Source of the DNA: Tannerellaceae bacterium
GTDB lineage: Bacteria; Bacteroidota; Bacteroidia; Bacteroidales; Tannerellaceae
Reading direction: 5' to 3'
NCBI GenBank assembly: GCA_031266215.1
Contig: JAISBL010000024.1
Span: forward strand, 1-53,217
Length of the DNA: 53,217 nucleotides
The first letter of the stretch is position 1, and every line of letters starts with the position of its first letter. This document shows positions 1-53,217 of the stretch, piece after piece. The translations under genes were made by a program, and so were the position numbers. Under the pieces are notes generated by a model. The model made no database searches, was not told the DNA's origin, and worked only from the letters and a program-made list of their open reading frames with translations.

Positions 1-356
1 AGGGGCCCTGTCCCGACGGTTGGAAGGTTCCTGCCGCGACAGAGGCCAAGCCTCTCACAGACTCTTATGGTGGTGGTAATGGTGTGTTCATCAACACCAC
101 TACTGATAAAAGGCTGCGGTTTAAGGGTGATAACGAGGGTGAGTATCTTTATTTTGCACCAAGAGGATTTTATCAGAAAACAGAGTTTGTGGGTACTACC
201 AGTAGATATAATGGATCCGTATGGGTAGGAGTAGCCAGCAGCAGTACCACCGCTAATGCACAGTTCCTCTATTTTGAGACGAGCAAAGTTGTAGACGTCA
301 ACACGACAGGAGTTGTGCGGAGTCTGGCTTTACCGGTACGCTGCATCCAACAATAA
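1..356 (+). CDS. C-terminal fragment of a FISUMP-domain fimbrillin-like lipoprotein (5' truncated by the window)
   Basis: The frame of ORF 84..356 is open from base 3 (GPCPDGWKVPAATEAK...FAPRGFYQKTEF...LALPVRCIQQ*). PCPDGWRVP and LPVRCIQQ are also the C-terminal signature of the protein at 11316-13292. Confidence 0.8.
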   Translation, partial: GPCPDGWKVPAATEAKPLTDSYGGGNGVFINTTTDKRLRFKGDNEGEYLYFAPRGFYQKTEFVGTTSRYNGSVWVGVASSSTTANAQFLYFETSKVVDVNTTGVVRSLALPVRCIQQ

Positions 357-421
357 TATAAAACCAATTTGGAGTAATACCCAGTGCCTTCCTTAGCATG
401 TAAGAATCTGCGTTTTTCGGG

Positions 422-466
422 GCGGGCGTCTTTTCCTCCGGGTAAATCCGGGGAAAGACGCCCGCT
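422..466 (+). terminator. Long GC-rich hairpin, probable terminator after the truncated fimbrillin
   Basis: GCGGGCGTCTTTTCCTCCGGGTAAATCCGGGGAAAGACGCCCGC folds into a long, nearly complete stem. A close copy follows the other fimbrillin at about 11208-11251. Confidence 0.6.
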
Positions 467-487
467 GCTTTTGCCGCGGCGGAAGTT

Positions 488-568
488 GAACTGCGACGCA
501 GTTCCATGATGGGGGGTGCCGTGCCACGGGTTGCACCCGTGGCTACCCACATTTAAGGCCTCCGGCCT
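488..568. repeat. REP/BIME-like cluster of three palindromes
   Basis: GAACTGCG-A-CGCAGTTC (488-504), CCACGGGT-TGC-ACCCGTGG (524-542) and AGGCC-TCC-GGCCT (about 556-568) occur in succession in an intergenic region. Confidence 0.6.
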
Positions 569-958
569 ATCCGGGATGGCGGCAGCGCATGGAATACCTC
601 CCCAGTGTAACGGACTTACTGACATCGTGGCGTCACATAAAATAATAACCCTGTGGAACAGCCTTACCGGTAATGGCGTCGCCGCATATAATGGCCCCAA
701 TGGAACGGGCTGTGCCGACGGACTTTTCTACATCCGACTCAGAAAGCACCTTTAATATCTTTCGGCTTTAAAATTTGAACAGGCCCTTAAGAAATGAAAG
801 TGTATTTAGATGCGCCAATCCTGTGTTTTTACTGAAAATATTTGCTTCTCCTGTAGATTTTTGTTTATTTTGCGTCCGCTTCACGTAATCTCTGCCGGGA
901 AAGAGTTGCCAGGTTACATTGCGTTTCATATTAATATAAACTAAAAAGCTATAAAACA

Positions 959-1306
959 ATGGATTTAATAAAGGTTGCAGAAGATGCGTTTGCTACGAAG
1001 AAAGAGCATCCGGCATTCAAGAGCGGAGATACAGTGACTGTATCGTACCGTATAAAAGAAGGAAACAAAGAACGTATCCAGCAGTATCGCGGAGTTGTTA
1101 TCCGTATATCCGGGGCCGGCGACAAGAAACGCTTTACGGTACGCAAAATATCAGAGAACATCGGTGTGGAAAGGATATTCCCTATCGAATCTCCCTTCAT
1201 TGAAAGTATTGCCGTGAATAAAGTAGGTAAAGTACGCAGGGCCAAGCTGTATTATCTGCGTGCGCTTACCGGCAAAAAAGCGCGAATCAAAGAAAAGAGA
1301 GTGTGA
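959..1306 (+). CDS. rplS: 50S ribosomal protein L19
   Basis: [48 protein letters not shown]...; typical L19. Confidence 0.97.
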
Positions 1307-1336
1307 CGCAACACTTTTCTATTCTACTACCATACA

Positions 1337-1372
1337 GAAAAAGCCATCTGAAATACCGGGTGGCTTTTTTTA
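1337..1372 (+). terminator. Rho-independent terminator after rplS
   Basis: AAAGCCATC...GGGTGGCTTTTTTT stem followed by a T-tract. Confidence 0.75.
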
Positions 1373-1420
1373 AGCCGGATAGCTCACAGAAAAGAAACAA
1401 TTTGAAATACACGAAAGATT

Positions 1421-1858
1421 ATGTTGAAGACTATTTTGTCTATTTCCGGTAAGCCCGGACTGTTTAAGCTGGTGTCTCAGGGGAAAAACATGCTGATTGT
1501 AGAATCGCTGACCGACAAACAGCGCATCCCCGCTTACGCAAGAAATAAGGTGCTCTCGTTAGGTGACATCGCTGTTTATACCGACGGAGACGAAGTCCCG
1601 CTGCACACCATCTTCACATCCATCAAAGACAAAGAAAACGGCCTGAAGTCATCACTCGACCTCTCTGCCGCCCAGCCGGACGAGCTGCGGGCCTATCTGG
1701 CCGAAATCCTTCCCGGATTCGACCGCGAACGCGTATACCCCAGCGACATCCGCAAGATGATCTCATGGTACAACCTGCTGGTAGCTTCCGGCATGACCGA
1801 CTTCACCCCGGAAGAAAAGCCGAAGGAAGAACCGGAACCGCAAAAAGAAGCAGAATAA
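1421..1858 (+). CDS. DUF5606-like conserved protein
   Basis: MLKTILSISGKPGLFKLVSQGKNMLIVESLTDKQRIPAYARNKVLSLGDIAVYT resembles the conserved Bacteroidetes DUF5606 family. Confidence 0.75.
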   Translation: MLKTILSISGKPGLFKLVSQGKNMLIVESLTDKQRIPAYARNKVLSLGDIAVYTDGDEVPLHTIFTSIKDKENGLKSSLDLSAAQPDELRAYLAEILPGFDRERVYPSDIRKMISWYNLLVASGMTDFTPEEKPKEEPEPQKEAE

Positions 1859-1907
1859 TAATAACGGCAGGCGCCGATGGCAGGGTAGTGTAGGGGCGGC
1901 ACCCCTC

Positions 1908-4370
1908 TCAGAACAGGGGGGCGGACACTTTTTCTTCAAGCAAAGCCCTGGAAACGACCTCCCTGATGTCCTCCACGTAGTGGAAAGTCAGCCCTGCAAG
2001 ATATTCGGCATTGATCTCATCTATATCCTTCCTGTTCTCCCTGCAAAGGATAATCTCCTTTATCCCGGCGCGTTTGGCGGCAAGTATCTTCTCCTTTATC
2101 CCGCCCACCGGCAAGACCCTGCCACGCAGGGTTATCTCACCCGTCATAGCAATACCGCCCCTCACCTTTCGCTGGGTGAAGGCGGAGACCAGGGCTGTTA
2201 CCATCGTGACACCCGCGCTTGGCCCGTCTTTGGGAATAGCGCCCTCTGGGACGTGTATGTGCACGTTCCAGTTTTCAAACATATCCTCGGCGATACCAAA
2301 GACCTGAGCATGCGCGTGAACGTATTCGAGCGCCAGCATGGCAGATTCCTTCATCACGTCGCCCAGGTTACCGGTCAGCGTCAGTTTGGAACCTTTTCCC
2401 CGGCTCAGGCTCGACTCCACGAATAGTATCTCTCCCCCTACCGCCGTCCAGGCAAGCCCGATGACGACCCCTGCATATTCGTTACCCTGGTACTTGTCGC
2501 GGGTGTACTCCACCGCCCCAAGGTATTCGTGCAGGCTATCCGGGGATATCTCCGCCGGAAGCTCCGTCCCCGCAGCCAGTTTGCGCGCCAGTTTACGCAT
2601 GATCCTCGCTATTTTCTTATCCAGTTCACGTACGCCGCTTTCTCGCGTATATGAGGCTACTATCTCCTGAAGGACTTTCTTCCGGAACTTCACGCCACCC
2701 TTCGGCAGCCCATGCAGTTCTAATTGTTTAGGTATCAAATGCCGGGATGCTATCTGCACCTTTTCCTCCATTATATATCCGCTCACCTCGATCAGCTCCA
2801 TACGGTCGAGCAACGGCTGGGAGATAGTGTTCAGGTTGTTGGCCGTGGCGATGAACATCACCCTGCTCAGGTCGTAGTCAATATCCAGGTAATTGTCATG
2901 GAAAGCGCTGTTCTGTTCCGGGTCGAGCACTTCCAGAAGGGCCGAGGCAGGGTCGCCTTTGAAGTCGTTCGTCACCTTGTCTATCTCGTCAAGGATGAAT
3001 ACCGGGTTCGATTTACCCGCCTTCATGATATTCTGGAGGATACGTCCGCAGAGCGCACCGACGTAAGTACGCCTGTGCCCTCTTATTTCAGCCTCGTCGT
3101 GCAATCCGCCCAGCGATACTCTGACGTATTTGCGGTTCAGGGCCTCGGCGACAGACCTGCCAAGCGAGGTTTTACCCACTCCCGGAGGGCCGTACAGGCA
3201 GATAATGGGAGACTTCATGTCGCCCTTGAGCTTCAGCACGGCCAGATGTTCGATGATGCGTTCCTTCACCTTATCCAGTCCGTAATGGTCTCTGTCGAGC
3301 ACACGCTGGGCGTGGCTGAGGTTGAAATTATCCTTGCTGTATTCGTTCCACGGCAGGTTGACTATCGTTTGCACGTACTGCGTCTGTACCGAGAAGTCGG
3401 GCGACTGCGAGTGCAGGCGTTCCAGTTTGCGCACCTCCTTTTCGAATATCTCTTTCACCGCCTGCGACCATTTCTTTTTACCCGCCTTTTCGCGCAGCTC
3501 CCTTATCTCAAGCTCATTGATATTACCACCCAGCTCTTCCTGTATGGTTTTAATCTGTTGTTGAAGGAAATATTCTTTCTGCTGCTGGTTAATGTCTTCA
3601 TGCGTCTTCATCTGGATAGAGTTTTTCAGTTCCACCAGCTGATACTCCCTGTTCATTATAAAAAGCAGGCGGAAAGCCCGTTCCCTTATGTCCCCTATCA
3701 CCAGCAGGTCCTGCTTCTCCGCCGCGCTTACGGGGATATTATTGCAGGCGAAGTTGACCACATAAAGCACATTCCTGTTGTTTTTTATCGAGAGCACAAA
3801 GTCGCGCGGAAGATCGGAAACCGACGACAGCATCTTTATCGTCAGTTCCTTTATTGTCGACAGAAGGGCTTCAAACTCACGGTCATTTTTCCCCGGCATC
3901 TCATCTTCCAGCAAAGTAACCCGGCCACTCAGGTACGAGTTGGTCTCCACCAGTTCATTCAGTTCAAAACGCTTCTTTCCCTGTATGATAACGGTCGTCG
4001 TCCCGTCGGGCAGTTCCAGCACCTTCACCACATCAGCCACTACGCCCACGGGGTACAGGTCTTCTAACTGGGGGTCTTCAACGTTTATCTCTTTCTGCCC
4101 CACCACGCCTATCAGTTTCTTCTTCTTAACAGCATCATTTATAAGGCGCATTGATTTGGAACGTCCCACGAGCACCGGTATTATCACTCCGGGGAAAAGC
4201 ACCATGTTACGTAGCGGAAGGATGGGGAGAGTATTCCCAAACATATCTGTACCATCCGCAAAATCTTCATCCGCATCACATTCGGTAAGTATAGGCACCA
4301 CCAGCCCCATATTTTCCCTCATATTACAGTCGAAAGGTTCCAGGTGTAATATTCTTGTCTTATTTCTCAT
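1908..4370 (-). CDS. lon: Lon endopeptidase (ATP-dependent serine protease)
   Basis: Walker A GPPGVGKTSLGRS and proteolytic motif PEGAIPKDGPSAGVTM. The ORF opens at 4418, but a TACCTTTG promoter motif overlaps that end, so the start is probably MRNKTRIL at 4370. Confidence 0.95.
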   Translation of the reverse strand: MRNKTRILHLEPFDCNMRENMGLVVPILTECDADEDFADGTDMFGNTLPILPLRNMVLFPGVIIPVLVGRSKSMRLINDAVKKKKLIGVVGQKEINVEDPQLEDLYPVGVVADVVKVLELPDGTTTVIIQGKKRFELNELVETNSYLSGRVTLLEDEMPGKNDREFEALLSTIKELTIKMLSSVSDLPRDFVLSIKNNRNVLYVVNFACNNIPVSAAEKQDLLVIGDIRERAFRLLFIMNREYQLVELKNSIQMKTHEDINQQQKEYFLQQQIKTIQEELGGNINELEIRELREKAGKKKWSQAVKEIFEKEVRKLERLHSQSPDFSVQTQYVQTIVNLPWNEYSKDNFNLSHAQRVLDRDHYGLDKVKERIIEHLAVLKLKGDMKSPIICLYGPPGVGKTSLGRSVAEALNRKYVRVSLGGLHDEAEIRGHRRTYVGALCGRILQNIMKAGKSNPVFILDEIDKVTNDFKGDPASALLEVLDPEQNSAFHDNYLDIDYDLSRVMFIATANNLNTISQPLLDRMELIEVSGYIMEEKVQIASRHLIPKQLELHGLPKGGVKFRKKVLQEIVASYTRESGVRELDKKIARIMRKLARKLAAGTELPAEISPDSLHEYLGAVEYTRDKYQGNEYAGVVIGLAWTAVGGEILFVESSLSRGKGSKLTLTGNLGDVMKESAMLALEYVHAHAQVFGIAEDMFENWNVHIHVPEGAIPKDGPSAGVTMVTALVSAFTQRKVRGGIAMTGEITLRGRVLPVGGIKEKILAAKRAGIKEIILCRENRKDIDEINAEYLAGLTFHYVEDIREVVSRALLEEKVSAPLF

Positions 4371-4414
4371 CTCAGCTTTATGTATACGTATTTTATTGTC
4401 ATTAAATAAACGCG

Positions 4415-4422
4415 CCAAAGGT
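4415..4422 (-). promoter_or_regulatory. Bacteroidetes -7 motif for lon
   Basis: Minus strand reads TACCTTTG (consensus TAnnTTTG) just upstream of the probable lon start. Confidence 0.5.
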
Positions 4423-4617
4423 ACTAATTTATATGCTCATTGCATAATAAGCCTGAGAGCGCCTCGATGTCATCTTACCATTTAAAAGCCGGCTGCCTTC
4501 TGAAATCTCCCTTCGTAAAGTAACGTTCCATAATCCGGTAAGGAAGGGTATATGCCTGTTCGCTCCAGTCCCGCTCCTTTCACTTCATTTGTGAGGGGAG
4601 CGATCGCCTTTTGCATG

Positions 4618-4709
4618 GGCGTCTCCTGATGCGCCGGTGCGGCGTCTCCTGATGCGCCGGTATGGCGCCTCCTGATGCGCCGGTGTGGCGTCTCCTGATA
4701 CGCCTGTAA
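4618..4709. repeat. Array A: four 23-bp tandem units with a dyad core
   Basis: GGCGTCTCCTGATGCGCCGGTGC / GGCGTCTCCTGATGCGCCGGTAT / GGCGCCTCCTGATGCGCCGGTGT / GGCGTCTCCTGATACGCCTGTAA, in register with no indels. Confidence 0.93.
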
Positions 4710-4771
4710 GATACCTTCCCGACCCCGCCCTCCCTCACACCATCCCTCATGACGCCGCCGGGGAGCCGTCT

Positions 4772-4802
4772 TTTGCTGTTTACTGTTTATTACGTACATT
4801 TG
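4772..4802 (+). promoter_or_regulatory. Bacteroidetes promoter for dxs
   Basis: TTTG at 4772-4775, a 19-nt gap, then TACATTTG at 4795-4802; the dxs ATG is about 35 nt downstream. Confidence 0.6.
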
Positions 4803-4836
4803 GCAAATTTTCTAATTGTGTCGTAACTACAAAACA

Positions 4837-6717
4837 ATGAGTATACTGCAAACCATCTACTCCCCGGAAGATATACGAAACTTACAGCATAGCCGCCTGG
4901 AACCGCTGTGCTCGGAATTACGCCAATACATAATAGACGTGCTGTCTAATAATCCGGGGCATCTGGGCGCCAGTCTGGGAACGGTGGAGCTGACGGTAGC
5001 CCTGCACAGGGTATTCAATACGCCCTATGACCGTATCCTGTGGGATGTGGGACATCAGGCTTACGGACATAAGATACTGACGGGACGGCGGGAGATATTT
5101 CATACACTAAGACAGTTCAGGGGTATCAGCGGATTCCCCAACCCCGAAGAGAGCGAGTATGACGCCTTTATCGCCGGGCATGCCTCCAACTCCATATCCG
5201 CCGCCCTGGGTATGTCGGTGGCTTCGGGACTGAAAGCGGATGACGCCCGGCACGTAATAGCCGTCATAGGAGACGGGGCTATGACGGGCGGACTGGCATA
5301 CGAGGGCCTTAACAATGCGTCGATCAACCGGGGCAACCTTCTGATCGTGCTGAACGATAACAATATCGCCATCGACAGCAGCGTGGGCGCCCTTAGCCAG
5401 TATCTGGTGAACATCACCACCAGCCAGACTTACAACCGCATGCGTTACGATGCTTACCTGGGGCTGAAGAAGATGAAACTTATCACCGACGACCGGCGCG
5501 CCGGTATACTGCGCTTCAGTAACAGTCTGAAAGCCCTGCTCACGCAGGAGCATAACCTGTTTGAAGGCTTCAGCATACGCTACTTCGGGCCTGTGGACGG
5601 GCATGACGTAGGCCAGCTCTGCCGCATACTGAATGACATAAAGGATATGGAAGGGCCAAAGCTCCTTCACATCAAGACGAAGAAAGGTAAAGGCTTCCGC
5701 CCGGCCGAAGAATCGGCCACCGAGTGGCATGCGCCCGGCAAGTTCAACAAAGAAACGGGCCGCCGGCAGGTGGAGACTACGGAAGGCGAACCGGACGGGC
5801 CGCAGCTATACCAGGACGTTTTCGGCCATACACTGGTGGAGCTTGCCGCCGAAGACGAGCGTATAGTCGGCGTCACGCCCGCCATGCCGACAGGCTGCTC
5901 CATGACTTATATGATGAAAGCCTTCCCCAGGCGGTCGTTCGACGTGGGAATAGCCGAGGGGCACGCGGTGACCTTCTCCGCCGGCCTTGCAAAGGAAGGC
6001 ATGATCCCTTTCTGCAACATATACTCCTCTTTCATGCAACGGGCCTACGACAATATAATACATGACGTGGCTATCCAGAAGCTGCACTTCGTGCTGTGCC
6101 TCGACCGTAGCGGACTGGTTGGCGAAGACGGGAAGACGCACCACGGCGTGTTTGACATGGCCTGCCTTCGCCCGGTACCCAATCTGATCATAGCCTCGCC
6201 TATGGACGAATGGGGCCTGCGCAACCTTATGTATACGGCCTGCAGGGTAGCGAAGGCGCCCTTCGTGATACGCTACCCTAAGGGGAAGGGACTGAAGAAG
6301 GACTGGCGCAATCCTTTCAGCGCGCTGCCCGTGGGAAAAGGCCGCCGGCTGAGCGAAGGCCGCGACGTGGCGGTACTGTCCATCGGCCCGATAGGCAACG
6401 AGGTGGCGAAGGCCATCGACATGGTGGGCGATGCGCGGTCGGTGGCGCATTATGACATGATATACCTCAAACCGATAGACGAGGAGATACTGCATGAGGC
6501 CGGCCGCAGGTTCAGCCGCATTATAACGGTGGAGGACGGGGTCAGGCAGGGCGGGCTTGGCAGCGCTGTGGCGGAGTTCATGGCCGACAACGGCTACGCC
6601 GCCGGGGTGCATCGTATCGGCGTGGGCGACGCGTTCATTGAACACGGCTCCGTCGCCGAATTATATAGTCTGTGCGGCATGGATGCTCAAAGCATCGCCC
6701 GCGCAATCAAAGAATAA
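4837..6717 (+). CDS. dxs: 1-deoxy-D-xylulose-5-phosphate synthase
   Basis: [35 protein letters not shown] and RYPKGKG motifs. ORF opens at 4816 with TTG; ATG at 4837 preferred. Confidence 0.95.
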
Positions 6718-6725
6718 ATTACCGT

Positions 6726-8066
6726 ATGAAAATAGTTATAGCCGGAGCAGGCGAGACGGGCGTCCACCTGGCAAAAATGTTATCTAAGGAAAGGCATGAC
6801 ATCGTCCTGATGGATGCCGACGAAGAACGCCTCAACCTGCCCGCCGCATCAAATGAAGAAATATTGACGATGGCGGGCAACCCTACCTCTTTCTGCGACC
6901 TTAAAGCGGCCGGTGCAGGCAAGGCCGACCTTTTTGTGAGCGTCACCACAGAGGAATCCGCCAACATAACGGCCTGCCTGCTGGCCTCGCGACTGGGAGC
7001 GGATAAGACGATCGCCCGCATCAATAATTATGAATACCTGCTCCCGAAGAATAAGGAGATGTTCGAGGGCCTGGGGATATCTTCGATGATCTACCCCGAA
7101 AAGCTGGCCGCCGAGGAGATAGTCACGGCTATCAACCGCCCCTGGACGCGGCAGTACTGGGAACTGATGAACGGGGCGCTGGTGCTTATAGGCGTCAAGA
7201 TACGCGACAACTCGCGGCTTGTCAACACCCGCCTGATAGAGATACCGAGCGAGAACAAGCTATACCATATAGTGGCGATCAAGCATGAGAACGAACTGTT
7301 CATCCCCAAAAGCAACAGCATGATAGAGGCGGGCGATATACTGTTCTTCACCACCACGAAAGAGCACGTGAAAGACGTCCAGTTGCATGCCGGTAAGGGA
7401 AACCCGGAGGTAAGGAAGGTCTTTATCATGGGGGCGAGCCGGATAGCCATGCGCACCTGCCAGTTGCTGCCGGGGCATATACGGGTGAAACTGATAGAGA
7501 AGGATAAGGAGAAGAGCCACCGGATAGCCGAGTCGGCCCCGGCCAACGTGCTGACCATTAACGGCGACGGGCGCGACATGGACCTGCTGGTGCAGGAGGG
7601 TATAAAAGACGCACAGGCGTTTGTGGCCCTGACTGAGAACGAGAGTACCAACATCCTTGCCTGCATGACGGCCAAACGCTTCGGCGTGATAAAAACCATC
7701 TCTGAGGTGGAAAACCTGGATTATATACCGCTGGCCGAAACGATGGATATAGGCTCGGTGATAAACAAAAAGCTGATTGCCGCCGGACATATCTACCAGT
7801 TCCTGCTCGACGGTGACGTGTCTAACGTGAAGATACTTGCCTTTGCCAACGCTAATGTGGCCGAAATGACCGCGCGCGACGGTTCGAGGATCACCCGCAG
7901 GCCGGTCAAAGACCTCAACCTGCCGGCCGACCTGACGCTGGGCGGACTGATACGTGACGGGCAGCCTGTTCTCGTGAAGGGGGATACTCACGTACAGGCC
8001 GGCGACCACGTCATCGTCTTCTGTATGGATACGGCTATGCGCAAGCTCGAAGATTTTTTTAACTGA
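6726..8066 (+). CDS. trkA: Trk system potassium transporter TrkA
   Basis: Two tandem Rossmann/TrkA-C halves (MKIVIAGAGETGVHLAKMLS..., VRKVFIMGASRIAMRTC...). Start set at MKIVIAG. Confidence 0.93.
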   Translation: MKIVIAGAGETGVHLAKMLSKERHDIVLMDADEERLNLPAASNEEILTMAGNPTSFCDLKAAGAGKADLFVSVTTEESANITACLLASRLGADKTIARINNYEYLLPKNKEMFEGLGISSMIYPEKLAAEEIVTAINRPWTRQYWELMNGALVLIGVKIRDNSRLVNTRLIEIPSENKLYHIVAIKHENELFIPKSNSMIEAGDILFFTTTKEHVKDVQLHAGKGNPEVRKVFIMGASRIAMRTCQLLPGHIRVKLIEKDKEKSHRIAESAPANVLTINGDGRDMDLLVQEGIKDAQAFVALTENESTNILACMTAKRFGVIKTISEVENLDYIPLAETMDIGSVINKKLIAAGHIYQFLLDGDVSNVKILAFANANVAEMTARDGSRITRRPVKDLNLPADLTLGGLIRDGQPVLVKGDTHVQAGDHVIVFCMDTAMRKLEDFFN

Positions 8067-8084
8067 CTTCTCTCTCCCTCTGAA

Positions 8085-9554
8085 ATGCTCAACATTCGTT
8101 TTATCATCAGGATGCTGGGGGCGATGTTCCTGCTTGAGACGCTCTTCATGCTCCCCGCGGCCGGGGTGGCCTTCTTTTACGATGAAGCCGACGCGCGTCC
8201 GTTACTGCTTTCTTCGGCAATCCTCTTCTCTGCCGGACTACTGTTTTACCTGTCGGGGCGTCGCGCCGACGAGCAGGAGGCGGGTTATCGCGAGGGCATG
8301 ATGGTGGTCGCCCTCACCTGGACGCTGCTGTCGCTCTTCGGCATGCTGCCGTTTTATCTGGGCGGATATATCGATAACATTACCGACGCTTATTTTGAGA
8401 CCATGTCGGGCTTCACCACAACAGGGGCGAGCGTACTGCGTAACGTAGAGTCGCTGCCGCACGGCATCCTCCTGTGGCGCAGTCTGACGCAGTGGCAGGG
8501 CGGGATAGGCGTGGTGGTGTTCACCGTAGCCCTGCTGCCGCTGTTCGGCGGAGGGGCGTCGCAGATGTTCGACGCCGAGACTACCGGCAGGGGTATTGCC
8601 CACGAACGTTTCCGTCCGCGGGTGACGCAGGTGGCCAAACGCCTGTCGGGGGTATACCTGCTGCTCACCGCCCTGCTCAGCGCCTTGTTATGTATGGGGC
8701 CTATGGAGGTTTTCGACGCCGTCAACCACGCTCTGACCACTGTCTCTACCGGCGGTTACTCTACTAAGAACGCCAGCGTCGGATACTGGCATTCGTCCTA
8801 TACCGAGTACCTTATATCGGCGTTCATGCTTGTCGGCTCGGTCAGTATGACGCTGCTTTACTTCTTCTTCAGGGGCAATGTCAGGAAATTGTACGCCGAC
8901 GAGGAGCTGCGCTGGTTCCTGCTTATCATACTGGTCTCGGTCGGCGTAACGGCGGCGTGGATCATGTCCGGCAGCCGCGCCGGCGAGGGCGTGGGCGTTG
9001 AAGAGTCTTTCCGCCTGTCGCTGTTTCACGTAATATCGATCATTTCCTCCACAGGGTTCGCTACGACGGATTACCTCTCGTGGGGGTCCTTTTTCTGGTT
9101 CATAGCTCTCATCCTGATGTTCATCGGCGGCTGCACGGGTTCTACAAGCGGAGGGCTGAAGGTGGGGCGGTTTATTATCATACATAAGAACCTGTCCAAC
9201 GTCTTTATCAGGCAGATGCACCCCAGCGCCGTTCTGCCTGTGCGAATGAACCGGCATGTGGTCTCGGCCGATAACGTGTACCGCTGCCTGGCCTTTACCT
9301 TTGTATACATGTCGCTCATCGTCGTTGGCAGTCTGGTACTGACGTGTAACGGGTCTGACTTTGACGGTGCGATAGGGGCTACTCTCTCTGCCATCAGTAA
9401 CATCGGGCCCGGACTGGGAGATCATGGCCCGGCGGGTAACTATGCCGATATGCCGGGGCTTTCAAAATGGACGCTTTCATTCCTCATGATGGTTGGGCGG
9501 CTTGAAATATTTACGGTATTGACTATCTTACTGCCCGGCTTTTGGAAACAATAA
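8085..9554 (+). CDS. trkH: TrkH family potassium uptake protein
   Basis: Multispanning; TMSGFTTTGASVL, TTVSTGGYSTKN and GGCTGSTSGGLKVGR selectivity-loop motifs. Confidence 0.94.
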   Translation: MLNIRFIIRMLGAMFLLETLFMLPAAGVAFFYDEADARPLLLSSAILFSAGLLFYLSGRRADEQEAGYREGMMVVALTWTLLSLFGMLPFYLGGYIDNITDAYFETMSGFTTTGASVLRNVESLPHGILLWRSLTQWQGGIGVVVFTVALLPLFGGGASQMFDAETTGRGIAHERFRPRVTQVAKRLSGVYLLLTALLSALLCMGPMEVFDAVNHALTTVSTGGYSTKNASVGYWHSSYTEYLISAFMLVGSVSMTLLYFFFRGNVRKLYADEELRWFLLIILVSVGVTAAWIMSGSRAGEGVGVEESFRLSLFHVISIISSTGFATTDYLSWGSFFWFIALILMFIGGCTGSTSGGLKVGRFIIIHKNLSNVFIRQMHPSAVLPVRMNRHVVSADNVYRCLAFTFVYMSLIVVGSLVLTCNGSDFDGAIGATLSAISNIGPGLGDHGPAGNYADMPGLSKWTLSFLMMVGRLEIFTVLTILLPGFWKQ

Positions 9555-9593
9555 GCCGTTTTTTTTTACTTTTGAGCCTAAAATATACTACTC

Positions 9594-10343
9594 ATGAGAT
9601 TTATTGGAATCATCCCGGCCCGCTACGCCTCTACACGTTTCCCTGGGAAGCCCCTTGCAGATATGAAAGGAAAGCCTATGATACAGCGTGTATACGAGCA
9701 GGTGCATGACGTGCTTGACGCTGTATGCGTGGCTACCGACGACCGCCGCATAATGTCGGCCGTCAAAGCTTTCGGGGGGAATGTGGTGATGACTTCAGCC
9801 ATGCATAAGAGTGGGACCGACCGTTGTTATGAGGCTTATACAAAGGTGGGACGGGGATATCACGTGATAGTAAACATTCAGGGCGACGAGCCTTTCATCG
9901 GGGCTGATCAGATAGAAACGCTCAAATCCTGCTTTTCGGACATCTACGTACAGATAGCCACACTGGTGAGGCCTCTTCGCGCCGGCGACAGGTTCGAGGC
10001 CGCCTTATTGTTTAACCACAACTCGCCCAAAGCAGTCCTGAACAAAAACAATGAAGCCATATACTTCAGCCGCTCCGTCATTCCTTATTTCCGCGGTAAG
10101 GTTCATACCGAATGGCTGTCAAATCATACTTATTACAAGCATATCGGACTGTATGCCTATCGTGCTGATGTGTTGAGGGAAATAACCCTGCTGCCGCAGT
10201 CGCCCCTTGAAATAGCCGAGGGCCTCGAACAGCTCCGCTGGCTCGAAAACGGCTACCGTATAAAGGCCGGCATCACTCATCAGGACACCGTGGGCATAGA
10301 CACGCCCGAAGACCTCGAACATGCCCTGACCCTCCTTAAATAA
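9594..10343 (+). CDS. kdsB: 3-deoxy-manno-octulosonate cytidylyltransferase
   Basis: IIPARYASTRFPGKPLADMKGKPMIQRVYEQ... and NIQGDEPFI. Confidence 0.96.
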   Translation: MRFIGIIPARYASTRFPGKPLADMKGKPMIQRVYEQVHDVLDAVCVATDDRRIMSAVKAFGGNVVMTSAMHKSGTDRCYEAYTKVGRGYHVIVNIQGDEPFIGADQIETLKSCFSDIYVQIATLVRPLRAGDRFEAALLFNHNSPKAVLNKNNEAIYFSRSVIPYFRGKVHTEWLSNHTYYKHIGLYAYRADVLREITLLPQSPLEIAEGLEQLRWLENGYRIKAGITHQDTVGIDTPEDLEHALTLLK

Positions 10344-10381
10344 CCCATGCCCGCGCATGACGGCATGCGGTGGGCGGCGCG

Positions 10382-10867
10382 TTACTCCAGGTACTTTCTC
10401 CAGTAATACATATCAGGCGAAACGGCCTCGAAGCCAAGACTACGGTAGAGGCTTTGAGCCACGCGATTATCCTTCCTCACCTCAAGCGTCACACGCGAAG
10501 CGCGCCTCGAGGCAGCCTCGGCGATGATGCCGTCGAGCAGCATCCGGCCGACGCCACGCCCGCGGTAATCTGGGCGGACTATCACATCGTGTATATTGAC
10601 CATCGGGCGGGCCGTGAAGGTGGAGAAGTTCTCAAAAGCCACCAGTAATCCCACATACTCCCCGCCGGCAACGGCAAGAAGGACAATGGAAGACGGACGT
10701 GTACTCAAACCTTCGATCAAACCGGCCTGTTCGGCCTCCGTCAGGGGAACGCCCCCACCCATTCCGTCATTTATATATACGTTTATCAGGTCAACGACCG
10801 CCCGCCTGTGCGACTGATCGGAATAATCGCAGGCCGTGATGTTAATGTTAGTTGTTTCTGCTGTCAT
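10382..10867 (-). CDS. GNAT family N-acetyltransferase
   Basis: IVRPDYRGRGVGRMLLDGIIAEA...VTLEVRKDNRVAQSLYRSLGFE. Confidence 0.9.
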   Translation of the reverse strand: MTAETTNINITACDYSDQSHRRAVVDLINVYINDGMGGGVPLTEAEQAGLIEGLSTRPSSIVLLAVAGGEYVGLLVAFENFSTFTARPMVNIHDVIVRPDYRGRGVGRMLLDGIIAEAASRRASRVTLEVRKDNRVAQSLYRSLGFEAVSPDMYYWRKYLE

Positions 10868-11207
10868 ATCAGATAAGTGTTTTTACCATATCAATATCAT
10901 CTTAAATCATTCGTTTATCAGCCCGTAAAAGTACTTCTTTTCCCTGCAATTTTCACCCTTTGGGATGACTGACGGGCATTGCCACATCCGGCGGGCAGGG
11001 CGGTGCGGATTGACGGCAGACACGCACAGGCAGTAGCGAAGGCTTATTCTGGCTCACCCTCCGTAATTGTGGAGGCGTTTATACCCAGTACTGCGCCCGG
11101 TTACGCACATTTGACGCCCACTACGTCAGCACACCTGAATATTGAGGCCCTAAGGACTTAAAGTCTTAAAGACTGCACGACAAGAGGCAATGGCGTCAAA
11201 AGAGTAG

Positions 11208-11251
11208 CGGGCGTCTTTCCCCGGATTCACCCGGAGGAAAAGACGCCCGCC
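11208..11251 (-). terminator. Long hairpin downstream of the fimbrillin at 11316, homologous to 422-466
   Basis: GCGGGCGTCTTTCCCCGGATTCACCCGGAGGAAAAGACGCCCGC. Confidence 0.6.
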
Positions 11252-11315
11252 CCGAAAAACGCAAATCTTCACATGTTAAGGAAGGCTCTGGGTATTACTC
11301 CAAATTGGTTTTATA

Positions 11316-13292
11316 TTATTGTTGAATGCAGCGTACCGGTAAACCCCAGGAGCGGTTAACTGATCCTCCGTTGCCTATATTCTGGTTTATCTGAAGAAAG
11401 AAGCACAGCGAACCAGCACCGTTAAGGCCGGCTGTCCATGTGGTTGCAATATAGGTGTTACCAGCACCCGAAAACGCAGTTCCGTTATAATACCCTCTTG
11501 GCGCAAAATAAAGATACTCACCTGTATCACCGGTAAACCGGAACCTTTTATCATTATTGGCGTCGATGATCACAGCCTTACCACCATAAAGAGGCTGGCA
11601 CTCTGTCCATGTAGGGACCCTCCAACCGTCTGGGCAGGGCCCCTGCTCTCTTTCGCCCGACCAGAGAGCGTCATTCCTCGGAGCTGTCAACCAGTCACCC
11701 GAGAGACTGGCAGCAGCGTTGCCAATAGCTTTATTTGTGTATTCTTCACTTTCAGCGACCTCAAGTGTAACAGGGCCGTGTACTCTTGTCAGCGCTTTGC
11801 CCGGCCCTTCCTCAGGATACAGCGGAGTATTGCGGCCCCACTGGAAATGATAACCGCCCTGCGCCAGGGTTGCAATAGAGTCAGTAGACACAGCCACTTC
11901 GGTAGCGCCCACGTTAACCGGCGCCCAGTATATTCCGCCGGCAAGCACCGGCTTGAGCCCGGCTTGTATCTCATACCTTGGGTCGGTATAATCCGGCACG
12001 CTTATAATGCTGACGGAATCCTTATCGCCGGTTGTACCTGTGAGCCTGACTTTGAGGTCAACGGGCACTTTCGTTATAGGCAGACTGATAGTGACAGTGC
12101 TCATGTAGCCGGAAGAGTAAGTCATAGGTACCGGTTCGCTGATGCCGACGCTGATAGCTCCGGCATGCGTACCGTGAAGGGCCTCAATCTCGCCGAGAGT
12201 AGGTTTGGCTTCTGTCGCACTCACATAATACAACTGTGCGGATGCAGCGCCGGTAGCATCTGAATAATCCACTATGCTGTAACCGTCACTGTTGGTGCTG
12301 GTGCTGACTCCATTGCTGGAGGAAACAACAGGATTAAACCCAATAGAGACGCTTCCCTCTTCGAAGGTAGGCAGGTTATCGGTATCGGTCCAGTCGGCAA
12401 CCACAAGTTTAAAGGTCAGGTCGGAGCCTGTTGCACTCTGGGTGACCATTATCCGGTACAGCTTGTTGGCGTCTACCGGCTGACTGGCGGCAAGGGGGAT
12501 AGAGTACGTTTTGTTATTGGCCGTGACGGTAATAACCGTACCAGAACTGCCTGCACCAAGTGTAGTGGGATAGAGGTAGAAGCTCTTACCGGTGTTAGCC
12601 AAAGCTGTTCCCGCGATCTGATAAGTAAGTCCACCTGCGTTGGGAGCGGCGACGGTGGTGTTGTGATCCAGTACCTTACCCGTTGGAGCGGCATTGGTGA
12701 TTCTCACATTAGTAATATCGATACCATCTGCAATAACGTCAAACCTTGCCACACGCCGTTTGAGCGATACATTGATTTCATTGGTCTGGCTTTCGATATC
12801 CGTTACTTTTACGTATGGCTGACCGGAGGCCAGAGCGTTAGACATCACAAAAGGAGCCGCGAGCGGTGAGCCGGTGGTGTAAGGCGTCGTAACGGCTGAA
12901 GCCAGTACGCCAATTAACTCCCCTGAGTTAATAGAGGGCAGTGAATGGCTGGCAGGAACTTTGACGAAGACAAACCGTCTTTCCCCCGAGCCGGCGACGG
13001 AGACTGTGAACTTTCGCCCTGTGCTTTCCGGCGTACCTTCGCTGTAGGTACGCGTAGTGCGGCTGATGAATTTATCATCCGCGTCAAACATGTAAATGCC
13101 GAGGACATCATTATCGGCGCCGTTTTCGGCGCCTTCACCGGCGGCATAAGTAACTGCCCTCCCGGCATCGGGAAGGATGAAGGCGAGCCGTCCCTTTTCG
13201 ATAGTTACGCCTCCTTCTTCAGGATCGCCTGCTCTGCTGCAGGCGGAGGTGGCGATGATGGTCGCCACGAGAAAAAAACCAAGATGTTTCAT
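11316..13292 (-). CDS. Fimbrillin (Mfa-like) lipoprotein with C-terminal FISUMP domain
   Basis: MKHLGFFLVATIIATSACSR lipobox; Mfa-like N-terminal region with KRRVARFDV and KSFYLYPT; C-terminal FQWGR...GPCPDGWRVPTWTEC...FAPRGYYNG...LPVRCIQQ. Confidence 0.85.
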   Translation of the reverse strand: MKHLGFFLVATIIATSACSRAGDPEEGGVTIEKGRLAFILPDAGRAVTYAAGEGAENGADNDVLGIYMFDADDKFISRTTRTYSEGTPESTGRKFTVSVAGSGERRFVFVKVPASHSLPSINSGELIGVLASAVTTPYTTGSPLAAPFVMSNALASGQPYVKVTDIESQTNEINVSLKRRVARFDVIADGIDITNVRITNAAPTGKVLDHNTTVAAPNAGGLTYQIAGTALANTGKSFYLYPTTLGAGSSGTVITVTANNKTYSIPLAASQPVDANKLYRIMVTQSATGSDLTFKLVVADWTDTDNLPTFEEGSVSIGFNPVVSSSNGVSTSTNSDGYSIVDYSDATGAASAQLYYVSATEAKPTLGEIEALHGTHAGAISVGISEPVPMTYSSGYMSTVTISLPITKVPVDLKVRLTGTTGDKDSVSIISVPDYTDPRYEIQAGLKPVLAGGIYWAPVNVGATEVAVSTDSIATLAQGGYHFQWGRNTPLYPEEGPGKALTRVHGPVTLEVAESEEYTNKAIGNAAASLSGDWLTAPRNDALWSGEREQGPCPDGWRVPTWTECQPLYGGKAVIIDANNDKRFRFTGDTGEYLYFAPRGYYNGTAFSGAGNTYIATTWTAGLNGAGSLCFFLQINQNIGNGGSVNRSWGLPVRCIQQ

Positions 13293-13818
13293 ATTGAATA
13301 ATTTTAAATTACATAACAAAGCTACTGTATATCAACCGAATACCCTCAACAAAACCATCACATAAGATCATCTCTGCCGTGCTATTCCCGCCCCGATAGT
13401 TCACCATTCCCGGCCTCAGACAGGTACAAACATTCACCATACCAACCCGCGCATATTTCCGCCATCGCCGGCGACGCCAACAGACTATTGCAGACCAGTC
13501 TTTTAACCCATAATCAGATAAACCCGTAAACAGCAGTCTGCGATGGACGAATCACCCCGGCAGAAAGCTAAAAACATAGAGGCATAAGGCATCTCTTATC
13601 CGAAAGCCACGGCAAAACACACCCCTGTTGAACAGCTTTGCAGTTCAGCAAGTGTTGTGCTGCTCTGCCCCGAGCTGCGCCCTGAAGGACAGGGGTCCGC
13701 CGGTAACAAACGGAATATTGACAGAAATTACCGGAGTATTAAATGCGCCTGCTCTGGGTTTTTATTTTGAAAAGTAAGCCCTCTCTTTATATATTTCTTC
13801 AAAAAGAGCCGGCCCCGG

Positions 13819-13914
13819 GATAAAGCGGCTGTCCGGTAAAATATGTGCTTTTATTCATGTGATATTTTTGTTGTCTGCAGGTACAAAGTTATCGCTAAAA
13901 GGACTGATATTTCA
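13819..13914 (+). repeat. Left copy of a ~95-bp direct repeat flanking array B
   Basis: GATAAAGCGGCTGTCCGGTAAAATATGTGCTTTTATTCATGTGATATTTTTGTTGTCTGCAGGTACAAAGTTATCGCTAAAAGGACTGATA aligns with 14355-14450. Confidence 0.85.
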
Positions 13915-13930
13915 TGTTTTATGAGAAAAC

Positions 13931-14328
13931 AAACCCATCCCACGAGAGATGAAACCCATTACACAAGGGATGAAACCAATCTCATGAGGGATGAAACCAA
14001 TCACACGAGGGATTAAACCTATCACACGTGAGATGAAACCAATCACACTATAAGATAAACCCATCCCTCGAGAGATTGAACCCATCCCACGAGAGATGGA
14101 ACCTATCACACGAGAGATGAAACCTATTACACGAGAGATGAAACCAATCACACGAGAGATGAATCAATCACACGTGAGATGAAACCTATCACACGAGAGA
14201 TGAAACTCATCTCACGAGAGATGAAACCCATCACACGAGAGATGGAACCCATCATATGAGAGATGGGTTTATTTTTGCGAAAAATGGAATTCATTTCACG
14301 TGGGATGGAATTTATCTCACGTGGGATG
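13931..14328. repeat. Array B: sixteen 21-bp tandem units (13931-14265) plus two outlying units (14286-14328)
   Basis: Consensus AAACCNATCACACGAGAGATG with dyad CATCTC-ACGA-GAGATG; all contiguous units are 21 bp except one of 20 bp. Confidence 0.95.
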
Positions 14329-14354
14329 TGGATTCATTTGACGCTAAATAAAAA

Positions 14355-14450
14355 AATAAAGCGGCTGTCAGGTAAAACTATGCACTTTTGTTAATGTGAT
14401 ACTTTTGTTTCCCGCAGGTACAAAGTTGTTACTAAAAGGGTGATACTCCA
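14355..14450 (+). repeat. Right copy of the direct repeat flanking array B
   Basis: AATAAAGCGGCTGTCAGGTAAAACTATGCACTTTTGTTAATGTGATACTTTTGTTTCCCGCAGGTACAAAGTTGTTACTAAAAGGGTGATA. Confidence 0.85.
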
Positions 14451-14592
14451 TTACGGGAATATCAGCCCTTAATTATTAAGAAAATTATGTTTTTATCAGA
14501 TAGTGTTTTTTGTAAAATGTATTATTAGTTATGCAAAGCAGACATATGTATATTTTTTAACCGTTATTCTTTTTTTTGTCTATTCATTTTAC

Positions 14593-14600
14593 TAGCTTTG
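14593..14600 (+). promoter_or_regulatory. Candidate promoter -7 motif for the fimbria cluster
   Basis: TAGCTTTG matches TAnnTTTG; an upstream T-run ending in TTTG (14575-14578) is closer than ideal for the -33 element. Confidence 0.4.
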
Positions 14601-14800
14601 CGACAAATCAGGGTTTAAATGATGAATAATAATCTGTTATAATCAGACGAAATGATAACCGTGCATTTTGTTGAATATGACAGAGAAATAGACAGAAGAC
14701 ACATGAAAACGGATAACTAATCTTTTTCTGCTGTTTTAGGAGTTTTAGCTATTAGGGAACGATTTTTAAATAGGAGAAATTATTAAATAAAAAGGGAAAC

Positions 14801-17044
14801 ATGAAGAAATGGAGCATTTGCATAATGGCATTGCTGGTATCGGCCTGTGCTTCGGATGAGACAATTGTACCTGGTGCGCTTATTCTGCCGCAACAGCCAG
14901 GTGATTTGTCTATTCGTATTTCATTCCCGGAAAGTAGCTCGGCCACAAGGGCATTAACCGTGGATGATGAGAAAAAGATAGAAAGTCTTAAAATTTTTGT
15001 TTTTACCGACGCCGGTGCACCGGGAATAAGCCGCGACGATAAATATGTATACATGATAGATGTCCACCAGGACAGTATCAGAGGGAATGCGACAGCCCGG
15101 ACAGTGAATGTTGCAATTAAGAAACTTCTCCCCGGGGATCCGATACAACGTTTTGTGCTTGTGGCAAACATGCATAATACGCCGGGCATCAGCCTCAATT
15201 TAACAGAAGACGTTTCAACGGAGGAAGACCTTATTGAGCAACTCCGCTTCTCCGCTACTGCAAGGTGGGGTACAACATTGGCCGAAAATGATCCTGCAAA
15301 GTTTTTCCCCATGTGGGGAACGAGCATTTTTTACGATGCCAACGGACTTCTGACAGCTTCGCCCATATTGGTGGATATGACCCGCGCATTAGCCGGGATA
15401 GAGGTAGGAGTAGACATCAACAACCCGGAGGCGGGAGATCCTGCGATAGGATTCGGTTCTGTCTTTGTGATAGATAGTGTATATATATGTAACGTGAATG
15501 ACTCGGCATACATCGCCCCTGCCGATTGGAAAAAGCATATAAATACCAAAAAGGCAGATATAGGATATAAATTCCCATCCAATGGGCTCAGGCTGGAGCG
15601 AAGCATATATGTCCCCGGTACCGACTCATTGATTATAGTCAGCGGAGACACTACGCACCTGCCGCCTTTCCTGGTGCTCAAAGCAAGATATTACAACGGA
15701 ACACCTTATTATTACCGCATAGACTTTACGCGAAACAATGAATATATACCCCTGTTGCGAAGCAATAAATACGTTATCAATATAACCGGCATACGTTCCA
15801 CAGGTTACGAAACGTTTGCCGAAGCCCGCAACGCACCCGTACTCCCGCTCAACCCCAACCTGGTACTCGACGGTACAGATCCTGTAACAAAGAATATCAA
15901 CGACATTATTTATCTCGATAAATATTGGCTGGGAAGCGAGGCCACTGACGTAAAGATGGACTGGAACACACAGGGGGCAGTTATCAGGGTAGCTACATCT
16001 TACCCCGGAGGCTGGACGGCAAAGCTTACCGCTACCTCCCCGGACTTTAGCTGCAGCGCCAACAGCAATCTTAACACAGTGACAGTTTCTCCTATATCAT
16101 TTAATACGACAGGACTTGCCCGCACAGTAACGGTAGAACTCTCGGCCGGCACCCTCAGGCAGTACATTAATGTGACACAAAGCCCCGGCTCAAATACGTA
16201 TGTGGTGAGAAAGGGAGACGTTGTTACCATACATAAGTCGTCTGCCAATATAGATGGCGTAAACAGGGCCGGCTATATTACAAGTGCAAATCAGCGGTCT
16301 ATAAATAGTAGCAATAACATCAACCTGCTGACTGTAGATAATGGCGGATATATTACATTCATGGCCCCTAACCAGCCGGATATCATAACCGTTACAGCAG
16401 GTAATGGCGGCGGCAACACCCTATGGGCCTGGACTGTCTGGGTGGTAGACGATATTAATTATTTTGAAGACCCGGCCGGTCAACGGCATTATAACGGGCA
16501 TACCTTTATGGATAGAGACCTGGCCAATGGGCTACGCTACCAGTGGGGACGTAAAGACCCTGTCGTGCTCCCCGCCGGACTGACCATTGCACCTGCACCG
16601 GCGAATATGAATGAGCAGGAAGCCGTTAAAAACCCATTCACATTCTATACCAGCCAGGCATCTCCGTTTGACTGGATGACCGCCGGCCAGAATAACAACC
16701 TCTGGACGACTATCGACGGCGAAAAAGGCCCGTACGACCCCTGCCCCTTCGGCTGGCGCGTGCCTCCTGCAGAAAATAATGAAGCCTCGCCCTGGACAGG
16801 TTTTACCAACGGGAAAAACGGTATGAATATTGACAATACGGGCGGACTTAGCGGTTCGGACGGCACAACGCCACTCGCCGGACGACTCATCTGGGGAGCT
16901 TCGGCACGTGGAACCGAGGCTTACCTCTACGACGCCGCTTCAGGCTCCCATAAAAGCGCCCGCCGATCAGCCGCATACCCTGTACGCTGCATGCGCGATG
17001 CTAAATATCCGGGCGGCTCATTAATAGTGAATACAGGCATTTAG
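14801..17044 (+). CDS. Fimbria-associated lipoprotein (DUF4906/Mfa2-FimB-like) with BACON-like and FISUMP-like C-terminal domains
   Basis: MKKWSICIMALLVSACAS lipobox; BACON-like TARTVTVELSAGTLRQYINVTQSPG region; YQWGRKDPV...DPCPFGWRVP...AYPVRCMRD. Confidence 0.75.
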   Translation: MKKWSICIMALLVSACASDETIVPGALILPQQPGDLSIRISFPESSSATRALTVDDEKKIESLKIFVFTDAGAPGISRDDKYVYMIDVHQDSIRGNATARTVNVAIKKLLPGDPIQRFVLVANMHNTPGISLNLTEDVSTEEDLIEQLRFSATARWGTTLAENDPAKFFPMWGTSIFYDANGLLTASPILVDMTRALAGIEVGVDINNPEAGDPAIGFGSVFVIDSVYICNVNDSAYIAPADWKKHINTKKADIGYKFPSNGLRLERSIYVPGTDSLIIVSGDTTHLPPFLVLKARYYNGTPYYYRIDFTRNNEYIPLLRSNKYVINITGIRSTGYETFAEARNAPVLPLNPNLVLDGTDPVTKNINDIIYLDKYWLGSEATDVKMDWNTQGAVIRVATSYPGGWTAKLTATSPDFSCSANSNLNTVTVSPISFNTTGLARTVTVELSAGTLRQYINVTQSPGSNTYVVRKGDVVTIHKSSANIDGVNRAGYITSANQRSINSSNNINLLTVDNGGYITFMAPNQPDIITVTAGNGGGNTLWAWTVWVVDDINYFEDPAGQRHYNGHTFMDRDLANGLRYQWGRKDPVVLPAGLTIAPAPANMNEQEAVKNPFTFYTSQASPFDWMTAGQNNNLWTTIDGEKGPYDPCPFGWRVPPAENNEASPWTGFTNGKNGMNIDNTGGLSGSDGTTPLAGRLIWGASARGTEAYLYDAASGSHKSARRSAAYPVRCMRDAKYPGGSLIVNTGI

Positions 17045-17069
17045 TTTTTAATTAATCTAATAAACAGAA

Positions 17070-20000
17070 ATGATCAATTTAGTTCCTACAACAAAAATAA
17101 TACTATCAGGAGTTCTATTTTTAATCCTCTCTCCAATAGCATCCGCCCAGGTGCTTTTTGATGCGCCGGGGTACGTTCACACAGGCAACGTAACCGCCTG
17201 CTTCACATACATGGGCGAGGTAGACTTTACCTCCGCGTACAGGTTTACGCCCAATACGGTGTATGGTACAGACGACCCCAGCTCTGATTACTACTTAAAC
17301 GGATATTCAATACCTCTGGTTGCCGACCTCAATCATGACGGGTATCCGGAAATTGTAGCTCTTGGGGTAACGGCAAATAATAGCTCCGGACGCTATAACG
17401 GCATCCGGATATTAAACGGGCAAACAGGACAAAGAATAGCCAAATTACCATTTAAGCAGGGCACTGCCGATATAAGCGGTTATTTTGAGTATAATAATTA
17501 TCACCCGTCTCCATCTCCAATAGCGCTTGTCGATTCCGATCGCGACGGTATTATTGAGGTAATCATGGCGTTCCCCAATGGTGGTACCGCCACTTCCAGT
17601 TATCGCAGTACGCTTTCATCTTATGAAATAGTTCCGGACGGTGCAACCTATACGCTTCGGGAAAAATGGCATAGTTCAACTAACTATAATGCCCCGCTCA
17701 CTGCCACTTCCGACTACCATAAACCGATACCGACGGTTGTTGATCTGGATGGCGACGGCATACCCGAAGTGGTGGTATATAATAAAATATATAACGCTGT
17801 GAACGGTCATTTACTGGCAACGCTTGAAACCCTGGGAACCGACGCCTTTATCGGGCGCGATCCTAATATGTATGATGATGATAAATTTGTCGGATTCAAC
17901 TATGTATATGACCTGGATATGGACGGCGTCTACGATGTGGCTGCCGGAGGGAAGGTATACAAAATAACGGCAGGGGCCATAAATAACGGAGACAGGACAT
18001 TTAACTATACTACGCATCCTGTGTCGTCGACACCTGTAGATACGCCGACAGGGGTGGCCGATATTAATGGCGATGGCATACCGGACGTAGTTTGTGTATT
18101 TGTGGAGCGCCGATCAAGTTCTAGCGGAAGGATCATGGTCGTTGTCTGGAACCCGGGGTTCCTGGCTACCGATGGCAATGGGAATATTGTTCCCGGTAAT
18201 TTGCAGCCACAGCTCCTGGCAATGCAGACTTTCGGCATGTCGAGCGGTACGGATGGCAACTTTGGCTCTAATTCATATGTATATATAGGAGACATCGACG
18301 GGAGGGAACAGGTTGTAAACGGTAAGACCTACCGGCTGCCCGAGATAGCGATATTGTCAGGGAAATATCGCTATGCAGCGACTACAGGATCAAACCCGTC
18401 ATCACCATTGGGAATACATCCGAATATCCCCTCCGGCTCTTTCCCGACGAGTGACGCCTCCAGCGGCGGATCCACCAGTGGAAGGGAAGGAGACCTGATA
18501 GGATTTACATGGGATGCCAGCGACGGTCTTAACTACTCCAACCGGCTGAAACTTTCCTTTGTTCTTGAACATGATGACCAGTCAACGGAAACAGGCTTTA
18601 CGATGTTTGATTTTGACAATGACGGCGTGCTGGAAATCTGCTATCGCGACGAACAGTACCTGCGAATTATAAAGCCGGTAAAACCCTTTATAAAACTGGG
18701 GTCTACAACTGCTGCGGACGGTATTGTCTTCAGGGAGGCGGTAAAATCAGGTACAGGGTTTGAATACCCCGTCATAGCGGATATAGACAACGACGCCTCC
18801 GCCGAAATGGTGGTAATGGGGCATCCTACCAGTGATGCCGCTTTCAATGGATTTGTGTATGCCGTAGGCAACGGCACAGGCGGTAAATTCGCTCCCGCCC
18901 TGCCGGTATGGAACCAGTTTATGTACGACCCGTTCAAGATTGACATAGACCTTAAGACTCCCACCGCGGCCGAAGGGCGCCATGCCATCAACCGGCTGGA
19001 CCCCGAATTTACTTTCAGGCGCGAGATTAAGGATGTAAACAACCAGGTGGTCAAGACCATTGAAGCCTTTCAGCCTTTTAACGGCACCCTCATACAGGCG
19101 CCCTATTTCACGGCCGATACGCCGGCTCTGTTCCCGCAGCAAAAGCTCAAGTTCGAGCCGATTGTCTACAAAACGGCGGCATACATCATTGACGCCCAGG
19201 ATGCCGATCCCGCCAAAAGGCCAAGGATCGTGACCGGGCCTCCCTACTATGCAGAAATAACTATCGGCAACTGGGCCGGCTCCCTGTCAATCATACCACG
19301 TAATACACCCATCACAGTGTACCGTAACAACCTCATCTCGCAGGCTACGTATGTAAACAAGTACCCGCTGAGCAGCCCGGATCTGAGGCATGAGACCTCT
19401 CCCGGATCAGGAACTTTTGCCGCTCCTACAAACTCATTCGCCGGCATTCAGCCCGGCGGGGAGATACGTATACGTATACCCATAACTGATGTGAACGACG
19501 TTTACTGGGTCAGGCTGGCCGACGATAGCGGAGGCTCGCCGTGGATATGGCGTTTCGGGCTTGACGACGACCCGCTCGGCACCGAGTCCAACCCCGGGCT
19601 TGGCATAGGCGTCGCCCGCCGGCAATACCGTGACTGCGACTGGGAAGACCAGAGCGTCAGGGTGTCCAAATACCGCACCTTCGACGACGCAGCCACCGTA
19701 CAGGAATACCATCCGGTGAAGATCGATATCCTTGATAACGACTTCCTCCCCGATTACAGCCCGTACGACTTCTACCTCGGCCTCACCCTTTCGGATGCAA
19801 ACATTACCATGCAGCCTAAAGCCGGCTACCTCACATATTCAGGCTCCGGGCATAACGCCGCAGTAGAATACCACCACGACGGCCGTGTGGCGCTGACCGC
19901 CGGCATAGACTCCTTCCAGTATTCCTTCACCTTCAGCAACCCCGAATACAACCCCGCCCAGAATACGACGGTCACCTCCATGGTTTACATCTATGTACTG

Positions 20001-21974
20001 GAAAGCTCGTCGGTCGGGTTCTCAGCCTGCTACGGCAGTAACGTCACCGTCAGCCTGGCCGAAAAACCGGCAGGCGGCATCACCTTCAACTGGTTCGACG
20101 AAGACGGGCACCCGCTGGGCACGGGCCTGTCAAGAACGATAACCATGGGAGACGCAGACTCCGTATACATGATCCATCCGATCGTCAGCACAGGCGCTTA
20201 TACCGTTGTTGACTTCCCCAACGGAGAATTAACCGTAGCCCTGGTCAATTCCTCAGGCTCAACGGCCACCATGAGGTGGACGGGGCTCGTCAACCACGAC
20301 TGGAAGAATCCGGGGAACTGGGTAGAAGTGAAAGGAGGCTACGAGACCCCGGTCGCCTGGGCGCCTACGGGATGCGTAGACGTGATTATACCCTCCGGCG
20401 CCACCAACTATCCGGAGCTGATCGACCCCATGCAATGCCGCAATATTATAATGAAAGACCGGGCGATGCTCAAGAACCCACACGTACTGACGTACTCCAA
20501 CGCATCGGTAGAGCTGAAGCTCACGCCCTGGGAAAAAGACCGCTTCATCATGTGGTCGGCCCCTCTGAAAGATATGTATTCAGGCGATTACCACTTTACG
20601 AAAGCCGACGGAACTCCCAACTGGGGCGACGTATACATGATGTTCTTCCAGATGCCCAACCCCGACGTACAAGGCAGCGCCCCGGTGGCTAATAACCTCA
20701 CCGCGACATTCGGCAACCCCGGTAAAGCCCTGCCCCTTGGCAGCGCCTTCAACTTCCGCCTGGCCGCCACTTCCATAAACCGCGACTCAGTGCTCACCTT
20801 CCCCCGGACGGCTGCGACATACACCTCCGCCAACAACACTATGTTTACCGGTCTCACGAGGTTAAACGGCCACCGCTTCATCACCGACGGAATAACACTG
20901 AGCGGTAACCAGTTCAATATACCGGTGCCAGGTAATATGGGCGTACCGAACAGGTTCCTCCAGATAGTCAACCCGTACATGGCCTACCTCGACGCCGGCG
21001 CCTTCCTTAACGGCAACAGCGCGATACTCGAAGCCAGCGGATACATAGAATGGGACGGCAGTGTCAGTTCAGGCCTCATCGGCCACCGTATGAACCTCTC
21101 GCCCGACGGCATGAGGTACGAATGGATCAGCAGCGCACCTGCCGGGACGAGCAGCGGCATGATCCCGCCCCTGAAATCATTCTTTGTAATGAAGAAAGCG
21201 AACGTACCCGATATCCCCCTCAAAATGTCTCCCGCATGGACAACCACCACCGGCGTATCCAACCCCTACACCCTTCGCGCCTCACCCGACGGGACGGAGA
21301 CCAACATCCTGCGCATCAAAGCCACGCAAGGCGATAAAGAAAGCTACGCCATACTCTGCTACAGTCCCCGGGCGCATCCCTACTACGACGGGAGCGAAGA
21401 TGTCTATCAGCTCTTCTACGACGATATCGCCCTCACCGTCTACGCACTCACACCCTGGAAAGACGCCCTGTCAATATATGCCGACGGAGACTTTTCCACC
21501 CGTGACACCGACCTTGGGCTGCGCATACGCGATGCAGGCGAGATAACGCTTGAGTTCTCAGGCATGGCCACCTTCGGGCACAACGTCTGGCTCGTAGACC
21601 GCGTAGCCGGCAAAGAGATAGACCTCCGCCAGCAATCCAGCTACACCTTTGCAGCCGGCAGGGCGCCGGGTAGCGGCGTACTCGAACTGAACGACCGCTT
21701 TGCCATCCGCGCCAGCTACACCGGCGAGGGGATAACCGGCAACCGGGCGATAACCCTGCCCCGGTGGAACGTATCTTCGGCCGACAGGGCCATCGTCATA
21801 CAATCCACGTCGCTCCCCATTGGCAACCTGCATATATACGATGTAACGGGCGCCCTGGTGTACTCCGCCGGCGCACCGTCAGCCTACTTCCGCATACCTC
21901 TGGCGCAGGGCATCTACATCATAAAAGCACAGGTAGGCATAGAGAACAAAGTAGAGAAAGTATTTGTAAAATAA
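17070..21974 (+). CDS. Large FG-GAP/VCBS-repeat surface protein with T9SS type A-like C-terminal tail
   Basis: Signal peptide; repeated DLDGDGIPEVV / DINGDGIPDVV / DFDNDGVLEI; C-terminal GNLHIYDVTGALVYSAG...QGIYIIKAQVGIENKVEKVFVK. Confidence 0.8.
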   Translation: MINLVPTTKIILSGVLFLILSPIASAQVLFDAPGYVHTGNVTACFTYMGEVDFTSAYRFTPNTVYGTDDPSSDYYLNGYSIPLVADLNHDGYPEIVALGVTANNSSGRYNGIRILNGQTGQRIAKLPFKQGTADISGYFEYNNYHPSPSPIALVDSDRDGIIEVIMAFPNGGTATSSYRSTLSSYEIVPDGATYTLREKWHSSTNYNAPLTATSDYHKPIPTVVDLDGDGIPEVVVYNKIYNAVNGHLLATLETLGTDAFIGRDPNMYDDDKFVGFNYVYDLDMDGVYDVAAGGKVYKITAGAINNGDRTFNYTTHPVSSTPVDTPTGVADINGDGIPDVVCVFVERRSSSSGRIMVVVWNPGFLATDGNGNIVPGNLQPQLLAMQTFGMSSGTDGNFGSNSYVYIGDIDGREQVVNGKTYRLPEIAILSGKYRYAATTGSNPSSPLGIHPNIPSGSFPTSDASSGGSTSGREGDLIGFTWDASDGLNYSNRLKLSFVLEHDDQSTETGFTMFDFDNDGVLEICYRDEQYLRIIKPVKPFIKLGSTTAADGIVFREAVKSGTGFEYPVIADIDNDASAEMVVMGHPTSDAAFNGFVYAVGNGTGGKFAPALPVWNQFMYDPFKIDIDLKTPTAAEGRHAINRLDPEFTFRREIKDVNNQVVKTIEAFQPFNGTLIQAPYFTADTPALFPQQKLKFEPIVYKTAAYIIDAQDADPAKRPRIVTGPPYYAEITIGNWAGSLSIIPRNTPITVYRNNLISQATYVNKYPLSSPDLRHETSPGSGTFAAPTNSFAGIQPGGEIRIRIPITDVNDVYWVRLADDSGGSPWIWRFGLDDDPLGTESNPGLGIGVARRQYRDCDWEDQSVRVSKYRTFDDAATVQEYHPVKIDILDNDFLPDYSPYDFYLGLTLSDANITMQPKAGYLTYSGSGHNAAVEYHHDGRVALTAGIDSFQYSFTFSNPEYNPAQNTTVTSMVYIYVLESSSVGFSACYGSNVTVSLAEKPAGGITFNWFDEDGHPLGTGLSRTITMGDADSVYMIHPIVSTGAYTVVDFPNGELTVALVNSSGSTATMRWTGLVNHDWKNPGNWVEVKGGYETPVAWAPTGCVDVIIPSGATNYPELIDPMQCRNIIMKDRAMLKNPHVLTYSNASVELKLTPWEKDRFIMWSAPLKDMYSGDYHFTKADGTPNWGDVYMMFFQMPNPDVQGSAPVANNLTATFGNPGKALPLGSAFNFRLAATSINRDSVLTFPRTAATYTSANNTMFTGLTRLNGHRFITDGITLSGNQFNIPVPGNMGVPNRFLQIVNPYMAYLDAGAFLNGNSAILEASGYIEWDGSVSSGLIGHRMNLSPDGMRYEWISSAPAGTSSGMIPPLKSFFVMKKANVPDIPLKMSPAWTTTTGVSNPYTLRASPDGTETNILRIKATQGDKESYAILCYSPRAHPYYDGSEDVYQLFYDDIALTVYALTPWKDALSIYADGDFSTRDTDLGLRIRDAGEITLEFSGMATFGHNVWLVDRVAGKEIDLRQQSSYTFAAGRAPGSGVLELNDRFAIRASYTGEGITGNRAITLPRWNVSSADRAIVIQSTSLPIGNLHIYDVTGALVYSAGAPSAYFRIPLAQGIYIIKAQVGIENKVEKVFVK

Positions 21975-22138
21975 AAGAAAGTCAAAGATAACCGGGGCAG
22001 GGCGCCTCTCCTACAGCCCTCCCCAAAGTGGCGGGAGATCCACAAGGGAGCCAAAAGTTGTTGCAGTTAATATATACCGGAGGTAAAAAACCCTTGTACT
22101 CTCGCCACTTATTATTTCCGTCCCTCCCGCCGCATTAA

Positions 22139-22165
22139 TGTAAAACGCCCCTGTCCGTGACGCCG
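22139..22165 (+). repeat. Copy of a dispersed intergenic motif TGTAAAACGCCCCTGTCCGTGACGCCG
   Basis: Related copies at 52833-52855 (+) and 50772-50805 (-). Confidence 0.6.
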
Positions 22166-22319
22166 GGCTATAGCAGGGCAACCTGGTTCCATATGTCGTC
22201 ATTACGTGAGTTTTCGATGTAAGAAACCCAGGTTACAGGGTGCCCTCATAACCCGGTATAAGAAAACACCTTTACCGTATCGCCAATTACTGTGGCGAAT
22301 GCCCATTCGCTTAACACCG

Positions 22320-22848
22320 TTGCCGGCATTGGCGCCACACTGTTGCCGGCATTGGTGCCACACTGTTGCAAGCGCTTGCTACACATCGGCGCAAGCACTT
22401 GCTACACATCGGCGCAAGCGCTTGCTACACACCGGTGCAAGCGCTTGCTACACACTGGTGCAAGCGCTTGCTACACACTGGTGCCAGCACTTGCTACACA
22501 CTGGTGCAAGCGCTTGCTACGCACTGGTGCAAGCACTTGCTACGCACTGGTGCAAGCACTTGCTACACACCGGTGCTAGCATTAGCTCCACACCGGTGCT
22601 AGCATTAGCTCCACATCGGTGCCAGCATTAGCTCCACACCGGTGCTAGCATTAGCTCCACACCGGTGCTAGCATTAGCTCCACATCGGTGCTAGCATTAG
22701 CTCTACATCGGTGCTAGCATTAGCTCCACATCGGTGCTAGCATTAGCTCCACACAGGAGCCAGCATTAGCTCCACACCGGTGCAAGTATTAGCTCCATAC
22801 AGGAGCAAGCGTTTGCTCCATACAAGAGCAAGCGTTTGCTCCACGCCA
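22320..22848. repeat. Array C: twenty-three 23-bp tandem units in perfect register
   Basis: Two main subfamilies, GTGCAAGCGCTTGCTACACACTG and GTGCTAGCATTAGCTCCACACCG, with divergent ends (TTGCCGGCATTGGCGCCACACTG; GAGCAAGCGTTTGCTCCATACAA). The last full unit starts at 22826, as expected from a strict 23-bp period. Confidence 0.97.
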
Positions 22849-22871
22849 TGAGCGGCAGCGAGCGTATGCGA

Positions 22872-22927
22872 CGCCAGGCGTTTGACACACGGTGTAACAA
22901 CAGAAAGTGTCTGTGGCGCCTTTTTTT
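22872..22927 (+). terminator. Terminator-like structure between array C and the sigma factor
   Basis: CGCCA...GACAC...GTGTC-TG-TGGCG followed by CC and TTTTTTT. Confidence 0.45.
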
Positions 22928-22988
22928 ATGGATGGGGATGCAACTTTATGCCGGGCATTTTCATCATAATCACTGAGAGCGTATTATT

Positions 22989-23564
22989 ATGGAAGAAGAA
23001 GAACGATTGATTTACGGATGCATACGGGGTGAGTCATGGGCTTGTGAAGGAATTTACAAGGCATACGCTCCTGCCATGATGAGCCTCTGTATGCGTTACG
23101 TAAATGACAGGGAGACTGCCCGCGACCTGGTGCAGGAGGGTTTTATAAAGGTGTTCGGCAAGATCGGCGCCTACTCGGCCTCCGGGGCGTTTGGCGGCTG
23201 GGTGAGGCGGATATTCGTGACAACTTCCCTTGAGCATCTCCGCAGGAAGGATACATGGAAGTATGCCGGACCTGTAGACGAGTGCGCCGGGCTGATGGAG
23301 AGCGTGGAGACTGATGTGATGGACCGGTTATCGGCAGACGACCTGCTGGACTGTATCGCACAGTTGCCTGCCGGATACCGGACGGTGTTCAACATGTATG
23401 CGATCGAAGGGTATTCGCATAAGGAGATAGCCGCGTCGCTGGGCATAAGTGAGATCACTTCGCGAACCCAGTTTATTCGCGCAAGGAATGTGTTGCAAAA
23501 GTGTGTACAATCTTTAATAGAGAATGAAAATGCCGGAAAAGAAAGAGCCAAAGGAATCTTCTGA
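22989..23564 (+). CDS. ECF RNA polymerase sigma-70 factor
   Basis: Sigma region 2 (YAPAMMSLCMRYVNDRETARDLVQEGFIKVF) and region 4 (AQLPAGYRTVFNMYAIEGYSHKEIAASLGISEITSRTQFIRARNVLQK). Confidence 0.92.
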   Translation: MEEEERLIYGCIRGESWACEGIYKAYAPAMMSLCMRYVNDRETARDLVQEGFIKVFGKIGAYSASGAFGGWVRRIFVTTSLEHLRRKDTWKYAGPVDECAGLMESVETDVMDRLSADDLLDCIAQLPAGYRTVFNMYAIEGYSHKEIAASLGISEITSRTQFIRARNVLQKCVQSLIENENAGKERAKGIF

Positions 23565-24801
23565 CCGTTTCAGCGAATATATGCGGCAACGGCTTGAGAA
23601 CTACAGCATGCCTCTGGATGACGGCTGCTGGAAAGAGATAGATGCGCGGCGGAAGCGGGCGACGAGGCTCAGGCGCCTCAGCATGGCGGCGGCAGTGCTG
23701 TCGGCGGCAGTGGTGGCTGCGCTACTGTGGTTAAATGCTCCGGCCCCGCGCGACAGTTCTCCGGTGGTGGCGGATGTGGCGCCGGAATATGTTACGCCGG
23801 AAGGGCCGGTGACGGAGAGACCTGCGGCGCCTGTTATGAAGGATGAGGCCGGGACTTCCCTGGTTGCGGACGCATCCGCCTCGAAACCTGTGGAGCCGTC
23901 GTCGGAGGGTGCTCCCGTGGAGCCTGAGCCGCCTGTGGAGGATACCACGGCGGGGCCGCCGCCGGCAGAGGATACGCCCGGGCCGCCGGCTGAGGATGTT
24001 CCCGCAGGGCCGGAACCGGCAGAGGATGCAGCCCCCGTGGGGCCGGGGCTGAAACCCGGCTCAGGAGGCAGATATGACGCTTCGCCAATGCAACCTGAGA
24101 TGGCCGTGTTTGCCACGGGAACCGGGAAGAAAGACAAGTGGCTGGTCTCCGCTCTGTTTGAATCGGGAGGGAGTTTCTCCCTGGCGCCCGGAGACTATTA
24201 TGTGTACGACAATGTTCAGAACGACATGTCTTCCGGTTCGCCTCTGCGGGTCGGGGAGATTGTTCCGCCGGAGTATACGCACGTCGTCCCCGACTATACC
24301 GACAAGACCTGCCTCCCTCCCCTATCGTTCGGCTTCCTGCTGCGCAGGGAACTGGGCGGACGGATGGCCGTCGAAAGCGGACTGGTGTACACCTACCTCG
24401 CCACAAAGTTTAACCGGAGCCCTGTTCCCCGCTCTGAGGCGCAGTTGAATCTGCACTATCTGGGAATACCCGTCAACCTTGTCGCCTATCTGCACAATAG
24501 CGCCAGGTGGGACGTCTACGCCTCAGGGGGAATTATGGTCGAGAAGGGCGTACGCTCATTCTACGAGCAACGGCAGTATGCCGGGGATAAGGTAATTGCC
24601 TCCACCATAAATACATCCATTGACGGGCTGCAATGGTCGCTGAACGCTTCCATAGGCGTCTCTTATCACATCCACAAAGCCTGGAGTATATACCTGGAGC
24701 CGCGGCTGTCGTACTATTTCGACTCCGGACAGCCGGTAAGCATACGTACGGAGCATCCCACAACCATCGGCCTGGGGGCAGGCGTCAGGTACGGATTTTA
24801 G
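23524..24801 (+). CDS. Putative dual-membrane-spanning anti-sigma factor: cytoplasmic N-terminus, one TM, Pro/Glu-rich linker, C-terminal outer-membrane beta-barrel
   Basis: N-terminal LENYSMPLDDGCWKEIDARRKR then TM LSMAAAVLSAAVVAALLWL; PVEPEPPVEDTTAGPPPAEDTPGPPAEDVPAGPEPAED linker; barrel ending in GAGVRYGF. Overlaps the sigma gene by about 35-41 nt. Confidence 0.75.
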   Translation: MKMPEKKEPKESSDRFSEYMRQRLENYSMPLDDGCWKEIDARRKRATRLRRLSMAAAVLSAAVVAALLWLNAPAPRDSSPVVADVAPEYVTPEGPVTERPAAPVMKDEAGTSLVADASASKPVEPSSEGAPVEPEPPVEDTTAGPPPAEDTPGPPAEDVPAGPEPAEDAAPVGPGLKPGSGGRYDASPMQPEMAVFATGTGKKDKWLVSALFESGGSFSLAPGDYYVYDNVQNDMSSGSPLRVGEIVPPEYTHVVPDYTDKTCLPPLSFGFLLRRELGGRMAVESGLVYTYLATKFNRSPVPRSEAQLNLHYLGIPVNLVAYLHNSARWDVYASGGIMVEKGVRSFYEQRQYAGDKVIASTINTSIDGLQWSLNASIGVSYHIHKAWSIYLEPRLSYYFDSGQPVSIRTEHPTTIGLGAGVRYGF

Positions 24802-24858
24802 TAATCGATACAATTGTATGTTAGTAAAATATGTAATAATCAAAAAAGAGGAAAGAAC

Positions 24859-26103
24859 ATGAAAAGACTAATTTGTTTAGCCTGCACTGCGGTGGGGCTG
24901 TTATTCACCGGCTGTGGTGATAACACAATACGTGAAACGATAGAGTACATGGTTAACGAACCGGTATTCATGCCGGCGGCGGATTTCCGGAACCTGCCTG
25001 TTCAGACGACAGCGGCAAAGGAAATAAAGACCAGAGGCAAGCTGTGCTTCTACGAAGGTTACCTTTATATCAGCGAGCCGGGCAGCGGTATTCACATTAT
25101 AGACAACCGCAACCCTTCATCGCCAGCGGCCGTGGGTTTCGTCGAACTGTTAGGCAACGCCGACATTGCCATCCGTAATGGCAAACTGTATGCCGACGCT
25201 TTTGTAGACCTCCTGTGGTTCGACATCAGCAACGCGGCTGAACCGCAACTGCTCGGCCGTGTCGAAAACCTCTTCACCGACGCCCTGCCGGTTATAGATA
25301 ACGGGTACGGATGCGACTACTCCATGTTAACCCCTGAGAGCATAGGCAATAACATCGTAGTTGGCTGGACGGTGAAAAAGCGTATCGAGGAGATTGTCCG
25401 TCACCCTAATGATGAAATGCTGGCAGACGTCAGCAGTAACGGCCAGGCAAATGGAGCGAACGGCTCCATGTCACGCTTCGGCTTGTACAAGGATTACCTA
25501 TATGCGGTCATGAATTACCAGATGAGTATCATAGACCTCTCCGGCACGGAGCCGGTCAAAGCCATTGAAAGCATCTATATTGGCGATGTGGAAACTATCT
25601 TTTCATACAAAGACAACCTGTTCCTGGGTACGCCTACGGGAATGAGTATCTTTTCGGTCGCCAACCCGGTTGCACCTGTCCGTATGTCCACCGTATGGCA
25701 CGTCTACGGTTGCGACCCGGTGGTGGTCGATAACGACCTGGCTTATGTCACGGTCCACTCAGGTAACACCTGCGGTCAAAACAACAATGAGCTGTTGATC
25801 ATAGACGTCAGCGACGTTGAGAGTCCAAAGCTGCTTGTGTCCTACACCATGACCAGGCCTAAAGGACTGGGTATAGACCGTGGCACGCTATTCCTTTGCG
25901 ACGAGGGATTGAAGGTATACAAACTCGGTAACCCCCAGGAGCTAATGGCAAACCGCCTGGCTTATTTCGCAGATATGGAAGGATACGACGTAGTCCCGTA
26001 CAACGATGTATTGATGATGATAGCAGACGATGGCTTATACCAGTACGACTATTCCGACCTGGAGAAGATTTCCCTCCTGAGTAAAATCTCCATCGTGAAA
26101 TAA
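24859..26103 (+). CDS. LVIVD/beta-propeller-like lipoprotein
   Basis: MKRLICLACTAVGLLFTGC lipobox; repeated GIHIIDNRNPSSPAAVG, LLWFDISNAAEPQLLG, MSIFSVANPVAPVRM, LLIIDVSDVESPKLL. Confidence 0.75.
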   Translation: MKRLICLACTAVGLLFTGCGDNTIRETIEYMVNEPVFMPAADFRNLPVQTTAAKEIKTRGKLCFYEGYLYISEPGSGIHIIDNRNPSSPAAVGFVELLGNADIAIRNGKLYADAFVDLLWFDISNAAEPQLLGRVENLFTDALPVIDNGYGCDYSMLTPESIGNNIVVGWTVKKRIEEIVRHPNDEMLADVSSNGQANGANGSMSRFGLYKDYLYAVMNYQMSIIDLSGTEPVKAIESIYIGDVETIFSYKDNLFLGTPTGMSIFSVANPVAPVRMSTVWHVYGCDPVVVDNDLAYVTVHSGNTCGQNNNELLIIDVSDVESPKLLVSYTMTRPKGLGIDRGTLFLCDEGLKVYKLGNPQELMANRLAYFADMEGYDVVPYNDVLMMIADDGLYQYDYSDLEKISLLSKISIVK

Positions 26104-26142
26104 TCGAAAGGTATAGTCCGGTCGTTCCGTCAGGAAAACAAA

Positions 26143-26170
26143 GGGCCGTGGGTGAAATCACCCACGGCCC
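26143..26170 (-). terminator. Terminator at the end of the ribosomal operon
   Basis: GGGCCGTGGGTG-AAAT-CACCCACGGCCC, a 12-bp perfect stem, T-rich (TTTGTTTT) on the minus strand. Confidence 0.85.
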
Positions 26171-26201
26171 CTGTTGTAAGATTAAGCCTTTGAAAGATTT
26201 G

Positions 26202-26690
26202 TTATTCTGCGTTTTTCACTTCCTCCGCAACAACTTCGGCTTCCTGTGCCGCCGGCGCCTGTGGAGTAGTTGATTTTTTACGTGAACGCCGGGTCCTGGA
26301 TGCTTTGGTAGTTGCTCCTTTAAGCATATTTTCATTGTAATCAACCAGTTCTATAAAGCACATGGCTGCGTTGTCGCCTAAACGGTTCCCGGTCTTGATA
26401 ATCCGGGTATATCCTCCGGGGCGGCTGCCTATCTTTGATGATATTTCCTTAAAAAGTTCGGTCACGGCATATTTGTCCTGCAATTGACTAAACACTACAC
26501 GTCTCGAATGTGTTGTATCTTCTCTGGATTTGGTAATAAGTGGTTCTACATACTTGCGCAACGCTTTGGCTTTGGCAGTAGTAGTAAATATCCTCTTATG
26601 CTTGATTAAAGAAGAGGCCATATTTGAAAGCATCGCCTCACGGTGAGTGTTGGTACGCCCTAAATGGTTTATTTTTTTATTATGTCTCAT
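26202..26690 (-). CDS. rplQ: 50S ribosomal protein L17
   Basis: [34 protein letters not shown]. Confidence 0.97.
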
Positions 26691-26697
26691 CGCTTTA

Positions 26698-27690
26698 TTA
26701 GTCTTTGTCTAATTTATACTTAATAATATCCATGCCAAAAGAAAGGTCCAGGCTTTCGAGAAGTTCGTCGAGTTCGGTGAGTGACTTTTTCCCGAAATTA
26801 CGGAACTTGAGGAGGTCGTTCTTGTTGAATTTGACGAGTTCGCCCAAAGTCTCAACGTCGGCTGCCTTCAGGCAATTAAGCGCACGCACCGAAAGATCCA
26901 TATCCGACAGTTTGCTTTTAAGCAGTTGCCGCATGTGTAGTATTTCTTCGTCAAACTCTTCATTTCCTTCAACACTGACGGTCTCCACTGCAATCTTATC
27001 ATCAGAGAACAGCATGAAGTGGTGGATCAATATTTTAGCGGCTTCTTTCAATGCATCTTTCGGATGTACGGAACCATCGGTAGATATTTCAATGATCAGC
27101 TTTTCGTAGTCTGTCTTTTGCTCAACACGGAAGTTCTCAACGGAATATTTGACATTACGTATTGGAGTATAGATGGAGTCGATAGCAATCTGTTGAACGT
27201 CTACAATTTGTTCTCTGTTTTCATCTGCCGGCACGTATCCGCGTCCTCTGTTGATTGTCAGTTCGATTTGAAAATTTGCGTTAGGGTCTAAACGGCAAAT
27301 AACCAGGTTGGGATTTAATATTTCAAATCCGTTTAGCTGCCTGCCTATGTCGCCTGCCTTGAACACTTCCGAACCCGAAACAGTAATACTTACTTTTTCA
27401 TTCTCCATATCCTCTATAATATGTTTGAATCTTACCTGTTTAAGATTCAAAATGATGTTTGTTACATCCTCGATAACTCCGGGAATAGAACCAAACTCGT
27501 GTTCAATACCACTGATCTTTATCGATGTAATAGCAAAACCTTCAAGCGAGGAGAGCAGAATACGGCGCAGGGCATTACCGATGGTAATACCATACCCGGG
27601 TTCCAACGGACGAAATTCAAACTTCCCGAAGAAATTGTCCGCTTCCAACATTAATACTTTATCGGGTCTTTGAAATGCTAATATCGCCAT
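26698..27690 (-). CDS. rpoA: RNA polymerase subunit alpha
   Basis: [29 protein letters not shown]-terminal [17 protein letters not shown]. Start set at MAILAFQRP. Confidence 0.97.
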
Positions 27691-27702
27691 GGAAATCAAT
27701 TA

Positions 27703-28308
27703 TTATTTAGAATATAATTCTACGATCAACTGTTCTTTGATATTTTCAGGTATATCTGTTCTTTCAGGCAGGTGTAGTAACTTACCGCTTAAAGAAGACT
27801 GGTCCCATTCCATCCAGGGATATTTGCTGTGGTTAAAGCCGGATAGAGCGTCTGCTACAACCTCCAGTGATTTGGATTTTTCTCTTACCCCTATGACCTG
27901 GCCGGCTTTTACGGAATAAGAAGGTATGTTTACAACTTTCCCGTCTACCGTAATATGCCGGTGAGAAACCAGTTGGCGGGCCGCAGCTCTTGTCGGAGCT
28001 ATTCCAAAACGAAAGACGATATTGTCTAGACGTCCTTCCAGTAATTGCAGTAGCACTTCACCAGTGATTCCTTTGGAACGCGACGCTTTTTCAAACAGAT
28101 TTCTAAATTGTTTCTCCAACACACCGTAAGTATATTTCGCTTTTTGTTTTTCACGAAGCTGAATACCATATTCGGATGTTTTCCTCTTCCGGGCATTACC
28201 ATGTTGCCCCGGGGGGTAATTCTTTTTTGAAAGAACTTTGTCAGGTCCGAAAATAGCTTCGCCAAACTTACGGGCAATTTTTGTTTTTGGTCCAGTATAT
28301 CTTGCCAT
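27703..28308 (-). CDS. rpsD: 30S ribosomal protein S4
   Basis: [24 protein letters not shown]. Confidence 0.97.
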
Positions 28309-28334
28309 TTTGCTTTAATTGTTTCTTAAATAAA

Positions 28335-28724
28335 TTATACTCTTCTCTTTTTGGGTGGGCGGCAGCCATTATGTGGAAGCGGTGTAACGTCAATAATTTC
28401 AGTCACTTCAATTCCCGCTCCATGAATCGTCCGGATAGCCGATTCACGTCCGTTTCCCGGTCCTTTTACGAATACTTTCACCTTTCTCATGCCGAGGTCA
28501 TAAGCCACTTTTGCACAATCCTGTGCGGCCATCTGTGCGGCGTAAGGTGTATTCTTTTTAGAGCTTCTGAATCCCATCTTACCGGCTGAAGACCAACTAA
28601 TCACCTGGCCTTCACTATTGGCCAGTGATACGATGATATTGTTAAAAGAAGAATGAATATGAGCTTGACCGTAAGCGTCAACTTTTACATTTCTTTTTTT
28701 TACTGCGACTGTTTTCTTTGCCAT
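28335..28724 (-). CDS. rpsK: 30S ribosomal protein S11
   Basis: [15 protein letters not shown]...[18 protein letters not shown]. Confidence 0.97.
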
Positions 28725-28735
28725 ATCAACTCTTA

Positions 28736-29116
28736 TTATTTAGTAGCTTTTTTCTTGTTTGCAACTGTCTTCTTCCTACCCTTGCGCGTACGGGCGTTGT
28801 TTTTTGTGCTCTGCCCTCTCAATGGTAAGCCGATACGATGACGTATACCTCTGTAACAGCCAATATCCATTAAGCGTTTGATGTTTAATTGTACCTCGGA
28901 ACGAAGGTCGCCTTCTACTTTATACCCGGCTCCAATGACTTCACGAATCTTCGCTGCCTGGTCGTCCGTCCAGTCCTTTACTTTTATATTGCGATCAACA
29001 CCTGCCTCTGTCAATATCGAATTAGATGCACTACGACCTATCCCGTAGATATATGTCAGAGCAATTTCTCCTCTTTTATTCTGCGGCAAATCAACGCCAA
29101 CTATTCTTATAGCCAT
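28736..29116 (-). CDS. rpsM: 30S ribosomal protein S13
   Basis: [28 protein letters not shown]. Confidence 0.97.
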
Positions 29117-29150
29117 AATTTCTTACTATTTACTTGTTTACAATAATAAA

Positions 29151-29267
29151 TTATCCCTGACGCTGTTTAAACTTAGGATTCTTCTTGTTAATCACGTATA
29201 AACGCCCTTTTCTCCTTACTATCTTACATTCGGGAGTACGTTTCTTCAAAGATGCTCTTACTTTCAT
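29151..29267 (-). CDS. rpmJ: 50S ribosomal protein L36 (38 aa, absent from the supplied ORF track)
   Basis: Minus strand translates to [38 protein letters not shown]. Confidence 0.95.
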
Positions 29268-29279
29268 ATCATGTTATTT

Positions 29280-29498
29280 TTATTTATATCTAAAAGCAAT
29301 TCTACCTTTCGACAGATCATATGGAGACATTTCAACCCTTACCTTATCACCTGGGAGAATCTTAATATAATGCATCCGCATTTTTCCTGAGATATGTGCA
29401 GTTATTTCGTGCCCATTCTCCAATTCTACCCGGAACATGGCATTGGATAATGCTTCTATAATTACTCCGTCTTGTTCTATTGCAGCCTGTTTAGCCAT
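29280..29498 (-). CDS. infA: Translation initiation factor IF-1
   Basis: [45 protein letters not shown]. Confidence 0.97.
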
Positions 29499-29507
29499 AT
29501 ATGCGTA

Positions 29508-30296
29508 TCAAATAATTCTGTTATTCCCTAACACTTCTTCTAAAAACTCAAAGGATGACAATATTTGTGGCCCATCCGGACGAATGGCAATACAATGCTC
29601 AAAATGTGCAGAACATTTTCTGTCTTTCGTTCGCACTGTCCAACCGTCCTGTTCAATAGTAACATTCTTACTTCCAATATTAATCATAGGTTCTATACAG
29701 ATACACATGCCACTACGCAATAATGGGCCTTGTCCTCTCCGGCCGTAGTTAGGAATTTCCGGTGATTCGTGCATTTTCCGTCCTATTCCATGTCCAACGA
29801 GTTCTCTTACGACAGAATAACCTTGTGATTCGCAATAAGACTGAATGGCAAAACTTATGTCTCCTACTCTTCGTCCTTCAACTGCCTGTTGAATGCCCAG
29901 ATAAAGCGCTTCCTTCGTAATTTTCAACAATTTACTTACTTCAGTACCAACTTCGCCTACGCAAAAAGTATAAGCAGAATCTCCTACAAAACCATTCAAA
30001 ACAGTTCCACAATCTATTGATACAATATCACCTTCTTTCAAAACTGTTTTTGCGGAAGGAATTCCATGCACTACTTGTTCATTAACAGATGTACACAAAG
30101 AATTTGGGAATCCATTATGTCCCAGAAAAGCCGGAGTTGCCCCATGATCTCGAATAAACGTTTCTGCTATTTTGTCTAATTGAAGCGTCGTAACTCCCGG
30201 AAGTATATGCTTTGCAAGTTCACCTTGTGTTTCACCCACCAACCGGTTAGCCAAACGCATCCACTCTATTTCCTCATCTGTTTTTAGATAAATCAT
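29508..30296 (-). CDS. map: Type I methionyl aminopeptidase
   Basis: GIPSAKTVLKEGDIVSIDCGTVLNGFVGDSAYTF. Confidence 0.96.
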   Translation of the reverse strand: MIYLKTDEEIEWMRLANRLVGETQGELAKHILPGVTTLQLDKIAETFIRDHGATPAFLGHNGFPNSLCTSVNEQVVHGIPSAKTVLKEGDIVSIDCGTVLNGFVGDSAYTFCVGEVGTEVSKLLKITKEALYLGIQQAVEGRRVGDISFAIQSYCESQGYSVVRELVGHGIGRKMHESPEIPNYGRRGQGPLLRSGMCICIEPMINIGSKNVTIEQDGWTVRTKDRKCSAHFEHCIAIRPDGPQILSSFEFLEEVLGNNRII

Positions 30297-30299
30297 GCT

Positions 30300-31622
30300 C
30301 TAAATGGAACGTCCTTTTATTCTTCCAGACTTCAACAATCCGTCATAGTGGCGCATCAGCAAGTGGCTTTCGATTTGTTGTAATGTATCTAATACAACAC
30401 CTACCAAAATCAGCAAAGATGTTCCTCCAAAGAATTGTGAGAATTCCATACTAATACTTGCAGCACGAGCAAAAGCAGGCATAATAGCGACCAGTGCCAG
30501 GAAAAATGCACCTGGCAGGGTAATACGATCCATTATAGCGTCAAGATAATCTTTGGTATGTCTCCCGGGTTTTACTCCCGGGATGAATCCGTTATTGCGC
30601 TTCAGATCGTCTGCCATCTGCGTCGGATTGATGGTAATCGCCGTATAAAAATAAGTGAACGCTATGATTAGTACTGCAAAAACAAAATTATACCAAAACC
30701 CTGTATTATTCATAAACGGAGCCCAAAAGCCACTTATCTCGTTATTGGAGAATCCTAAAATAGAAATGGGTATAAACATGATGGCTTGTGCAAAAATAAT
30801 AGGCATCACATTCGCCGCATTTACTTTCAAGGGGATGTATTGTCGAGCGCCGCCATATTGTTTATTACCTATGATTCTTTTGGCATATTGCACGGGAACT
30901 TTCCGAGTACCCTGCACTAGCAGGATTGCGCCGGCTATAACAAGCAGTAAAACTAACATCTCAAATAAGAACATTACCAAACCTCCGGTTCTTTCACTTG
31001 TTCGCGAAATAAATTCCTGAAACAGAGAATGAGGAAGGCGTGCGATAATCCCTACCAAAATTATAAATGAAATACCATTCCCAATTCCTTTATCCGTAAT
31101 TCTTTCGCCCAACCATAAGACAAACATACTTCCTGCAGCCATAATGACGGTAGAAGAAATCGTAAACCAAAGGCTTTCAGGCATGGCCGCTCCTGCATAC
31201 CGGAGTTGCACACTCAGGTTCACAAGATATGTAGGGCCCTGGAACAAAAGGATAATCACGGTTAGGTAACGCGTAAGTTGGTTAATTTTTTTTCGACCGC
31301 TTTCACCTTCACGTTGTAGTTTCTGAAAAGATGGTACTGCTATAGCCAATAACTGCATAACAATAGATGCAGAAATATATGGCATAATACCCAATGCAAA
31401 AATGGAAGCATTGGAAAATGCTCCACCGGAAAACATATCCAATAAAGCCAACAGTCCACCTTTAGTCTGCTCTTGCAAAGCCGTCAGAGATTGAGGGTCA
31501 ATACCCGGAAGGACTATATATGTTCCAAGCCGATATACAGCCACCAGTAAAAGAGTTGTGAGGATTCGATTTCTCAAATCCTCTATCTTCCAGATATTTT
31601 TTATAGTATCAACTGCTCTCAT
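30300..31622 (-). CDS. secY: Preprotein translocase subunit SecY
   Basis: Ten-TM protein; GIMPYISASIVMQLL and NGFIPGVKPGRHTKDYLD. Confidence 0.97.
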   Translation of the reverse strand: MRAVDTIKNIWKIEDLRNRILTTLLLVAVYRLGTYIVLPGIDPQSLTALQEQTKGGLLALLDMFSGGAFSNASIFALGIMPYISASIVMQLLAIAVPSFQKLQREGESGRKKINQLTRYLTVIILLFQGPTYLVNLSVQLRYAGAAMPESLWFTISSTVIMAAGSMFVLWLGERITDKGIGNGISFIILVGIIARLPHSLFQEFISRTSERTGGLVMFLFEMLVLLLVIAGAILLVQGTRKVPVQYAKRIIGNKQYGGARQYIPLKVNAANVMPIIFAQAIMFIPISILGFSNNEISGFWAPFMNNTGFWYNFVFAVLIIAFTYFYTAITINPTQMADDLKRNNGFIPGVKPGRHTKDYLDAIMDRITLPGAFFLALVAIMPAFARAASISMEFSQFFGGTSLLILVGVVLDTLQQIESHLLMRHYDGLLKSGRIKGRSI

Positions 31623-31625
31623 ATC

Positions 31626-32072
31626 TTAGAGTTTAACGACAGTTCCACCTAAGGCCTGAATTGCAGCTTCTGCGCTTTTGGAAAAAGCATGTGCTTCAAC
31701 TTCTAATTTCGCTGATAATGCGCCATTGCCAAGAATTTTAACCAATTGCGATTTAGATATAAAGCCTGCATTGACCAATTCGTCGATGCCTATTTTTGTT
31801 AGCTGTTGGGTTTCAGCTAATCGCTGTAACATAGCTATATTAATTGCTTTATATTCTACCCGGTTAATGTTCTTGAACCCAAATTTAGGCAAGCGCCTTT
31901 GAATAGGCATCTGCCCTCCTTCAAATCCAATCTTTTTAGAATAACCTGACCTAGACTTGGCCCCTTTGTGGCCTCTTGTCGAAGTACCACCTAATCCGGA
32001 GCCTGGTCCACGTCCAATTCTTTTCCGGGTCTTAGTAGATCCTTCAGCCGGTTTTAAATTAGATAAATTCAT
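31626..32072 (-). CDS. rplO: 50S ribosomal protein L15
   Basis: KRIGRGPGSGLGGTSTRGHKGAKSRSGY. Confidence 0.97.
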   Translation of the reverse strand: MNLSNLKPAEGSTKTRKRIGRGPGSGLGGTSTRGHKGAKSRSGYSKKIGFEGGQMPIQRRLPKFGFKNINRVEYKAINIAMLQRLAETQQLTKIGIDELVNAGFISKSQLVKILGNGALSAKLEVEAHAFSKSAEAAIQALGGTVVKL

Positions 32073-32101
32073 ATCGTATCGTTTATTTTTTCAACTAATT
32101 A

Positions 32102-32278
32102 TTACTTTTCTACAGAGACCAAATGCTTCACTTTCTCTACCATGCCCAAAATGGCCGGCGTTGCCTCATGCTCCACAATGCGATTCATCTTTCTCAAACC
32201 TAACGCATCAAGTGTTCTCTTTTGATCTTTAGGGCATCTAATTCTGCTTCTTACTTGTTTGATTTTAATAATTGCCAT
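32102..32278 (-). CDS. rpmD: 50S ribosomal protein L30 (58 aa, absent from the supplied ORF track)
   Basis: Minus strand translates to MAIIKIKQVRSRIRCPKDQKRTLDALGLRKMNRIVEHEATPAILGMVEKVKHLVSVEK*. Confidence 0.95.
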   Translation of the reverse strand: MAIIKIKQVRSRIRCPKDQKRTLDALGLRKMNRIVEHEATPAILGMVEKVKHLVSVEK

Positions 32279-32296
32279 TATTATTTCTCCCTTATT

Positions 32297-32821
32297 TTAA
32301 CCATTAAACACTCTCTCTACCGTAATACCTCTATTTTGAGCAACCATAAACGGATTCCTTAATTCATTTAAAGCCGCAATTGTAGCTTTTACCAGATTAT
32401 GCGGGTTAGATGAACCTTTGGACTTAGCTAGAACATCAGTTATCCCTACACTCTCAAGCACTGCACGCATAGCTCCTCCGGCTTTTACGCCCGTACCGTG
32501 AGAGGCAGGCTTAATCAGCACCTTTGCGCCTCCAAATTTTGCTAATTGTCCGTGAGGAATGGTTCCTTTATGAACGGATACTTTAATCAGGTTTTTCTTA
32601 GCGGCTTCCACTCCTTTAGAAATCGCCGTTGTCACTTCACCGGCTTTTCCTAATCCCCAGCCAACTATACCATCTTCATTTCCTACAACCACAATAGCGG
32701 CAAAACTGAAAGTGCGCCCACCTTTTGTAACCTTGGTCACACGATTAATTGCAACTAACCTGTCTTTCAACTCCAAGTCATTGGTCGATTTAACTCTATT
32801 ATTAATTCCTATCATCTTCAT
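32297..32821 (-). CDS. rpsE: 30S ribosomal protein S5
   Basis: [30 protein letters not shown]. Confidence 0.97.
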
Positions 32822-33165
32822 TAAAATTTAAGGCCACTGTTACGCGCAGCATCCGCCAGTTCTTTTACTCTTCCGTGATACAAATAACCATTGCGGTCAA
32901 AAACAACAGCCTGGATTCCAATTTCCAGAGCATTCTTTGCAATCAGCACTCCTACCTTGTTAGCTATTTCTTTTTTGGGCGCTTTTTCACTCAGCTTCAA
33001 AGAAGATGCAGCCGTTAATGTTTTCCCTGTCGTATCATCAATAACCTGTGCATAGATTTGCTTGTTGCTCCTAAACACCGTAAGACGTGGGCGTTCCGGT
33101 GTACCGGAAACTTTGCCTCTTATGCCTTGTTTTATTTTTAGTCTTCTTTCTTCTTTCGTTGTCAT
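32821..33165 (-). CDS. rplR: 50S ribosomal protein L18
   Basis: [35 protein letters not shown]-type L18. Confidence 0.97.
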
Positions 33166-33187
33166 GATTCATTTCAGTTTACGCAAA

Positions 33188-33739
33188 CTACTTACCTGCT
33201 GATTTTCCGGACTTTCTGCGAATTACTTCGCCTACGAACTTAATACCTTTTCCCTTATATGGCTCTGGCCTACGGAATGAACGAATCTTTGCACAGACTT
33301 GCCCTATTAACTGTTTATCAGCCGACTCAAGAATAATGAGAGGGTTTTTGTTCCTTTCTGTCTTGGTTTCAACCTTCAACTCTGCAGGCAACTGCAAATA
33401 GATATTATGCGTGTATCCCAATGAGAGGTCTAACAATTGACCCGTATTGGATACACGATAGCCAACACCTACCAACTCAAGTTCTTTTCTATATCCGACA
33501 GAAACACCAATCACCATATTATTTATTAATGAACGGTATAGTCCATGCATGGCGCGGTGATTCTTTTCGTCACTGGGTCTTAAGAGTTGAAGAACACCAT
33601 TTTCCAATGAAATTTTTATATCTGGATTTACGTTCTGTGTCAACTCTCCTTTGGCACCTTTTACTGTTACAACGCAATCCTTAATGGTCACCGTTACACC
33701 CGTCGGTATCTGTATTGGTAATTTTCCTATTCTTGACAT
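33188..33739 (-). CDS. rplF: 50S ribosomal protein L6
   Basis: MSRIGKLPIQIPTGVTVTI...PEPYKGKGI. Confidence 0.97.
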   Translation of the reverse strand: MSRIGKLPIQIPTGVTVTIKDCVVTVKGAKGELTQNVNPDIKISLENGVLQLLRPSDEKNHRAMHGLYRSLINNMVIGVSVGYRKELELVGVGYRVSNTGQLLDLSLGYTHNIYLQLPAELKVETKTERNKNPLIILESADKQLIGQVCAKIRSFRRPEPYKGKGIKFVGEVIRRKSGKSAGK

Positions 33740-33757
33740 TTTATTTTCTCCTGAATC

Positions 33758-34153
33758 TCAATAAACGTAACACAATACTTCTCCACCAATTTTCAATTCG
33801 CGAGCTTCTTTATCAGTCATTACCCCTTTCGATGTCGAAAGAACAGCAATACCCAAACCATTCAGCACTCTTGGCATATCTTTGTAGCCTGTGTACTTAC
33901 GCAACCCAGGGGAAGAAACTCGCTGGAGCTTCTTGATCGCATTCACTTTATTCACCAAGTCGTACTTGAGGGCAATCTTAATCGTACCCTGCGGACCATC
34001 TTCTACAAACTTAAAATTAAGAATGTATCCTTTGTCAAATAGAATCTTAGTGATTTCTTTCTTTAAATTTGAGGCTGGTACATCTACCACCCGGTGCTTA
34101 GCGCTAATTGCATTACGCAACCTCGTCAAATAATCTGCTATCGGATCTGTCAT
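33758..34153 (-). CDS. rpsH: 30S ribosomal protein S8
   Basis: MTDPIADYLTRLRNA...GIAVLSTSKGVMTDKEAR. Confidence 0.97.
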   Translation of the reverse strand: MTDPIADYLTRLRNAISAKHRVVDVPASNLKKEITKILFDKGYILNFKFVEDGPQGTIKIALKYDLVNKVNAIKKLQRVSSPGLRKYTGYKDMPRVLNGLGIAVLSTSKGVMTDKEARELKIGGEVLCYVY

Positions 34154-34206
34154 ATTAAGTAATTAAATTAATCCCGCCTGTCGGGACAATATTTAACAAT
34201 AAAAAT

Positions 34207-34476
34207 TCACCAGCTTGCTTTCTTTACACCCGGAATTAATCCGTTTGATGCCATTTCGCGCAGTTGAATACGAGAAATTCCGAATTGGCGAACATAACCT
34301 TTCGGACGTCCTGTTATTTTACAACGATTATGCAAACGTACAGGAGAAGCATTCTTAGGTAAAAGTTGCAAAGCTTCGTAATTCCCTTCTGCTTTGAGTT
34401 GTGCTCTTTTTGCAGCATACTTCTTTACTAACTTTGCCCTTTTTAATTCACGAGCTTTCATTGATTCCTTTGCCAT
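34207..34476 (-). CDS. rpsN: 30S ribosomal protein S14
   Basis: [42 protein letters not shown]. Confidence 0.97.
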
Positions 34477-34482
34477 ATATAC

Positions 34483-35040
34483 TTAGTCTTTTTTTGCATT
34501 TTTAAAAGGGAGCCCAAATTCTCTCAACAAGGCATACCCTTCTTCATCTGTTTTTGCAGAGGTCACAAAGGTAATATTCATTCCCAATATTTTAGTTATA
34601 TTATCAATATTAATTTCTGGGAAGATAATTTGTTCTTGAATACCGAGTGTATAATTTCCTCTGCCATCCAATTTATTTTCAATACCCTTGAAGTCGCGAA
34701 TACGTGGAAGTGCTATACGAACCAATCTTTCAAGGAATTCATACATTTGCTCACGACGCAATGTTACCATAACACCAATAGGCATTTTTTTACGCAATTT
34801 AAAATTGGATATATCTTTCTTTGACACGGTTGCCACTGCTCTCTGTCCCGTAATAGAAGTCAACTCAGTAATGGCTACATCTATAATTTTTTTATCCGCT
34901 GTCGCAATACCCAGTCCTTGATTGACAACTATTTTTTTCAAAACAGGAACCTGCATTACAGACTTATAACTGAACTCTCGAGTTAAAGCGGGGATGATTC
35001 TTTCTTGATAATCTTTTTTGAGACTTGCTGTATTACCCAT
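34483..35040 (-). CDS. rplE: 50S ribosomal protein L5
   Basis: [16 protein letters not shown]...[11 protein letters not shown]. Confidence 0.97.
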
Positions 35041-35360
35041 TATTTTATTTCCTCTCCTGATTTTTTAGAATAACGCACTATAACTCCTTTCGAATTCAAC
35101 TTACGTCCGATACGTGTTGGTTTTCCCGACTTAGGATCAATCACATTCAAGTTTGAAATATGCACCGATGCTTCTTTTTTTTCAATTCCTCCCTGAGGAT
35201 GTTTTGCACTTGGCTTTGTATGCCTGGATACCATATTAACACCTTCTACGATAGCACGGTTTTCTTTCACAAGTACACGTAAAACACGCCCTGTTTTACC
35301 TTTGTCTTCGCCGGTATTAACAAAAACTATATCGCCTTTTTTAATATGTAATTTACTCAT
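35040..35360 (-). CDS. rplX: 50S ribosomal protein L24
   Basis: [24 protein letters not shown]. Confidence 0.96.
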
Positions 35361-35381
35361 TACTTTAGATTTTACTGATAA

Positions 35382-35747
35382 TTAAAGTACTTCAGGAGCA
35401 AGTGATACAATTTTCATATTTGTGACACGCAATTCCCTGGCAACAGGACCAAATATACGACTACCACGAATATCACCAGTGGCATTCAATAATACACATG
35501 CATTGTCATCGAAACGGATGTACGATCCGTCTTGACGGCGAAGTTCTTTCTTTGTGCGAACAATAATGGCCTTAGAAACAGCTCCTTTTTTTACATCACT
35601 TGAAGGTATAACACTCTTTATTGCAACAACTATCACGTCTCCAACAGTAGCATACCGTTTTTTTGTGCCACCTAATACGCGAATACACAACACTTCTTTC
35701 GCTCCACTATTATCAGCTACTACTAATCTTGATTCCTGTTGTATCAT
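35382..35747 (-). CDS. rplN: 50S ribosomal protein L14
   Basis: [27 protein letters not shown]. Confidence 0.97.
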
Positions 35748-35748
35748 C

Positions 35749-36006
35749 TTATTTAGCCCTTTCAATTATTTGAACCAGTCGCCATCTCTTTGTCTTACTT
35801 AAAGGACGGGTTTCCATGATTCGTACGGTATCTCCGATATTACATTCATTTTTCTCATCATGTGCATGGATTTTTTTCGTTTTGCTTACGAACTTACCAT
35901 AAATGGGGTGTTTTTCCTTCCATTTCACAGCAACCGTGATGCTTTTATCCATCTTATTGCTGAAAACTACGCCTGTTCTCTCTTTTCTTAAATTTCTCGT
36001 TTCCAT
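35749..36006 (-). CDS. rpsQ: 30S ribosomal protein S17
   Basis: [38 protein letters not shown]. Confidence 0.96.
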
Positions 36007-36015
36007 CAAACTCAT

Positions 36016-36210
36016 TTATTTATTAAGTTCTCTCTGATGTAAATTAGTTTTCATACGTGCAATCGTTCTGCGTAATTTCTTGATTTGCGCAGGGTTGTCC
36101 ATAGGCGTAACACTATGGTTGATCATTTTTTGATTTAGCAAAGCCGTATCGACGTCAATTCTTTCGATAAGCTCTTTCAGGCTTAACTCTTTGATTTCTG
36201 CTATTTTCAT
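36016..36210 (-). CDS. rpmC: 50S ribosomal protein L29
   Basis: MKIAEIKELSLKELIERI...IKKLRRTIARMKT. Confidence 0.95.
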   Translation of the reverse strand: MKIAEIKELSLKELIERIDVDTALLNQKMINHSVTPMDNPAQIKKLRRTIARMKTNLHQRELNK

Positions 36211-36215
36211 ATCAA

Positions 36216-36650
36216 TTACAAATTTTGATTTTGATAATCATAATCTCGTCTGACAATAAACTTAGTCGTTACTGGAAGTTTTTGCGCTGCCAGACGTAAT
36301 GCCTCTTTTGCAACATCAAACGGGACGCCTTCAATTTCAAAAATCAAACGCCCTGGAGTAACCGGAGCTACAAATCCTTCAGGAGCCCCCTTACCTTTAC
36401 CCATACGTACTTCAGCCGGCTTTTTAGTAATTGGCTTATCCGGAAAAATCCGCACCCAAACCTGGCCCTGACGCTGCATATAACGAGTTACAGCAATACG
36501 GGCAGCCTCAATCTGGCGACCAGTAATCCACTTATACTGTAACGCTTTTATTCCAAAAGAGCCGAATGCAAGATCATGACCGCGTTGAGCTTCACCCTTC
36601 ATACGGCCTTTCTGCTGTCTTCTGAACTTTGTTTTTTTCGGTTGTAACAT
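36216..36650 (-). CDS. rplP: 50S ribosomal protein L16
   Basis: [37 protein letters not shown]. Confidence 0.97.
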
Positions 36651-36669
36651 TTTCTCTTAAATTCTAATT

Positions 36670-37422
36670 TTAACGATTGAACCTTTTCTTTCTGAAATTT
36701 CTGTCTCCGCGGCTTCTGTCTCTGTTGTTCCCAACGACATTTTCTCCTCTGTGTCCTGAGTCTTTTGCTGAAGTAAACGAGGGAGATAAATCTTTCTTCC
36801 CATATATTTCTCCACGGCAAATCCACACTTTAATGCCCAACAGGCCTACTTTCGTCAGTGCTTCTCCCAAAGCATAATCAATGTCTGCTCTAAACGTATG
36901 CAATGGAGTTCTGCCTTCCTTATACATTTCCGAACGCGCCATTTCTGCGCCGTTTAAACGACCAGACACCTGCACTTTGATACCCTCGGCACCCATACGC
37001 ATGGTAGAGGCGATAGCCATCTTTATTGCCCGACGATATGCAATTTTCCCTTCCAACTGACGCGCGATATTATTAGCAACAATCACGGCATCAAGTTCTG
37101 GACGTTTAATTTCGAAAATGTTGATTTGTACCTCCTTGTCAGTAATTTTCTTCAATTCCTCTTTCAACTTATCAACTTCTTGTCCACCTTTACCAATGAT
37201 AATACCTGGTCGTGACGTACAAACAGTAATTGTTATCAACTTTAGTGTTCTCTCAATGACTATGCGTGACACGCTAGCTTTCGCAAGACGAGCATTAAGA
37301 TATTTACGGATTTTGCTGTCCTCCAACAAAGTGTCTCCATATTTTTTCCCGCCATACCAATTGGAATCCCATCCACGGATAATTCCTAAACGATTACTAA
37401 TCGGATTTACTTTCTGTCCCAT
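36670..37422 (-). CDS. rpsC: 30S ribosomal protein S3
   Basis: [30 protein letters not shown]. Confidence 0.97.
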
Positions 37423-37428
37423 CTGCAA

Positions 37429-37839
37429 TTAATTTTGACTATCGTTTGTATTCAATGTATCAACAAACAAAGTTACATGATTCGAACGTTTACGAATTCT
37501 GTGTCCACGTCCTTGCGGAGCCGGACGCATCCTCTTCAATGTTGTAGCACAATCTACATAAATCGAAGACACAAACAATTTCCCGGCTTCAGCTTTACGT
37601 TCATTTTTTTGCTCCCAGTTGGCAATAGCTGAGCGAAGTAATTTTTCTACTCTGGCTGCAGCTTCTTTATTTGAAAACTTCAAAACACCCAATGCTCTGA
37701 ACACTTCCATGCCACGAATCATATCTACAACGAGACGCATCTTACGGGGAGAAGTAGGCACGTTCCGCAATTTTGCGAAATACATAGACTTATTGGCTTC
37801 TTTTCTTGCTTCAGCTGATATTCTTTTTCTAGCACCCAT
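37429..37839 (-). CDS. rplV: 50S ribosomal protein L22
   Basis: [21 protein letters not shown]...; start set at MGARKRIS. Confidence 0.96.
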
Positions 37840-37855
37840 TTTTTGATTCTTTTTA

Positions 37856-38125
37856 TTATTTCTTCTTATTACCAGCATGGCCGCGGAATGTGCGTGTGGG
37901 AGAAAACTCACCCAGCTTATGTCCTACCATGTTCTCGGTTATAAAAACAGGAATAAACTTGTTACCATTATGAACTGCAATAGTATGGCCTACAAAATCA
38001 GGCGAAATCATTGAAGCTCTTGCCCATGTTTTAATGACAACTTTCTTGCCGGATTCATTCATGTCCAGCACTTTTTTTTCAAGTTTAATACTAATATACG
38101 GGCCTTTTTTTAGTGAACGACTCAT
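37856..38125 (-). CDS. rpsS: 30S ribosomal protein S19
   Basis: [19 protein letters not shown]...[18 protein letters not shown]. Confidence 0.97.
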
Positions 38126-38145
38126 AGTTTACTTAATTAATCAGA

Positions 38146-38970
38146 TTACTTTTTCCTTCTTTCAATAATGTATTTTGAGGAATGTTTCTTAGGAGCCCTT
38201 GTCTTCAAACCCTTTGCATACAAACCTTTCCGTGACCTTGGATGACCTCCGGAAGCACGTCCTTCACCACCACCCATCGGGTGATCTACTGGGTTCATTA
38301 CAACTCCGCGGTTACGCGGACGCCTGCCTAACCATCTGGTACGACCGGCTTTACCTGATTTTTCAAGGCCATGATCTGAATTGCCGACACTTCCTACTGT
38401 TGCCTTGCAAGCAGCGAAAATTTTTCGGGTTTCTCCCGAAGGCATTTTAATAATCACATAATCGCCTTCTCTAGATGTTAACTGAGCAAATCCACCGGCT
38501 GAACGCACAAATTTTGCACCTTGCCCCGGACGAAGCTCAATGTTGTGAACAATAGTACCAACAGGAATATTTGCCATCGGCAAGGCATTCCCTACTTCAG
38601 GTGCAACATCGCTACCTGATATCACTGTCTGACCTACTTTCAGGCCGTTCGGCGCAATTATATAACTTTTTGCCCCATCAGCATAATACAGTAAAGCAAT
38701 GCGCGAGGTACGATTCGGATCATACTCAATTGTTTTTACTATTGCCGGAACGCCATCATTATTTCTCTTGAAGTCGATAAAGCGGTACTTCTGCTTATGA
38801 CCACCGCCAATATATCGCATGGTCATCTTACCCGTATTATTACGGCCACCTGTACTTTTCTTACCTCTTACAAGAGACTTTTCTGGTGTACTTGCAGTGA
38901 TTTTATCAAATGCACCAATAACCTTGTGTCTCTGCCCCGGTGTCGTGGGCTTTAGCTTACGTATTCCCAT
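38146..38970 (-). CDS. rplB: 50S ribosomal protein L2
   Basis: [15 protein letters not shown]...[22 protein letters not shown]. Confidence 0.97.
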
Positions 38971-38979
38971 TTCGCTTTT

Positions 38980-39273
38980 TTAGGTATTACTAAAGAAATC
39001 TATTGTATCTCCCTTTTTCAGTGTAACTATTGCTTTTTTGAAAGATGCCTGTCGGCCATGAATAACGCCCGACTTAGTATAACGACTTTTTTGTTTACCT
39101 GAATAATTCATCGTATTTACATCTTCCACAGTAACACTATACATATTTTCAATCGCCTCTTTTATCTCTAATTTATTCGCGCCGGGAGATACTCGGAAAC
39201 CATAGCGATTAGGCATTTTTTCAGTCATTACTGTCTGCTTTTCTGTTATTACAGGTTTAATTATAATCCCCAT
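38980..39273 (-). CDS. rplW: 50S ribosomal protein L23
   Basis: IIKPVITEKQTVMTEKMPNRYGFRVSPGANKLEIKEAIE. Confidence 0.96.
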   Translation of the reverse strand: MGIIIKPVITEKQTVMTEKMPNRYGFRVSPGANKLEIKEAIENMYSVTVEDVNTMNYSGKQKSRYTKSGVIHGRQASFKKAIVTLKKGDTIDFFSNT

Positions 39274-39284
39274 TTTTTACTCCT

Positions 39285-39914
39285 TTATGCATTAAATAGT
39301 TTTTCAATAACGGCCACCGAACTCTCGGTAAGAATCAAACTAGCAGCGTCCAACACTTTGTAGGTATTCAGTTCGGATGCACATATTACATTCGTTTTCC
39401 GCAAATTGCGCGTTGACAGATAAACTACCTTATTATTCTCAGAAAGAACCAATAAGAGTTTCTTATTTTCTACATTCAGATTCTTGGCTATGGAAATAAT
39501 TTCTCTTGTCTTTGGGGCTTCCAACTGAATATCCTCTACCACGATGATAGCATTGTTTTTGGCTTTATAAGTCAAAGCTGATTTACGAGCCAAACTTTTT
39601 ACTTTCTTATTCAATTTAAAGCTATAATCTCTAGGTTTAGGGCCAAAAACACGAGCACCTCCTACCAATAGCGGAGAATTAATATCACCTCTGCGTGCAC
39701 CTCCTCCTCCTTTCTGGCGGATCAGTTTACGAGTACTTCCTGATATTTCACTTCTTTCTTTCGACTTATGAGTTCCTTGACGTTGATTTGCCAAATATTG
39801 TTTTACATCTAAATAGATAGCATGATCGTTAGGTATAATACCGAAAATTAAATCGTTCAAAGTTACCTTTCTTCCGGTATCTTCACCTTTTATACTTAAT
39901 ACTCTCAATTCCAT
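39285..39914 (-). CDS. rplD: 50S ribosomal protein L4
   Basis: [38 protein letters not shown]. Confidence 0.97.
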
Positions 39915-40531
39915 TACTTTTCAATTAATAAGATTGAACCTTTCGCTCCTGGAACAGAGCCTTTTATTAATAAAAGATTATGCTCCGGTATTATCTTTAT
40001 CACTTCCAAATTCTGAACCGTTACACGCTCATTTCCCATCTGTCCAGCCATTCGTGTCCCTTTGAATACTTTCGCAGGGTACGAACAAGCTCCTATACTC
40101 CCTGGCGCGCGCAAACGATTATGCTGACCATGCGTACTTTGGCCCACTCCACCAAAGCCATGACGTTTGACAACGCCTTGGAATCCTTTCCCTTTTGATA
40201 CACCAATGACATCAACATACACAGTCTCCTGCAAATAATCTACCGTGATGATGTCACCCAGGTTGTATGCAGTCTCAAAATTTTTGAACTCGGCCAAGTG
40301 CCTCTTGGGGGTTACTCCTGTTTTCTTAAAATGACCGGCTTCCGGCTTGGTAGTATGCTTTTCTTTCTTGTCTTCGAAACCTAACTGCAGAGCAGCATAG
40401 CCATCTCTTTCCACCGTCTTAACTTGTGTAACCACGCAAGGACCTACTTCTATGACAGTGCATGGAAGATTCTTTCCCTCGGCACTGAAAACGGATGTCA
40501 TTCCGATTTTTTTTCCTAACAATCCTGGCAT
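39914..40531 (-). CDS. rplC: 50S ribosomal protein L3
   Basis: [19 protein letters not shown]...[29 protein letters not shown]. Confidence 0.97.
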
Positions 40532-40553
40532 TTCGCTTTAATTTTTAAAATTA

Positions 40554-40859
40554 TCATACTTTTATCTCAACCTCTACTCCACTGGGTAATTCCAGTTTCA
40601 TCAATGCATCAACTGTTTTGGCAGTTGAGCTGTAAATATCTATCAATCTCTTGTATGAGGATAGTTCAAACTGCTCGCGTGATTTTTTATTCACAAAAGT
40701 AGAGCGGTTCACCGTAAAAATACGCTTATGTGTCGGCAAAGGGATAGGACCGCTCACTACAGCACCTGTCACTTTCACCGTCTTTACAATCTTCTCGGCA
40801 GACTTGTCTACCAAAGAATAATCGTATGACTTTAACTTAATTCTGATCTTCTGGCTCAT
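40554..40859 (-). CDS. rpsJ: 30S ribosomal protein S10
   Basis: [43 protein letters not shown]. Confidence 0.97.
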
Positions 40860-40878
40860 CTTTATTTCGTATGTTTAA

Positions 40879-43005
40879 TTATTTGATCAAATCAACGCGA
40901 CCCTGCACATCATTCAACACCTGCCTAGCTATAGAAGCCGGCACTTCGGCATAATGTGAAAACTGCATCGAAGAAGTAGCACGTCCAGATGTTATCGTAC
41001 GCAAAGCGGTGACATAGCCAAAGGTTTCAGCTAAGGGAACTTTTGCTTTTACTATACGTGCCCCGGTACGGCTTGTTTCCATACCTTCCACCTGCCCACG
41101 GCGCTTGTTCAAGTCACCTATTACATCGCCCATACTTTCTTCAGGGGTGACGACCTCTATCTTCATTACCGGTTCCATTAACGCCGGAAATGCTTTAGCC
41201 GTCGCATTCCTAAATGCCTGAAGAGCACATATCTCAAAAGATAATTGATCCGAGTCGACTGAGTGGAATGAACCATCAATAAGGGTTACTTTCAACTGAT
41301 CAAGTGGATAACCCGCCAATACGCCATTCTTCATCGCTTTCAGGAAACCTTTCTGCACCGAAGGAATAAATTCTTTAGGGATATTACCACCTTTCACTTC
41401 GTCAATAAACTGAAGTTCTCCCTCAAAACCTCCATCTGCAGGTTCTACGCGAACTATAATATCAGCAAACTTACCACGTCCTCCAGATTGTTTTTTATAA
41501 ACTTCTCGAAGCTCAACAGGGCGTGTAATAGTTTCTTTATAAGAAACTTGTGGACGCCCTTGGTTGCATTCCACTTTAAACTCACGGCGTAAGCGGTCAA
41601 TAATAATATCCAAATGAAGCTCGCCCATTCCACTAATAACAGTTTGGCCTGTCTCTTCACTGGTCTGCACACGGAATGTGGGATCTTCTTCGGCTAGTTT
41701 AGACAAGCCTACGCCAAGCTTATCCATGTCTTTCTGTGTCTTAGGCTCTACGGCAATACCTATCACCGGTTCGGGAAATTCCATCGATTCTAATACAATA
41801 GGAAAATCTTCCACACACAATGTATCACCGGTGCGTATATCCTTAAAGCCCACTCCTGCTCCAATATCGCCACAACCGATGATTTCCATCGGATTTTGCT
41901 TGTTGGAATGCATCTGAAATAGGCGTGAAATACGTTCTTTCTTTCCTGAACGTGTATTCAATACATATGATCCTGCATGTAATTCTCCAGAATATACGCG
42001 AAAGAAGCATAAACGACCTACATACGGGTCGGTTGCGATCTTAAATGCCAGAGCTGTCAGCGGTTCATCCGATTGAGGCTTACGTATAATTACTTTTTCT
42101 GCGTCATCAGGGGAGCAACCTTCAATGGCTACCGTGTCTGTCGGACCGGGAAGGTATGCACAAACAGCATCCAAGAGCGTCTGAACACCCTTATTCTTAA
42201 ATGAAGAACCGCAAATCACCGGGTTGATTTTCATGTTCAGTGTTCCTTTACGGATAGCGGTATGTATCTCATCTTCCGTAATAGACGAAGAATCTTCAAA
42301 GTATTTTTCCATCAACGCATCGTCACATTCAGCTAAAATCACCAGCATTTTATCGCGCCATTCTATTGCTTCATCAATAAGGTTTGCCGGGATCTCATCT
42401 ATCGTGTATTCTGCACCCATTGTTTCGTCATGCCAGAAAATAGCTTTCATTCTAACAAGATCAACCACACCTTTGAATGTTTCTTCAGCACCAATAGGTA
42501 TCTGTATCGGACAAGGCGTTGCGCCTAGTGTTTCTTTTATCTGGCGAATCACTTCATAGTAATTTGCGCCAGAACGGTCCATTTTATTTACATATCCTAT
42601 CCTAGGTACATTATATTTGTCGGCTTGACGCCATACGGTTTCCGACTGGGGTTCAACTCCGCCTACCGCACAAAAGGCAGCTACGGCACCATCCAGGATA
42701 CGCAATGAACGCTCTACCTCGACTGTAAAGTCTACGTGTCCCGGAGTATCTATCAAATTAATTTTAAATTTATTGTTGGCATAATTCCAGAAAGTCGTTG
42801 TAGCAGCCGAGGTAATCGTAATTCCCCGTTCCTGCTCCTGTTCCATCCAGTCCATGGTCGCCGCACCATCATGAACCTCCCCAATCTTATGGGTCAGTCC
42901 GGTATAGAAAAGGATACGTTCGGAAGTCGTAGTCTTTCCTGCATCAATATGGGCCATGATACCGATATTTCTTGTAAATTTTAAAAGTTCGTCACCTTTT
43001 GCCAT
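40879..43005 (-). CDS. fusA: Elongation factor G
   Basis: [24 protein letters not shown]...[11 protein letters not shown]. Confidence 0.98.
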
Positions 43006-43034
43006 TCTATTTTTATTCTCTTTTTAAACTTATA

Positions 43035-43511
43035 TTAAAACCTGAAATGAGCAAATGCACGGTTAGCCTCCGCCATACGGTGCATATCTTCTTTTCTTTT
43101 AAATGCGCCACCTTGATTATTGAAAGCATCAACAATCTCAGCTGAGAGTTTGTCTGACATAGTCTTACCTCCTCTTTTGCGGGAAAAAATAATCAGATTC
43201 TTCATTGATATGGATTCTTTACGATCTGGGCGTATTTCGGTAGGTACCTGAAAAGTGGCTCCACCTACACGGCGTGATTTCACTTCTACTTGTGGTGTTA
43301 TATTGTCTAATGCTGCTTTCCAGATTTCAAGCGCTGACTTTTCTTCATTAGGTAACTTATTTTTTACTGTTTCCAAAGCGGAATAGAAAATTTCGTAGGC
43401 AGTATTCTTCTTGCCATCGTACATTAAATGGTTAACGAATTTCGTTACCTTTACATCACCGAAGACTGGGTCGGGTAAGACCTGTCTTTTCTTTGGTTTT
43501 GCTTTTCTCAT
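43035..43511 (-). CDS. rpsG: 30S ribosomal protein S7
   Basis: [35 protein letters not shown]. Confidence 0.96.
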
Positions 43512-43662
43512 TGTTTCTAAAATTTTCGTTCTTGTTTTTGGTTGCCTTCTCTTGTCTTCAACGATTCCTCCGAACCATTTACTCAACCTTATAGCCTTTC
43601 CAAATAACTCAAACCAGCTTTAATATTTCTTTTTAAAATCTCAGTTTGAAGGGGATCAGACC

Positions 43663-44076
43663 TTACTTCTTTTTAGCGTTCTTCGCAGCAGCCGCAGCAG
43701 CTCCCGGCTTTGGGCGCTTGGCTCCGTATTTCGAGCGTCGTTGCGTACGACCAGCCACACCGGCAGTATCCAGTGTCCCGCGTACGATGTGGTAACGTAC
43801 CCCCGGAAGGTCTTTTACACGACCGCCACGTACCAACACGATAGAGTGTTCCTGTAGGTTGTGTCCTTCTCCAGGGATATAAGAGTTTACTTCTTTACCA
43901 TTAGTTAGACGTACTCTCGCGACCTTACGCATAGCAGAGTTCGGCTTCTTCGGCGTTGTTGTATAAACCCTCACGCATACTCCACGTCGCTGAGGACATG
44001 AGTCTAACGCAGGAGATTTACCTTTCACTACCAATGCTTCCCTTCCTTTTCTTACTAATTGCTGAATTGTAGGCAT
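43663..44076 (-). CDS. rpsL: 30S ribosomal protein S12
   Basis: [12 protein letters not shown]...[27 protein letters not shown]. Confidence 0.97.
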
Positions 44077-44233
44077 TTTCTTTTTTTTCTTTTAAACTTT
44101 ATGTTTTTATATGAATGTGCTTTACTTCGATTTTTAACATTCAGGCGGCAAAGATAGATATTATTTATAAATCCTTATCATTCACTCGCAGGAGATTCCC
44201 AATTATTTTAGCGTGTTTAGGAATTATTAAATA

Positions 44234-46024
44234 TTAAAAATGAATATTCACACCCGCCATTATGCTGAAACCCTGAAGCGGATAGCCATAAATGAGTTCG
44301 TAGGATTTAAATAAAAGGTTTTTCATATTTAAGTAGGCTCCAAAGGTATCATTGAACGTATATGAAGCAGTGAGATTCAGTTCACTTATATCTTTCATTT
44401 CCCTATTATTGTTGTACAAAAGTGTTTTACGTCCGGAGACCAGATGATAATCAAGGGCGAGCGAGAGTTTCTCAATGGGGCGGATATTAACACCTGCCAT
44501 TAATTCTGTCGATGGACGCCCATAGGCTTTTCGTTTGGGAGTAAGCTGGAAATCGTTTGTAGATAAGCGATAGTCGAGATCGTCTTCCTCTTCGTTCCAA
44601 TGATTGTAGATTCCTTTCAGCACCAAATCAAAGAGCCTGCGGTAGGTATATTTAAGTTCCACACCTCCTCTTAGCAACTTTGAGTCAATTGGTAACACGC
44701 GGCTGACATTCCCAAAACCTTCCTGCGTCAGATAGGGAATAAAGAAATAATCGTCGTCCGTTATCTTATATTCACCGAATAGATGAAACCAAAAACCAGG
44801 CAATATGCCACTCTTCACCCCGGCAGCAACGTCTAACCATGTGCGTGAAGAGGTAACGCCTGTATAGGGATCGATATAACGGTTTTCACGCGACAATTGG
44901 GACGCGCTGTTAGAGTGTATTTCTCCTTTCACATTAATATAAGCGACACTATTGGTACCCAGGCGGACATCTATCCCTGCGTTGGGAGAAGCAAACAGCT
45001 TAGTGGAGTTTTCTCCTTCGGGTGTAACGAACATGATATTCACTCCCAGCATGAAATTCCAGAAATCTCCCTCCGATTGATAATAAGGTGTAATCGTGCC
45101 TTCCAGATGATTGTCAAAGTTGGCTGTGGAAAGCGCAGGCAGGGTATAAAAGAAATAATCGAGCCGGGTAGCCACACCTAACTGTTTGTCGGCCCCCCAA
45201 GTGGTATATAGCTTCATTGTAGCACCGGCAGAGTATTCGGCAATACCTTTCATGCTGTTATCCCAGGCGTATTTATATGAGAAACGTGTATGATCAAAAT
45301 CCAATACATAGCCTATGCGTTTTGCGTTCTTTGATTCAAGGCCTGCGTTCAGCGTAAGTCGCTGACTTATCTGGTTCGTTTCGGTATCGGCCACGGGTGC
45401 CGGCCATACGGCATGTACATTAGGAGCAGACATGCCATAGTAGTTGAACGCTGAGTATCCATACGTAGCTTTCAGATGCAAAAGCGAGTGGTCAAACTCA
45501 TGGCGATAGTCAAATCCTCCCAGGTTGTCGTTCACTTTGGCATCTACCTTCTCATCTTTCAGATAGCCTTCCGTGTACTTCAACTTCCCGGCAGTAGAGC
45601 GGTGCGAGAAGAAAACAGCCAGCCGGTCTTTATCTGTGCTAAGTATATGGTAGCCTAAATCACCATTGATGTTCAGGTAGTTTCCACCACCTATGTTTGC
45701 ATATCCCCTTCGCTGGTTGTATTTCATATCCTGCAAGACACGGGCGGCGGGTAGCAACCCTATTTCGCGCTCCAGATCGGCAGGCAAAGATAATGTTGCA
45801 TAATCAGCAGGGAAGGGCGTGATTTCAGGTTCTTTCACCTCAGGCAAAGTATTAACTTTATTGGCGTCCTGCACCGATGGGTTATACTCGCGTTCGAGTG
45901 TCAATTCGCGACTCAGGGCCGTCCCGGTTTGTTCTTCCTGTGCTGCGAGGACAAAGGAAACTCCCAATAGAAGGACGGTGCAGAGTGTCTTCAGGGGAGG
46001 ACATATTGTTTTCATCATTTTCAT
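44234..46024 (-). CDS. Outer-membrane beta-barrel (TonB-dependent-receptor-like) protein
   Basis: Signal peptide; alternating aromatic beta-strand pattern; terminal LQGFSIMAGVNIHF. Start overlaps the stop of the TPR gene (TAATG). Confidence 0.7.
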   Translation of the reverse strand: MKMMKTICPPLKTLCTVLLLGVSFVLAAQEEQTGTALSRELTLEREYNPSVQDANKVNTLPEVKEPEITPFPADYATLSLPADLEREIGLLPAARVLQDMKYNQRRGYANIGGGNYLNINGDLGYHILSTDKDRLAVFFSHRSTAGKLKYTEGYLKDEKVDAKVNDNLGGFDYRHEFDHSLLHLKATYGYSAFNYYGMSAPNVHAVWPAPVADTETNQISQRLTLNAGLESKNAKRIGYVLDFDHTRFSYKYAWDNSMKGIAEYSAGATMKLYTTWGADKQLGVATRLDYFFYTLPALSTANFDNHLEGTITPYYQSEGDFWNFMLGVNIMFVTPEGENSTKLFASPNAGIDVRLGTNSVAYINVKGEIHSNSASQLSRENRYIDPYTGVTSSRTWLDVAAGVKSGILPGFWFHLFGEYKITDDDYFFIPYLTQEGFGNVSRVLPIDSKLLRGGVELKYTYRRLFDLVLKGIYNHWNEEEDDLDYRLSTNDFQLTPKRKAYGRPSTELMAGVNIRPIEKLSLALDYHLVSGRKTLLYNNNREMKDISELNLTASYTFNDTFGAYLNMKNLLFKSYELIYGYPLQGFSIMAGVNIHF

Positions 46025-49000
46025 TAATTCTTTAGTTTGCCTAATCTGTTTTCTATCATACCGGCAATGTCATCATTGCCATTGTAGTTATTCCGTAAGC
46101 TTGTGAGATACTGCCGCGCCTGAAAATCGTCACCTTGCCGGATATATATGTCTGCCAGCAGAATAAACCCACGCGCCAGCCAATAAGAGTGAGATGTCCC
46201 TTTTTCAATAAAGTCCATCAGTTCTTTTTCGGCCCTTGCGTTATCATTAGCGTCATAATATAATTGCCCCAACAAATATTTGGCTTCGGCTCCGTACACT
46301 GTACGTGTATCTTTGGCAAGTGTCTGCAAATCGGATAAAGACTTGTCCGGTTGATTTAGTTTGATATAAGCTTTCGCGCGTATATAACGGGATTCATTAA
46401 TGATTTCGGGCGAAAGTTTGGCGCCTTTCAATACATCGTCTGCCGCCGATAAGGCGTCAAGCGACTGGCCGGCAAACTGAGCACAACGCATGACACCTAT
46501 CCTGGCGGCTTCTTTGTTTGTTGGATCTTCGGCTATCAAGCGCAGATGTTTAAAGCTCTCCAATGCATCTTTATAATCTTTTTCTTCATATTCAATCCCG
46601 GCTTTGCGCGCCCAGGCATCTTCTGCGAACTTAGTGTCTCCACTTTCCAGAACCAAATTATACAGACGTTTAGCTTCTGTATAGTTCTTGTTCGTAAAGT
46701 GAACAGAAGCCAGGTAGTAGTTTGCACGCGTGCTGAAAGCGCCGGAGGGGAAGTTTTGCAAATATCCGGTTAAACTGCGGCTTGCACCGCTATAGTCGCC
46801 TCGCATAAACATCCGTTCGGCAGCAAGATAAGTCAGCGAGTCTTGCTCCGACACGTCCACATGGAGTCTTCCTCCAAGCGAATTAGCATAGGAGGTATAC
46901 GAACCGACGTCGTCAAGTTCGATATAGATTGACTTCAGGTCCTGAAGCGCTACGCGCGCCTCTTCACTTTCAGGATACCGGGCAATGACATCCTTATATG
47001 CTTCCACTGCTTTGTCGGGCTGATTAGCGTTATAATATAACAAACCTATTTGCACCCCGGCTTTGCGTGCATTGCTATTATGGGGGAAACGGCTTATCAG
47101 CGCTTCAAACGCTTCTGCCGCCGCTCTATTGTTGTCAATCAACACATATGAGCGTCCCTTTTCATACAAAGCGTCGGGAACGTATCGTGAATCGGGGAAG
47201 TCCGACAGTATGCGATCCATTGCAACGATCTTGCCGCGGTAGTCTTTCTGTAATCCGGCGATGTAGCCTTTTTGAAACATGGAGTAATCGGCGGTAGACG
47301 GATGTATTGCGGCAGCGCGGGCATAGCTTTCTTCGGCCTGGACAAAGTGGCGGTCATAAAACAGGCAGTCGCCGATACGGTTATATGCATCGGCATATAC
47401 CTCTGTTCTTTGGTTACGTTCCAACTCTGTATACTGGCGGAAATTTTTAAGAGCGTCATCGTATCGCTGCTGTTTGAAGAAGCTGTACCCCGTGTTATAA
47501 CAGGCCAGCGCATACATATCAGTGTTACGCTGGCGGGTGTTGTTCATGTAGGTGCGAAAGTCCGTTATTGCATGCTGATACAGGCCCTGCCGGTAATAAG
47601 ACTCCCCGCGCCAGAAGTAAGAGTCATTGCGCGCCTCTACGTTATACGCCCCCATGTCTATGGCGCTCGTAAAAAAGCTTACGGCTTCCTCTATATTTAC
47701 ATTGGCAAAGGCCTGTGTCCCCATCTGGAAGAGGATGCCCTGCCTGACCTCAAGGATACGTGCACCGGGGCGGTTGATCTTTTCGATAGAGGTAAGCGCC
47801 GCCCGGTAGTTTTTGGTTGTGAGATATACTTCCACCAGATAATTATTCACCCGGCCGGTATATTTGGAGTCAGGGAAGCTGTTCAGGAAGTTTTCAAACA
47901 CAGCAACCGACTCCCCAAAGCCGGTAAAGGCAGTCTCGTGAATCAGGAGAGCATAATTATATGTAGCCGCCTCTTTTATCTGGTTATCGAAAGACGCGGC
48001 CGAAGCTGCCTCAAATGACATACGGGCATTGTTTTTATCGTCTTTTTTCAGATAGCTTTGCCCAAGGTACATGTAGGCATTCTGGGTAAGGGCGTCATCT
48101 TCGCTGACGGTTTGGCTCAGACAGCTTATCGCATTCGCATAGTCGGCATTGTTGTAATAGCTGACGCCAAGTATATATAAGTCGTTGCGCGAAGCGTTTT
48201 CAGTCCGTCCGATATATTCGGACAAGCTGGCTATGGCTTTGTCCCGGTTGCCGAGGTGGTAGTAAGCGTTTCCGACAATACGGTACACCTCGCCGTTGTC
48301 CGGATTACCGGGGTAGTTGGAAAGTATCTCTTCGCCTTCTTTCGCCACCCTCTCATATTTGCCCTGTATGAAATAAATTTGTGCAATGAAGTACTGTGCC
48401 GATCTTTTGTAAACCACAGAGGCATCCTTCAGGCTTGTAAACTCTTCCAAAGCTTCGTCATAACGCCGGGCCGTATAGTCGATATAAGCCACGTAATATG
48501 AAGCCGCCTCGCGGTAGGTGTATCCCTGTCTGGCGGCCATGAAATAGGCCCGCGCCTTGCCAGGGTCGCCCGTTTGCAACAGCGAATAGGCCAAACGATA
48601 GGTATAAGCCTCCTGTTGATCTGCTCCAAGTCTGTCTGCATGCGCTTCATTCAGCCAGAAAGAGGCTTTCTCGTATTCATTGCGTCCGAAATGAACAGAG
48701 CCTATATAGAAACATACCTCGTCGGTGTGACGGGTATCGGGATAGGTATCAAGATATTCTTTCAACTGTTCGGGGGCCTGGGGAAGTCCTTGTTCGTAGG
48801 CTATGCACGCCAGCATGTAATCCGACTCCTGAACTGTGGAAGCATCTGTAACCCCCTGTTGTTGTTTGTATGCCTGTAGTTTGTCGGCAGCCCCGGTATA
48901 GTTCTTCATATCAAAGAATTCTTTCCCTTCTACAAACAGGCGTTCGGGCGTATTAAACTGATACGAACGCTGTCCGACGGCCGCATAACTGCCGCATATC

Positions 49001-49032
49001 AGGCATAGTGGAATAAATAATCTCTTCATCAT
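46024..49032 (-). CDS. Large periplasmic tetratricopeptide-repeat protein
   Basis: Signal peptide plus many TPR units (e.g. GEVYRIVGNAYYHLGNRDKAIASLSEYI; RKAGVQIGLLYYNANQPDKAVEAYKDVIARYPESEEA). Confidence 0.85.
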   Translation of the reverse strand: MMKRLFIPLCLICGSYAAVGQRSYQFNTPERLFVEGKEFFDMKNYTGAADKLQAYKQQQGVTDASTVQESDYMLACIAYEQGLPQAPEQLKEYLDTYPDTRHTDEVCFYIGSVHFGRNEYEKASFWLNEAHADRLGADQQEAYTYRLAYSLLQTGDPGKARAYFMAARQGYTYREAASYYVAYIDYTARRYDEALEEFTSLKDASVVYKRSAQYFIAQIYFIQGKYERVAKEGEEILSNYPGNPDNGEVYRIVGNAYYHLGNRDKAIASLSEYIGRTENASRNDLYILGVSYYNNADYANAISCLSQTVSEDDALTQNAYMYLGQSYLKKDDKNNARMSFEAASAASFDNQIKEAATYNYALLIHETAFTGFGESVAVFENFLNSFPDSKYTGRVNNYLVEVYLTTKNYRAALTSIEKINRPGARILEVRQGILFQMGTQAFANVNIEEAVSFFTSAIDMGAYNVEARNDSYFWRGESYYRQGLYQHAITDFRTYMNNTRQRNTDMYALACYNTGYSFFKQQRYDDALKNFRQYTELERNQRTEVYADAYNRIGDCLFYDRHFVQAEESYARAAAIHPSTADYSMFQKGYIAGLQKDYRGKIVAMDRILSDFPDSRYVPDALYEKGRSYVLIDNNRAAAEAFEALISRFPHNSNARKAGVQIGLLYYNANQPDKAVEAYKDVIARYPESEEARVALQDLKSIYIELDDVGSYTSYANSLGGRLHVDVSEQDSLTYLAAERMFMRGDYSGASRSLTGYLQNFPSGAFSTRANYYLASVHFTNKNYTEAKRLYNLVLESGDTKFAEDAWARKAGIEYEEKDYKDALESFKHLRLIAEDPTNKEAARIGVMRCAQFAGQSLDALSAADDVLKGAKLSPEIINESRYIRAKAYIKLNQPDKSLSDLQTLAKDTRTVYGAEAKYLLGQLYYDANDNARAEKELMDFIEKGTSHSYWLARGFILLADIYIRQGDDFQARQYLTSLRNNYNGNDDIAGMIENRLGKLKN

Positions 49033-49088
49033 TACTTTGTTTTAATAATAATTAGGTGAAACAAATGTACATGATAAAAGTCGTTTTA

Positions 49089-49637
49089 TCATACACCGGG
49101 GTTTGTAACTTTATAAATACGTATTGCCTTACGGATAGAGCTCAGACCAAAATCGTCGGGGTTAAGGTCGCGGGCGGGCAGTACGACAATACCGGCGGCA
49201 TCATCTCCGGCCGTAGCATCATCAAAGTCTATGACATGGCATTCGAAGAACAGGTCTAAGGTATGGACTTCAAAGCCCTTGTAAGGATATATATTTGGAA
49301 GGGAGAAAAGATACCGGCAGCCGGCGGGCCGAATCCCTGTTTCTTCTTCCATCTCGCGCAAGACGGCCTCTTCGGCCGTTTCATGTGCGTCGGCAAAACC
49401 GCCCGGAAGGTCCAGCGTCCCGCTTGCCGGCTCCTTTGCACGCCTGACCAGCAACAGTTCTCCTTTTGAGTTCTTCATAAAGCAGGCCACTGACGCCGAA
49501 GGGTTAAAATAGTACACGAAGCCGCATACGTCGCATGTCTTCGCCTTTTCGTTCCCGGCACGGAAACCTCCGGCTCCGCAGGCCGGACAGTAAATGAATT
49601 GCCTTAAAGGATGGGGTGAGGGGAGAGGTGTATACAT
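49089..49637 (-). CDS. NUDIX hydrolase with N-terminal zinc ribbon
   Basis: CPACGAGGF...CDVCGFVYYFNP zinc ribbon; Nudix box GGFADAHETAEEAVLREMEEETGI. Confidence 0.92.
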   Translation of the reverse strand: MYTPLPSPHPLRQFIYCPACGAGGFRAGNEKAKTCDVCGFVYYFNPSASVACFMKNSKGELLLVRRAKEPASGTLDLPGGFADAHETAEEAVLREMEEETGIRPAGCRYLFSLPNIYPYKGFEVHTLDLFFECHVIDFDDATAGDDAAGIVVLPARDLNPDDFGLSSIRKAIRIYKVTNPGV

Positions 49638-49700
49638 GGCGTATGGGAGCAAAGGCGACTGGCAACAGACAGACGGAGACTATCCGCTGCCGGTCGAATC

Positions 49701-50675
49701 TCACTGATTAGATTCCTTTGACTCCCAGCCAAGCGCGCTTGCGCCCAGGATGGCGGCGTCGGCTTCTTTCAACTGGGAGAAGATAAGTCTGGTTTTTCCC
49801 CTGAAGACGTTCAGTACGTTTCGATCCATAGCTTCCTGGATCGGTTCAGAGATGAGCCGGCCGGCCTTCGCCAGTCCGCCGAACAGGATAATGGCTTCAG
49901 GGCTTGAGAAAGCAATGAAGTCGGCAAAGGCTTCGCCCAGCATATGGCCGGTAGTTTCAAATATTTCCAATGCTATTTTGTCGTTCTGCACCGCCGCATC
50001 GTATATATCTTTAGAAGTGATGGCATCCGGGTCCAGGTCGCGCAGCAGGCTGTTCTCAGTCCGTATCTCCAGATACTCACGCGCCGTACGCGCTATTCCG
50101 GTAGCCGAGGTGTAAGTCTCCAGACAACCCTGGCGCCCGCATCCGCACATACGTCCGTTGTGGCGGCGTACGATGACGTGGCCCAGTTCGCCGGCAAAGC
50201 CGTCGTGCCCGTAAACCAGGTTCCCCCCTATCACGATACCGCTGCCTACGCCCGTACCGAGCGTGATCATGATAAAGTCTTTCATTCCACGCGCTGCACC
50301 GTAAGTCATTTCACCTATGGCGGCAGCGTTGGCGTCGTTGGTCATCGTGACGGGGATGTTCTCCAGATTGTCGCTTATCATTTGCGCCAGGGGTATCCGT
50401 CCTTTCCACGGCAGGTTTGCGGCAGACTCGATGCAGCCGCTGAAATAGTTTCCGTTAGGCGCCCCTATTCCTACACCTTTGATCTTATCGTAGCCGCCGG
50501 ACTGCCCTATAACCAGTGCGATAGCTGTGGTTAATTCGTCAACATAGTCGCTCACGTCGGCATGCCTGTTTGTTTTTATGGATCCGCTATGCAAGATCGT
50601 CCCTCTTGCATCCACCAGTCCGAATACGGTGTTTGTGCCACCCATATCGATACCTACTACATAAGGTTTATCCAT
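49701..50675 (-). CDS. ROK family protein (glucokinase-like)
   Basis: VGIDMGGTNTVFGLVDARG; TLGTGVGSGIVIGGNLVYGHDGFAGELGHV; CGCGRQGCLETYTSATGI. Confidence 0.93.
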   Translation of the reverse strand: MDKPYVVGIDMGGTNTVFGLVDARGTILHSGSIKTNRHADVSDYVDELTTAIALVIGQSGGYDKIKGVGIGAPNGNYFSGCIESAANLPWKGRIPLAQMISDNLENIPVTMTNDANAAAIGEMTYGAARGMKDFIMITLGTGVGSGIVIGGNLVYGHDGFAGELGHVIVRRHNGRMCGCGRQGCLETYTSATGIARTAREYLEIRTENSLLRDLDPDAITSKDIYDAAVQNDKIALEIFETTGHMLGEAFADFIAFSSPEAIILFGGLAKAGRLISEPIQEAMDRNVLNVFRGKTRLIFSQLKEADAAILGASALGWESKESNQ

Positions 50676-50771
50676 GATTATATACCTCAAATTATTAAGA
50701 TTATTATTAGGGGAGCAAATATAATGGTTTTATCGTACCTGCAACACTTATGGCCTGCAATCATGCCTCAA

Positions 50772-50805
50772 CGGCGCCACGACAGGGGAACGTCTGTGTT
50801 TTACA
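50772..50805 (-). repeat. Minus-strand copy of the dispersed TGTAAAAC...CCCCTGTC.GTGgCGCCG motif
   Basis: Minus strand: TGTAAAACACAGACGTTCCCCTGTCGTGGCGCCG; compare 22139-22165. Confidence 0.5.
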
Positions 50806-50937
50806 GTTAGCGAAGTCGGAAAAGGTGAACTATTTGGTTGATATTGTGCCGGAAACGATGAACTCTTGGGAGGCTTTTCAGAATGCTTATTTAAAAAGGT
50901 TGAAGCATCTTTGCATCGTATAATAAAATTAGTAACT

Positions 50938-52620
50938 ATGAAGTATATTAAGAATCTGTTTGTTTGTTTTTGGATAGCGGTAATGGTCGCTTCCGCCGCC
51001 TGCGGCAATGGCGGCGATACAGATAAGGGTGCAACCATCGACAGGGGAAAGCTGTCTTTTGTATTGCCCGACGTGGGTAAGGTAATAACTTACTCTGCAA
51101 GTTCTGTCGGTGAGGATGGCTCGGTTAATGACGTTGTAGCCATATACGTATTTGACGATTTGCTGCACTTTATGCATCGTCACACTATCCCTTACTCTCA
51201 GAGCGAGGGGATGAGTAACGGCCGGCAGTATTCGCTCTCGATGACAGGATCGGGCGAACGTAATTTTGTGTTCATACAGGCTCCGTCAGGATATGAGTTC
51301 CCGGGACTGGCCGAGGGTAGCAGCATAGACGTCCTGACCCGGGCCGTGACGGATCCGATAACCGGCAGGCTGTTACCTCCATTTACGATGTCCAACGCCA
51401 TGTCTGAAGGTAATCCGTACATCACCGTTGCTGACATCGAGGCCCAGACGGCCCCGATAACGGTAAACATGAAGCGGCGTGTGGCGCGGTTTGACATTAT
51501 CAATGAGGCTGCGACGATAGCCCTGACCGGCGTGCAGGTCTCAAACGCCCCCCTGACGGGCAGTCTGCTTAACGACGGTGCGCGCCCGAAGGCTCCTGAT
51601 AACGGACTGTATTATGACATGTCGGCCCCTTCGGAACTGAGTAACGGCGGAAAGAGTTTTTACCTCTACCCCACGGTGCTGAACCCCGACAATACGGGCA
51701 CGGTCATCACCATACGGACGAAGGATAACGGCAGCAGCAGGGAGAAGTATACCACCATCCCGGTAAGCCAAAGTGTGCCGATAGAGGCCAACAAGCGGTA
51801 CCTGTTTACCATGAGCCGTGACCAGGAGGGCGAGTTAGCGCTTAAACTCACTATATCCGAATGGTCTGAAACCTCCGAAAGCGAAAATATGACTGCCATA
51901 CATGAAGACATACAGATATTTCTCTGCATGGGGCAGTCTAACATGGTGGGATACACCGACGCCCCGTACGACTATGAGGAAATCAGAAGGGCCTACGTCT
52001 ACGACCCGTCTATAGATGGTCTGGTATCGCCCGCGTCTGCAATCTCCAGCTACAACGTGCTGAATGACAGGCGCGGCCGCGGGATAGGCGTGCCTTATGG
52101 TTTCCTTATGGACATGATCAGCTACTTCCCTGCCAGAAAGACCGCCGTTGTACTTGCCGGCTACGGAGGGGAGGAGATTGCAGACTTCCTTCCCGAAAGC
52201 GGCACCGGCTACTACTCAAAAGCTATAGCGGCCGTAAAAGCCGCAGCCGCTCACGGCGGAAAGATTCGTGGTGTGCTGTGGCACCAGGGCGAGGCTGACT
52301 CCGGCAGCAATCTGCGCCACCTTTACAGCGATAAGCTCAAAACCATTATAGAGTCTGTACGCAGAGACCTGAACATCCCTAACCTGCCTTTCGTGGCTGG
52401 TGAAGTGATGGAGTATGAGCCATACGGCCCGTATCTCAATTTCGTTGAGTTCAACAAAATCCTTAACAGCGCCGCAGCCGGTATGCCGGGGGTCTACGTG
52501 GTGCAGTCCGATGGTTTGAAGGGACAGGACACGGCGCATCTGAACGCCTCAGACATGGTTGTCTTCGGCAAGCGTTACGCCGCGAAAGTATTCGATATCT
52601 TTTCCGGCACGGCTGAATAA
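50938..52620 (+). CDS. Fimbrillin-like (Mfa) lipoprotein N-terminal module fused to an SGNH/sialate O-acetylesterase-like domain
   Basis: MKYIKNLFVCFWIAVMVASAACGN lipobox; N-terminal region collinear with the protein at 11316-13292; C-terminal IQIFLCMGQSNMVGY...RGVLWHQGEADSGS...DTAHLNASDMVVFGKRYA. Confidence 0.85.
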   Translation: MKYIKNLFVCFWIAVMVASAACGNGGDTDKGATIDRGKLSFVLPDVGKVITYSASSVGEDGSVNDVVAIYVFDDLLHFMHRHTIPYSQSEGMSNGRQYSLSMTGSGERNFVFIQAPSGYEFPGLAEGSSIDVLTRAVTDPITGRLLPPFTMSNAMSEGNPYITVADIEAQTAPITVNMKRRVARFDIINEAATIALTGVQVSNAPLTGSLLNDGARPKAPDNGLYYDMSAPSELSNGGKSFYLYPTVLNPDNTGTVITIRTKDNGSSREKYTTIPVSQSVPIEANKRYLFTMSRDQEGELALKLTISEWSETSESENMTAIHEDIQIFLCMGQSNMVGYTDAPYDYEEIRRAYVYDPSIDGLVSPASAISSYNVLNDRRGRGIGVPYGFLMDMISYFPARKTAVVLAGYGGEEIADFLPESGTGYYSKAIAAVKAAAAHGGKIRGVLWHQGEADSGSNLRHLYSDKLKTIIESVRRDLNIPNLPFVAGEVMEYEPYGPYLNFVEFNKILNSAAAGMPGVYVVQSDGLKGQDTAHLNASDMVVFGKRYAAKVFDIFSGTAE

Positions 52621-52680
52621 GTTCCCGCCCGCAGTGATGGCGGCGGGTAGGGGATCAGGCAATGTGTTTCATCATAGTTT

Positions 52681-52793
52681 TAGAAGGTGCTTCTTAAGCG
52701 CTTAAGAAGGTGCTTCACTAACGCTTATGAAGGTCCTTCATAGGGGCTTAAGAAGGAGCTTCATAGGGCCTTAAGAAGCACCTTCTAAAAACG
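52681..52793. repeat. Array D: ~5 tandem 23-bp units bounded by a perfect 21-bp inverted repeat
   Basis: TAGAAGGTGCTTCTTAAGCGCTT / AAGAAGGTGCTTCACTAACGCTT / ATGAAGGTCCTTCATAGGGGCTT / AAGAAGGAGCTTCATAGGGCCTT / AAGAAGCACCTTCTAAAAACG. TTTTAGAAGGTGCTTCTTAAG (52678-52698) is the exact reverse complement of 52770-52790. Confidence 0.9.
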
Positions 52794-52816
52794 TCGGGTA
52801 AAAAACCTGTGATTCG

Positions 52817-52938
52817 GATAAAGCGGCGCCACTGTAAAACGCACCCGTGACGCCGCAGGCCTTATTGATATGGCGTCAGCACACACCGGAAACCATCACG
52901 CAGGCGTATTGGTCGTTTTACAGAAGCGCCGCCTTATC
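52817..52938. repeat. 122-bp element with 25-bp near-perfect terminal inverted repeats
   Basis: GATAAAGCGGCGCCACTGTAAAACG (52817-52841) vs reverse complement of 52914-52938 GATAAGGCGGCGCTTCTGTAAAACG: 22/25 identical. Inner 7-bp inverted repeat TGACGCC...GGCGTCA. Confidence 0.85.
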
Positions 52939-53006
52939 TCCGGAAACTCAGGCTGGATAGTCAACAGGGTACCTTGTGGGAATCTAATACAGTAGCGTGT
53001 GATCTA

Positions 53007-53210
53007 TCCATACAGTAGTGTGTGGAACTATCCACACAGGGCGTGTGGGGTGTCCACACAGGGCGTGTGGGGTGTCCACACAGGGCGTGTGGAGTGTCCA
53101 CACAGGGCGTGTGGGCTCTCCACACAGGGCGTGTGGGGTGTCCACACAGGGCGTGTGGGCTCTCCACACAGGGCGTGTGGAGAGTTTATAAAGTAGTGTA
53201 TAAGGAATTC
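53007..53210. repeat. Array E: tandem units of 22 bp (seven near-identical) plus divergent flanking units, may continue past the window
   Basis: Seven TCCACACAGGGCGTGTGGggtg-type units at 53031-53184. Divergent units TCCATACAGTAGTGTGTGGAACTA (53007) and TTTATAAAGTAGTGTATAAGGA (53185). Confidence 0.93.
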
Positions 53211-53217
53211 AGGAGGA

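Follow-up and report, generated by a model that had tools for sequence, protein, structure and literature searches.

REP and BIME elements are palindromes mobilised by RAYT (Y1) transposases and occur as single or paired units of 20-40 bp. The BrickBuilt elements, described in Porphyromonas gingivalis and P. gulae, consist of 23-bp tandem units without spacers, present in P. gingivalis in 19 intergenic copies per genome with 1 to more than 20 units each; they are predicted to form long stem-loops and carry a leader and a tail with terminal inverted repeats (PMC4596501). As cited in the same source, P. gingivalis also contains direct repeats of 22, 23 and 41 bp, including MITE464/PgRS.

Here we analyze a tandem array, named array C, in the window, i.e. 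the whole stretch of 53,217 nucleotides of Tannerellaceae DNA that was studied. Unit alignment of the window resolves 22311-22839 into 23 tandem 23-bp units free of indels, and TRF calls the array at 22314-22844 with a period of 23, 23.1 copies and 0% indels. The sequence-only reading had described the same 23 indel-free units in a register rotated by 9 nt (22320-22848), and both analyses bear this description out; a repeat array of this size far exceeds what chance would give. Array C is situated in a gap of 1,014 bp between genes for an FG-GAP-repeat protein and an ECF-type sigma factor and overlaps no predicted gene. The features are as follows:

17070-21974, + strand: upstream neighbour gene, encoding a 1634-aa FG-GAP-repeat protein
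22252-22310, + strand: left flank of array C, a dispersed repeat segment with an 86% match at G000:C85
22311-22839, + strand: array C, made up of 23 tandem 23-bp units with the family consensus TCCACACCGGTGCAAGCGTTTGC
Unit positions 12-23, + strand: 12-nt core GC[A/C/T]AGCRYT[T/G/A]GC
22311-22356, + strand: units 1-2, with C-G at core positions 3/10
22357-22563, + strand: block of units 3-11, with A-T at core 3/10; unit 8 is mismatched (C/T)
22564-22770, + strand: block of units 12-20, with T-A at core 3/10; units 14 and 20 are mismatched (C/A)
22794-22839, + strand: units 22-23, with A-T and an outward-extended stem (GAGCAAGCGTTTGCTC)
22907-22929, + strand: weak terminator-like stem with a T run after it, located between array C and the sigma-factor gene; not above shuffled expectation
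22989-23564, + strand: downstream neighbour gene, encoding an ECF-type sigma factor

Four other arrays with units of 21-23 bp are found in the window, at 4618-4704, 13931-14265, 52682-52778 and 53031-53180, and the 21-bp array at 13931 has near relatives at position 14478 of L074 and position 1717 of L076.

It is clear from the alignment that three base-pair states alternate at core 3/10, as the sequence-only reading had stated, and that they are arranged in spatial blocks. The unit lists had to be corrected: the core GCAAGCGCTTGC belongs to units 3, 5, 6, 7 and 9, while unit 4 reads GCAAGCACTTGC; GCTAGCATTAGC is the core of units 12, 13 and 15-19, while unit 14 has the mismatched core GCCAGCATTAGC; and units 1-2 have GCCGGCATTGG. 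Mismatches at core 3/10, which had gone unmentioned, affect four of the 23 units, namely unit 8 (C/T), units 14 and 20 (C/A) and unit 21 (A/A). The stem extension GAGCAA-GCGT-TTGCTC is limited to units 22-23, and the palindrome formed at unit junctions, CACCGGTG, is present in exactly 6 copies.

The host assembly (G000) is a metagenome-assembled genome of 2.70 Mb in 134 contigs, approximately 87% complete, and was searched at the DNA level with the array C unit. At least 13 arrays of the 23-bp family were found: array C, eleven arrays of 11 to 28 units each (L009-L019), and a 4-unit array at a contig end (L020); two further loci (L021 and L022) contain one or two family units each. The species is represented by one short-contig assembly, in which several of the sister arrays are located at contig ends, and the assembly process may have distorted the unit counts. 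The 13 arrays share one framework and provide 236 usable units, 150 of them distinct. Despite a difference of about 26% between arrays there is not a single indel among these 236 units, which hints at a constraint on the pitch. All 13 arrays are intergenic with respect to the predicted genes, and in 9 of the 13 places the closest predicted gene to the left points toward the array. The flanking genes include an AraC-type regulator, parts of TonB receptors, a fucosidase, an AMP-binding enzyme, CobS and an acyltransferase; no common functional theme was seen among the genes flanking the 13 arrays, and no specific function is indicated for the genes near array C. The host genome also carries many other arrays of 21-23 bp. 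Array C is not a singular structured locus but belongs to a minisatellite family that is spread through the genome. A viral or plasmid origin of the family was rejected, the pattern being absent from viral contigs and giving no match in plasmids, and so was a reading of the repeats as promoter motifs, where the Bacteroidota motif TANNTTTG matched once in 3.6 kb, as chance gives.

The 236 units allow the proposed compensatory changes to be quantified. The core 3/10 pair (unit columns 14/21) is Watson-Crick in 79% of them, against 37% expected from column composition, and no other column pair within the unit has mutual information as high. Because the units are related, column 21 was shuffled 2,000 times under each of three schemes, which kept it within the array, within unit classes of the array, or within such classes and the same state of columns 10-11. 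These schemes gave 130, 153 and 168 expected paired units, respectively, compared with 187 observed, a number reached by none of the 2,000 shuffles in any scheme (p<0.0005 within arrays). Twenty unit backgrounds carry several states at core 3/10, in many cases along with a mismatched intermediate (A/A, for example), and nine of these otherwise identical backgrounds carry at least two Watson-Crick states, from which we conclude that the compensatory change at 3/10 is real and arose or moved more than once.

Core 3/10 is the sole clearly covarying pair of the unit. In the family units pairs 16/19 and 17/18 show no covariation, and pair 15/20 has only a slight excess (221 against 218). The outward extension of the stem, correctly noted for the last units, does not extend to covariation of a clear kind, pairs 11/24 and 10/25 being paired at 0.46 against 0.44 and 0.43 against 0.54 expected. 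Likewise, the junction palindrome CACCGGTG exists as claimed, but its four pairs agree with expectation when pooled, one of them (6/11) having a slight excess within arrays (173 against 169). Arm changes without compensation, which the sequence-only reading had counted as evidence against itself, do occur in part: 50 of the 236 units are mismatched at core 3/10, mostly as A/A and C/A, and in the sister array L011 A/A is found in 10 of 16 units. Mismatch at 3/10 is tolerated, and in L011 the mismatched units have themselves been multiplied.

The proposed stepwise amplification agrees with the similarity between units, where identity is 0.866 at lag 1 and falls steadily to 0.71 at lag 15, so that neighbours are most alike. 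The class order ACC>TAC>TCC is common to separate loci beyond random whole-array flips (p=0.0015), suggesting that arrays were copied as wholes. On balance we lean towards a dispersed, non-coding intergenic minisatellite of 23 bp that grows by slippage or unequal recombination, is copied between loci and has its arms re-matched by template switching. Units would increase in number by unequal recombination or replication slippage, and recombination or conversion would copy preformed arrays from one intergenic site to another. With a short palindrome in every unit, template switching from arm to arm would be likely, and such switching could re-match the arms after a point change and yield the A-T, T-A and C-G states with no selection on RNA. 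The case for amplification and for template switching draws on a single assembly of short contigs for the species.

Template switching has been argued to be capable of creating and maintaining hairpins and of giving multibase compensatory changes (PMC8794818). A genome of the same genus, G018, shares the unit framework (TCCACACAGGCGCACGGGCGTGC), and in its locus L124 cores of the form GAATG..CATTC, mismatched GCACG..CATTC and matched GCACG..CGTGC are adjacent at a constant 23-bp pitch. This blockwise replacement of arms fits the template-switch model of PMC8794818, and template switching between the palindrome arms has probably re-matched the arms here. At 4174-4516 of L124 the arms switch as blocks at the 23-bp pitch, followed by a passage into another hairpin family; some other arrays of G018 have imperfect cores.

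Sampled stretches of related genomes were used for an array census. Arrays of 21 and 23 bp dominate the host, arrays of 40-42 bp dominate G018, and 22-bp arrays are the commonest class in G006, G014 and G028; arrays of this sort are a habit of the group. In G018 (L105-L124) there are about 40 arrays with a 40-42-bp period in 311 kb, which is near the 41-nt period of MITE464/PgRS. Among 85,488 species genomes the unit framework was found in Tannerellaceae bacterium Pc512_bin25 only, in a collection from which records near the host may be excluded. Between genes of G006 and G028 there are clusters in which about four palindromic units repeat at a 22-bp pitch, each locus having a sequence of its own. 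Such 22-bp clusters are located at L096 188-275, L104 219-306 and 11878-11965, L092 7190-7277, L097 3384-3471 and 14173-14260, L128 15723-15810, L139 8761-8848 and L134 4932-4997. It is possible that long arrays grow out of small forms such as these clusters in G006 and G028.

No general excess of covariation was found at the palindrome centres of 46 other arrays of the group; for the 35 of these with a good palindrome, the centre scored above other centres in 15 and below in 13. Variation in stem columns is lower than in the remaining columns (0.040 against 0.089, p=0.019) in 14 further arrays of the genus whose palindrome is clear, and both this lower variation and the lack of indels in the 236 family units count against the minisatellite and template-switch explanation. 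A generalization to the whole genus, in which fixed-pitch arrays (21-23 or approximately 41-42 bp) fill intergenic DNA and have their arms rewritten blockwise by template switching while pitch and dyad are kept, so that palindromes evolve by copying and not by pairwise selection, is offered tentatively, and we regard it as rather doubtful.

The covariation at core 3/10 beyond linkage is also what would be expected if a nucleic-acid structure were selected, with unit hairpins or unit-unit duplexes, as RNA or single-stranded DNA, affecting stability or processing of the upstream-gene transcript. The loop-like centre, where positions 16-19 vary and do not covary, and the orientation toward the array of the left-hand gene in 9 of 13 places point the same way, as does the array RNA, whose predicted stability exceeds that of shuffles for each of the two strands (z -10.5 and -8.3). 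These z-scores are not decisive, however, because tandem near-palindromes fold in this manner whatever their role. A lone unit forms a weak hairpin (-1.6 to -6.6 kcal/mol), and in the minimum-energy fold pairing runs between units instead of giving one hairpin per unit; moreover, mismatched units are frequent and amplified in L011, and neither the outer pairs nor the junction palindrome clearly covary. A known RNA family was rejected, since the array gave no Rfam match at gathering score, sub-threshold miRNA models being the only hits. A selected RNA or DNA structure for the array is possible but unproven, and we consider it unlikely. An array of binding sites, where the 12-bp dyads would bind a dimeric DNA-binding protein and the 23-bp pitch approximates two helical turns, could likewise account for the dyad-symmetric cores, the fixed pitch and the lack of indels, and the core resembles LacI-family operators, a resemblance that we take as a lead only. 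But the centre of the core lacks symmetry in most cases (GCAT, GCAC, GCGT), the pitch varies among related genomes (21, 22, 23 and 41-42 bp), and a LacI-family protein (PF00356) was not found in the approximately 87% complete host genome, while the profile control was positive in 9 of 14 genomes. A LacI operator array was rejected on this last ground, and a binding-site array in general is very improbable in our judgment.

The flanks bear on whether the arrays are instead carried by a mobile MITE, similar to BrickBuilt, with a leader and a tail ending in terminal inverted repeats and moved by a transposase. Copies are indeed dispersed in intergenic DNA, and six arrays, including three whose flanks are paralogous, have the left cap CTCAACGTTAAGCATACATTGGAGCA in common; in addition, L019 holds a single-unit copy with a cap-like left side and a tail like that of L014. 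The cap is confined to these six arrays, however, and right sides are mostly unrelated, as are flanks between arrays generally, except for the paralogous ones of L015-L017 (left) and of L009 and L017 (right). In no array does the inverted repeat between the two flanks exceed shuffles, and a reverse-complement right cap is not above shuffles either, save for a marginal score at array C. A MITE with terminal inverted repeats was rejected, no such repeats having been found in the array flanks relative to shuffles, and a mobile MITE carrying the minisatellite seems quite unlikely. At array C, homology of the dispersed segment at 22252-22310, which contains the hairpin GCGAATG-CC-CATTCGC, stops exactly at the start of the array; the left flank of the sister array L009 (2860-3075) belongs to another dispersed repeat, for which the genome gives 49 matches.

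When base changes compensate each other, this is commonly taken as strong evidence for selected RNA structure. The more than 200 related units, in which matched and mismatched states occur together, provide a direct test of whether template switching can yield the compensatory signature, and the chief use of the array family is as a natural test case for whether structural selection is required for compensatory changes.

Compared with known systems, the family shares with REP and BIME elements that short palindromes are dispersed between genes; it differs in its tandem 23-bp arrays, and a RAYT/REP identity was rejected, as no Y1 transposase (PF01797) was found in the approximately 87% complete host genome. 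Matching periods connect it to the direct repeats of P. gingivalis, with 21-23 bp in the host and 40-42 bp in G018, although periods alone are weak evidence. By analogy of anatomy, BrickBuilt of P. gingivalis is the nearest described element, with 23-bp units lacking spacers, multiple intergenic copies, a similar copy number, a range of 1 to more than 20 units, long stem-loops by prediction and membership of the order Bacteroidales, a likeness based on description and not on unit sequence. A leader and a tail do not appear to be generally conserved here, and because terminal inverted repeats were not found we do not class the family as a BrickBuilt MITE, but as a minisatellite of like anatomy. 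A BrickBuilt-like minisatellite is seen here in another lineage of the Bacteroidales, where it comprises many unit families.
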